In this document: one piece after another, positions 1-38,101 of the stretch
Position numbering within the stretch: the stretch's first letter is position 1
Layout: the number at the start of each line of letters is the position of its first letter
Source: a virus
Virus record (IMG/VR): IMGVR_UViG_3300042691_027661
Span: 1 to 38,101 of that record
Direction: 5' to 3' (one strand)
DNA: 38,101 bases
Position numbers and translations under genes: made by a program
The notes under the pieces: generated by a model
The model's database searches: none
What the model was told of the DNA's origin: nothing
Seen by the model: only the letters and a program-made list of their open reading frames with translations

Positions 1-1047
1 GAATCCCATCCGCGTCTCCGGGATCCGCGGCCGGCTTCCTCCGGCATCGTCCCCGACCACGCCCGACCACATGCCCCTCACAAATCCCATCGACCGCTCA
101 AAGGCATTGGTCCCCTTGCTGGCCTCGGCCAAGGCCGCCGGCAGGTTCACCAGCCCGGCCAGATTCTGCGCCAGGCTGCCGCGCTCGATCACCTGGGCGA
201 TGCCTTCGACGTTGGCCACGGTCCGCTCGCTATCCGGCAGGCCCAAAAAGGCCCTGGCCGCGTTCCCGTAGTCCTCCATCGCCTGGCGCACCGCACCCGG
301 AATCCCCTGCCGCATGACCTCTGCCAGGGCCGGTCCTCGGCTCTCGGCTTCTGCCGGGTTCACAATCCACCCGCGCAGGAACTCTGCCCAACCCTCGTTG
401 TCCAGATACTTCTGCCGTTCATCCTTGGTCAGTCCGTGGGGCGGCTCCGATCCGAACCGAGCGAACTCGGCCAGTTGCAAGGCCATCCCGGCCGTCCCCT
501 CGGTCGGCAGTTCGAATGTCCACGCAACCTGGTGCGAAATCTCATGGGCGGCGTTCTCTAGATCCCCATGACGCCGCAAGGCGGTCAATCCGGTATTGGG
601 ATCAAACACCCCGCCTGTTCCGGCCGGGGCCTCGCCCTCATACAGTCCAGGATCCCCGGCCCCGGCATCGACCATCGCCTGCCGCAGATTGCGGATCACC
701 GTCTTCAGTTTGTCCACCGTGGCCGGGGCATCCGGACTGCCCTTGGGGATGGGGGCCACCTTGATCCGATTCCCTGCCGCCTGTTTCGCCGGGGCCGCCT
801 GCACGGGTTGAGGACCCGGTACGCCTTCCGTACCCGGTACGCTCGCAACGGGGACCTCCACCGGATCCACGGCATACCCCAGCCGCCTCAGTTCCTCCCG
901 CACCGCCTCGATGTCTTCCACAGCCGCGGCAATCAGACCCTCAATCACCGCCTGCGGATCCGGCGTCAGGGCCATGTGCTCGCGGATCTTCTCTTTCAGC
1001 AGATCGGGCACCTGGGCCAGATCCAAGCAGCGTGCCAAGGTCGGCAT
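1..1047 (-). CDS. Partial large protein with zincin-type HExxH metallopeptidase motif
   Basis: The minus-strand frame is open from ATG at 1047 to the window edge, 349 codons with no stop, so the C-terminus is missing. A GGAGG sequence lies 7 nt before the ATG, and the preceding gene stops 2 nt upstream. The first 60 residues are predicted helical, followed by a Pro/Val/Ala linker (about 60-110). At residues 168-172 is HEISH, a zinc metallopeptidase signature, and at 218-223 is EGWAEF, whose Glu is a good candidate third zinc ligand; an E-G-W/F-A-E-F segment followed by an Asn-Pro is common in the metallopeptidase domains of phage polyvalent proteins. I infer a large virion or ejected protein with protease activity. 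The motif is seen directly; the substrate is unknown. Confidence 0.8.
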   Translation of the reverse strand, partial: MPTLARCLDLAQVPDLLKEKIREHMALTPDPQAVIEGLIAAAVEDIEAVREELRRLGYAVDPVEVPVASVPGTEGVPGPQPVQAAPAKQAAGNRIKVAPIPKGSPDAPATVDKLKTVIRNLRQAMVDAGAGDPGLYEGEAPAGTGGVFDPNTGLTALRRHGDLENAAHEISHQVAWTFELPTEGTAGMALQLAEFARFGSEPPHGLTKDERQKYLDNEGWAEFLRGWIVNPAEAESRGPALAEVMRQGIPGAVRQAMEDYGNAARAFLGLPDSERTVANVEGIAQVIERGSLAQNLAGLVNLPAALAEASKGTNAFERSMGFVRGMWSGVVGDDAGGSRPRIPETRMGF

Positions 1048-1049
1048 GT

Positions 1050-1280
1050 CTATCCCTCCTCGATGGCCATGACGATCGCCAGGGCCATCAGCATCAGGTC
1101 ATCGTCGCTCAGATCCTGGCGTTTGATGGGGATCCACACCTTGCGCGGTGTTGGCATCCTGCGGAGCGGACCGCCCACCTGGATCGTCCAGGGCCGTTCG
1201 CTGATCAGATACCCCTCGGTCGCCCGGGGCAGCGTTCCGGATTCCAGGAATCCTCCCAGGGCCACGGAGCGCACGAACAT
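1050..1280 (-). CDS. Small hypothetical protein, 76 aa
   Basis: A short minus-strand gene whose ATG lies 1 nt after the stop of the upstream structural gene and whose TAG lies 2 nt before the next ATG, so it is part of the same polycistronic unit. The protein has a basic, Pro-rich middle and an acidic stretch (DLSDDDLMLM) leading into a short hydrophobic helix at the C-terminus. I recognise no family. Its place between a tail-type structural protein and the large metallopeptidase-like protein suggests a virion or assembly accessory role, but this is inference from position only. Confidence 0.65.
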   Translation of the reverse strand: MFVRSVALGGFLESGTLPRATEGYLISERPWTIQVGGPLRRMPTPRKVWIPIKRQDLSDDDLMLMALAIVMAIEEG

Positions 1281-1281
1281 A

Positions 1282-2088
1282 TCAGGACCTCGTCACGGTG
1301 GTGGTTGTCACCCCATCACCTGACAGCGCCAGCACCAGATCCCCGGCCACCCGGCTGGTCGGCGTCACCGTCATCGGATGTCCCACCTCCAGGCCCTGGA
1401 TCCGATACAGATCATACACCTGATCAGCCAGAGCCAGCCCCACCGGATCGGTCCAGGGATTTGCGGCAGAACCTGCGGCGTTGACCTTCTCGCCCATCGT
1501 TCCTGGCTCATTATTGCTGGCCGCCATGGCGCTCCACACCGCACGGGCGATCCCGGCCGGCGTAAGACCTGATTCCTCGGTCGTAGCGGTCATCCAGCCC
1601 AGCGCCCACGGCTGCACCGTGCCCGTCACCGTCACCGTGGCCTCGGCCACCATACCGCCCAAAGCGCCGATGTTGCAGCTCCCGCTCAGGGTCAATGTCC
1701 CGACCGCGGTCGAACTGACCACGGCAGCGATCAACGCCAACCCTCCAACCTCGATCGTCCCCAAGGCCACCCCGCCCGCGATCAGACCACCCACCGCGAT
1801 GGCTCCCACCTCCATGGTGCCTACGGCCACCATGTTTCGGCCCAGCGCCCCATCTGCACCACCGCTGATCGTGATCCTGCCCAGCCGATACGAAGCCATC
1901 GCCCCACCGGTCACAGCCGGCATGATGGCGTTCTCGCAGCCGTACCCGCTGGGAACGGCGGCCAGCGGACCGAAACACATACGATCCGTCTGGATCACCG
2001 CGGACGGCGACACCTGCGATGGAATGGTCCCATTGATCAGGATGTTATTGCAGGTCCGGTTCTGATTACAGCGGTTGCCCCACAGCAT
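1282..2088 (-). CDS. Phage structural protein with Gly/Val-rich repeats and TPTSR C-terminal motif
   Basis: 268 aa from ATG 2088, which sits 2 nt after the stop of the upstream gene; the longer in-frame extension overlaps that gene and was rejected. The centre (about residues 65-145) is a low-complexity run of short Gly-Ile/Val-x-Val-Gly units that could form a beta-solenoid or stacked strands. The C-terminus contains ARAVWSA, then a Tyr-Asp-Leu-Tyr-Arg segment and MTVTPTSR ending in TTTTVTRS. I associate this C-terminal pattern with phage tail or baseplate accessory proteins, but cannot name a function. Several Cys residues are in the first 60 residues. Confidence 0.75.
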   Translation of the reverse strand: MLWGNRCNQNRTCNNILINGTIPSQVSPSAVIQTDRMCFGPLAAVPSGYGCENAIMPAVTGGAMASYRLGRITISGGADGALGRNMVAVGTMEVGAIAVGGLIAGGVALGTIEVGGLALIAAVVSSTAVGTLTLSGSCNIGALGGMVAEATVTVTGTVQPWALGWMTATTEESGLTPAGIARAVWSAMAASNNEPGTMGEKVNAAGSAANPWTDPVGLALADQVYDLYRIQGLEVGHPMTVTPTSRVAGDLVLALSGDGVTTTTVTRS

Positions 2089-2090
2089 GA

Positions 2091-2993
2091 TCAGCCCCAG
2101 CCCAGGTCCAGATGCCCCTGGAAGATGCTCGATGCCGCCGCCGCTGCTCCCGGCAGATAGAGCCAGGACAGGCAAGCCCCGTCCGGAATGATCGTCTTGG
2201 CCGGAACGTTGAACAGGAATGACCGTTCACCCGGCGCACCCACCGCTACCAACGGCACCGACAAGATCGGATTACACAACACCATGCACCCGGTCAGTGT
2301 CGTAGCCCCGCCATAAGCGGTCGAAAGCTGCATGCTGTTGACCCGCTTGATTCCGGTGTCTCCAGCATTCAACGGCAGAAACAGCCCAGGAAGATTGGCT
2401 TGCGGCCCGGCATGCACGATATGCGCCACGGTCGGCTTGTTGGTGGCACCAGTCAGAAAGTCGATGGTCATGCCACTATAAGCGGCATCGTTATCATCTT
2501 GATCTCGATAGTTGAACACCGACATGCGCGGGGTTCCGGTGGGGTTGCCGCTCTGCGTGGTGACCAGCAAGAAAGCCCGCAGACCCTTGCCATCCGTGTG
2601 CCGTGTCAGCGACAGGGTATTGGTGAAGGTCTGCAACGATGTGCTTTTCAGATCAATCCCTGGATAATACAGGGCGATGTCCATCAGCATGGCGATGCCG
2701 GGGGCGCTATTCGATCCGATGGCCTGCATGGCGGCATTGAGCACCTGCTTGGTGTCGGTACTCACATTACCGCCATGGGGGATCCCCCATCCCAGCGTAT
2801 CGTCCGGCACCGTCGCGGTCAGAGCCGTTCCAGAGTAGGCGTTGGTGTTCGGCGGGTTACCGGTGCCCTGCGCCAAATCGTAGGCGTTCCCCGCGACCAT
2901 TGCCACGGAACTCGTCATCTTGAAAAAATCAGCCCGGAATCCCTTTCCGGCCGCCAGTTCACTGGTCATGTCGTCGATGGATGTGAAAGCCAT
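2091..2993 (-). CDS. Hypothetical virion protein, paralogue A of a tandem pair
   Basis: 300 aa; ATG 2993 follows the stop of its neighbour by 2 nt. It is clearly related to the next upstream gene (2996-3847): matching landmarks in the same order are an N-terminal AAGKGF/QAGRCW segment, IALYYPGID versus VVMYYPFID, a TRH/PRH segment, LFLPLNAGDTGI versus PYMPLAAGDLGV, and a C-terminal tripeptide IWG/GWG. No transmembrane segment or catalytic motif is visible. The pair lies among structural genes, so virion surface, fibre or decoration protein is the best guess. Function is not recognised. Confidence 0.75.
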   Translation of the reverse strand: MAFTSIDDMTSELAAGKGFRADFFKMTSSVAMVAGNAYDLAQGTGNPPNTNAYSGTALTATVPDDTLGWGIPHGGNVSTDTKQVLNAAMQAIGSNSAPGIAMLMDIALYYPGIDLKSTSLQTFTNTLSLTRHTDGKGLRAFLLVTTQSGNPTGTPRMSVFNYRDQDDNDAAYSGMTIDFLTGATNKPTVAHIVHAGPQANLPGLFLPLNAGDTGIKRVNSMQLSTAYGGATTLTGCMVLCNPILSVPLVAVGAPGERSFLFNVPAKTIIPDGACLSWLYLPGAAAAASSIFQGHLDLGWG

Positions 2994-2995
2994 GG

Positions 2996-3847
2996 TTACC
3001 CCCAGATGGTGGTGATGGTTGCGGTCAGTGTTTGCGGAGTGCCGGCTACCGTTCCGATGGCCAGCATTCCCAGATATGCCCCCTCTGCGATGGGCGGCAG
3101 ATGCAGTCGGTCCAGCAGATAGTCCGCCTCGCAGGGCGACACCGTGGCCTCGGCCATCCCCACGGTTTCCAGCGGTTTGCAGATCACCAGAGCCACAATG
3201 CCACCGGCCGCTGCCAGCACCTCGATCGCCTCGATCGAGCGCACGCCAAGATCACCGGCAGCCAACGGCATATACGGACCGCACGGATAGTTGACAGCCA
3301 CGCCGGCCAGGGCGCTTGATGCCAGGCTGCCGGCGCTTGACGAAAAATTGAGCGTCACGTACACCTGCCGGCCAGGCACGCCGGCCTCATTGGTATATGT
3401 GATCAGGCAGTCCGCATAAAAAGATCCAGCTCCCTGCACCACCGCCATGATGCGGCATCCCCTGCCGCCATGCCTGGGGATGGAGATGGGGTTGACCAGA
3501 TTTTGCAGCCCGCCGTCCCCGTCAATGAAGGGGTAGTACATCACCACATCATGCAGCAGGAACTGTCCGATGCCGATGGTCGTTGCTGGCGGAAGCACCA
3601 GGAATTGGTGCAGATACCGCGTTTGCCCGTCTGCCACCGCCGGCCCCACGTCGATACCATCCATGCCGTTGAGCACCGCCGCGGTCAATGGAGTGCTTGC
3701 ATAGTAATTGCCCGCCGGAATCCCGCTCGCATAGCTCAGATCGGTCCAGCACGAAGCCGGCATATACGGTCCATTGCGACGCAAGATCCCAGTCCAGCAC
3801 CGTCCGGCCTGGTAGGCTGCCGCCACATCCGCCACCGTCTCGATCAT
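2996..3847 (-). CDS. Hypothetical virion protein, paralogue B of a tandem pair
   Basis: 283 aa starting at ATG 3847, 1 nt after the stop of the 137-aa gene upstream. It shares conserved landmarks with the 300-aa neighbour across the full length, so the two arose by tandem duplication and then diverged strongly. It is richer in Cys than its paralogue (for example CWTGIL and CWTDL near the N-terminus). Gly/Ala/Val-rich with alternating hydrophobics, suggesting an all-beta fold. The likely role is in the virion or tail; no catalytic residues are evident and the family is not one I can name. Confidence 0.75.
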   Translation of the reverse strand: MIETVADVAAAYQAGRCWTGILRRNGPYMPASCWTDLSYASGIPAGNYYASTPLTAAVLNGMDGIDVGPAVADGQTRYLHQFLVLPPATTIGIGQFLLHDVVMYYPFIDGDGGLQNLVNPISIPRHGGRGCRIMAVVQGAGSFYADCLITYTNEAGVPGRQVYVTLNFSSSAGSLASSALAGVAVNYPCGPYMPLAAGDLGVRSIEAIEVLAAAGGIVALVICKPLETVGMAEATVSPCEADYLLDRLHLPPIAEGAYLGMLAIGTVAGTPQTLTATITTIWG

Positions 3848-3848
3848 G

Positions 3849-4262
3849 TCAGTCGGCCGCGATGGTCAGATCGCCAGCGGCGATCTGCGGTTGGATGTTC
3901 TGATTGATCGCCAACTCGGCCGCCAGCGCCGCGATGATGGCTTGATTCACTGCACCGCTGGCGGTGTCCACCACCACCACGGCCCGCCCCGTCTGCGTGG
4001 CCCCGGCATCGGTGCGCTTGCCGAACTGGATCAGGGCGGCATTCGTGAAATTGCTTCCGTTGTCCGTCCAGGCGCTGGCCTTGGTCAGCGCCACCCGGGC
4101 ATACCCGGTATAGGTCAGTTCAGACGCCAGCGGATCAGCCTCGTCAGGGCTAGCCAGCGACACCAGGGCCAGGTACTGCGTTGCCGCTGACCGATAGCTG
4201 GGGTCCGTGCCCTGAAGGTGCATCTTCAGAGTCGCGTTTTCGGTGGCATTGGACATGCTCAT
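3849..4262 (-). CDS. Phage tail/minor virion protein (NATEN...GYAR family)
   Basis: 137 aa. ATG 4262 is preceded by GAGAGG at a suitable distance; an internal ATG two codons later is less well placed. The sequence follows a pattern I know from small phage tail-associated proteins: an opening Asn-Ala-Thr-Glu-Asn, a central YLALVS strand, then GYARVAL, then TNAALIQFGK, and a VVVVD strand before an Ala-rich helical end. In many phages such proteins sit beside tail fibre or head-tail genes. No enzymatic motif. The family match is from memory of the pattern, so the exact role is uncertain. Confidence 0.7.
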   Translation of the reverse strand: MSMSNATENATLKMHLQGTDPSYRSAATQYLALVSLASPDEADPLASELTYTGYARVALTKASAWTDNGSNFTNAALIQFGKRTDAGATQTGRAVVVVDTASGAVNQAIIAALAAELAINQNIQPQIAAGDLTIAAD

Positions 4263-4274
4263 GTTTTGTTCCTC

Positions 4275-4481
4275 TCATGGAACATTGGGTTGGTTACGGA
4301 TCGCTTCCGCAATCTCTGGTGCTTCATGCTCATCCGCGATAGCGGCGTCGGTTTCGCGCTGCTCAATCACGGTTTCGGTAAGCACCTTGAAAAACTCATT
4401 TTTTCGCGGGCAATGGCTGCCTGCGCATTGTTCAAGATCGGCCATGATCTTGATAATCCTTTTGGAATCTACCCCGCTCAT
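4275..4481 (-). CDS. Small hypothetical protein with a Cys pair, 68 aa
   Basis: Its ATG overlaps the TGA of the 103-aa gene (ATGA at 4478-4481), indicating translational coupling. The protein is acidic at the C-terminus and carries CAGSHC near residue 19, a close Cys pair that could bind metal or form a disulphide, followed by basic residues. Predicted mostly helical. No family recognised. It shares the operon with virion genes, so a morphogenesis helper is possible but not shown. Confidence 0.6.
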   Translation of the reverse strand: MSGVDSKRIIKIMADLEQCAGSHCPRKNEFFKVLTETVIEQRETDAAIADEHEAPEIAEAIRNQPNVP

Positions 4482-4789
4482 GGTTGAACCCCCACCCGCA
4501 CCGTCATCCCGGTGGTGCTCCCGCGCTCGTCCTTGTTGATTTCGACGGTATAGGTCCTTGTCGACCCGCTCAGGGCCTTGGCCACCTCGCTGGCCACGAT
4601 TTTGGCAATGTTCTGCGCATCTGCCCGAGGCTGGTTGGCCTCGCGCACATCTCGCAGCATTTCCCGGAATGCTTCCACAACATCCCTCGGATTGCTGTCT
4701 GGTTCATGCCGCGGCTCTGGCCTCGGTTCCTGGGGCACCACCGGCGTGGCCGGCATCTTCCGCAACGGCATATTCAACCGCCCAAGCAT
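4478..4789 (-). CDS. Hypothetical protein, 103 aa, overlapping the end of the giant gene
   Basis: The start at 4789 lies inside the last codons of the 2677-aa gene (16-nt overlap) and is preceded by AGGAGG 9 nt upstream, which favours it over the alternative ATG at 4771 just past the giant gene's stop. The N-terminus is Pro/Arg-rich, the middle (about 35-75) is an amphipathic helix, and the C-terminus has alternating charged and Val/Thr residues suggesting beta strands. No family recognised. The overlap implies coupled translation with the giant protein. Confidence 0.65.
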   Translation of the reverse strand: MLGRLNMPLRKMPATPVVPQEPRPEPRHEPDSNPRDVVEAFREMLRDVREANQPRADAQNIAKIVASEVAKALSGSTRTYTVEINKDERGSTTGMTVRVGVQP

Positions 4790-7700
4790 CGCAGCACCCT
4801 CCTGAGCGCAGCCAGGTCTTCGCCCAGCTCCCCGGCCAGCGCCTTGGCCACCCGGTATCCCTCGCCCTCGATCTCCAACCGCAGGTCATCCGGCACCTTG
4901 GCCAAAGCCTCCCCGCTGATCCTCTCGGCTTCGCGCAGGGCGCTGGCCAGATCCTGGGCTTGGGCCGCATCCGCGACTTTGGATCCGATCGACACCACCC
5001 CAGTCAGCGGATCGACCCGCATCCCGTCGCCTTCCACCAGGACCACCCGCTTGAACCTTCGGCCCTCGCGGATGCCTTCCATGCGGCCGGGCAAGTCCTT
5101 TTTTACGATTTGTCTCGTCGGTGCATCCGGGTCTGCGGCTTGCCGTCTGCTCTGTCTCTCCGCGGCTGCCAATGCTGCCACTTCCTTGGGCTTCCGTCCC
5201 GTGGCGTCTTCGCCCGGGATCCGATGCGGAGCCTCCTGCACTGGCTGGTCCTCGTTTTCCTCCGGTTCCCCCAGCCGCGCCAGCGGCCGATCCGCCAGGA
5301 TCCGTTCCCACACCGCCGGTTGCCCGAAGGGCAGGAAATAGCGGTAATTCCACTCCTTATAGACCGCATCCACCCCGGCATTTTCCAGCGATCCGCGCCA
5401 CGTATCCAGCTCCCGGCTGGATGACTTGCCAGTGATCTCGGCCCGCATCTCCCCGCCAAAGCGCACCCGCTTGATCTTCCAGCCGTTTCTCAGGACGGCC
5501 GTCTGCCCGTTCTCCACGGCCTGCATCACCTCCGCTGGTGCCAGGATCTTGGCATTCGCATCGGCCACCCCCAGGTCCTGCATCACCTGATCGATCTGAT
5601 ACGGCTGGATGACGCGCCCCAGGATGGACCGACCATCCTGCAAGGTCGCTCGCATGGCCCGCACGTCCGTACTCGGCAGACGATCCCACACCGGCAACAA
5701 GGCACCGGAAAACAGGTGCATGGCTTCGACCCTGAACTCCGGAGCCTTGGCCAACTCGTCAGACCATAGGCTTCTCGCCGTCTCCTCGTCGATCTGTCGG
5801 TATTTTCCGAACTCAGACCGAGGAAGAAGGTCAGAAAATCCATTGATGCCGATCTTGGAATAGGTCGTTTCGATTCGTCCCTGTTTATCGGTCTTTGTTC
5901 TGTCGCTGCTTGACAGGATCCATACCCGATTGCTGCGTTCATGACGAACAAAAGAGACTTCCCCGGATCTGGACCAATTCCTGCCATTTGCCAGAGCCTG
6001 ATCGAAGTCGATGGTCTTGTTCCGTTTCGATACCTGCAAGTCATGCCGGATGGTCGTGGCCCCGCTCTTGGCATCGGTATGGACCACCTGCTGCCCGGTT
6101 TCCTCGATCTTGTCGGCCTTCAGGGTTTCCAACCCCACGTCCAGGGTGCCATTGGCCTTCTGAATCTCGATGGTCTTGTCCAACCGCTCCTGGAAGGCGT
6201 CGAACACCTGGTTCTGCATGTCGGTGCTCAGACTCAGCATGCGGTTCAGGAATTGCCGCATTTCCGGGGTTTCCACCTTCCCGGATGCGCCATCCCGGAT
6301 CGCCAATCCCGTCTCGGCCTCAAACTCCGCGACACTGACCCCAGGGATCTTCCCGTAGGCCAGATCCTTGGTGAACCAATCCAGGGCCGTCTCGGCGGCA
6401 TCGCTCTCCAGGTTGTCGGCCGCGCTGAACAGCCCCCCGGATCCGGCCTGCCGCTGGCCCTTGGTCAAGGCTCCCAGTTGATCCAGGCGTCTGGCGATGG
6501 TGGAAATAAACCGCTTCTGCGCCCGCAAATCGGTCGAAGTCAGGATGAAGGTAGGCGGCTGGGCCTGATTGGTCCGATGGCTGCGCCCCAGGCCTTGCAG
6601 GGCGCTGTCCGCCCGCCATCCCGGTTGCAGCACGTAATGCCGCCGGGGCCGCTGGTTCTTGGCCTTGCGATCGGCGTGGAAGCTGAACCCGGTGCCACCG
6701 GCCGCGCTGAAGATCAGGATCTTGCGTTTGTCATCCTGGAACTCGGCCGCCTCCTTCATGGCCTTGGCCTGGGATCGTTTCTCCTGCACCGTCTTCCAGG
6801 ATCCGTCCGCCTGCTTCTTGCCGACCACCCGCACCGTGCGGCCCGACACCTCGGCCACCTGATCCGGCCCGAAGGCCGCCAGGATCTGCTCCATCGGCCC
6901 GTCCGGGGTGCGGATGTCTGCCAGGTTCTTCAGCAGTTGATTGCGCATGGCCACGGCCTGGGGGTTCTCCACCAGGTTGCCCTTGCTGTCCTTGACCGGC
7001 TCCGACGTGGTATTGCCATTTTTGTCCGTGACCTCCTGGTATTGCACGGTCGGAAAGCCGTTCTTCACCGCCTGCATCAGCATCTCACGCGGCGTCAGGT
7101 CCAGACTGGACAGGTCATCCTCGTCGTCATCTTCTTCTGCCTGTTTTGCCTCCCTGGCCTGCAAGGCCCGCTTGGTGGCCGCTTCGTTGGTGTTCACCAG
7201 TTGCACCACCGGGGCATCGCCGCGTTCCAGATCGGCCTGCATGCTCTGGATCACCGCCGGCATCTGCATGCCGGTCAGCACCTGGTTGAAGAATCGCTGG
7301 TGAGCGTTCCAGAACGCCCCGATGGCGTTCTTTCTGGCGTCTCGGTTCTTTCCCTGCCGCGTCGATTCCAGGGCGGCCCAGATGTTGCGCAGCACCACCT
7401 GCCAGGCCTTGGCCAGCTCATTGTAGATGGCCGTCTGATCCTCGGTCAGGTTATGGGTCAGGCGCTCATAGCCCACCCCGCGAAAGCTGATCGACCGGGC
7501 CAGATACCGGCCGGTGGCCTTCAGATCCCGGGCCACGAGTTCCATGCCCGCCAGACCAGACGCCGCAATGTCATTGATGAACGCCTTGGCATCGGCAAAG
7601 GCCGTCCCATCGCCCCACAAGCCCAGGCGCGTGGCATAGGCCAGGTTGCTCACCTCGGTGGCTCCGGTGGCGCTCACATACAGCACCCGAGCCTTGGGCA

Positions 7701-10700
7701 AGGACTGCTGCAACAGCAAACCGGCCAGCGCCATCTGCGACGGTTTCTTGACCCCACGCCGACCCTTGATGGCCACCGCATTTCCCATGTTGTGGGCCTC
7801 ATCGAAGGCGATCACCCCGTCAAAGTCCTTGCCCAGCCACTCCACCAGTTGCTGGATGCGACCGCCCGGTTTGACCTCTTTCCCATGGTCAGCATTGGCC
7901 AGGGCATCCTGCGCCCCGGATTTGGTGGCCAGGGTTTTGTAGCTGATAAAGGCGATGCCATTGCGTGGCGGGATTTTCCCCGTGGCCTTCACGTTCTTGA
8001 TGGCAAACAGATCCTCGGCCTTCCCGCCGAGTCCGGTCCAATCGCGTTGGGCATCCGCGATCAGTCCCGGCTTCATGCTCACCCACACCGCCCGCTTCCG
8101 GCCATGGTTGGCCTGATCCAGGATCACCCCGGCGATGGTGCGGCCCTTGCCCACCCCGGTCCCGTCCCCGATGAAATATCCTTGCCGCTGACCATTGGGC
8201 AGCAGGTTTTCCATGGCCGCCCCGGCCCGGACCAACTGCTCCAACTGGGCATCCGACAACCTTCCCTCGGTGATGACCTTCTGGTCCAGCCGCGGTTCAT
8301 AGGTCACCCGCGGAGCCTTCACCGACGCCATGGCCTGCGATTCCACCAGCTCGGCAGGATGCGGCTTGGTTCCTAGGATGGCCAGAGACGGTTTGTAGGT
8401 GGCGTAGGTTTCGCCCTGATCCTCAACCGGCCCGCTGTCGGCCTGCTCTACTCGGACGGATCCGTGACCAGGCTGCTCAACGTGTCCAGCAGGTAGGTCC
8501 CCGCGCTTTCCAGATCCATCTGCGACAGTTCCTGCGGATCCACGTCCTCCAGGGCCGCCATCGCTCCCTTGGGATTCTGGTTCAGATCGCTGACCAGGCA
8601 GTCGATTCCGTCGCGGTCCAGGGCGTCGATCCCCCGATACCGGCGGTACAGTTCCGGAAACTGCTCCAGGGCTTCCGCCACCAGGCTCGCCACTCCCAGG
8701 CTTCCCGGCTGCACCGTCTTCTTGTCCTTCTCCAGAATCGCCTGGGCCGCCCGATTGAGCGGGTGGCGGTTCAGGGTTTCGCGCAGCTTGAACAGGCGCT
8801 TGACGTCCATCGCGGACTCCTTTGAGCAGTGTACCCAGTTCAGCCAGCGATGCCACCGTTCCCGTCACCGCCGCCTGCGTTCCCAGGGGCGTTTCCCCCT
8901 CGGCCGGCTTGTCGATGACCAGCAGCCGGGTCCCGAAGGTGGTGCCATACTTGTGGTACACCGTCCCCGGCACCTCGATGTTGGCCCGAACATGCGCTTG
9001 CCGTCCCAGCGTGGCCCACCACTCACGGTAAGCCTTGGCGTTGAAGGCCATGCCTTCGCCCACGATGGCCACCAGCCGGCCGCCCGGCGGCAGCAGTTGG
9101 AAGGCTTGCTCGATGTGCCTGGCCCCGGTCAGGAGGTCCCGCTTGTCGGTTCGCCCGGCGGTGGCGCTGAACGGCGGGTTCATCACCACCACGCCCGGCT
9201 GCGGCTTGCCCTGGGCCGAATAGATCGCCGCCAGATGGTCGGCGTTCTCCGTGGTCATCTCAATGCCCAGCGTCTCGGCCAGCTTGGCCCGCCGCTCGGA
9301 CAGTTCATTGCCCAGCACCCGATCCCCGGCCATACGCCCGAACACCGCCAGCGACCCGGTTCCCACGGATGGTTCCAGGTACACCTCACCCGGCCGCAGG
9401 TTGGCCACCCAGTTGGCCATGAAGGCGTAGCTGGGCGGCGTGCTGAATTGCTGGTGCGAGATCTGCTCCCCGGTCCTGGCCGTCTGCGTCGGCAGGTCAC
9501 GTTCCAGATCGGCCATGAACTTCAGCCCCTCGGCTGGGCTGTCGGCCGTTGGGCTGGCCAGATGGGGGTGCCGGGCAATGACCTTGTTCACCGCCAGTTG
9601 CAGCGCCTCGTAGGCGTCCTGCACCTTGTAGGCCCCCTGGCCCTGCGTCCCGCCAAAGGCCTGGTCGCAGATCCGGAACAGCTTTTGCCAGTTCAGGGCT
9701 TGGCCGGCCTCATCCAGGGCATCCGCCAGGGCCTCGGCCGCGGCTATGGTGCGGGTGACTTGATCCTGGGGGTTTCGCACGACCGGCGCAGGCATGTCCA
9801 CAGGCTGCGTTGGGGGAGCTTCCTCTGCTCCTGGACTCGACTTTGGAGCACCAGGTGCAGCGTCATGCGGGAGATCCTGCGCTGTACGATCCGGCATTGC
9901 CGGTGCTGCCGCAGGACGTTCCGACTCAGGGCGTGTAGATTCAGGGCGAACTGACGCAGGTGGTTGTTCGGCATGTTTTTTCTTTTTTGATTTAATTTGC
10001 ACCACGTCTTTAGATCCTACATTATTAACCCTAACTAGAAAATTACCATTCCATTGCCTTTCATAATTTGGCCAACCGCTTGTTTCTTTAGTGTTATTAT
10101 GGATTGTTTCAATTTGATCTGGTGTCAGGCCAAAATTGACAAGACTATGCCATTCAGACTTGAGTTTTGTGCCGTCACTAAAATAAAAAACCGGGTCTGA
10201 CCTACCTAAACCAGCTTGTTCCGTAGTTATTTTTACCAACGTTGTTTTGCGCCATGCTTCACCATTTATCGCTCCTGCGGCAGCAGCAAGCGACTCAAAT
10301 GTTTTTCGATTTATTTCACGTATAGAACCAACCTCATACAAAGGCTCTCCATCGCTTCCTTTTTCCTTGAGCAGCTTTCCGGTATAGAAATGCAGTTTCC
10401 CACTGTGAAACCAACCTCCAGTATCATGGGTATCGTTATCTAGTGACACCGAACGCAACATTGATATTCCGGCTTCCGGTCTATTTTCTGCGCTGTTCCA
10501 ACTCGGACGTTCTGGATCTGCAATATTCCAGCGATAACCAACGGCATATCCTGGTGGCAATGTCCATTCATTATTGCTCGTTGACACGTCACTTTCGTCT
10601 TTTATCGTTTCGTTCTCGTCGCCTTCACCGGCGCGGATAGAAACGCCAGCAACACTGGCCTGATCGGCTTGTCCGATCTTTTGACCTTGGTCCATGCGAC

Positions 10701-12807
10701 CAAGGTCATTTTTATTACCGGGTTTTGCTTCCGTACCCGGTGTGGCGTCCTGGGCCTTCTTCACGAACCCCCGCACCCGCGCCCCCAGGGCATGGATGCT
10801 AGGATCCGCTCGGTGATCCTTGATGACCTGCTCCCAGGCTTTGACCCGTCCGGGATCGCTGGGCAGCTTCAGCATGCCGAACTTCCCGTATTCCTCCCCG
10901 ATGGCCCGCTCGATGGTGGCATTGGCGGTGGATGGCGTGTTCTTCAGGGCGTTCTGCACGTCCGGCCGCTCGGCCACGGCCCGCGACAGGTCGATGGACG
11001 CCTCGGTCACGGATCCGGGTTCCACAGCGGGCGTTGTGGGCTTCAGAACGGGCTTGCTGGCCAACTGCTCATCCAGCGTGGCCTGTCCCTCGGCCGGCGT
11101 GGCCGGTTTCGGCGTCACCTCGCCTTGGCGTCCCAGGGTCTTCAGGATGGCCTTGGCCTTGCTCACCACCTTGGGCGGCTTGTCGTTCTTCTTCTTCTTG
11201 GGCCGCTGGGCCTCCCGCCGCAGCACCTCCACCGCGCTGTCCCCCAGCAGTTCCTGATCCTCCGGCTTCATCGTCTGAATGTCCGGGATCTTCGGGGCCA
11301 TGCTGACCTTGGCGAACGCGGATCCGCCGTTGCGCCAATCAGTTACGCCGCTTGGTGTTTCGGATGTGCTTCGAATATCATTCGGAGCCGTCGCCGGCAG
11401 GGCATTGGATTCCTCATCCAACCGCTGGGCATGCTCCGGATGCTCCTGCTCCAGATCGGCCATGGCGCTGGAAATGAAGGCTTCTCCAGCCTGACCCTGA
11501 TACTTCTCGCCGGCCTTCAACAGGGCCAGCATCTGCGCCTTGTACTCCTCATAGCTGATCGGCTTTTTGCGCAGCGTCCGTTCCAAGGCTGCCGGCGGCG
11601 GGTTCGCCACCTCCTCAACAGGGACCGGCTGCCGGGCCACCGGTCCGGTGTCCACGTCCGCAGACACGCCCTGCGGACTTCCCCCGGCCCTCTGAGCTTC
11701 TTCGTCCGCCAACTGCTCGGCCAACCGCGCCTTGATCGCTGCCAGCTTGTCGACGTCCGCCTGCCGCAACGTGGCATCGGTGTCCCGCAACTCTGGCCGC
11801 ACCTGGCGCGGCATGTCCGGAACCTCGCTGACCAGATCCGTCATGCTCTGCCGCTGCAATTCCGGCAGCATCTCACGATACAGCGCATCATCCTCGCGTT
11901 GTGCCGTGCGCAGGTGGAGCTGTTTAGCAAGCTCGTCACTAGATAGTTCAGCCCCTGCGAACCCCGCACCCATCAGACCGCCAACCGCCCCCGCCACGGT
12001 CAGCCGCCTGGCCAATGTGGCTGTATCCAGGGCATTAGGATCCTCGCCGCTCATGGCCTCCCACACCGCATGTCCCAACTCGGTGACGACCTCCTCGGAT
12101 CCCTCCCATCCGGCATCCTTGGCCAGTGTCATCAGTCGGTCTCGGATCATCCGGACGCCATGCTCCTTGCCGGCTCCCAGGATCACCCGCTCTGCACCAG
12201 TCTTGCCGAACATGCTGGGGATGGCCGTCTCGATGGTCCAGTTGGCCAAGCCTGACCCGATCCCGTTCTGCCGGGCGGCCACGGCCCCTTCCCGCAGGGC
12301 CAGGGGCTGCACCGCTGCCCCGACCTCCAGGGCCGCTCGCAGCTTCGGTAGCGATGCCAGGGCCTTCACCCCGCGCACCGGGGCTGCCAGCGGACCGCCG
12401 GCCAGCATCAGCGGAAGGTCTGCCGCCACCCCGCCCGCCCCCTGGCGAATGGACGTGAGCAAACCAGGATTGGCGATCTGCACCGATTCCGCGGTACTCT
12501 CGGCATCCTCCTGCTCCGATGGACTCCCCAGGCCCAGGGCCTGCTGGGTTGAGCTAATCGACCGCATCGCCCCCGACACCTCTGGAGCCAGCCATCCCAA
12601 GCGACCCAAGCGGGAGCGCAGCCGGGCATCATCCTCGCTCGCCTGCTCCTCGCGCAGGATCCCGGACTCGCTCATCCGATCCAGGTTGCGCAGGGCATCC
12701 GCCTCAACGCTGCCTGCGCCCTCGATGAACCGGTCCACCGGATCCATGTCCTGGGACACCGGATCCAGACCAGCCGCACGGATGAAGGCATCGAGCTTGC
12801 CGGGCAT
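4774..12807 (-). CDS. Giant polyvalent protein: N6-adenine methyltransferase plus Strawberry-notch/DarB-type helicase
   Basis: 2677 aa from ATG 12807. The N-terminal 300 residues contain Ala/Gly-rich hydrophobic stretches typical of ejected virion proteins, followed by Pro/Lys-rich linkers. A methyltransferase domain has a glycine motif EPSVGTG at about 1145-1151 and NPPF at 1210-1213 (amino-methyltransferase catalytic motif). A superfamily 2 helicase has Walker A GDGTGVGKGRT at 1547-1557, DEAH at 1669-1672 and motif VI GRSHRTNQ at 2074-2081. Methyltransferase-helicase fusions such as P1 DarB are packaged and injected to protect incoming DNA from restriction. Its place just after three probable internal virion proteins supports the same role here. 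Oddities: an AT-rich insert at residues about 730-946, and a nested ORF in the linker (about 1333-1454). Confidence 0.9.
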   Translation of the reverse strand: MPGKLDAFIRAAGLDPVSQDMDPVDRFIEGAGSVEADALRNLDRMSESGILREEQASEDDARLRSRLGRLGWLAPEVSGAMRSISSTQQALGLGSPSEQEDAESTAESVQIANPGLLTSIRQGAGGVAADLPLMLAGGPLAAPVRGVKALASLPKLRAALEVGAAVQPLALREGAVAARQNGIGSGLANWTIETAIPSMFGKTGAERVILGAGKEHGVRMIRDRLMTLAKDAGWEGSEEVVTELGHAVWEAMSGEDPNALDTATLARRLTVAGAVGGLMGAGFAGAELSSDELAKQLHLRTAQREDDALYREMLPELQRQSMTDLVSEVPDMPRQVRPELRDTDATLRQADVDKLAAIKARLAEQLADEEAQRAGGSPQGVSADVDTGPVARQPVPVEEVANPPPAALERTLRKKPISYEEYKAQMLALLKAGEKYQGQAGEAFISSAMADLEQEHPEHAQRLDEESNALPATAPNDIRSTSETPSGVTDWRNGGSAFAKVSMAPKIPDIQTMKPEDQELLGDSAVEVLRREAQRPKKKKNDKPPKVVSKAKAILKTLGRQGEVTPKPATPAEGQATLDEQLASKPVLKPTTPAVEPGSVTEASIDLSRAVAERPDVQNALKNTPSTANATIERAIGEEYGKFGMLKLPSDPGRVKAWEQVIKDHRADPSIHALGARVRGFVKKAQDATPGTEAKPGNKNDLGRMDQGQKIGQADQASVAGVSIRAGEGDENETIKDESDVSTSNNEWTLPPGYAVGYRWNIADPERPSWNSAENRPEAGISMLRSVSLDNDTHDTGGWFHSGKLHFYTGKLLKEKGSDGEPLYEVGSIREINRKTFESLAAAAGAINGEAWRKTTLVKITTEQAGLGRSDPVFYFSDGTKLKSEWHSLVNFGLTPDQIETIHNNTKETSGWPNYERQWNGNFLVRVNNVGSKDVVQIKSKKKKHAEQPPASVRPESTRPESERPAAAPAMPDRTAQDLPHDAAPGAPKSSPGAEEAPPTQPVDMPAPVVRNPQDQVTRTIAAAEALADALDEAGQALNWQKLFRICDQAFGGTQGQGAYKVQDAYEALQLAVNKVIARHPHLASPTADSPAEGLKFMADLERDLPTQTARTGEQISHQQFSTPPSYAFMANWVANLRPGEVYLEPSVGTGSLAVFGRMAGDRVLGNELSERRAKLAETLGIEMTTENADHLAAIYSAQGKPQPGVVVMNPPFSATAGRTDKRDLLTGARHIEQAFQLLPPGGRLVAIVGEGMAFNAKAYREWWATLGRQAHVRANIEVPGTVYHKYGTTFGTRLLVIDKPAEGETPLGTQAAVTGTVASLAELGTLLKGVRDGRQAPVQAARNPEPPPAQSGGPGDSGEGQEDGAAGKPGSGEPGGGSPGAVSGTVPPVSGDRRPGPRRNRLPGQRSEPESQGSDGGPGGRGSAGTVADGSGKRGDLPAGHVEQPGHGSVRVEQADSGPVEDQGETYATYKPSLAILGTKPHPAELVESQAMASVKAPRVTYEPRLDQKVITEGRLSDAQLEQLVRAGAAMENLLPNGQRQGYFIGDGTGVGKGRTIAGVILDQANHGRKRAVWVSMKPGLIADAQRDWTGLGGKAEDLFAIKNVKATGKIPPRNGIAFISYKTLATKSGAQDALANADHGKEVKPGGRIQQLVEWLGKDFDGVIAFDEAHNMGNAVAIKGRRGVKKPSQMALAGLLLQQSLPKARVLYVSATGATEVSNLAYATRLGLWGDGTAFADAKAFINDIAASGLAGMELVARDLKATGRYLARSISFRGVGYERLTHNLTEDQTAIYNELAKAWQVVLRNIWAALESTRQGKNRDARKNAIGAFWNAHQRFFNQVLTGMQMPAVIQSMQADLERGDAPVVQLVNTNEAATKRALQAREAKQAEEDDDEDDLSSLDLTPREMLMQAVKNGFPTVQYQEVTDKNGNTTSEPVKDSKGNLVENPQAVAMRNQLLKNLADIRTPDGPMEQILAAFGPDQVAEVSGRTVRVVGKKQADGSWKTVQEKRSQAKAMKEAAEFQDDKRKILIFSAAGGTGFSFHADRKAKNQRPRRHYVLQPGWRADSALQGLGRSHRTNQAQPPTFILTSTDLRAQKRFISTIARRLDQLGALTKGQRQAGSGGLFSAADNLESDAAETALDWFTKDLAYGKIPGVSVAEFEAETGLAIRDGASGKVETPEMRQFLNRMLSLSTDMQNQVFDAFQERLDKTIEIQKANGTLDVGLETLKADKIEETGQQVVHTDAKSGATTIRHDLQVSKRNKTIDFDQALANGRNWSRSGEVSFVRHERSNRVWILSSSDRTKTDKQGRIETTYSKIGINGFSDLLPRSEFGKYRQIDEETARSLWSDELAKAPEFRVEAMHLFSGALLPVWDRLPSTDVRAMRATLQDGRSILGRVIQPYQIDQVMQDLGVADANAKILAPAEVMQAVENGQTAVLRNGWKIKRVRFGGEMRAEITGKSSSRELDTWRGSLENAGVDAVYKEWNYRYFLPFGQPAVWERILADRPLARLGEPEENEDQPVQEAPHRIPGEDATGRKPKEVAALAAAERQSRRQAADPDAPTRQIVKKDLPGRMEGIREGRRFKRVVLVEGDGMRVDPLTGVVSIGSKVADAAQAQDLASALREAERISGEALAKVPDDLRLEIEGEGYRVAKALAGELGEDLAALRRVLRCLGG
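8448..8810 (-). CDS. Overprinted 120-aa ORF nested in the giant methyltransferase-helicase gene
   Basis: Same strand as the giant gene but a different frame. AAAGGAG stands 6 nt before the ATG at 8810, a near-ideal ribosome binding site. By my hand count about 102 of 120 codons end in G or C here, as in the phage's ordinary genes, while only about 45 of 121 giant-frame codons over the same bases do. In this frame the protein has balanced composition with amphipathic helices and many Leu; in the giant frame the same DNA gives a Gly/Pro/Ser/Arg-rich linker between methyltransferase and helicase. Either this is a real nested gene, or it is an older coding frame trapped by compensating frameshifts. 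No family recognised. The stop is TAG at 8448-8450. Confidence 0.65.
   Translation of the reverse strand: MDVKRLFKLRETLNRHPLNRAAQAILEKDKKTVQPGSLGVASLVAEALEQFPELYRRYRGIDALDRDGIDCLVSDLNQNPKGAMAALEDVDPQELSQMDLESAGTYLLDTLSSLVTDPSE
9970..10620. other. AT-rich insert inside the giant gene
   Basis: Base composition drops abruptly from the GC-rich surroundings to AT-rich sequence (for example the TTTTTTCTTTTTTG run near 9975), then recovers near 10620. The reading frame stays open and encodes roughly residues 730-946, with many Asn, Lys, Trp and aromatic residues (for example WTLPPGYAVGY and GGWFHSGKLHFYTG). The stretch looks like a horizontally acquired domain spliced in frame between linker regions. 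No family recognised. Confidence 0.7.
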
Positions 12808-12809
12808 GG

Positions 12810-14045
12810 TTACTCCGCGGTCAAACTGTCGGTGAACTCGCGCATGATGGCCGGTACATCGGTGGCCGGATTCAGCTTCGTTGCTGCCAGCCGCAGATAG
12901 AGCGCCCGCTTGACCATGCTCCGCTTGGCCGGCGTCAGATCCGGCCTGGCCGTGGAGATCGCCTCATCCACCGCACTCTCATCGAAGGCAGATATTCCCC
13001 GCTGCGCCAGATCAGCGGACATCGACTCCAGACGATTCCCCAGGCTCCTGGGTGCTGCTCCGTCATCGGCTCCCCAATACTGGTTGGCATAATCAATGTC
13101 CTTCTGCCGCTGGCTGGTGCCCTCGGTCAGTTGCTGCCGAAGGGCCTCCTTCCCCGTCGTGGTCCCGCGTCCAGCCGGCTTTTCCAGGCGCTGCAATTCC
13201 GCATCCACCTGTTCCCGCATCGGACCCCTCCGCAGGGTGTCGATCTGATCCTGCGTCACGCCAGACTTTCCTCCGATGGCCTCCATCAGCATCCCCGGCA
13301 CCGCCTTCAACCGCATCAGTTCGATGGGTTCCGGATTGCGGACACCCTTCTCCTGTTCCTCGATCAGCCGCAGTTCCTCTTGCAGGTCGGCCTCGCTGAT
13401 CGCCTGCTTCTGTCCGTAGTCTCCGGTCCCCTTCTTGGCCATGGCCCGCGATTCCGCCAAGCGCAGCTTTTCCGCCAGCCCCATCGGCTTGGCCGTGGGA
13501 TTCCCCTTGGCGGTCAGGGCGTCGATCTTCGCCCGGCGCATGGCCATGGCTTCCCTGCCCAGTTCCGCCTCAATGGGATCCTGGACCGTGACCGTCCCAC
13601 CGGCGGCCGGTTCCTGGATGGTCCCCGGTTCCAGAAAGCCCTCAGCCACCGCCTTGCGGCGATGGATCTTCCGTTCCTGATTCTGTTGCTCCTCGCGCTC
13701 CAAGGCGTTCTGCAAGGTCTTCTTGACCATCGCCAACTGGTCGCGGTTCAAGGGTGACCGTGGGACGGTGTCCTGCTCGGGGTTGTTCCATTGTCCCACC
13801 CAGGGGCCTACCCCGGCCGGGACCACCGATGGCTCTGCCGGCCCTTCCAGATTCGGATCCGCCACCCCCAGTTCAGCTCGCATCAACGCTTCGCGGAAGG
13901 CTTCCTTCTTAGCGTTGCGTTCCCGCAGATCCTGGCGCTCCCGCATGTCGGCCCAGGCCTTCAGACCTCCGGCGATAGTATCAGCGATGGACTGGTTCAT
14001 CCCGCCCGGCTGGCTCATGGCCCGAAAGGTCAGTCGATCGCTCAT
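12810..14045 (-). CDS. Probable internal virion (ejection) protein, 411 aa
   Basis: The ATG overlaps the stop of the upstream 203-aa gene (ATGA at 14042-14045) and the stop lies 2 nt before the giant gene's ATG. The protein is rich in Glu, Arg, Gln and Ala with long helical, coiled-coil-prone segments (about 25-55 and 125-260), no signal peptide and no catalytic motif. In P22-like podoviruses the genes following the tail components encode ejection proteins of this kind (gp7, gp20, gp16). Assignment is by position and composition; sequence similarity to a named protein is not claimed. Confidence 0.65.
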   Translation of the reverse strand: MSDRLTFRAMSQPGGMNQSIADTIAGGLKAWADMRERQDLRERNAKKEAFREALMRAELGVADPNLEGPAEPSVVPAGVGPWVGQWNNPEQDTVPRSPLNRDQLAMVKKTLQNALEREEQQNQERKIHRRKAVAEGFLEPGTIQEPAAGGTVTVQDPIEAELGREAMAMRRAKIDALTAKGNPTAKPMGLAEKLRLAESRAMAKKGTGDYGQKQAISEADLQEELRLIEEQEKGVRNPEPIELMRLKAVPGMLMEAIGGKSGVTQDQIDTLRRGPMREQVDAELQRLEKPAGRGTTTGKEALRQQLTEGTSQRQKDIDYANQYWGADDGAAPRSLGNRLESMSADLAQRGISAFDESAVDEAISTARPDLTPAKRSMVKRALYLRLAATKLNPATDVPAIMREFTDSLTAE

Positions 14046-14653
14046 GACCTGGCCCCCGCGTACAGCGTCCCCTGGCTGCCAGCGTTCAGCAGTCCACCCA
14101 GCGTCTGCCAGGCATAGGCAGAATCCGGAGCATCCAGCCGTGCCAGTTCCGCATCCACCTGGGCAATGGCCTGCCGCAGTTGCATGGACCTGCGCGATCT
14201 GCCTGCCGTCCTGGTCCGTTCCCCGATGCCGGCCTTCCAGGCAGCGTCCCCCACACCCTGCCGCCCTCTGCCGACCCGTGCCTGGGCCGCATCCGCGGCC
14301 AGTTCGGTATCGGCCAGATCGCCGGCCTGACCGGCCTCGCGCAGATAGGCGGCCAGATAGTCCTGGCTGCCCCCGGGTGCGCCGGTCGGCCGCTCCACCG
14401 TGGGCGTGGCCACCGCATTGCCAGCCGTCTCCTGGGAGTCATTCAGCCCGGTGATGGCCGCCGACAACGTGGCGGCCCTGTCCCTGGATCCTTCCCAGGC
14501 GTTGGTGCCCAGTTGATCCAACAGGGCCGTCCGCTGCTCCTGCCAGCGGCGTATGGCTCGCTGCCGGGCGCGGGCCGCCTGCCGCCCTCCGATGTAGTTG
14601 GCCGCGGCCCCGGCCACGCCCAACCCTACGCCGATCGCCAATGGTGCCACCAT
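14042..14653 (-). CDS. Probable internal virion protein with N-terminal hydrophobic segment, 203 aa
   Basis: Starts at ATG 14653. The first 20 residues (MVAPLAIGVGLGVAGAAANY) form a Gly/Ala-rich hydrophobic helix, followed by a strongly basic, Arg/Gln-rich helix. This pattern, membrane-active N-terminus plus charged helices, is usual in podoviral ejection proteins that form a channel across the envelope. The remainder is Ala/Gly/Asp-rich and helical. It is translationally coupled to the 411-aa gene downstream. No named family is claimed. Confidence 0.65.
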   Translation of the reverse strand: MVAPLAIGVGLGVAGAAANYIGGRQAARARQRAIRRWQEQRTALLDQLGTNAWEGSRDRAATLSAAITGLNDSQETAGNAVATPTVERPTGAPGGSQDYLAAYLREAGQAGDLADTELAADAAQARVGRGRQGVGDAAWKAGIGERTRTAGRSRRSMQLRQAIAQVDAELARLDAPDSAYAWQTLGGLLNAGSQGTLYAGARS

Positions 14654-14665
14654 GTCATGCTCCTT

Positions 14666-15406
14666 TCACAGGTTCCACCACGATGCGGTATCGGGACGGC
14701 CGTTCTGATAGCCGCCGTCCCTCCAGGCATCGTAGCGTCGTTGATTTTCCCGATCCGCTGCCGTGAAGCCCTCGGTCAGGGCTGGCGTGCCGGTGTTGTT
14801 CAGGAATCCCGCCACAGCACTTGCCAGCAGGGTATCATAATCCTGATTGGCCTGACTGCTCATCCCGGCCCCCTGGATCGCCGTGTTCTGGGCCTCCATG
14901 GCTGGTCCATAGTCCTCGTCCTCAGCCAGGATCTGTTCCAGCAGTTGCTGCTCCTGATTGCCTAGACCGGTCAACCCGGCTGCCCTGATCTCCTCGGCCT
15001 GGGCCTGGGCCTGGGCTTTCGCCTTGGCCAAGCGCAGGTCGATGGCCGCGGTTCTCTCGGCATCCATCGAACTGCCAACCACCCCACCCCGGGCCAGGTC
15101 GGCCCGGGCCGCCCCCATCACGTCCCGATGGCCTGCCTCGGACTGCTTCACCGCGCTGGTCCGGAAGGTGTCGGCCTGGTCGTCAATCTGTTTCCTGAAA
15201 CGCGGATCTCCCGTGGTCTTCTCCAACAGGTCGATCTGTCGCAGGCGATCCTGATCGCTGGTCAACCAGCGCCCTTCCCAGTCCGGTGCGCTGGCAGCAT
15301 TGGCCGCGGTGAACCCCGTTCCCCGCCCGGTGATGGCATCAGTCAGATACCGCACATGACTGCGGATCGGGCTTCTGGCGCGTTCATAATCGGCTTGGGT
15401 CAACAT
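14666..15406 (-). CDS. Probable internal virion protein, 246 aa
   Basis: Begins at ATG 15406, 8 nt after the upstream stop, with AGGAGGC just before the start. A long helical region (about 50-165) includes an unusual Ala/Gln/Lys run (AKAKAQAQAQAEE) and an ARADLARGGVVGSS segment; similar Ala-Arg-x-x-L-A-R-G-G segments occur in podoviral internal proteins. The C-terminus is Tyr/Trp/Asn-rich. It lies first in a set of three likely ejection proteins before the giant polyvalent gene. Function is inferred from position and composition. Confidence 0.65.
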   Translation of the reverse strand: MLTQADYERARSPIRSHVRYLTDAITGRGTGFTAANAASAPDWEGRWLTSDQDRLRQIDLLEKTTGDPRFRKQIDDQADTFRTSAVKQSEAGHRDVMGAARADLARGGVVGSSMDAERTAAIDLRLAKAKAQAQAQAEEIRAAGLTGLGNQEQQLLEQILAEDEDYGPAMEAQNTAIQGAGMSSQANQDYDTLLASAVAGFLNNTGTPALTEGFTAADRENQRRYDAWRDGGYQNGRPDTASWWNL

Positions 15407-15414
15407 GCTGCCTC

Positions 15415-16665
15415 CTATGCCGACACCGCGGCGTCATAGAACACGGACCCGGACAGGGGCCGCAGCGACCCCACCGGATTGCCCTGCCCGGCATCGGCCA
15501 GATTCCCAGCCCCCATCACCACCCGGCTGTCCGCATCGAAGCGGTCTGATAAAAACGTCAGGGTGTACTTCCGCAGCGTCAGCGGCCCTATCGCCACGTC
15601 ACTCGCCACCATCTTCGCTTGCAGATTATAATGCCCGGCGTTCTGGCTCACCAGCGTCCAGGAATCCAGGTTGGGGATGTTCTCCAGGAAGGTCGTGTTG
15701 GGCGCATCGCAGTCATGGTAGCGGCAGCGGATCCGCACCCGCAGGGTATCGGCATCCACCGCCGCCACGCCCAACAGCGACATGCCGAAGGACTCCTCGT
15801 CTCCGTTCATGGCGAACTGCCAGGCCGACAAATCCGTCGACCAACCACCTACCCAGGCCACGTCATTGGCAGTCAGGTCGTCCACATTCGGCGTCAGGGC
15901 CGACCACAACGGCAGGCGTGGCGACCCAGTGAAGAACGCGCAGGACCAGGATCTCCACCCCACCCCGGTCACGTCCACCGCCGCGCTCGATGCCACCAGA
16001 CCGTCCGCAATGGTCAGTCTCCGCATCGTCCCGGCCACTGCCGCAGCTACCGCTGCCGTCACATTCGACAACGTGGCCAGGTGGGCCGGATCCGTCGCCT
16101 CGATGCCGCTGACCTTGGCGGTGAACGCCTGCGTGCCATCCCGCAGGGCCACCATGTCCCGCCGCACCGCTTCCGCGGCCCCGGTGATGGCATTGGCCGC
16201 CCGCAGCAGCAGACCTCCGATCATCTGTCCACCGGTCAGCAGCAGGTAGTTGGCCCCCAGGATGCCAGCGATCATGGTCGAAACCTCGCCGCGGTTCACC
16301 CCGTCGTCTTCCTCCTCGCTGGCCTCCACGTGCTTCAGCCGGTTGCCGCCGCAGTCCAGATCCCCCAGCATGGCCGCCAGCCCGGTCCTGGGAAGGTATC
16401 CCGAGCCAGCCCCCGGCGATACCAGGATGATGACCTGCTTTCCGGCCGCTACCGCGCTGGGCAGGGAAACCCGACTGGCGTTGATCCAGGTGATGGTTCC
16501 GCTGATCCGGTTGCCATCCACCCAGGCCATCGGCGTGTCGTGGTCCACGTCCCAGGTACCCACCAGATCGAACTGTTGTTCGCTCCCGGTGGTCACGCGC
16601 AGCGTCCGCGACGGCCAGATCACCGTGGCCAGAAAGTCCATGAGCACCGCCTGATCGTAGATCAT
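15415..16665 (-). CDS. Tail needle/fibre-like structural protein, 416 aa
   Basis: ATG 16665 overlaps the TGA of the gp10-like gene (ATGA). Residues about 105-130 read LGDLDCGGNRLKHVEAS followed by acidic residues and VNRGEV, a divergent form of the GDLDMGGN...NLxxP...A-V-N-K-x-Y-V motif that precedes trimeric coiled-coil stalks in many tail fibres. An N-terminal beta domain (WDVD, IWPSRTLRV) precedes it, and the C-terminal 200 residues look like a beta-rich head with several Cys and Trp. In P22 the gene after gp10 encodes the trimeric tail needle, so this could be its functional counterpart. Confidence 0.65.
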   Translation of the reverse strand: MIYDQAVLMDFLATVIWPSRTLRVTTGSEQQFDLVGTWDVDHDTPMAWVDGNRISGTITWINASRVSLPSAVAAGKQVIILVSPGAGSGYLPRTGLAAMLGDLDCGGNRLKHVEASEEEDDGVNRGEVSTMIAGILGANYLLLTGGQMIGGLLLRAANAITGAAEAVRRDMVALRDGTQAFTAKVSGIEATDPAHLATLSNVTAAVAAAVAGTMRRLTIADGLVASSAAVDVTGVGWRSWSCAFFTGSPRLPLWSALTPNVDDLTANDVAWVGGWSTDLSAWQFAMNGDEESFGMSLLGVAAVDADTLRVRIRCRYHDCDAPNTTFLENIPNLDSWTLVSQNAGHYNLQAKMVASDVAIGPLTLRKYTLTFLSDRFDADSRVVMGAGNLADAGQGNPVGSLRPLSGSVFYDAAVSA

Positions 16666-18095
16666 CGCGTCACCTCCAGGGCCAGATCATCCAGACGCCA
16701 GTCGGCCCCAGCCTCGGCGTCGAACACCCGGATGGCGATCGACTTGCCCACCTTGGTCACGGGGAAGGACACCGGTTCCGGAGCGCGACCCGGCACGATC
16801 GTCGGTCTACCCAGCAGCGTCTCATCCACCGCCAGGGCCGGCCGGTCATCGGCCACCACCTGCACCGCCACGGATTCCGTGCTGGTCACAGACACCCGCA
16901 GCGCGACCTGATCGTATTCCGATCGGTCCGGCACGCTCTCATACAGCACCGGGATGGCTGCCGTGGTGGACGGTCCGGTATCATCCACGTCGATCGACGG
17001 ATTCAGGCTGAACAACATGTTGCCCGACCTGATCCAGGTCAGTCCCTGGGCTTCGGCAAAGGCATGCACCGGCACCGGCAGCCGCCAGGTACTCCACCCG
17101 CGCACCGATTCCCCCGGCACCATCGACAGGCACAGCACGTCCTGGCCGAAGGCCAGCAGATAGCACCCCAGTCGGCTGCAATAGTGTCCGATGGGTTCGA
17201 GCGACAGGTTGGCCGCCAGATTCAGGGCATAATCGTCCACCTTGCCACCCATGGCATCGGCCCGAGCGTCCAGGGTCTGCGTCACCTGCGACACCAGGCG
17301 GATGCCCGAGTCCGACAGGAACACCAGATCCCCGTTAATCTCCACCGGCGAGCGTTCGGCCCGCGTGCCCGGCCCGGCCACGGCCTGTTCCAGCCCGATC
17401 CGGTTCTGGTTCTCATCCATCCGGTACAAGAGCACGGCCCCGCGATAGAACACCGCCACCCGCCCGGCGAAGGTTCCCAGGCACATGGGCCGACCTCGCC
17501 CGGCGGAATAGTTGGCCACGTCCAACGACAGCGGCCCGTCATCGGTCGATGCCGAAGTCCAGTCCTCCAGGGTGGCCGGATCCGTACCTTCCAAACGCGA
17601 ACCGCGCAGCGAACGCAGATTGCCATCCAGGGTCCAGGCCCGGCCGGCGGCCTTGATCAGACTGAACTGCGGGGTGAACCCCGGCGACAACAGCGTGCTC
17701 GTCCCCGGCTCCGTCCCCGTGGGTGGGCAGTGGTGCAAAGCAGTCGAGTCATCGGCCAACTGCACCAGCGCCATGGTCCGTCCGCTGAAATCAGCGATGG
17801 CCCCCAGCACGGCAGCGATCGACTGGCCCGGGTCGGTGATGTAGTCGATGGTCACGGTGGGGGCCAGATTGCTGTCATCGGTGCCGCTCGGGGCAAGGAT
17901 CCGCAGATCATCCCCCACCGCATGCAACCCCACCGACCCGGCCGGCAAAGCCAGCCGATAATCCAATGCCGGCCGGCGCACCGGGCGTCCATTGGTCGTC
18001 ACCACTATATTTTTCAGATGGGTGCAGAATCCCGGCGCATTGGCCATCCCCGGCCGCAGATCCAGCCCCTTGCAGGGGATCAGTGGCTTCTTCAT
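16662..18095 (-). CDS. gp10-like packaged-DNA stabilisation / tail hub protein
   Basis: 477 aa from ATG 18095, which overlaps the upstream TGA (ATGA); a longer extension starting in the neighbour gene was rejected. It opens with a basic KKPLIPCKGLDLRPGM segment, then Trp/Gly-rich repeated beta segments such as GRAWTLDGNLRSL, AGRVAVFYRGAVLLY, GDLVFLSDSGIRLVS and YLLAFGQDVLCLS, which suggests a beta-propeller. P22 gp10 is of similar size (472 aa), sits two positions after coat and adaptor, and closes the portal channel. Length, position and fold pattern agree, but residue-level homology was not tested. Confidence 0.65.
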   Translation of the reverse strand: MKKPLIPCKGLDLRPGMANAPGFCTHLKNIVVTTNGRPVRRPALDYRLALPAGSVGLHAVGDDLRILAPSGTDDSNLAPTVTIDYITDPGQSIAAVLGAIADFSGRTMALVQLADDSTALHHCPPTGTEPGTSTLLSPGFTPQFSLIKAAGRAWTLDGNLRSLRGSRLEGTDPATLEDWTSASTDDGPLSLDVANYSAGRGRPMCLGTFAGRVAVFYRGAVLLYRMDENQNRIGLEQAVAGPGTRAERSPVEINGDLVFLSDSGIRLVSQVTQTLDARADAMGGKVDDYALNLAANLSLEPIGHYCSRLGCYLLAFGQDVLCLSMVPGESVRGWSTWRLPVPVHAFAEAQGLTWIRSGNMLFSLNPSIDVDDTGPSTTAAIPVLYESVPDRSEYDQVALRVSVTSTESVAVQVVADDRPALAVDETLLGRPTIVPGRAPEPVSFPVTKVGKSIAIRVFDAEAGADWRLDDLALEVTR

Positions 18096-18877
18096 AGGAT
18101 GCTCCAGGTGGCTGTATCCACGTCCCATCTCAGCGTGCGCAGCCATAGATATTGCTGCGCGGATGGGGATTCGTAATCGGTATGCAGGTTTTCATCCGGT
18201 CCATATCCAGGGAAACCATCCCAGTAATGATACACATAATCATAATGCGGCTGGCAGGTGCAGGCATGCTCTACGTCAAGCCCTCCATGGCTGGCGTCGT
18301 CTGACCATATTCCGACTTGAATGTCAACATGTTGCCCAGGGGTAGATCCGTCAACAAGGCCACTCAGCGTGATGTTTCGATCTCCGCAACGAGGATAATA
18401 TGGATAGTTAGAAGGGACATACCATCCCGCCCCAGCGCCCTTGCAGTTCAATTCCGGTCCTGCGGCTGGCGCAAGGACCTGGATGGCTCCATAATTTGGC
18501 AGAGCAGTAACTGGATAGTACGCTGCACAACTGTCCTGGGTCAACCCGGTTCCTACCGTCAACGAGACTGGCATTATCCTGGTGTGGTTGATCACGTTTG
18601 TGGTTTTTTGCCCATAGCCGTCGATGATTTCGGCCGTCAACGTGTGCGCCCCGATTCTTCCAATCGCCACATATTCCGGCGGAGTTGGCAGCAAGTTGAT
18701 GACCTGCGTGCCTCCAGGACCTGTAATGGTCAGCGTTGCGGTAACTATGGTAGTGGATGCGTCGCACCCATAGCCCACGCTATAACTAGCCTCTGGCGCT
18801 GACGTGTCACCACTGACATAATGCCAGATGAAATATGGCGCGATGACATCGAAGATTGTCCCCGTCGCCTCGATCAC
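18092..18877 (-). CDS. Hypothetical structural protein, 261 aa, lower GC than neighbours
   Basis: Uses a GTG start at 18877 that overlaps the upstream TGA (GTGA), and its own stop overlaps the next ATG. Rich in Tyr, Thr, Asp and His, with a Cys-bearing second half (GCGDRN-like and CTCQPHYDYVYHYWD segments) and many beta-prone stretches such as TATLTITGPGGT. The third codon positions are visibly less GC-biased than in flanking genes, suggesting later acquisition. It is inserted between the Calx-beta protein and the gp10-like protein. No family recognised; virion surface or host-binding function is possible. Confidence 0.65.
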   Translation of the reverse strand: MIEATGTIFDVIAPYFIWHYVSGDTSAPEASYSVGYGCDASTTIVTATLTITGPGGTQVINLLPTPPEYVAIGRIGAHTLTAEIIDGYGQKTTNVINHTRIMPVSLTVGTGLTQDSCAAYYPVTALPNYGAIQVLAPAAGPELNCKGAGAGWYVPSNYPYYPRCGDRNITLSGLVDGSTPGQHVDIQVGIWSDDASHGGLDVEHACTCQPHYDYVYHYWDGFPGYGPDENLHTDYESPSAQQYLWLRTLRWDVDTATWSIL

Positions 18878-19545
18878 AGCACCCTCCCGGTCACGGTGGC
18901 CCTGACCTTGAAGCTGCGATTCCCTTGGGTGCCACTGCGGTTGATGATCGCCACGCTCACCGTGGCCCCCGCCGCCGGCACGCTGATGGTCGTACTCACG
19001 CCGGTATAGTCAGTCCCGGCCTTCGCCGTCCCATCCACCGTCACCACCGTCGCCTCCACACTGCTACCGCCATCCGTCCTCTGGATGGTGAACACCGCTG
19101 GCGTCACCACCTCAGGCAGCCTCGGCGAACTCGGGTTGAACGCCCACACCACCCGCACCACCAGGGCCAGGGCATGCAGCCCCGACCCCAGCATCTCGAT
19201 CCAGTTGTCCCCCGGCGACAAGGCCACCGTCAGGTCCGTCTGCACCCCGGCCGGCACCGCCACCAGTTGTCCCGATGGATACCGCACCGTCATGCCCTCG
19301 CTGGCCGTCACCCGCAGGGCATAGGTCGTCGCCTCGGTGGCCAGCCGCACCACCGCCCCATCCCCGCCCCCGGCGGTCTTCTGGATGGTCGTTGATCCCA
19401 GCACCACCACCGCGACCTGATCCGCGCCCCGCACATACTCCCGACCCCCGACCAGACCCGGAGCCACCCGCTGCCCCAGCGTCAACCGCTGGGCATACCG
19501 GGCCTCCTGGCCCCGTGGGCACCGGATCCGGGCCGGACGCATCAT
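18874..19545 (-). CDS. Structural protein with C-terminal Calx-beta-like domain, 223 aa
   Basis: The true start is ATG 19545, overlapping the stop of the adaptor gene (ATGA); the frame is open far upstream but that part is a shadow of the adaptor gene. The N-terminal 140 residues form a beta-rich region with Gly-Asp-Asn-Trp (SPGDNWIEML). From about residue 148 the sequence follows the Calx-beta consensus: VFTIQR, then VVTVDGTAKAGTDYT, then ISVPAAGATVSV and a final SFKVRATV strand. Calx-beta folds bind calcium in some proteins and serve as adhesion modules in phage tails. The role here is inferred as a virion or adhesion component. Confidence 0.7.
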   Translation of the reverse strand: MMRPARIRCPRGQEARYAQRLTLGQRVAPGLVGGREYVRGADQVAVVVLGSTTIQKTAGGGDGAVVRLATEATTYALRVTASEGMTVRYPSGQLVAVPAGVQTDLTVALSPGDNWIEMLGSGLHALALVVRVVWAFNPSSPRLPEVVTPAVFTIQRTDGGSSVEATVVTVDGTAKAGTDYTGVSTTISVPAAGATVSVAIINRSGTQGNRSFKVRATVTGRVL

Positions 19546-20414
19546 TCCCACCCATCCCGCCGCCAGGCGCTCAGGCTGAACGTTCTGCCCGGTTGCTGGC
19601 TGGCTTTGAAGGATTCCAGGTAGGCCGTGTGTTCGGCCAGCAGTTTCTGCGCCTTGTCCTTGTCGTTGCACATGGCCCAGGCGGCCCGGCCGATCACCGC
19701 CACCGGATCCAGGGCCAGGGTATCGGTTTCCTCCTCCAGGTCGCTCACCGCTGACCGGTACTCGATGCGGATGGTCCCCGCGCCCGGATCGGGCCACAGC
19801 TCCATAACCTGCACCGGTCCCAGCTCCGCCGTCAGAACCGCAGACGATCCACCGCCTGGCGTCAGGGTCGGCACCCCGCTCCATCCCGCCCCGCAGTCCT
19901 CGATGGTCACGCTCTCGATGGCCCCGCCGTCCGTCACCAGGGTCAGCACCGGATCATGGCCGTAGGTGGCCCGGGTTCCCCCCGACACCACCACGGCATC
20001 ATCATCGGCATATCCGCTGCCCCCGTTGTCCACCGTCACCCCGATCAATCCGGTGGTGGCGGTCATCTGATACTTCTGCGGCCACCCGGTCGGCGTGGGC
20101 TGCTCGCGCCGGTCAATGCCAGCCGTCAGCACCGTGCGGGTCGTCCCGTCCGACCATTCCACATGGTCAGGCTGCCCCAGCAGGCAATCCGCCGGCAGAT
20201 CCACGAACCGCTGACCACCGGCCACCGCCTTCTCCACCACCCGCGCCTGGCGCAGGTAGGTATGGGTCACGGCCAGGTCGTCCTGGGCAGCGTTCAGCCG
20301 GCCCAGGATCTCGGCATCCAGAAGCGGGTTGGCCACGTCGTCATCGACCAGGCCCAGGCGTTGTTTCACCTTGGCGATGGCCCTGGCTACGGTCATACGG
20401 GTCGCTGCCGGCAT
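19542..20414 (-). CDS. Head-tail adaptor (P22 gp4-like position) with inserted beta domain
   Basis: 290 aa from ATG 20414. The N-terminus (MTVARAIAKVKQRLGL, LLDAEILGRLNAAQDDLA) matches the helical opening of podoviral adaptor/connector proteins that bind the portal ring, and the C-terminus (DPVAVIGRAAWAMCNDKDKAQKLLAEH, then YLESFKASQ) is the expected closing helix. Between about 118 and 195 lies an extra beta module with GGSGYADDDAVVV and CGAGWSGVPTL repeats. Related GxGY segments occur in the coat protein of this phage. Typical adaptors are about 160-230 aa, so the length excess corresponds to the insert. Confidence 0.75.
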   Translation of the reverse strand: MPAATRMTVARAIAKVKQRLGLVDDDVANPLLDAEILGRLNAAQDDLAVTHTYLRQARVVEKAVAGGQRFVDLPADCLLGQPDHVEWSDGTTRTVLTAGIDRREQPTPTGWPQKYQMTATTGLIGVTVDNGGSGYADDDAVVVSGGTRATYGHDPVLTLVTDGGAIESVTIEDCGAGWSGVPTLTPGGGSSAVLTAELGPVQVMELWPDPGAGTIRIEYRSAVSDLEEETDTLALDPVAVIGRAAWAMCNDKDKAQKLLAEHTAYLESFKASQQPGRTFSLSAWRRDGWE

Positions 20415-20434
20415 GGCCCCTCCGATCGGTCAGG

Positions 20435-20800
20435 TCATTCGCTGAGTTTGCCCTTGGCCTTGGCGGCCTTCTCCTGGGCGATCAGATCGCGCTGGATGCG
20501 CGCCTGGTCGGCCCGCTCGTACTCCGCGGTGGCCTCAGCCTCGCGCTGCATGGCCGCCGCCAGGGCCTCCGGTCCCGGATAGACCGTCCGCACCACCTCG
20601 GCCTTGTAATCGCCGCACAGGCGTCCGAACTCCTCCAGGGGGGTCTGCGGACGTTCCATCACCGAGGTATGCTTCTCGGTGGTGATGTGTGCGGATGCGG
20701 GCCATCCCGCCCGGATGATGGGCATCTCATAGGCGGGGATTGGGTAGAACACCCGGGTTCCCCCGGAATGGACTTCCATCTTGTGGACTTGGAAGCGCAT
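20435..20800 (-). CDS. Hypothetical protein after the coat gene, 121 aa
   Basis: ATG 20800 is preceded by AAGGAAG. The N-terminal half is beta-prone (MRFQVHKMEVH, TRVFYPIPAYEMPII), the second half is a charged Ala/Glu/Arg/Lys helix running to the C-terminus (AAAMQREAEATAEYERADQAR). It follows the coat gene after a 114-nt gap containing several hairpins, so it may be separately expressed. It could be a head decoration or completion protein; I do not recognise the family. Confidence 0.65.
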   Translation of the reverse strand: MRFQVHKMEVHSGGTRVFYPIPAYEMPIIRAGWPASAHITTEKHTSVMERPQTPLEEFGRLCGDYKAEVVRTVYPGPEALAAAMQREAEATAEYERADQARIQRDLIAQEKAAKAKGKLSE

Positions 20801-20914
20801 GGTGCTTCCTTTCTGGTCAAGGCCCCCGACCGGGGCGCGTCCATGCCACGCTGCCCCCGGCCGGGTGCTGGTGATGACGGGGTTGGGTCAAGGCATGGCC
20901 CCGTCAAGGTCAGG
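20801..20914 (-). terminator. Cluster of GC-rich hairpins between the coat gene and the 121-aa gene
   Basis: This is the longest gap in the virion operon. GACGGGG at 20876-20882 pairs with CCCCGTC at 20899-20905 (7 bp, 16-nt loop). CCCGGCCGGG (20856-20865) is self-complementary. GCCCC at 20822-20826 pairs with GGGGC at 20832-20836 (5 bp, 5-nt loop). None is followed by a U-run in the minus direction, so classical intrinsic termination is unlikely. A better reading is a 3'-end barrier that stabilises coat mRNA, or attenuation of downstream expression. Confidence 0.4.
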
Positions 20915-22417
20915 TCAGGAGTCAGCGGCGACAAAGACGCCGTTGGCTCGCGGACAGTTGCAGGTCAGGCAGTCGGTGTGATCGAACTGCGATTCCAGCA
21001 GACGCTGGCGCGGCTGATCGCACGGTACGCTCAGGAACTCGTCCAGCCCCTCCTGGACCAGGTAGTCCCAGCTCGGTTCGTACAGGCAGTACATGCGATC
21101 GGTGAACGGGGCCGCGATGCCGGTGGTCGGATAACCACTGCCGGCATTGGCGATGGTCACGGTGGCCAGACGACCGATCCGCACGTCATCTCCGTCCACC
21201 TGGGTCAGGCCTGCCCCGCTCGATGCACTATACACGGTGCAAGTGATCGAACCGTTGGTTCCGCTTCCCGCATTGCCGATGGCAATGGACGGGGCCGCGG
21301 TCAGACCTTCACCAGGATCGGTCACGGACACGCCGGCAATGGTCCCATCAGCCGCCACATAGGCGATGGCCTGGGGCAACCGGGTCGGGCTGCCGCCACC
21401 GCTGAACGTCAGGGTGAGCTGCGACATGCCCACACCGACTTCGCTGGACGCGACGGTATCCATCTCGTCCAGGGTGTTGTCCCATTCCAGGCTCATGTCC
21501 TTGGCACCCAGGCCCAGTCGCTCATCGGTCAGGAAGGCCTGCACCTTGCCCACATCGTTGGTGGCCTCGGTCTGGAAGGCGGTCTTCAGCTCGATCTGTG
21601 CGCCCAGCTTGTCCAAAAAGCCCTGGCCGGCGAAGCAGCGGAAATTGCCCCTGGGCAGTCCGCTCATCCGGGCCGCCACGCGCACCTGGCGGAAGAACTT
21701 CTTGAGCTGGGTCAACAGCGTTCCGCTCGATCCGGTGGTGCCACGCGGACCCATCCACGGACAGCCGGCAATGTTGCCACTGGCACCGGCAAACAGCACA
21801 TGCTGGACCCCGCGCACGGTGCCACGGTTCAGGCCGTCACTGCCGGCCACCGCGCCACCGTAATAGCCGTAGTTCCTGATCGGCAGGATACCGTTCAGGC
21901 CGTACAGGCCCTTGGAGCTGGATCCCTGCCGGTGCATGCGCAGATCCAACAGGTCCATGTTGCGGGCCAGCCAGCTCTGGGTGTCTTCGGTCAAGCGGTT
22001 GTACAGCACCCGCTCGCTCGACGGATCACGGCGCACGGCGCGGGCATCCAGGCTCTTGCCGTTGTCATTGGGCAGGATGGTGACGCCACTGACCTTGCGC
22101 AGGTCATCGAATCCCCATTTGATGGCGTTGAAGAAATTGGAACTGGAGAACGTGGTCCACAGGGTGTTCTGGACCTCGACGGGGTTGTTCAGGCTGTCCG
22201 AACCGGACCATTCCTGCCCGGCGATGTTGTAGGCCGGCTCCTTGATGCCGATCAGCACCCCGTCGCCGGTGAATTGGGTGGTCTTCTTGCGTGATTGCAT
22301 GAAGTCGTACATGAGCCGGGGCATCTGGCCAGTCTTGGTCAAACGCTTTTCCAGCACCTTCTTGCGGGCAAGGCCGGCCAGACGGGCGGCCTGATTGGAG
22401 CCGATGATGGCTGCCAT
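20915..22417 (-). CDS. Major capsid (coat) protein
   Basis: 500 aa, immediately downstream of portal and scaffold genes. The N-terminal part carries a basic helix (ARKKVLEKRL) and RLMYDFMQSRKK, then GIKEPAYNIAG and an FSSSNFFNAIKWG segment consistent with a HK97-type coat core; FLTDERLGLGAKDMSLEWDNTLDEM lies in the centre. Around residues 352-436 is an extra beta region with DPGEGLTAAPSIAI and NAGSGYPTTG, resembling the insert in the adaptor protein and probably a surface-exposed insertion domain. The last 40 residues contain a Cys cluster (CLTCNC), unusual for a coat protein. Confidence 0.8.
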   Translation of the reverse strand: MAAIIGSNQAARLAGLARKKVLEKRLTKTGQMPRLMYDFMQSRKKTTQFTGDGVLIGIKEPAYNIAGQEWSGSDSLNNPVEVQNTLWTTFSSSNFFNAIKWGFDDLRKVSGVTILPNDNGKSLDARAVRRDPSSERVLYNRLTEDTQSWLARNMDLLDLRMHRQGSSSKGLYGLNGILPIRNYGYYGGAVAGSDGLNRGTVRGVQHVLFAGASGNIAGCPWMGPRGTTGSSGTLLTQLKKFFRQVRVAARMSGLPRGNFRCFAGQGFLDKLGAQIELKTAFQTEATNDVGKVQAFLTDERLGLGAKDMSLEWDNTLDEMDTVASSEVGVGMSQLTLTFSGGGSPTRLPQAIAYVAADGTIAGVSVTDPGEGLTAAPSIAIGNAGSGTNGSITCTVYSASSGAGLTQVDGDDVRIGRLATVTIANAGSGYPTTGIAAPFTDRMYCLYEPSWDYLVQEGLDEFLSVPCDQPRQRLLESQFDHTDCLTCNCPRANGVFVAADS

Positions 22418-22435
22418 GGTTGATTCCTTGGGGTC

Positions 22436-23560
22436 TTACTCGATCTCTCCCCGCTGGAGTGCCTCAAACTCTTGGTCTGCGGTCATGGGTTGAGCGGGTG
22501 GAGCGAGTCGTGCGGGCCGCACAGTGCGCGGTGCGGCGGGTCGCGTCTGGCTGCGTCGTGCCAGCTCCGATCCCAAGGCCTTCCGGTAGGCGTTCGCATG
22601 CACCTTCGGCGTGATGACCACGCCCATGTCTTCCAGCTCGTCCATTTTCTGCTGGACGGCCGTCTCGACCTTTTCAGCGATGTCCGCGGCCACCTTCTGG
22701 CCGTGGGTCGCCTTCAGGGTCTTCCCCATTCCTGCGATTTCCGCTTTCAGCGCCAGGATCTCAGGATCCACCGTGCGGGCATCCCGCTTCGGCGGTATAT
22801 CGGCCTTGCGTGGTGGTGGCGTGTCCGCCTTCCTGCGCTCGGCCTTGGCCGCTTTCAGGGCGGCCAGTTCCTGATCGGCATCGAAGGTTTCGGTCGCTGC
22901 CCGTTTCAGGGCCGCCGCAACCTCCTGCTCCGTGAATCCATCGGCGGCGGGTTGCTCACCGATGAACGCTGCCAGCTCGGATCGGGCGCTCGTGTCTCCG
23001 GTCTTGGCCTTGTGCAGGCGGACCAGGAACGTCGCCAGCTCCTCGGGCGGCACCCCGACCTGATCGAAGCGTTCCAGCAGTTTGTCGGTGAAAGCCGACT
23101 CCCGCTGCAATTCCTTCGTCAGTTTCTCGACCTCGGCCTTCGACTGCTTTCGGGCCTCCAAGGCCCTTGTCAGCTTCTTGACCGGGACGTGACCCCGTTT
23201 CAGTTCCTCGGGCGTCGGATCGCTCTCGTCCTTCTCCGGCGGCTGGGGCGTGGGTGCCTTCTGCTCGCCCTCCGGATCAAGAGCCTGCGACGGTTCCGCT
23301 GGCTGCTCGGTGGTGGGTGCCTCCCCATCGCTGCCTTCCTTCAAGAAGGCTTCCAGCTCGGCATCTGCCTCGCCAGGTTGGGGGGTGGTGCTGCTCTCGC
23401 TCTCCCGTTTGGCCGGCTGCTCCCCGCCGTTCGCGGTCGCTTCAGCATCCGAACTACCGCCGATCGCGGCCTGCTCGGTCCCCTCCGGTTCGCTGGCATC
23501 GACTTGGGGAGTCGTGTCGCCTTCGGCTGGGCTGGTCTGTTCTGCATTGCTATCAGGCAT
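22436..23560 (-). CDS. Capsid scaffolding protein
   Basis: 374 aa between portal and coat. The N-terminal 130 residues are acidic and disordered (Glu, Pro, Ser, Thr, Gln), followed by VPVKKLTRALEARKQSKAEVEKLTKEL, a coiled coil, then a long helical region and a basic C-terminus (LARRSQTRPAAPRTVRPARL) suited to coat binding. Size, charge layout and position match podoviral scaffolds, which assemble the procapsid and exit before DNA packaging. No protease motif is present. Confidence 0.8.
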   Translation of the reverse strand: MPDSNAEQTSPAEGDTTPQVDASEPEGTEQAAIGGSSDAEATANGGEQPAKRESESSTTPQPGEADAELEAFLKEGSDGEAPTTEQPAEPSQALDPEGEQKAPTPQPPEKDESDPTPEELKRGHVPVKKLTRALEARKQSKAEVEKLTKELQRESAFTDKLLERFDQVGVPPEELATFLVRLHKAKTGDTSARSELAAFIGEQPAADGFTEQEVAAALKRAATETFDADQELAALKAAKAERRKADTPPPRKADIPPKRDARTVDPEILALKAEIAGMGKTLKATHGQKVAADIAEKVETAVQQKMDELEDMGVVITPKVHANAYRKALGSELARRSQTRPAAPRTVRPARLAPPAQPMTADQEFEALQRGEIE

Positions 23561-23570
23561 GGTTCCTCCG

Positions 23571-25751
23571 TCAAGGCATGGTTGACGGTATTCCCGGATT
23601 GGCCGGTGCCGGCAACGCGCCAGCGATGGCCGGATTGCCGGCAGGTGCTGGCAGACCGGGGATGGTGGGTTGTGGTTGGGCCAGGGCTGACCTGAACTTG
23701 ACCAACTGCCGAGCCCCCTGCGGCACGTCCACCGTGCGCAGGATCGCAGAAATCAGCGGGGCCATGTTCACCTCAGCCCCGATACGGTCGCCACGCTCCT
23801 TCAGATCGAAGGCCTTGGTCAGGGCATCCATGGCATCATTGATGGAGCTGGCCGCCTGCGCCCGGGCGGCGCGTTTGCTGCCGGCCGCGTTCACGGTGAT
23901 GGACAGCGTGCGCAACAGGTCATCACGGGTTGGGGCCGGTGGCCAGAACGCCGCCTGCCCGATCAGCCAGCGCACGGTCTTCTCTGGCAACAACACATTG
24001 GCCATGGACAGGGCTGCCTCAAAGATCCGCTTCCAAGCCGTGGCCATGGCCAGGGCATGCCGGCCATCGTTGGCCTGGCTGTTGTCGTTGGCGATCTGCG
24101 CCTCGGTGGCGAACCGGGCGGTGTTCACCACGCCCAGCTCCGACAGGCTCATGCCCATCACCAGTTCCAGCAGTCGGAACAGTTGTTCCAGGTCGTATTT
24201 CGCCGGGTTCCAGTCATCCGATGCGATTTCCCGCATCGCCTCCTTGATGCCTGCCGGGTCCTTGACCTCGATGGCATCATGGGGCCGGGCACCCATCAGC
24301 TTTTCCAGCTCGCCCGGATCCATGGATCCCTTCTTGTACAGATACCGCTTCATCGAAGCCCACAGCGACTCCTGCCCATCGGTCAGCTTCTGGTTGATGG
24401 CATCGTTGATCTTGCGGATGAATGACACGTCCGACCGCGGCACCATGGCCCCATCGAAATCGTTGGCCGACACCCCCACATATGGGTGTCCCCAGGCCGG
24501 CATCACGTCGGGGACCTCATCCACCAGCAGCCGATCCAACCCCTCGATGAAGATGACATGCCGATGGGTCAGGCGGTCATACCGGTCCCACACAATGATC
24601 TTGCCGCGTTGGATCCGGTCCTCATAGGTGCTGGCATCCGGATCCGCGGCTTCCGCCTGGTCGCGGATGCTGCGTCCGGTCGTGTCGCGCTCGTTGTCGC
24701 TGGCCTTGGCCATGATCTGGTCGCGTTCAGCCGGCGTCAGCCCGAACTGGGCAGTGGCCAGGTCGATGTGCATGGGCACCTGTTCCTGGACCCAGGCAGC
24801 CCGGTCGATCTGGCTGAACGGCACCGACCAATCCCAGCGCAGGTTTTCCGGCCGCAGCAGATCCAGGATCGGGCCTTCCCATACGTCCGGCTCCGGCAGC
24901 AGTTCCCGCTGGGGAACCTCTCCCTTCGGCATGGCGGCCAGGCCGTCCCATTGGTCCATCCTCAGCCGTGGATCGCTCGATATGCCCATGGACACCCGCT
25001 GCGCCCGTTTCCGGGCGTAGTCGGTCAGTTGCATCAGCTCGGTGTATTGGTCGTCCTGATCGCTGAAGATGCCGGCCGCATACTCAGCCGACCGCAGGGC
25101 CAACAGGGCCAGTTGATCCTCGCTGGTCCGGCGCATCGACCCGGTGGCGGTGCGCTTCCAGTCCTGTCCCCATTGGATCTTGAAGATCGACAGGCCCACG
25201 GTGAACATCCCCAGCGCGGCCGGGATCGACAGTTCCGTCAGCCCCATCTCCTTGCCCAGCTTCGCCCCCAGGCACTCGGACGACTCCGCGATCCGTTCCT
25301 TGGCCTCGACTTCCAACAGGAAATCAGCCTCGGCCTTATCGGCAGCCTGGATCAGTTCCCTCGCATCGGTGTACCCCGCCATCACCTGTCGTGTGGATGC
25401 GTTCCGGATGGCATCCTTGCGCACCACATCCACCGACCCCGGCGAGCGTTCCGACTGCACCGACAGATCCGTTTCGGTCGGGATGATCTTGGCCAGCTTG
25501 GTCTGGATCATCCGCCCGGCCAGGTTCACCCCCAAGGTGTTGGGGGCATCCTCATAGAACAGGGTGGTATGCAGATACTTCCGGTCGCTCTCCCAGCGGT
25601 TCCAGGCGGTCTGCATCCACGCCGGCACCCGCGCCTCGGCCAGCCATCTCTTGATCGACTGCCGCACATGCTCCGGACCTTCGCGGACCTCGTTCTTCGG
25701 GGATGCCGTGGCCACCATGTCCGTCGCAGGATCAGGGGGTTCCATGCTCAT
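23571..25751 (-). CDS. Portal protein
   Basis: 726 aa from ATG 25751, overlapping the upstream TGA (ATGA); the 76-codon extension upstream is a Gly-rich shadow of the membrane-protein gene and was rejected. Length is close to P22 gp1 (725 aa). Motifs consistent with a podoviral portal include SDRKYLHTTLFYEDAPNT near the N-terminus, RPENLRWDWSVP, and HPYVGVSANDFDG with a SDVSFIRKINDAINQKL helix. The C-terminal tail is Pro/Ala-rich (LPAPAGNPAIAG). The portal forms the dodecameric ring at one capsid vertex, docking terminase and the adaptor. Confidence 0.85.
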   Translation of the reverse strand: MSMEPPDPATDMVATASPKNEVREGPEHVRQSIKRWLAEARVPAWMQTAWNRWESDRKYLHTTLFYEDAPNTLGVNLAGRMIQTKLAKIIPTETDLSVQSERSPGSVDVVRKDAIRNASTRQVMAGYTDARELIQAADKAEADFLLEVEAKERIAESSECLGAKLGKEMGLTELSIPAALGMFTVGLSIFKIQWGQDWKRTATGSMRRTSEDQLALLALRSAEYAAGIFSDQDDQYTELMQLTDYARKRAQRVSMGISSDPRLRMDQWDGLAAMPKGEVPQRELLPEPDVWEGPILDLLRPENLRWDWSVPFSQIDRAAWVQEQVPMHIDLATAQFGLTPAERDQIMAKASDNERDTTGRSIRDQAEAADPDASTYEDRIQRGKIIVWDRYDRLTHRHVIFIEGLDRLLVDEVPDVMPAWGHPYVGVSANDFDGAMVPRSDVSFIRKINDAINQKLTDGQESLWASMKRYLYKKGSMDPGELEKLMGARPHDAIEVKDPAGIKEAMREIASDDWNPAKYDLEQLFRLLELVMGMSLSELGVVNTARFATEAQIANDNSQANDGRHALAMATAWKRIFEAALSMANVLLPEKTVRWLIGQAAFWPPAPTRDDLLRTLSITVNAAGSKRAARAQAASSINDAMDALTKAFDLKERGDRIGAEVNMAPLISAILRTVDVPQGARQLVKFRSALAQPQPTIPGLPAPAGNPAIAGALPAPANPGIPSTMP

Positions 25752-26191
25752 CCCTTCTTCGTCCGACGCTTCACGAACCTGGCGAACGCTGGCTGATCTG
25801 CCGTCTTGCGGGCGATGGCCCGTTTGACCGGTTCCGCCGTCTCCGGCGGCAATGCCTCCACCGCATCGACCACCGACCCCATGGCGTCCTTGGCCCGGCG
25901 CAGGGCCAGGGCCGCCGCACCGGCAGCCGGGATGCCCAGCACCGACGCGATCCCCAGCCCGATCTCCAGCCAGGACCATCCGCTCATGCCGGTGGGCGTC
26001 AGCCAGGGCTTGGACGGAATCGGACCCAGGCCTGGGTTGTGCCGCAACCCTCCCTGGCCATCGCTGACCGATTCCCCCATGGGAGCGGTCGGCACCGGCT
26101 TGTCGGTGCCATTGACCACCACCACCTCGCGGGGCGGGCAGGTCGATCCCAAAAACAGGATGCAGATCGCCAAAAGCACCAGGCGTCCCAT
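25748..26191 (-). CDS. Membrane-associated protein with lipobox-like N-terminus (possible spanin or lysis protein)
   Basis: 147 aa; the start lies 2 nt after the stop of the 115-aa membrane protein. The N-terminus is a signal-like helix MGRLVLLAICILFLGSTC; the Cys at 18 could be lipidated, although Thr at -1 is atypical for a lipobox. A second hydrophobic segment is WLEIGLGIASVLGIPAAGAAALAL (about 73-96), followed by a basic C-terminal tail (FVKRRTKKG). Pairing with the preceding small membrane protein suggests a lysis cassette (holin/spanin), but no endolysin is in the window, so this is tentative. Confidence 0.6.
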   Translation of the reverse strand: MGRLVLLAICILFLGSTCPPREVVVVNGTDKPVPTAPMGESVSDGQGGLRHNPGLGPIPSKPWLTPTGMSGWSWLEIGLGIASVLGIPAAGAAALALRRAKDAMGSVVDAVEALPPETAEPVKRAIARKTADQPAFARFVKRRTKKG

Positions 26192-26193
26192 GC

Positions 26194-26541
26194 TCAGGCC
26201 CTCGCCCGTTTCATCAGCGCCTCGGTATCAATCTGGGCCGCCGGATGGGCCGGATGCTCGTGGTCATCATCCGACCTCAGCGGGCAGCAGCGGATCGCCT
26301 TCACCAGGGCATGCAGGGTCGTGGCAAACTCCCGATTGGTCGACGTGGCATCACACAGCGCCTTCGTCATCCGCTCGCTGTTTTCACGGATCGCCTGGGC
26401 AAAGTCCTTGGAATCCGTCACCCGTTCGGCCTGGATCTTGGCCTGCGCCTTGGCGATGTCGCAGACCTTTTTCCACAGGGCCACGATCGCCAGAGTCATA
26501 GCTCCGGCGATCGGACCCCCGATGGTCAGCAGTTCATTCAT
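26194..26541 (-). CDS. Small membrane protein, holin-like, 115 aa
   Basis: The probable start is ATG 26541 (MNELLTIGGPIAGAM); the longer frame overlaps the upstream gene and begins with a Cys/Pro-rich shadow. The Shine-Dalgarno is weak. One transmembrane segment covers about residues 5-23, followed by a cytoplasmic-type charged helix with a Lys/Ala/Gln repeat and a CC pair, ending in a His/Pro-rich and basic tail. A short N-terminal membrane anchor plus coiled coil fits a type III-like holin or an inner-membrane spanin partner. The call rests on topology only. Confidence 0.6.
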   Translation of the reverse strand: MNELLTIGGPIAGAMTLAIVALWKKVCDIAKAQAKIQAERVTDSKDFAQAIRENSERMTKALCDATSTNREFATTLHALVKAIRCCPLRSDDDHEHPAHPAAQIDTEALMKRARA

Positions 26542-26572
26542 GTCGCGTTTTCGTCCCAGATCCGACCAGGGT

Positions 26573-27205
26573 TTATGCGTCGGCCAGGTCGGTAGGCACG
26601 GCATAGACGATCCGCACCCGCACACTGCCCACGGTCAGGGCCGTATCACCGGCCCCACCACCTGTGGCGCAGGCGCACACGTCGATGGCCTCCTGGCTGG
26701 CCAGTACGGCATGGGTGGGGATGGTGCTGATCTTTGCGTTCTTGGTCAGTGCCGAAGTTTTGCCGTATTTGTCGGGGTCGCTGGCGTTCGGACCCAGGCC
26801 AACCTTGACCGTGGTGCTGCCACCGGTCAAAGCGGACTGGACATTGGCCTGCACCGCCAAAATCACAGCCCCGGCCGGTATGGGCGTGGTCATTGCCTTG
26901 TAGAGAGCGGCGTTTCCTGCGAACGAAATCGTCTCATCAATGACTTTGATCTGTAATCCTTCGGTGGCCACGGCACCGAAGCATTGCGCCACGGCTGGAG
27001 CTGCTGCTCCAACCGCAGACACCGTTGCCGTTCCCAGGACCGGAAACGTGGTGGCCACCCCAGCGGCGGTGATTCGCATCCGCTCGACGTCATTGGTCTT
27101 CATGACCAGGGGGTATTCGTTCTCCGTACCGATGTTGACCACATCGATATCATCGGGTTGGCAGGGCCGTACTGGGGCGACGCCCATGGCAGGGTCAGCG
27201 GACAT
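26573..27205 (-). CDS. Structural protein with fibre-like ERMRI motif, 210 aa
   Basis: ATG 27205 is chosen because AAGGAG lies 7-8 nt upstream and it starts 1 nt after the preceding stop; the 19-codon extension has no ribosome site. NDVERMRITAAG at about residue 37 is the pattern that in tail fibres and spikes (ERMRI-x-x-x-G) introduces repeated beta segments. The following Ala/Val-rich half contains IPAGAVILAVQANVQ and TVKVGLGPNASDPDKYG, typical beta-sandwich strands. Likely virion fibre or decoration protein. Confidence 0.65.
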   Translation of the reverse strand: MSADPAMGVAPVRPCQPDDIDVVNIGTENEYPLVMKTNDVERMRITAAGVATTFPVLGTATVSAVGAAAPAVAQCFGAVATEGLQIKVIDETISFAGNAALYKAMTTPIPAGAVILAVQANVQSALTGGSTTVKVGLGPNASDPDKYGKTSALTKNAKISTIPTHAVLASQEAIDVCACATGGGAGDTALTVGSVRVRIVYAVPTDLADA

Positions 27206-27206
27206 G

Positions 27207-27404
27207 TCAGTCTCCTTTCGGGAGTTGGGTTGGTTTTTCGTTCTCGGCGGTGGATTTCTCAAGAAGGGCTTGATCCAGAACGGCCAGCAGTTGATTCATT
27301 TCCTTACAAGAAGCTGATTTCACACATCCATTTCCCAGGCGTTGCGCCAGCTCATCAAACCACTGTGCAACCTGAGATGTCAGTTTATGGGGTTGGGTTG
27401 TCAC
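27207..27404 (-). CDS. Small hypothetical protein, 65 aa, GTG start
   Basis: GTG at 27404 is preceded by AAGGA 8-9 nt upstream, which overlaps the end of the previous gene. Helical and mixed charge with two Cys (NGCVKSASC) in the centre and a Lys/Glu-rich C-terminus. No family recognised. The gene lies between fibre-type genes and shares their strand and spacing, so it may be a fibre assembly chaperone; this is inference. Confidence 0.55.
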   Translation of the reverse strand: MTTQPHKLTSQVAQWFDELAQRLGNGCVKSASCKEMNQLLAVLDQALLEKSTAENEKPTQLPKGD

Positions 27405-27406
27405 GT

Positions 27407-27691
27407 TTATTGTTCCTTGTTCTTGATCTGACGCTTGGCGAGTTTGCGGAGTACGGCGAGGGCATCGGCGACCTTGATTTCGTCGATGACTTCATTCTTG
27501 ATTTCGGCGTTGAGCGGCACGACCAGATGCTTGCGGGTGGCGTCGCCGCAGGGTTGGCCGGTGGCGGTGACCGGGACGAGATTGTAGTAGAGGTCCAGAC
27601 GGTCCAGGCCGTCTTTGAGCCGGTACTCGACGCGGTCGAGGTCCAGGCGGGATTCGGCAGGTGTTGCTGATTGGATTGGGTCGTCGATCAT
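27407..27691 (-). CDS. Small hypothetical protein, 94 aa
   Basis: Begins at ATG 27691 after the fibre-like gene and ends 2 nt before the GTG of the 65-aa gene. Contains DLDRVEYRLKDGLDRLDLYYNLV and a VIDEIKVADALAVLRKLAKRQ helix with a basic terminus. Mostly alpha with one possible strand. No family recognised. Likely tail-fibre accessory from its position. Confidence 0.6.
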   Translation of the reverse strand: MIDDPIQSATPAESRLDLDRVEYRLKDGLDRLDLYYNLVPVTATGQPCGDATRKHLVVPLNAEIKNEVIDEIKVADALAVLRKLAKRQIKNKEQ

Positions 27692-27699
27692 GGTGTGCC

Positions 27700-28596
27700 T
27701 CAGGTGGCAATAAAGCCGTGGGTACGCTGCATCGCCAGGACCGTGTTCAGCTTCGACTTTAGCGCGTTGACCAATGCGATTGCTGTAGCCAGATCAGAGG
27801 CGTCAGCGGTTGATTCATCAGCAATGGCGGCTTGCTGCTTTTTGAGTACCTGGGTTCCGTCGATTTTGATGACGCCGCTGCATTTCAGGTCGCCACCGGC
27901 GAAGATGGACTTTTCCGCGGCGATGCCGCCTTCGGTGACGATGGAGCCGGTGTCTTTGTCGGTGGCGTCGGTGGTATCTCCGTTGAAGATCTTTTTCGCA
28001 AACGCCCCACCACCAGCCGTATTGATCGAGGCGCTGGTGTCAGTTGGACCGGTGGCGTCGGTGGTATTGTCGCACTTGATGATACCAGTGTTGTGAATCG
28101 CGCCAGTGATTCGTAGTTCCTCAGTACCGCCGGGGTCTGCTCCTATCCGTATGCCTCCAACAACAATAGACGCCATTTCCCAATCCGCGCTTCCCGCATT
28201 TGGCTGCAAAAATTTTATATTTCGGTTTACTAATATTTCCGTTCCATTACCGCTGAATGACCCGCCTGCTACGCTTGCCGGGTTTACACCCAAGGCAATG
28301 TCGCGGTCCGATAGGCCGAGCCTCAAGGCAGAATAATTGCCATATCCAAACTCAGCCCATTTTAGCATATCTCCCTGTGTTGACGATGTAAGTGCGTGAG
28401 ACGTGTATACTGTCACTGAACCGAGCTTTATTGCCCCTCCCGCCCGCAGCAGTTCCGACCCAGTCGGGTCCGTCCCGATTACCAGGCTGCCCATCTGAAA
28501 CGCCTGTGACGTTCCGAGCCATAGCGGGTTTATTTTTGCCGACCCGTCCGCTATCGGCACCCGCCCTGCTCCTGGGGTTACTGATGCGGCAGTCAT
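27700..28596 (-). CDS. Tail fibre / appendage-like protein, 298 aa
   Basis: ATG 28596 overlaps the upstream stop (ATGA). The centre holds repeated short units of the type TSASINTAGGGAFAKKIFNGD and GSIVTEGGIAAEKSIFAGGDL, the repeated G-G-x-x-x-x-K-x-x-x-x-G-G-D pattern seen in trimeric phage fibres and spikes, followed by a C-terminal helix (ADASDLATAIALVNALKSKL) suitable as a trimerising coiled coil or chaperone-like tail. The segment at 28130-28420 is clearly more AT-rich than its flanks, as expected for swapped receptor-binding modules. Role: host recognition. Confidence 0.7.
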   Translation of the reverse strand: MTAASVTPGAGRVPIADGSAKINPLWLGTSQAFQMGSLVIGTDPTGSELLRAGGAIKLGSVTVYTSHALTSSTQGDMLKWAEFGYGNYSALRLGLSDRDIALGVNPASVAGGSFSGNGTEILVNRNIKFLQPNAGSADWEMASIVVGGIRIGADPGGTEELRITGAIHNTGIIKCDNTTDATGPTDTSASINTAGGGAFAKKIFNGDTTDATDKDTGSIVTEGGIAAEKSIFAGGDLKCSGVIKIDGTQVLKKQQAAIADESTADASDLATAIALVNALKSKLNTVLAMQRTHGFIAT

Positions 28597-28958
28597 GCTG
28601 CCTCTACGTATTGTGGGGTATCCACGTCTATATCTATGACCACAGTTCCGTTGTCGATGTCAACTACGACACGTCGCAAATCTGGATATTGCCTGTGATC
28701 ATCACTCCCCAGGCCCAGTAGACCTCCGTGCTGGTGTTCGTGCGACGTTTCCGCGAACCGGGCCACGGCCCGCATCATGGTCAGGTACTGCGGATGATCG
28801 TCTTGATCGAGACCCACCAGCCCCGAGTGCTCCAGCTCCTCAGGCGTCCAGCCGGCCAAGGCCTGCGCGATCAGCTCAGCCATGGCGACGATCAAACCGG
28901 GATGAGGATCCGCCTCGGTCCTGTGCTCTGCGATAACACGAGATAGCGGTCCCGGCAT
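28593..28958 (-). CDS. Virion protein with two DDHxQY motifs, 121 aa
   Basis: Starts at ATG 28958. Two copies of a known phage fibre sequence element are present: HSGLVGLDQDDHPQYL at about residues 44-59 and HGGLLGLGSDDHRQYP at about 76-91, with a shared G-L-x-G-L-x-x-D-D-H-x-Q-Y core. This element is common in tail fibre and head-fibre proteins. The N-terminus is helical. It is coupled to the following fibre gene, so it may attach that fibre to the particle. Confidence 0.7.
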   Translation of the reverse strand: MPGPLSRVIAEHRTEADPHPGLIVAMAELIAQALAGWTPEELEHSGLVGLDQDDHPQYLTMMRAVARFAETSHEHQHGGLLGLGSDDHRQYPDLRRVVVDIDNGTVVIDIDVDTPQYVEAA

Positions 28959-28967
28959 CCCCCCAGG

Positions 28968-29189
28968 CTACGCATCCTCCTTTCGCTTGGCAATGTCCTT
29001 TGATGACCCTTTATGTCCCTTTATGGCCCCGATCACGTCCAGATAGGCCACCCGATGCACCCGACTGCCCGGCAGTTGGTAGCTGGGCAGCGTCCCCTTT
29101 GCGATCCACTTGCGTACCGTTTTGGCAGACACGTCCAGCATTTCCGCCACGCTCTTGGCGTCCAGGAATCGTTCTGTTTTGTCGATCAT
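28968..29189 (-). CDS. MerR/excisionase-like helix-turn-helix protein, 73 aa
   Basis: The start at ATG 29189 overlaps the upstream TGA and has GGAAGG 7 nt upstream; the ATG two codons earlier would leave only 1 nt spacing. FLDAKSVAEMLDVSAKTVRKWIAKGTLPSYQLPGSRVHRV follows the excisionase/AlpA HTH pattern: an AKSVAEML helix, the recognition helix AKTVRKWI, then the G-x-L-P wing and an Arg-His-Arg strand. Such proteins act as excision factors or transcription regulators. It lies inside the late gene cluster, well away from the integrase, which is unusual for Xis. Confidence 0.8.
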   Translation of the reverse strand: MIDKTERFLDAKSVAEMLDVSAKTVRKWIAKGTLPSYQLPGSRVHRVAYLDVIGAIKGHKGSSKDIAKRKEDA

Positions 29190-29578
29190 CGGCATGCCTT
29201 CCGCAAGATCCGGCCGTCGCCAGGCGTGTTTGGTTTTATGTCAAAAACCGGTTTATTATTTGGCATGCCTTCAATCGCATCCAGTGCATCCAGCATGACA
29301 TGATCCATTTTCTGCGCTTCTCGTATCGTCTTCACCCCCATGGCCACGATTCTTTCGGCCAGCGTCCTTCGACTCAATTTGGTAACGTTTTTATTTTCTA
29401 TGATGCGTTTCTCCCCTGTTGCCAACGCCCCATCCTTTTTATTTAGCAATCTCATATACATTCTTTTCAGGGATTCATGTTCATTATTCAGCATGATCAG
29501 TTGTTGTTTCAGGCTTTGGTTTTCGAGTCTAGACCCGTCCAGCATGCAATGGATTTCCTGGTTGCTGAAGTCGCTCAT
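29186..29578 (-). CDS. Coiled-coil hypothetical protein, 130 aa
   Basis: ATG 29578 overlaps the large terminase stop (ATGA). Residues about 20-55 form a coiled coil (SLKQQLIMLNNEHESLKRMYMRLL), followed by a basic helix (LSRRTLAERIVAMGVKTIREAQKM) and a Pro/Gly/Asn end. Base composition is lower in GC than the terminase gene. No family recognised. Its coupling to both terminase and the HTH gene may indicate a packaging or regulatory accessory role. Confidence 0.65.
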   Translation of the reverse strand: MSDFSNQEIHCMLDGSRLENQSLKQQLIMLNNEHESLKRMYMRLLNKKDGALATGEKRIIENKNVTKLSRRTLAERIVAMGVKTIREAQKMDHVMLDALDAIEGMPNNKPVFDIKPNTPGDGRILRKACR

Positions 29579-30918
29579 CTGCCCCTCCACATCAGTTTTG
29601 GTCCTGCATCCACGGTGATGGTCTTCGGCCTGGGCCGATCCGCTGCCGACCGTGGCGTCAGTTCCGGCGGTTGCGTCGGCCGCTCATTGCTCGACATGAT
29701 CCGGTCGAACTCCCGAAATAGCACCCCACCGGCATCCACCAGGTCATCCGGTTTCCCATCTTCCCCGGTGAAGATCATCATCTGATCCCGCAAATCCGGC
29801 CAAAAGGAGGCTCCTTTGGGCACCCACACCAGTCCCTGGTTCACGGCTGCCGCGAAGGCCAGATTCTTGGCTACCTTGTCGTGCATGTGGCTTACCAGCG
29901 ACCAGCACGCCAGCTCACCGCTCTCGCTGTACCACTGCCGCACCAGGGGATCCACGGCCAGTCCGGCCGGCCCACCCTCGCAGCAGATCCGCCACACGTT
30001 GGGATAGGCCTGCCGAGCCTTGATGATCTTCATGGCCACCACGTCTACCATCCATCGGCCATGCTCCAGCCCGATCAGCCAGTACTGACCGTTGGCGGCC
30101 CTGCCGCCGGTAAGTCCCGCAGACTCATCGTTGCGCGTGTTCTCTGTGAAGGCCGTATCCCAGCCCTGGATCAGGTAGTCCAGCGGCGGTTGCACCTTCC
30201 CGAAGTTGATTTTATCCACGTCGAAAATGCCGCCGGTCGGCTGCACGTCCCAGTTGCCCTTCAGCCACGCCTCGACCAGCCACGCCGGCCCAGCCCCGGC
30301 CAGCCGCTTTCGATACTCCGGCGTGTTTAGGTACTTGTTGTCCTCCAGGAATGACGGAATGAAAACCCGCTCGATCCCATGGGCATCGACATTGACCGTG
30401 CCTGGATCCGCGGGGGTGATGTACCTGGCCTTGATCCAGGCATGCCCCGCACCGCCGGGATTGCAGCTCAGGCGGAAAAACACCGGGATCCCGGCCGCCG
30501 ACCGGAGCGCACCATTCAGCAGGTCGATCACGTCCGGCTTGGCATAGTTGCCGGCCTCATCTACCCCGATCCAGGTATATCCATGCCCCTGGTATTGCTC
30601 GGCATCCTTCGTCGTTTCCAGGTAGCGCAGCCGAATCAGCGCCCCGGACGGGAAGTGCCAGGTCTTTTCCTGGACATTTTCCCACGCCCCCAGCCTGGTG
30701 AACAACTGCCTGCACCGCTCGATGATCTCGGCAAGCTGCGGTAGGGTCTTGCGCACCAGCAGCCCCCTGCACGCTTCCCCGTACTGCCGCTCATGGGCAA
30801 TCCAGTCCCCGATCAGGGCATCCGTCTTCCCGCCCCCGCGTGCTCCCCCAAAAGCAACGTCCCCGATGGGGCATGACAGCAAGATGGCCTGACGAGGGAG
30901 CGGGGTCCAGACGGGCAT
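29575..30918 (-). CDS. terL: Terminase large subunit (packaging ATPase/nuclease)
   Basis: 447 aa. Walker A GGARGGGKT at 24-32 and Walker B WIGVDEAG with Asp120-Glu121 form the ATPase. LIQGWDTAFTENTRNDESA (about 225-245) is the first acidic motif of the RNaseH-like nuclease, and further conserved segments follow (YWLIGLEHGRW, CCEGGPAGLAVDP). The enzyme cuts concatemers and pumps DNA through the portal. The upstream 70-aa gene ends 6 nt before the ATG, with only A-rich sequence and no clear Shine-Dalgarno, so initiation probably relies on translational coupling. Confidence 0.92.
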   Translation of the reverse strand: MPVWTPLPRQAILLSCPIGDVAFGGARGGGKTDALIGDWIAHERQYGEACRGLLVRKTLPQLAEIIERCRQLFTRLGAWENVQEKTWHFPSGALIRLRYLETTKDAEQYQGHGYTWIGVDEAGNYAKPDVIDLLNGALRSAAGIPVFFRLSCNPGGAGHAWIKARYITPADPGTVNVDAHGIERVFIPSFLEDNKYLNTPEYRKRLAGAGPAWLVEAWLKGNWDVQPTGGIFDVDKINFGKVQPPLDYLIQGWDTAFTENTRNDESAGLTGGRAANGQYWLIGLEHGRWMVDVVAMKIIKARQAYPNVWRICCEGGPAGLAVDPLVRQWYSESGELACWSLVSHMHDKVAKNLAFAAAVNQGLVWVPKGASFWPDLRDQMMIFTGEDGKPDDLVDAGGVLFREFDRIMSSNERPTQPPELTPRSAADRPRPKTITVDAGPKLMWRGR

Positions 30919-30924
30919 TTTTTT

Positions 30925-31137
30925 TCAATTCATTTTCGGGTCATATGTCATCATGTACTCTCTCAAGACATGCAGCGCCTCTAAAGATGCCTTCACGGCG
31001 CCCTCATCTGGCGCCATTTTTTCTAATGCTGTTATTTCTATAACCAACATATTAATATGTTCTTCCGTTGGTGGCCATTCCAACATCATAAATCCGGCGA
31101 TTGCTCTTGCCATTTTGTGTACCATGTCGTTGCTCAT
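30925..31137 (-). CDS. Small hypothetical protein between small and large terminase, 70 aa
   Basis: ATG 31137 overlaps the small terminase stop (ATGA). The protein is helical, Met-rich and slightly acidic (MLEWPPTEEHINMLVIEITALEKMAPDEG), without Cys or motifs. AT-richer than the neighbours. No family recognised. Its position in the packaging operon suggests an accessory to terminase assembly, but nothing more can be said. Confidence 0.6.
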   Translation of the reverse strand: MSNDMVHKMARAIAGFMMLEWPPTEEHINMLVIEITALEKMAPDEGAVKASLEALHVLREYMMTYDPKMN

Positions 31138-31676
31138 TTGGGATTCTCTTTCTCTTTCTCTTTTTTAGGTTCTTCCTCTTTCTTCCCCCACAGCTTGTCC
31201 CACTCCTCGCGGGTGAGCTTTGCCGGCACCACGACCTCGACCCTGGCCGTCACCTCACCCTCGACTCCGACCTTCCCGGAGTGTTTCATCTTCACCTGCT
31301 CGACCTTCCACCCCATGGTTTCCGACAGGGCCTTGAAGGCATTGACCCTGGACGCATCCGAGAACGGCCGGACAGACGGACCCTCCGGCCCATCCACCAC
31401 CGTCTTTTCCTCTCCCAGGACCACCCTCGTCAGCCACTCCTTCCCCCGCACCAGGGACAGGATCTTGGCTTCCCTGTCCTCGATCTCCTGGCGCATGGCC
31501 TTGATTGCCTCGCGTATCCTCGATTTTTTCAGGTTTGCCCTGGCGATTCTGGCGAGGGTATCATCTTTCCCTGAGTATCCTGCCTCTTTTGCTGCTTGTG
31601 TACCATTTCCGCACCTGACATACGCAGTCACAAAGGCGTCTTCTCGTTTGCTGAGATACCGTCTTGTCTTGGGCAT
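31134..31676 (-). CDS. terS: Terminase small subunit
   Basis: 180 aa. The N-terminus has the typical small-terminase opening: LSKREDAFVTAYVRCGNGTQAAKEAGYS, where F-V-x-x-Y-x-x-x-G-N-x-T-Q-A-A-x-x-A-G-Y-S is the DNA-binding HTH signature, followed by ARANLKKSRIREAIKAM. The C-terminus is a Lys/Glu-rich tail (KEEEPKKEKEKENPK). The ATG overlaps the upstream TAA (TAATG). It recognises the pac or cos site and delivers DNA to the large subunit encoded just downstream. Confidence 0.85.
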   Translation of the reverse strand: MPKTRRYLSKREDAFVTAYVRCGNGTQAAKEAGYSGKDDTLARIARANLKKSRIREAIKAMRQEIEDREAKILSLVRGKEWLTRVVLGEEKTVVDGPEGPSVRPFSDASRVNAFKALSETMGWKVEQVKMKHSGKVGVEGEVTARVEVVVPAKLTREEWDKLWGKKEEEPKKEKEKENPK

Positions 31677-32086
31677 TATTCCTCCTTCCCCGCGTACAGC
31701 AGTCGCAGGATGAGTATCCTAAGGGCTTTCTTATCCTTCGTATTACAGTATTTACTCCATTGACGGTACAGCATCACGTCGATTTTCAAAATTTCCTCCA
31801 GTCGCTTTTTCCATTCGTCTTGCCCCAGCTCACTTTGTGCGATGGATGCGGCGATCACTCCCGCCTCGATCCGCCAGTCCGGCAGGGCCATCATCCGTCG
31901 TTTGGCTCTTGTCGCACTTTGCACCCGGACTTTTTTCATGATTTTGGCCGCCAGTCGATCCATTGCCGCAACTGTTCCTGTTTTCCCGACCGCGTATCCG
32001 GCCTCCCTGACTGCCACCCGTAGGTTACCCCATCGATTGTAGGCCTTTACGAATCGCTTCTCCCGTCTGCTCAATCTGTCGCTCAT
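31676..32086 (-). CDS. Second small-terminase-like protein, 136 aa
   Basis: ATG 32086 follows AAGGGG by about 5 nt and was preferred to a longer start at 32107. It shares the opening of the neighbouring small terminase (LSRREKRFVKAYNRWGNLRVAVREAGYAVGK compared with the terS start) but lacks the T-Q-A-A core, having R-V-A-V instead. The rest is basic and helical (MKKVRVQSATRAKRRMMAL) with a C-terminal LRILILRLLYAGKEE. It may be a diverged duplicate acting as a partner or a modulator of packaging. The gene is AT-richer than the capsid genes. Confidence 0.7.
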   Translation of the reverse strand: MSDRLSRREKRFVKAYNRWGNLRVAVREAGYAVGKTGTVAAMDRLAAKIMKKVRVQSATRAKRRMMALPDWRIEAGVIAASIAQSELGQDEWKKRLEEILKIDVMLYRQWSKYCNTKDKKALRILILRLLYAGKEE

Positions 32087-32166
32087 TGTGTCCCCTTCGT
32101 AAAACAAGGCGTTTTTATGAAAATCAATCCGCGCGCATTATTAGTCCCTTGTCCGGACTTTTTTAG

Positions 32167-33177
32167 TCACGCTCTCCAAACGACTTGTGGCTTTGGGGTC
32201 GTTTTTTGGTCTTTGTTATCGGTCACACACATGGATGGGTTGGGTGACATAACTGCGAGTTGTACGACATTCGCGTTTTCCCGCGTCGGGATCGCCGGCA
32301 GCTTCAACTCCCGCACCACATAGCACCGCAGCGTCGTCTCCATGTTCGTGTGACCACAATGCCGCCGCAGCGCATCTAGATCCGCCCCAACCTCCATGGA
32401 CAGCGTGACGAAGCTCCGACGCAAGTCATGGCTGGCCAATTCCTTGCGGCCAACCGCGGTAAGGGCTTCCTTGGCCCACCGCTGCACCGACCGGGCCGTC
32501 ACCCCGTTCCCCAGCATCCGCTGGGATCCGCGCTTCCCACGCGCCTTCCTGGCCTCGGCCCAGGCCTCGATCAGATCCGGGTGCTTGATCTCCACCCGGC
32601 GCGTCTTCCCGCCCTTGCCCTTTCGCACCCGCAGCCAATGCCGGCCATCGTGGTCCCGCATCCAATCTGCAGGCCGCATGTCAGCGATCTCGGCCGACCG
32701 CATCCCGCCCAGCAAACCCAGCAATGGGGCCAGACCACGCACCCCGCCTCGTTTGCGGCACCAGGCCACCATGTCCGATGCCTCGGAAAGCGTCAGGGCC
32801 TCGCGCACGCCGTTGGCCCTGGTGATCGCCTCCTGGTCCACCGGGTATGCCCTGGCCAGCCGGCGGCTCCACCGCTGCCGTGGGATCAGGCACTCCTCAT
32901 ACAGCCAGGTGTCCCAACTCCGGATGATGCTCATCATCCAGCGGACGGTGCGCTGGCTGAACCGCCCGGCCAGCTCGTCCAGATAGGCCCCCATGTCCTT
33001 GGTGGTGTAGGCCAGGTGCGCCTCGATCGTGGTCCCGATCCGGGCATCCCACAGACGAAGCTGCCGGCGGTACTTGGACAGCGACGAGTCCTTCAGGCGC
33101 TTGTCGCGCTCGAAGGCCAAGCGCAGGTCGTCCAGGGTTTTCGGAGCTTCAGACATGCGACCCCCGTAGGAACTCAT
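32167..33177 (-). CDS. int: Tyrosine-family site-specific recombinase (integrase)
   Basis: 336 aa from ATG 33177, with AAGAGAAG upstream; ATG 33156 is an alternative. SAM-like N-terminal domain (about 10-110) is followed by the catalytic domain with Arg160 (GGMRSAEIADMR), a beta-hairpin Lys at about 189-191 (KGKGGKTRR), His250-x-x-Arg253 (ASHDLRRSF), His276 (CGHTNMETT) and nucleophile Tyr286 (LRCYV). All catalytic residues are present. It inserts phage DNA at a host attachment site, marking the phage as temperate. The 50 residues after Tyr286 form a polar tail. No attP core could be identified by eye. Confidence 0.93.
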   Translation of the reverse strand: MSSYGGRMSEAPKTLDDLRLAFERDKRLKDSSLSKYRRQLRLWDARIGTTIEAHLAYTTKDMGAYLDELAGRFSQRTVRWMMSIIRSWDTWLYEECLIPRQRWSRRLARAYPVDQEAITRANGVREALTLSEASDMVAWCRKRGGVRGLAPLLGLLGGMRSAEIADMRPADWMRDHDGRHWLRVRKGKGGKTRRVEIKHPDLIEAWAEARKARGKRGSQRMLGNGVTARSVQRWAKEALTAVGRKELASHDLRRSFVTLSMEVGADLDALRRHCGHTNMETTLRCYVVRELKLPAIPTRENANVVQLAVMSPNPSMCVTDNKDQKTTPKPQVVWRA

Positions 33178-33192
33178 GGTTGATTTCTTCTC

Positions 33193-33227
33193 TTGACAAA
33201 CCCAAGCGGCTTGGGATACTTCGCTCA
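33193..33227 (+). promoter_or_regulatory. Promoter with a perfect 15-bp palindromic operator in its spacer
   Basis: TTGACA at 33193-33198 is a consensus -35 box; GATACT at 33215-33220 is a 4/6 match to the -10, at 16-bp spacing. Between them CCCAAGCGGCTTGGG (33201-33215) is a perfect inverted repeat with 7-bp arms around a single G. Transcription would start near 33227 and read the 170-aa gene, whose TAGGAG ribosome site is at 33251-33256. A dimeric repressor bound here would block RNA polymerase. The same DNA lies in the upstream region of the divergent integrase gene. Confidence 0.6.
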
Positions 33228-33262
33228 TCACCCCAGCGGGCCGCGTGCCCTAGGAGCCAGCC

Positions 33263-33775
33263 ATGACACCAGCCACTATCGCCTCTCTTGAAAGCCGGGC
33301 CGAAGAAATTGGGAAGGCATCCGCAGAATATTATGCGGCATGGCCAGCTTCCCACGACCTGACCCAGCTCATAAACCGCGAGTGGCAAGAAAATGATCTT
33401 GATGCTCTGTGCGACGGACTCGGAGAGGATGACCGTGAAAATGTTTGTAATAAAAGTGGGAGTTATTTTGCGATTGCCGTTTGTTCTGCGCACAGTGTGA
33501 TTGAAGATCAGGTTGATGATGTTGCAGAGTCCATCATCGAATCCGCCCGTATTTACAAGCATGGCCCCGCCGACCGCGACAGCGATGGTGACCTGTACGA
33601 CACGGTGATGATCGAAATAGACTACATCGGTTGCTATGGTGACCTCAGCATCGTCACCAGGGATCGCATCGAGTCCGCCATCGCGGAACGGTTCGGCCTG
33701 GTCGATTGGCGCATGGACGGGATCGTCACGGAAACCGGTGAGTGCTGGACCTATTACCGCCCGGCCGGTGAGTGA
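33263..33775 (+). CDS. Hypothetical acidic protein on the opposite strand, 170 aa
   Basis: The first of two plus-strand genes in an otherwise minus-strand window. ATG 33263 has TAGGAG 6 nt upstream and lies behind the TTGACA promoter. Very acidic (many Asp/Glu, for example LCDGLGEDDRENV and DSDGDLYDTVMIEIDYIGCYGD), with a C-terminal RMDGIVTETGECWTYYRP. Predicted alpha/beta, no membrane segment. No family recognised. Isolated, independently promoted, opposite-strand genes in prophages are often lysogenically expressed accessory genes, so host-affecting function is plausible. Confidence 0.75.
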   Translation: MTPATIASLESRAEEIGKASAEYYAAWPASHDLTQLINREWQENDLDALCDGLGEDDRENVCNKSGSYFAIAVCSAHSVIEDQVDDVAESIIESARIYKHGPADRDSDGDLYDTVMIEIDYIGCYGDLSIVTRDRIESAIAERFGLVDWRMDGIVTETGECWTYYRPAGE

Positions 33776-33778
33776 CCC

Positions 33779-33922
33779 ATGGACCCCATCAAATCGTATC
33801 TGAGCACAATCGGTAAAAAAGGCGGCAAAAAAAAGTCCACCGTCAAGTCCGCTGCCGCCAAGGCCAACGGCAAGAAGGGTGGCCGTCCGAAAAAGAAAAT
33901 AGTGATTCACGGTCCAACCTGA
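33779..33922 (+). CDS. 47-aa Lys-rich AT-hook-like protein
   Basis: ATG 33779 begins 3 nt after the stop of the 170-aa gene, with GGTGAG upstream in that gene's last codons. The protein is Lys/Gly-rich, with KKGGRPKKK near the C-terminus; Gly-Arg-Pro flanked by basic residues is the AT-hook core that binds the minor groove of AT-rich DNA. Lengths and composition also resemble the short basic tails of antitoxins and small nucleoid proteins. It is co-transcribed with an acidic partner, so a charge-matched pair is possible. Its last 16 nt overlap the convergent minus-strand gene. Confidence 0.65.
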   Translation: MDPIKSYLSTIGKKGGKKKSTVKSAAAKANGKKGGRPKKKIVIHGPT

Positions 33923-34482
33923 CTCGGCCCAACAATTCGATGGACGGGAGCAGGCGACGCGCCTGCCCCGTCATCTTTGACGTTGGGCGACTTGATCAAA
34001 TCCTTCGTCAAGATCACCATCTCATCAAAGCACCCCTGTTCCCGCGCCTCCGGTGGCACCAGGCTGAACAATTTCCCCACCAGCCGCACCAGCCGCAGGC
34101 GCAGGATGTACGGGCAGTGCCGTGACTTGCGGGTGGTGAAGACATTCAGGTGCAGGTGGTACACCACCTGCTGTTGCACGTCGCCTAGGCAGCGCATCAG
34201 ATCCCGCCACCCGGCGAAGCTATCCGGGATCTGATCCAACGTCTCCGGAAGGTCTTCGCTCAGAGACAGACTATGCGCAGCCCCTACCATGAGCGCATGC
34301 ATTGCCGCAGAGCAGTATGATTGCCACGCCACCGGCCCGCCCGGCCAGGACAGCCCCTGGCTGATCTGATACACCGCGATGGCGAATCGGACCTCCTGCG
34401 ACCTGGGCACGATCTCGCTGTGCTGGTAGCACCAGCACCACCTGACCAGATGCTCACACGTCCTTGGCGTTTGCGGGATCAT
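33907..34482 (-). CDS. Hypothetical protein, 191 aa
   Basis: ATG 34482 overlaps the replication-protein stop (ATGA); a 36-codon extension in the other gene's region was rejected as a shadow. The N-terminus is Cys/Trp/His-rich (CEHLVRWCWCYQHSE), the middle helical with Leu/Ser (LMVGAAHSLSLSEDLPE), then VVYHLHLNVF and a basic LRLRLVRLVGKLFSL segment. No family recognised. Its coupling to the replication gene suggests a replication or early regulatory accessory. The C-terminal codons contain the hairpin that may terminate the opposing transcript. Confidence 0.7.
   Translation of the reverse strand: MIPQTPRTCEHLVRWCWCYQHSEIVPRSQEVRFAIAVYQISQGLSWPGGPVAWQSYCSAAMHALMVGAAHSLSLSEDLPETLDQIPDSFAGWRDLMRCLGDVQQQVVYHLHLNVFTTRKSRHCPYILRLRLVRLVGKLFSLVPPEAREQGCFDEMVILTKDLIKSPNVKDDGAGASPAPVHRIVGPSQVGP
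33943..33972 (+). terminator. Strong hairpin, likely terminator of the plus-strand genes
   Basis: GACGGG at 33943-33948 pairs with CCCGTC at 33967-33972 and GCAGGCG at 33950-33956 pairs with CGCCTGC at 33960-33966, giving a 13-bp stem with one bulged A and a 3-nt loop. The plus-strand side is followed by ATCTTTG, a weak T-rich tract; the minus side has none. It lies 20 nt after the AT-hook gene stop, so it probably ends that transcript while forming part of the opposing coding sequence. Confidence 0.55.
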
Positions 34483-35609
34483 GCCGGCACCGTTTTCATA
34501 GCGATCTCCTGCAACCGATCCCGGACCTGCAACAGGGCCATTGGCGGGACTACCCCTTCCTCCACGCCATTCCGCAGCGGTTCGATCCACCGGCCGAAAA
34601 TCTCGTCAGGGATCTCCATCGCCCGTATGTCGTCCAGTATCCCCTTCGCCATGGTCAACCGATCCTGTGCCGCCTGCTGCGCCTGCTCCCGGTACTCTGC
34701 TTCCCGTCGCTCGGCCTCCTGCTTGGCGATACTGTCTTTGGCCTCTGCCTCCCTGGCCAACTCTGCCCGCACGGCAGCAGCCTGGGCCTGCTCCTGGGCC
34801 ACGGCGTCATCGGTCAACCGCTGCCGGATGGCTCTGACCCGCGTGTCGGACTCTCTGCCGCACCGCGCCCGATGCGCTTCGGTCCGCACCGCAGCCTGCA
34901 CCGCTTGGAACCCCCAGGCCTCGACCAGTCCAAGCCACTCCGGCCTGTCCTGGTCCACAAACCTTGCACCATGCCGGCGCAATCTCTCCAGGATCTCCGT
35001 CTCGCTCTCCGGTGTCTTCCCCGCCTGACCATTTCCTGGGGGTGGGGGGGTGTTCCCCTCCTCCCCCTCCGGATCTGGATCCGGATCCGGATCGTCGGAC
35101 AAAGCTTGTCCGGGGTCTGTCCGGGGTGTGTCCGGGGTGTGTCCGGGGTCTGTCCGGGGTTCGGTCGTCAATGTCCGGGGTTCGGTCGTCAATGTCCGTG
35201 GTGCCTCTGTCCGGGGTTCGGTCGTCAATGTCCGGGGTTCGGGCGTCAATGTCCGGGGTCCATCCTTCTCCGGACATTCTGTCCGACGCCGATTCTCGAT
35301 GCTGGACCTGATTTCCGCCCGTCTCTTGCGCGTATCGTCGCTACACCGCAGCAGTTCATCCACCACCAGGAACAGCCGCTTGGTCCTTCCCGGCCGAGAC
35401 TCCACCTCGATGGCCCTCCGCTCCACCAGACGATCCAGCGTCCGGCGCACGGTTCGTTCATCGCACCCGCAGCACTCGGCAATGTGCTGGGCCGATGGCC
35501 AGCAGCTCAACGCCTCGTCGGCGTAATCCGCCAGCAGCACCAGGATCAGCTTTTCAGCGATCGTCTGGCACGGGAAGTCCCAGGCCAGGGATAGGGCGCG
35601 TGTGCTCAT
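34479..35609 (-). CDS. Replication-type HTH protein with iteron-bearing central region, 376 aa
   Basis: ATG 35609 overlaps the upstream TGA (ATGA). Residues about 15-80 form a winged helix-turn-helix (WPSAQHIAECCGCDERTVRRTLDRLVERRAIEV) of the type found in phage replication initiators. Residues about 117-168 are a tandem 7-residue repeat (RTLTTEP and variants), then a run of Asp-Pro (DPDPDPDPEGEEG), and a long C-terminal coiled coil (about 265-325). The layout, DNA-binding N-terminus plus repeats inside the gene, parallels lambda O, whose gene contains the origin. No helicase or primase motif is visible here. Confidence 0.7.
   Translation of the reverse strand: MSTRALSLAWDFPCQTIAEKLILVLLADYADEALSCWPSAQHIAECCGCDERTVRRTLDRLVERRAIEVESRPGRTKRLFLVVDELLRCSDDTRKRRAEIRSSIENRRRTECPEKDGPRTLTPEPRTLTTEPRTEAPRTLTTEPRTLTTEPRTDPGHTPDTPRTDPGQALSDDPDPDPDPEGEEGNTPPPPGNGQAGKTPESETEILERLRRHGARFVDQDRPEWLGLVEAWGFQAVQAAVRTEAHRARCGRESDTRVRAIRQRLTDDAVAQEQAQAAAVRAELAREAEAKDSIAKQEAERREAEYREQAQQAAQDRLTMAKGILDDIRAMEIPDEIFGRWIEPLRNGVEEGVVPPMALLQVRDRLQEIAMKTVPA
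35108..35260. repeat. Iteron-like direct repeats, candidate replication origin
   Basis: On the plus strand, four 11-bp units begin with GTCCGGGGT (35108-35151), followed by 21-bp units GTCCGGGGTTCGGTCGTCAA(T) at 35152-35172, 35173-35193, 35209-35229 and 35230-35250 (the last with one change), with a diverged 15-bp unit at 35194-35208 and a partial unit at 35251. They lie in the coding frame of the HTH replication-type protein. Tandem repeats inside an initiator gene are the arrangement of lambda's origin. Confidence 0.6.
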
Positions 35610-35692
35610 CTCTCATATCCCATCTTTGCCGACTCATTCGGTAATGTGCGCAACTGCTCCATGGCATCACCGATCATCAGGCGGTAACTCAT
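35606..35692 (-). pseudogene. 28-codon stub of a DNA methyltransferase N-terminus
   Basis: The ATG at 35692 overlaps the stop of the membrane-protein gene and its TGA overlaps the ATG of the replication gene (both ATGA). The encoded peptide MSYRLMIGDAMEQLRTLPNE closely matches the start of many phage DNA (adenine or N4-cytosine) methyltransferases, where I-G-D-A-x-E-x-L-x-x-L-P-D/N-E-S is followed by the DPPY/SPPY catalytic motif. Here the peptide diverges after Ser21 and ends at once, so the catalytic part is gone. The stub probably survives because its translation couples the flanking genes. Confidence 0.6.
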
Positions 35693-35871
35693 GGCCACTC
35701 CCTCATGATGGTTTTTATGATTTTCTCGTATTTCCTGGCCGTCTGCATGGCTGTAGACCGCCTGACCGACCAGCGACCAGCCCACACCAGCAGTCCGCTC
35801 ACCAGGATCAGGGCCATCCATCTCGACGGCCCAATACCCTGGCACTCCTCGATGGTCTGAATGTCGATCAC
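35689..35871 (-). CDS. Small single-pass membrane protein, 60 aa, GTG start
   Basis: GTG 35871 overlaps the TGA of the DUF5131 gene (GTGA). A hydrophobic segment at about residues 18-33 (RWMALILVSGLLVWAG) is followed by a basic stretch (RWSVRRS) and a Lys/Arg/Ile-rich tail, consistent with an N-out or N-in single-pass inner-membrane protein. A longer ATG frame begins inside the neighbour and was rejected. No family recognised. Confidence 0.6.
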   Translation of the reverse strand: MIDIQTIEECQGIGPSRWMALILVSGLLVWAGRWSVRRSTAMQTARKYEKIIKTIMREWP

Positions 35872-36629
35872 CGCAGCCCCTCCGGAAACGCCTGATGGAT
35901 CATCCCATCCAGCACTGGAATGACTTCCGGCCTCTTGTGGCCTTCCTGGGCATACTGCTTGAAGAAGAACGGAACTCCGAAGGCATCGCACTGATCACGC
36001 AGCGACCGCACCCACTCCGGATCCATCGGTCTGGCATCCGGACCGCTCTCGCCCCCAGCGATGACCCAATCGATCGCGCTGTGCGGTATGCTGCCCAGAT
36101 TCAGCTCCACCGGTCCCAAAAGCGGTTCAAGGGACAAGAACCTGCCACCGCACGGGATCTCCAGCAGTTCCCTGATCCGTACATTGGCTCGCTGCTGATC
36201 TTCCACGGACAGTCCCACCCACACATGTGCCAGGTCCATCAGCCCATACATGGCATTCACAATGGTTCTGGCGGCAAATGAACGCTTGCTTAACAATAGC
36301 CAGCGCAGGTTCCGGCACTTATTGATAACATGGAACAGTCGATATTTCCATTCGTCCTTGACTTCCTCATCGAAAACATCACACAGCGACCCGCAGAACA
36401 CCCGCGGCCTGGTTCCGTCGCGCTCGGCCTTTCGATTCCACCGCTCCGGCAGATCCCAGGTGCTCCTGCACAGATGACGCGGAAACCCATATCCCCATCG
36501 CACCATCCCGCGCCGGTCATCGAACTCTCGCCGGGCATAGCAGTTCGCGCACCCCGGCGACACCGGCGTGCATCCGATCCACGGATTGAACGTGTGATCG
36601 CACCAGGGTATTTTGCTGTTCTCGCCCAT
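35868..36629 (-). CDS. DUF5131 (phage Gp37/Gp68) three-Cys family protein
   Basis: 253 aa from ATG 36629. The start of the mature family is intact: GENSKIPWCDHTFNPWIGCTPVSPGCANCYARR, with Cys at 10, 20, 27 and 30; GC-x6-C-x2-C is the hallmark. Downstream WVGLSVEDQQRANVRI, SLEPLLGPV and WVIAGGESGPDARPMDPEW complete the match. The family is widespread in phages, related to radical-SAM/photoproduct-lyase-like folds, function unresolved. A TTG-initiated frame extends into the tRNA; that part is not protein-like. The ATG lies only 1 nt past the tRNA's 3' end, with no Shine-Dalgarno outside the tRNA. Confidence 0.85.
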   Translation of the reverse strand: MGENSKIPWCDHTFNPWIGCTPVSPGCANCYARREFDDRRGMVRWGYGFPRHLCRSTWDLPERWNRKAERDGTRPRVFCGSLCDVFDEEVKDEWKYRLFHVINKCRNLRWLLLSKRSFAARTIVNAMYGLMDLAHVWVGLSVEDQQRANVRIRELLEIPCGGRFLSLEPLLGPVELNLGSIPHSAIDWVIAGGESGPDARPMDPEWVRSLRDQCDAFGVPFFFKQYAQEGHKRPEVIPVLDGMIHQAFPEGLR

Positions 36630-36630
36630 A

Positions 36631-36702
36631 TTGCGCTGGCAGGAATCGAACCTGCGACCTTCTGCCCATGAAGCAGCCGCGCTACCACTGCGCCACAGCG
36701 CC
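36631..36702 (-). tRNA. tRNA with CAU anticodon (Met or Ile2 type)
   Basis: 72 nt. Acceptor arms GGCGCUG/CAGCGCA pair over 6 bp, with a G1-A72 mismatch. D-arm GCGC-AGUGGUA-GCGC; anticodon stem CUGC/GCAG with loop UUCAUGG, giving anticodon CAU after U33; T-arm GCAGG-UUCGAAU-CCUGC. Discriminator A73; CCA is not encoded. G37 instead of the usual A37 and a G27-A43 mismatch are atypical. CAU may be elongator Met, or Ile2 if C34 is modified to lysidine; lack of the three G-C pairs in the anticodon stem argues against an initiator. Confidence 0.9.
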
Positions 36703-36797
36703 ATCAAAGCCGGCCATGCTGGGTACGGTGCGGTCCTATTCGGAACGCTGCCACTAGTCCAGCATGACCGGCAAACTCGTCACATCCCGGCTTTGAT
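36703..36797 (-). promoter_or_regulatory. Long inverted repeat upstream of the tRNA (RNA structure)
   Basis: In the transcript, GCCGGTCATGCTGG (36772-36759) pairs with CCAGCATGGCCGGC (36722-36709): 14 bp with a single G-U, across a 36-nt loop that can itself fold (GGCAGCGTTCC with GGACCGCACC). Next to it ATCAAAGCCGG (36797-36787), in the last codons of the DUF2303 gene, is a perfect 11-bp complement of CCGGCTTTGAT (36713-36703), which overlaps the first arm. The tRNA begins 1 nt later. This could be an RNase III/RNase P processing structure or a switch between two foldings; there is no U-run for simple termination. Confidence 0.6.
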
Positions 36798-37634
36798 CGC
36801 TTCCACCTTGCACGCCCCCATGGCCACCGGCAGCGCCGTTTCCTTGGCGATCTGCTCCACCACCTTGGCCAGGGCATCCTCAGCGATCACATCCAGATGC
36901 AGGGCCTTGTAGTGCATCTTCAGCTTGCCGCCGTCGATCCGATAGCGCAGCCGGCAGTCCACCGGATACCGTGCGCACCCCACGAAGGGCCGGATCCCGA
37001 TCTGGAACTGCGCCGGGATCTCCTGATTCGACCCCTGCACCCGCCCCTCCACCTGCTGATCCCAGGCCAGGGTTAAAGACCCATTGGCCTGATTGATCGC
37101 GCTCCTGAGCGTACAGTTCTGGTTGGCCTGCAACCCGGTTGCCACCTGCAACATCGTCACCGGATCCGGAGTCACGATGTCCCGGGCCTGATCCTCGATG
37201 AACTCCGCGAACTCCACCTGCCCCATCGGCTTCTCGTTCTTCGCCAGCCACGCCATCCATTCCGGAGAGCTTTGCAGGTGGAGTCTGGCGATATGATCTC
37301 CGTACCGAGCGGTGGATGGGGTGGGGTTGTCGGTAGGATCATCCAACAAAGGGGGACGATGGAAATCAATGATGGCCTGGAACTCGCCCTTTTCATTGTA
37401 CCACACCCGAGTCCCCTGGTCCTGCCAGCTTTCCAGATACGCGATGAACTGATCCGGCTCATAGAACATCACATCCGCGGTCAAAAACCGCGGCCCATCC
37501 GGCAGTTTTTCCGGCACCAGCGGCACCAGCTTGCACTCCTGGTGCATGGCCACGCTGGGCTTGAAGCCGAACTGGTGGATCTCCTGCGTCTGCTGACGCC
37601 CCGCCTGGATGGCGGTATGGATGTTGTCGTGCAT
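36780..37634 (-). CDS. DUF2303 family phage protein, 284 aa
   Basis: ATG 37634 (MHDNIHTAIQAGRQQTQEI) is preferred to a TTG seven codons earlier; GAAAGAG stands upstream. The sequence carries the DUF2303 (YfdQ-like) pattern: VPEKLPDGPRFLTADVMFYEPDQFIAYLESW, then IDFHRP, HIARLHLQSSPEWMAWLAKN and a FAEFIEDQARDI segment, and a C-terminal IRPFVGCARYPVDCRLRYRI. The family is common in phage early regions, next to recombination or replication genes; molecular function is unknown. It is followed by the tRNA and DUF5131 genes. Confidence 0.85.
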   Translation of the reverse strand: MHDNIHTAIQAGRQQTQEIHQFGFKPSVAMHQECKLVPLVPEKLPDGPRFLTADVMFYEPDQFIAYLESWQDQGTRVWYNEKGEFQAIIDFHRPPLLDDPTDNPTPSTARYGDHIARLHLQSSPEWMAWLAKNEKPMGQVEFAEFIEDQARDIVTPDPVTMLQVATGLQANQNCTLRSAINQANGSLTLAWDQQVEGRVQGSNQEIPAQFQIGIRPFVGCARYPVDCRLRYRIDGGKLKMHYKALHLDVIAEDALAKVVEQIAKETALPVAMGACKVEAIKAGM

Positions 37635-37667
37635 GGTTGTTGCTCTTTCGTTCAAGCGGTGGATCCG

Positions 37668-38084
37668 TCAGCCCTTGATCGGCTGCGGCTTGGGAGCCTC
37701 GGCCAACGGGGCCGGAGCCGGTGCCGGCTGAACCGCCGGCTGGGTGGTTTCGCGCATGCCGATCACCTGCGGGGCCTCGGACTTGCCGCCGCCCAACAGG
37801 AAGGTCGTCTGGTCCATCAGCTCCTTGTTGGGGCCGACATGGAACTGGCTGGCAGGGGCCGGCAGCCTCGGCAAGGCGGTGGTGATGTCGGCCCGCATCT
37901 CCACGCACCCCAGCTCCTCGCGGGGCTGGATGGTGATGGTCAGCTTCAGCTTGGCCTTCTTGCCGGTCTGCCCGGCGGCGTCCAAGCAGGCCTCGATGGC
38001 CCGGGCAAAGTCGGCATCAGCGGAACCGCTTCCGATCTTGCCCAGCACCTCGCTGGCCAGGTTGGCGGAATTGAACTTGCTCAT
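37668..38084 (-). CDS. Hypothetical protein with Pro/Ala tail, 138 aa
   Basis: ATG 38084 has GAGGAG a few nt upstream, at the right edge of the window. The first 90 residues alternate helix and strand (KAKLKLTITIQPREELGCVEMRADIT), ending in a Pro/Ala-rich low-complexity tail (PAPAPAPLAEAPKPQP). It precedes the DUF2303 gene by about 33 nt, and such pairs are common in phage genomes. I do not recognise a named family. Confidence 0.65.
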   Translation of the reverse strand: MSKFNSANLASEVLGKIGSGSADADFARAIEACLDAAGQTGKKAKLKLTITIQPREELGCVEMRADITTALPRLPAPASQFHVGPNKELMDQTTFLLGGGKSEAPQVIGMRETTQPAVQPAPAPAPLAEAPKPQPIKG

Positions 38085-38101
38085 CGGTCGCTCCTCGCGC
38101 T

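Follow-up and report, generated by a model that had tools for sequence, protein, structure and literature searches.

Does a phage gene that encodes two fused enzymes also carry a complete second gene in another reading frame? The question is raised by a giant open reading frame (ORF) in the window, the 38,101-nt stretch of viral DNA analysed here (positions 1 to 38,101 of IMG/VR virus record IMGVR_UViG_3300042691_027661). The parts of the giant ORF that bear on it are the following.

4774-12807, minus strand: giant ORF of 2677 aa, encoding an adenine-type DNA methyltransferase (MTase), a linker and a strawberry-notch-type SF2 helicase
8896-9495, minus strand: DNA methyltransferase region of the giant protein (aa about 1105-1304), with an NPPF motif and PHROG methyltransferase matches
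8413-8799, minus strand: giant-frame linker, Gly/Pro/Ser/Arg-rich and of low complexity; the alternative frame of the nested gene
7417-8364, minus strand: AAA_34 (strawberry notch, P-loop NTPase pore-1; PF13872), aa 1482-1797, E 7e-111
6124-6897, minus strand: Helicase_C_4 (strawberry notch C-terminal; PF13871), aa 1971-2228, E 7e-82

A terminase gene precedes the giant gene, with both on the same strand, and a region resembling LPD36 is inferred ahead of the MTase. The predicted fusion of an adenine MTase and an SF2 helicase in one polypeptide qualifies the giant ORF as a DarB-like dyad. Dyads of this type have been described as counter-restriction polyvalent proteins, and DarB of phage P1 is a component of the virion head (PMC5512222). 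The giant gene shares the architecture of the DarB-type adenine MTase plus SWI2/SNF2 dyad (phage P1 DarB; the Methylomonas strawberry-notch protein WP_020485828.1; PMC5512222), in which an NPPF adenine-type MTase precedes an SF2 helicase in phages and plasmids; its own helicase is of the strawberry-notch type. It differs in that a nested gene sits in the linker between MTase and helicase; the term "overlap" is absent from the main text of PMC5512222.

From comparison of sequences alone, we consider it nearly certain that the MTase-helicase gene contains, in its +1 frame at 8448-8810 (minus strand), a genuine second gene that encodes a protein. Neither partner in this arrangement is novel in kind, as giant genes of this sort and nested phage genes are both known. 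What sets the pair apart is its breadth, the existence of free-standing homologues of the nested protein, and an overlapped linker that may itself be the overprint.

The nested reading frame at the window locus

8448-8810, minus strand: nested (overlapping) gene of 120 codons, ATG to TAG, whose product is predicted to be all-helical
8817-8823, minus strand: Shine-Dalgarno-like AAAGGAG, 6 nt before the nested ATG and inside the giant codons ..LLKGVRDGR..

The first-pass annotation of this DNA had proposed, without stating the strand, an overprinted gene of 120 codons here, in a different frame on the same strand as the giant gene and 6 nt behind AAAGGAG. We recovered each of these particulars: the ORF lies on the minus strand, entirely within 4774-12807 and in the +1 frame, and so meets the definition of an overlapping gene, and the motif occupies 8823-8817. 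G+C content at codon positions 1, 2 and 3 is 0.69, 0.37 and 0.85 in the nested frame, a normal coding pattern, and 0.85, 0.69 and 0.38 for those bases read in the giant frame, in line with the third-position values of about 85% and 37% counted in the first-pass annotation. Composition over the nested stretch likewise agrees with the earlier description of the giant frame as a Gly/Pro/Ser/Arg-rich linker.

Is this enough to infer a gene? By itself the window locus is suggestive only. When the synonymous codons of the giant frame are shuffled or redrawn, the +1 frame remains open with a probability of 0.29-0.53, which is not significant. The case for a real gene is comparative, because the ORF recurs at the same place in every relative with a long linker.

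The giant frame has a third-position G+C (GC3) of about 0.8 or more in the flanking MTase and helicase. At 9928-10767 (giant ORF, minus strand) it falls to 0.26-0.49, against about 0.8 elsewhere. This part of the giant gene, ahead of the MTase, seems to be a segment of different composition, perhaps a recent acquisition.

Recurrence among related giant genes

Relatives of the helicase were collected from IMG/VR, GTDB genomes and PLSDB plasmids, and the linker was defined as the stretch from the end of MTase homology to the start of helicase homology. The resulting 158 distinct giant genes, from phages, plasmids and bacterial genomes, fall into two classes with nothing between them: 109 have a long linker (316-1171 nt) and 49 a short one (151-283 nt). 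A +1 ORF fills the linker or its first part in 109/109 long-linker loci, and none was detected in the 49 short-linker relatives. Two of the long-linker loci were judged by eye, L134 having an N-gap and L057 lacking an ATG at the usual place, with a GTG one codon earlier. In 107 measured loci the nested ORF spans 87-163 codons, and its start codon occupies the identical homologous position in 105, within a motif of the giant frame that follows the pattern LLEG[VI]R[ND]xR; the start codon is uncertain in a few loci (L103, L114, L057). Stops that would break the nested frame, which the first-pass annotation had named as grounds for rejecting a separate gene, occur in none of the 107 (0/107). Its proposal of an overprinted gene in a linker between two antirestriction-type domains is supported.

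Of 187 loci, 185 have MTase and helicase in a common frame, relative to which the nested ORF is in +1; of the two exceptions, L134 is an artefact of its N-gap and L176 has no nested gene. Six apparent giant-frame stops in L134 also belong to the assembly N-gap and are not real.

Two compensating frameshifts, the alternative that had been offered for this locus, or a sequencing error could have displaced what is really an in-frame domain of the giant protein. Such a displacement would account for the out-of-phase look of giant-frame codon-position GC here, but it can be dismissed with practical certainty, as the out-of-phase state is found in all 109 long-linker relatives, across independent assemblies of 39-69% GC, no relative has the nested sequence in the giant frame, whether through a frameshift or otherwise, and the ATG and Shine-Dalgarno (SD) site keep a fixed place.

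Several loci depart from the common plan. In L023, L033, L039, L093, L099, L108 and L128, the nested gene is followed by a further insert, 300-800 nt of giant-frame sequence that separate its stop from the helicase. In the Methylotuvimicrobium plasmid MEALZ_p (L034:1495-1531), a stop codon interrupts the MTase region, so that a small ORF upstream is cut off from the annotated giant gene. L229/L232 (G1102:C30) and L208 (G586:C93), from bacterial genomes, are giant genes in decay whose nested frame is broken too; these are natural pseudogenes of the giant-nested pair. Bacteroides phage BS-TP4 (L037) possesses a giant gene that is only very distantly related (22% identity), and between its MTase and helicase lies a +1 ORF of ~115 codons; homology of this ORF to the family could not be detected (E 27), and it was excluded from the count.

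Selection in both frames

Are both frames maintained? Expected stops in the nested frame were computed with the giant amino acids fixed, and those in the giant frame with the nested amino acids fixed and the codon usage of the helicase. Over the 107 loci about 185 nested-frame stops were expected and none was observed, a zero that is partly by construction, each ORF having been followed to its stop, though the ORF lengths do fill the linker. For the giant frame 618 stops were expected and again none was seen, with a median chance per locus of 0.003. The absence of stops from both frames suggests that both the small protein and the fused MTase-helicase are maintained.

This count also bears on the idea that MTase, small protein and helicase are three separate genes in a row, the giant ORF being open merely by chance. 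The normal codon signature of the nested frame and the low complexity of the giant linker are what such a row of genes would produce; against it, an accidentally open giant frame would have to have escaped all of the expected stops, and published polyvalent proteins carry MTase and helicase within a single polypeptide (PMC5512222). We give it only the slightest chance of being right.

The nested frame is also the better conserved of the two. Amino acid identity over the shared bases is higher for the nested than for the giant frame in 142/142 pairs and in 25/25 independent (non-overlapping) pairs; the alignments were guided by the nested protein, and many of the closest pairs are ungapped. Substitutions in the independent pairs are distributed over nested positions 1, 2 and 3 as 31, 25 and 44%. 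Nested position 2, which is giant position 3, thus takes the fewest changes, the opposite of the helicase region, where giant position 3 takes 62%. The comparison of codon-position GC in both frames, put forward earlier as a check, came out the same way throughout: in 107/107 loci the nested frame exceeds the giant frame in third-position GC, and its values track the GC3 of the helicase (r 0.84). The identity and substitution patterns show purifying selection on the predicted product of ~120 aa.

Inferred translation of the nested gene

How would the small protein be made? Sequence comparison reveals a conserved ATG behind a putative SD-like site at the end of MTase coding, with the giant frame kept open across the nested gene. 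An SD match of at least 4 nt lies upstream of the nested start in 103/107 loci; synonymous shuffling alone would yield 74%, so that SD conservation is only partly informative. A nested-frame stop is found upstream of the ATG within 2 codons in 23/107 loci and within 10 codons in 68/107, leaving in those loci little room for a frameshift from the MTase.

Could programmed ribosomal frameshifting nevertheless carry ribosomes from the MTase into the nested frame, making the small protein a C-terminal extension of a truncated MTase rather than a separate product? The nested ORF begins exactly at the end of MTase homology and is always in +1, as such a mechanism would predict. The upstream stops, however, leave little or no shift window, the start codon and SD site are conserved, and free-standing homologues have starts of their own at a similar place. 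We regard frameshifting as very unlikely, with a small residual chance. Internal initiation is the simplest reading, although initiation itself was not observed, and the nested gene and its internal initiation, taken jointly, remain highly probable. We infer, without expression data, that a single mRNA serves both products: the fused MTase-helicase, whose linker would be disordered, and the small protein, translated from the internal start.

Homology and predicted fold of the nested protein

A hidden Markov model (HMM) built from 76 phage copies matches nested ORFs of plasmids and bacterial genomes with E values down to 8.5e-27, in Pseudomonadota, Thermodesulfobacteriota, Bacillota, Myxococcota and SAR324. 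Four divergent Bacillota copies score poorly with it (E 0.04 to 4). No true decoy frame scores below E 2, the other entries there (L057 and L134) being themselves nested ORFs. Searched against 18,087 ORFs of all loci, the full profile gave 132 matches, all of them nested ORFs in the linker.

An AlphaFold2 model of the window protein, made from 103 aligned sequences, is confidently all-helical (pLDDT 88, pTM 0.82), as the first-pass annotation had anticipated in calling the protein balanced and helical; a second family member was modelled with pLDDT 87. Fold searches yielded nothing better than E 1 or Z 2.7: the best Foldseek E was 1.2 in the PDB and 1.4 in BFVD, a second look reached a best Z of 2.7, and a second model gave E 2.4 at best. 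Profile and sequence searches gave no Pfam, NCBIfam, PHROG, PADLOC or PDB family match. LPD36, a candidate identity for the nested protein, was ruled out because it lies N-terminal to the MTase. With the nested protein as query, the sole match among viral contigs was a contig with 100% identical DNA; tblastn returned nothing relevant in annotated phages and four records only in plasmids. The family is not listed in the annotated plasmid records that carry the nested gene, nor is it mentioned in the titles and abstracts of the open-access papers that our literature search covered. Automatic annotation thus misses a whole protein family in antirestriction-type genes of phages and plasmids.

Stand-alone homologues and the origin of the overlap

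Whole genomes with a nested gene normally have one copy, located in the giant gene. Stand-alone homologues, which the first-pass annotation did not foresee, exist as well. A Bacillota genome contains an intact 144-aa solo copy (L206, in L210) that is 42-44% identical to nested proteins; the would-be giant frame at this locus is full of stops, and the surrounding 10.5 kb contain no MTase or helicase. That the nested frame has outlasted the giant frame provides strong, independent support for its encoding a useful protein. Among 395 genomes of Thermodesulfobacteriota (the phylum of G009), 19 have matches, including 15 free-standing loci (L233-L247). By sequence, L235 (74% identity to a nested copy) and L237 cluster with particular nested copies and would appear to be recent escapes from giant genes. 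The other 13 form one clade (96/98) in varied chromosomal contexts, so that three copies (L206, L235, L237) and a 13-member clade are separated from giant genes in total. The unnamed L233-L247 genes are homologous to the nested family (HMM E about 1e-17 to 1e-25) and of similar length; unlike nested copies, they mostly lack both an overlapping gene and linkage to an MTase or helicase. The existence of free-standing chromosomal genes implies that the nested protein has a role independent of the overlap.

In a helicase tree of 158 rows, a quick tree with a midpoint root and many weak forks, the nested label needs three changes. The group without the nested gene (46 rows, support 97), consisting of alphaproteobacterial elements and one cyanobacterial locus, all with a short linker, lies within the nested-positive rows, which makes loss with shortening of the linker the likely direction. 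In a set of 27 whole genomes with a short-linker giant gene, which included no positive control, we detected no nested-family member. It appears that the MTase-helicase can function in the absence of the nested protein.

Which of the two frames came first? On present evidence the nested gene is, as judged by its distribution and conservation, an old overlapping gene. The nested frame is better conserved and normally coded, so the disordered linker of the giant protein, not the small gene, may be the overprint. A possible history, which we advance only tentatively, is fusion by overprinting. Genes for an MTase, the small protein and a helicase would have lain side by side, and translation of the middle gene in another frame would have joined the two enzymes into one polypeptide. 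The linker would thus have arisen de novo, the nested gene being older, with several later stand-alone escapes and one loss in alphaproteobacterial plasmids.

Classical phage genes nested in an alternative frame are E within D of phiX174 and Rz1 within Rz of lambda. The nested gene resembles these in being a complete small gene with its own start, on the same strand and inside a larger gene. It differs in two respects: homologues of its protein occur as free-standing chromosomal genes, and what it overlaps in the giant gene is no more than a low-complexity stretch linking two enzymes. To our knowledge, few overlapping genes beyond those of small viruses are both well supported and widely conserved, and for many candidates the evidence comes from a single strain. 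For the present family there are measurements on 107 sequences, start signals at a fixed place, constraint quantified in two frames, a nested-negative clade and free-standing homologues, and with such material the relative age of the frames becomes testable.

Possible functions

What might the small protein do? It could serve the giant protein, which is of the antirestriction type (polyvalent, DarB-like), as a dedicated partner, acting as its adaptor or regulator. The two would be produced in fixed linkage, and the small protein would act at DNA entry or virion loading; all of this is inferred, including the antirestriction activity itself. With no match to a named family or fold, this role rests only on linkage, and the linkage argument is weakened because the overlap itself enforces part of the linkage. 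We therefore hold a role in assisting or regulating the giant protein to be possible rather than probable.

Roughly level with it stands a role as an independent accessory protein, for example an anti-defence factor in its own right, the nested gene being real in either case; this too we rate somewhat short of an even chance. The nested gene survives in solo form where no giant gene is present, and an entire clade of giant genes lacks it. The solo copy L206 (in L210) lies near McrBC-like genes (L210:126-2842), and L235 adjoins an HKD plus Snf2 helicase (L235:1229-4570); these restriction- or defence-like neighbours of two solo copies are only a lead. Against independence, in mobile elements the gene is almost always found inside an MTase-helicase giant gene, and no loss by point mutation occurs among 107 intact giant genes.

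The neighbours of the solo genes point to no common function. They include NUDIX and rubrerythrin genes, both confirmed, and Ppx/GppA-like, Def/Fmt-like and PCMT-like genes recognised by eye. At one locus (L236) a NUDIX gene and the solo gene share about 25 nt at the start of the latter, and at another (L239:5427-6224, plus strand) the nested-protein domain is fused to the C-terminus of a NUDIX/MutT-like hydrolase.
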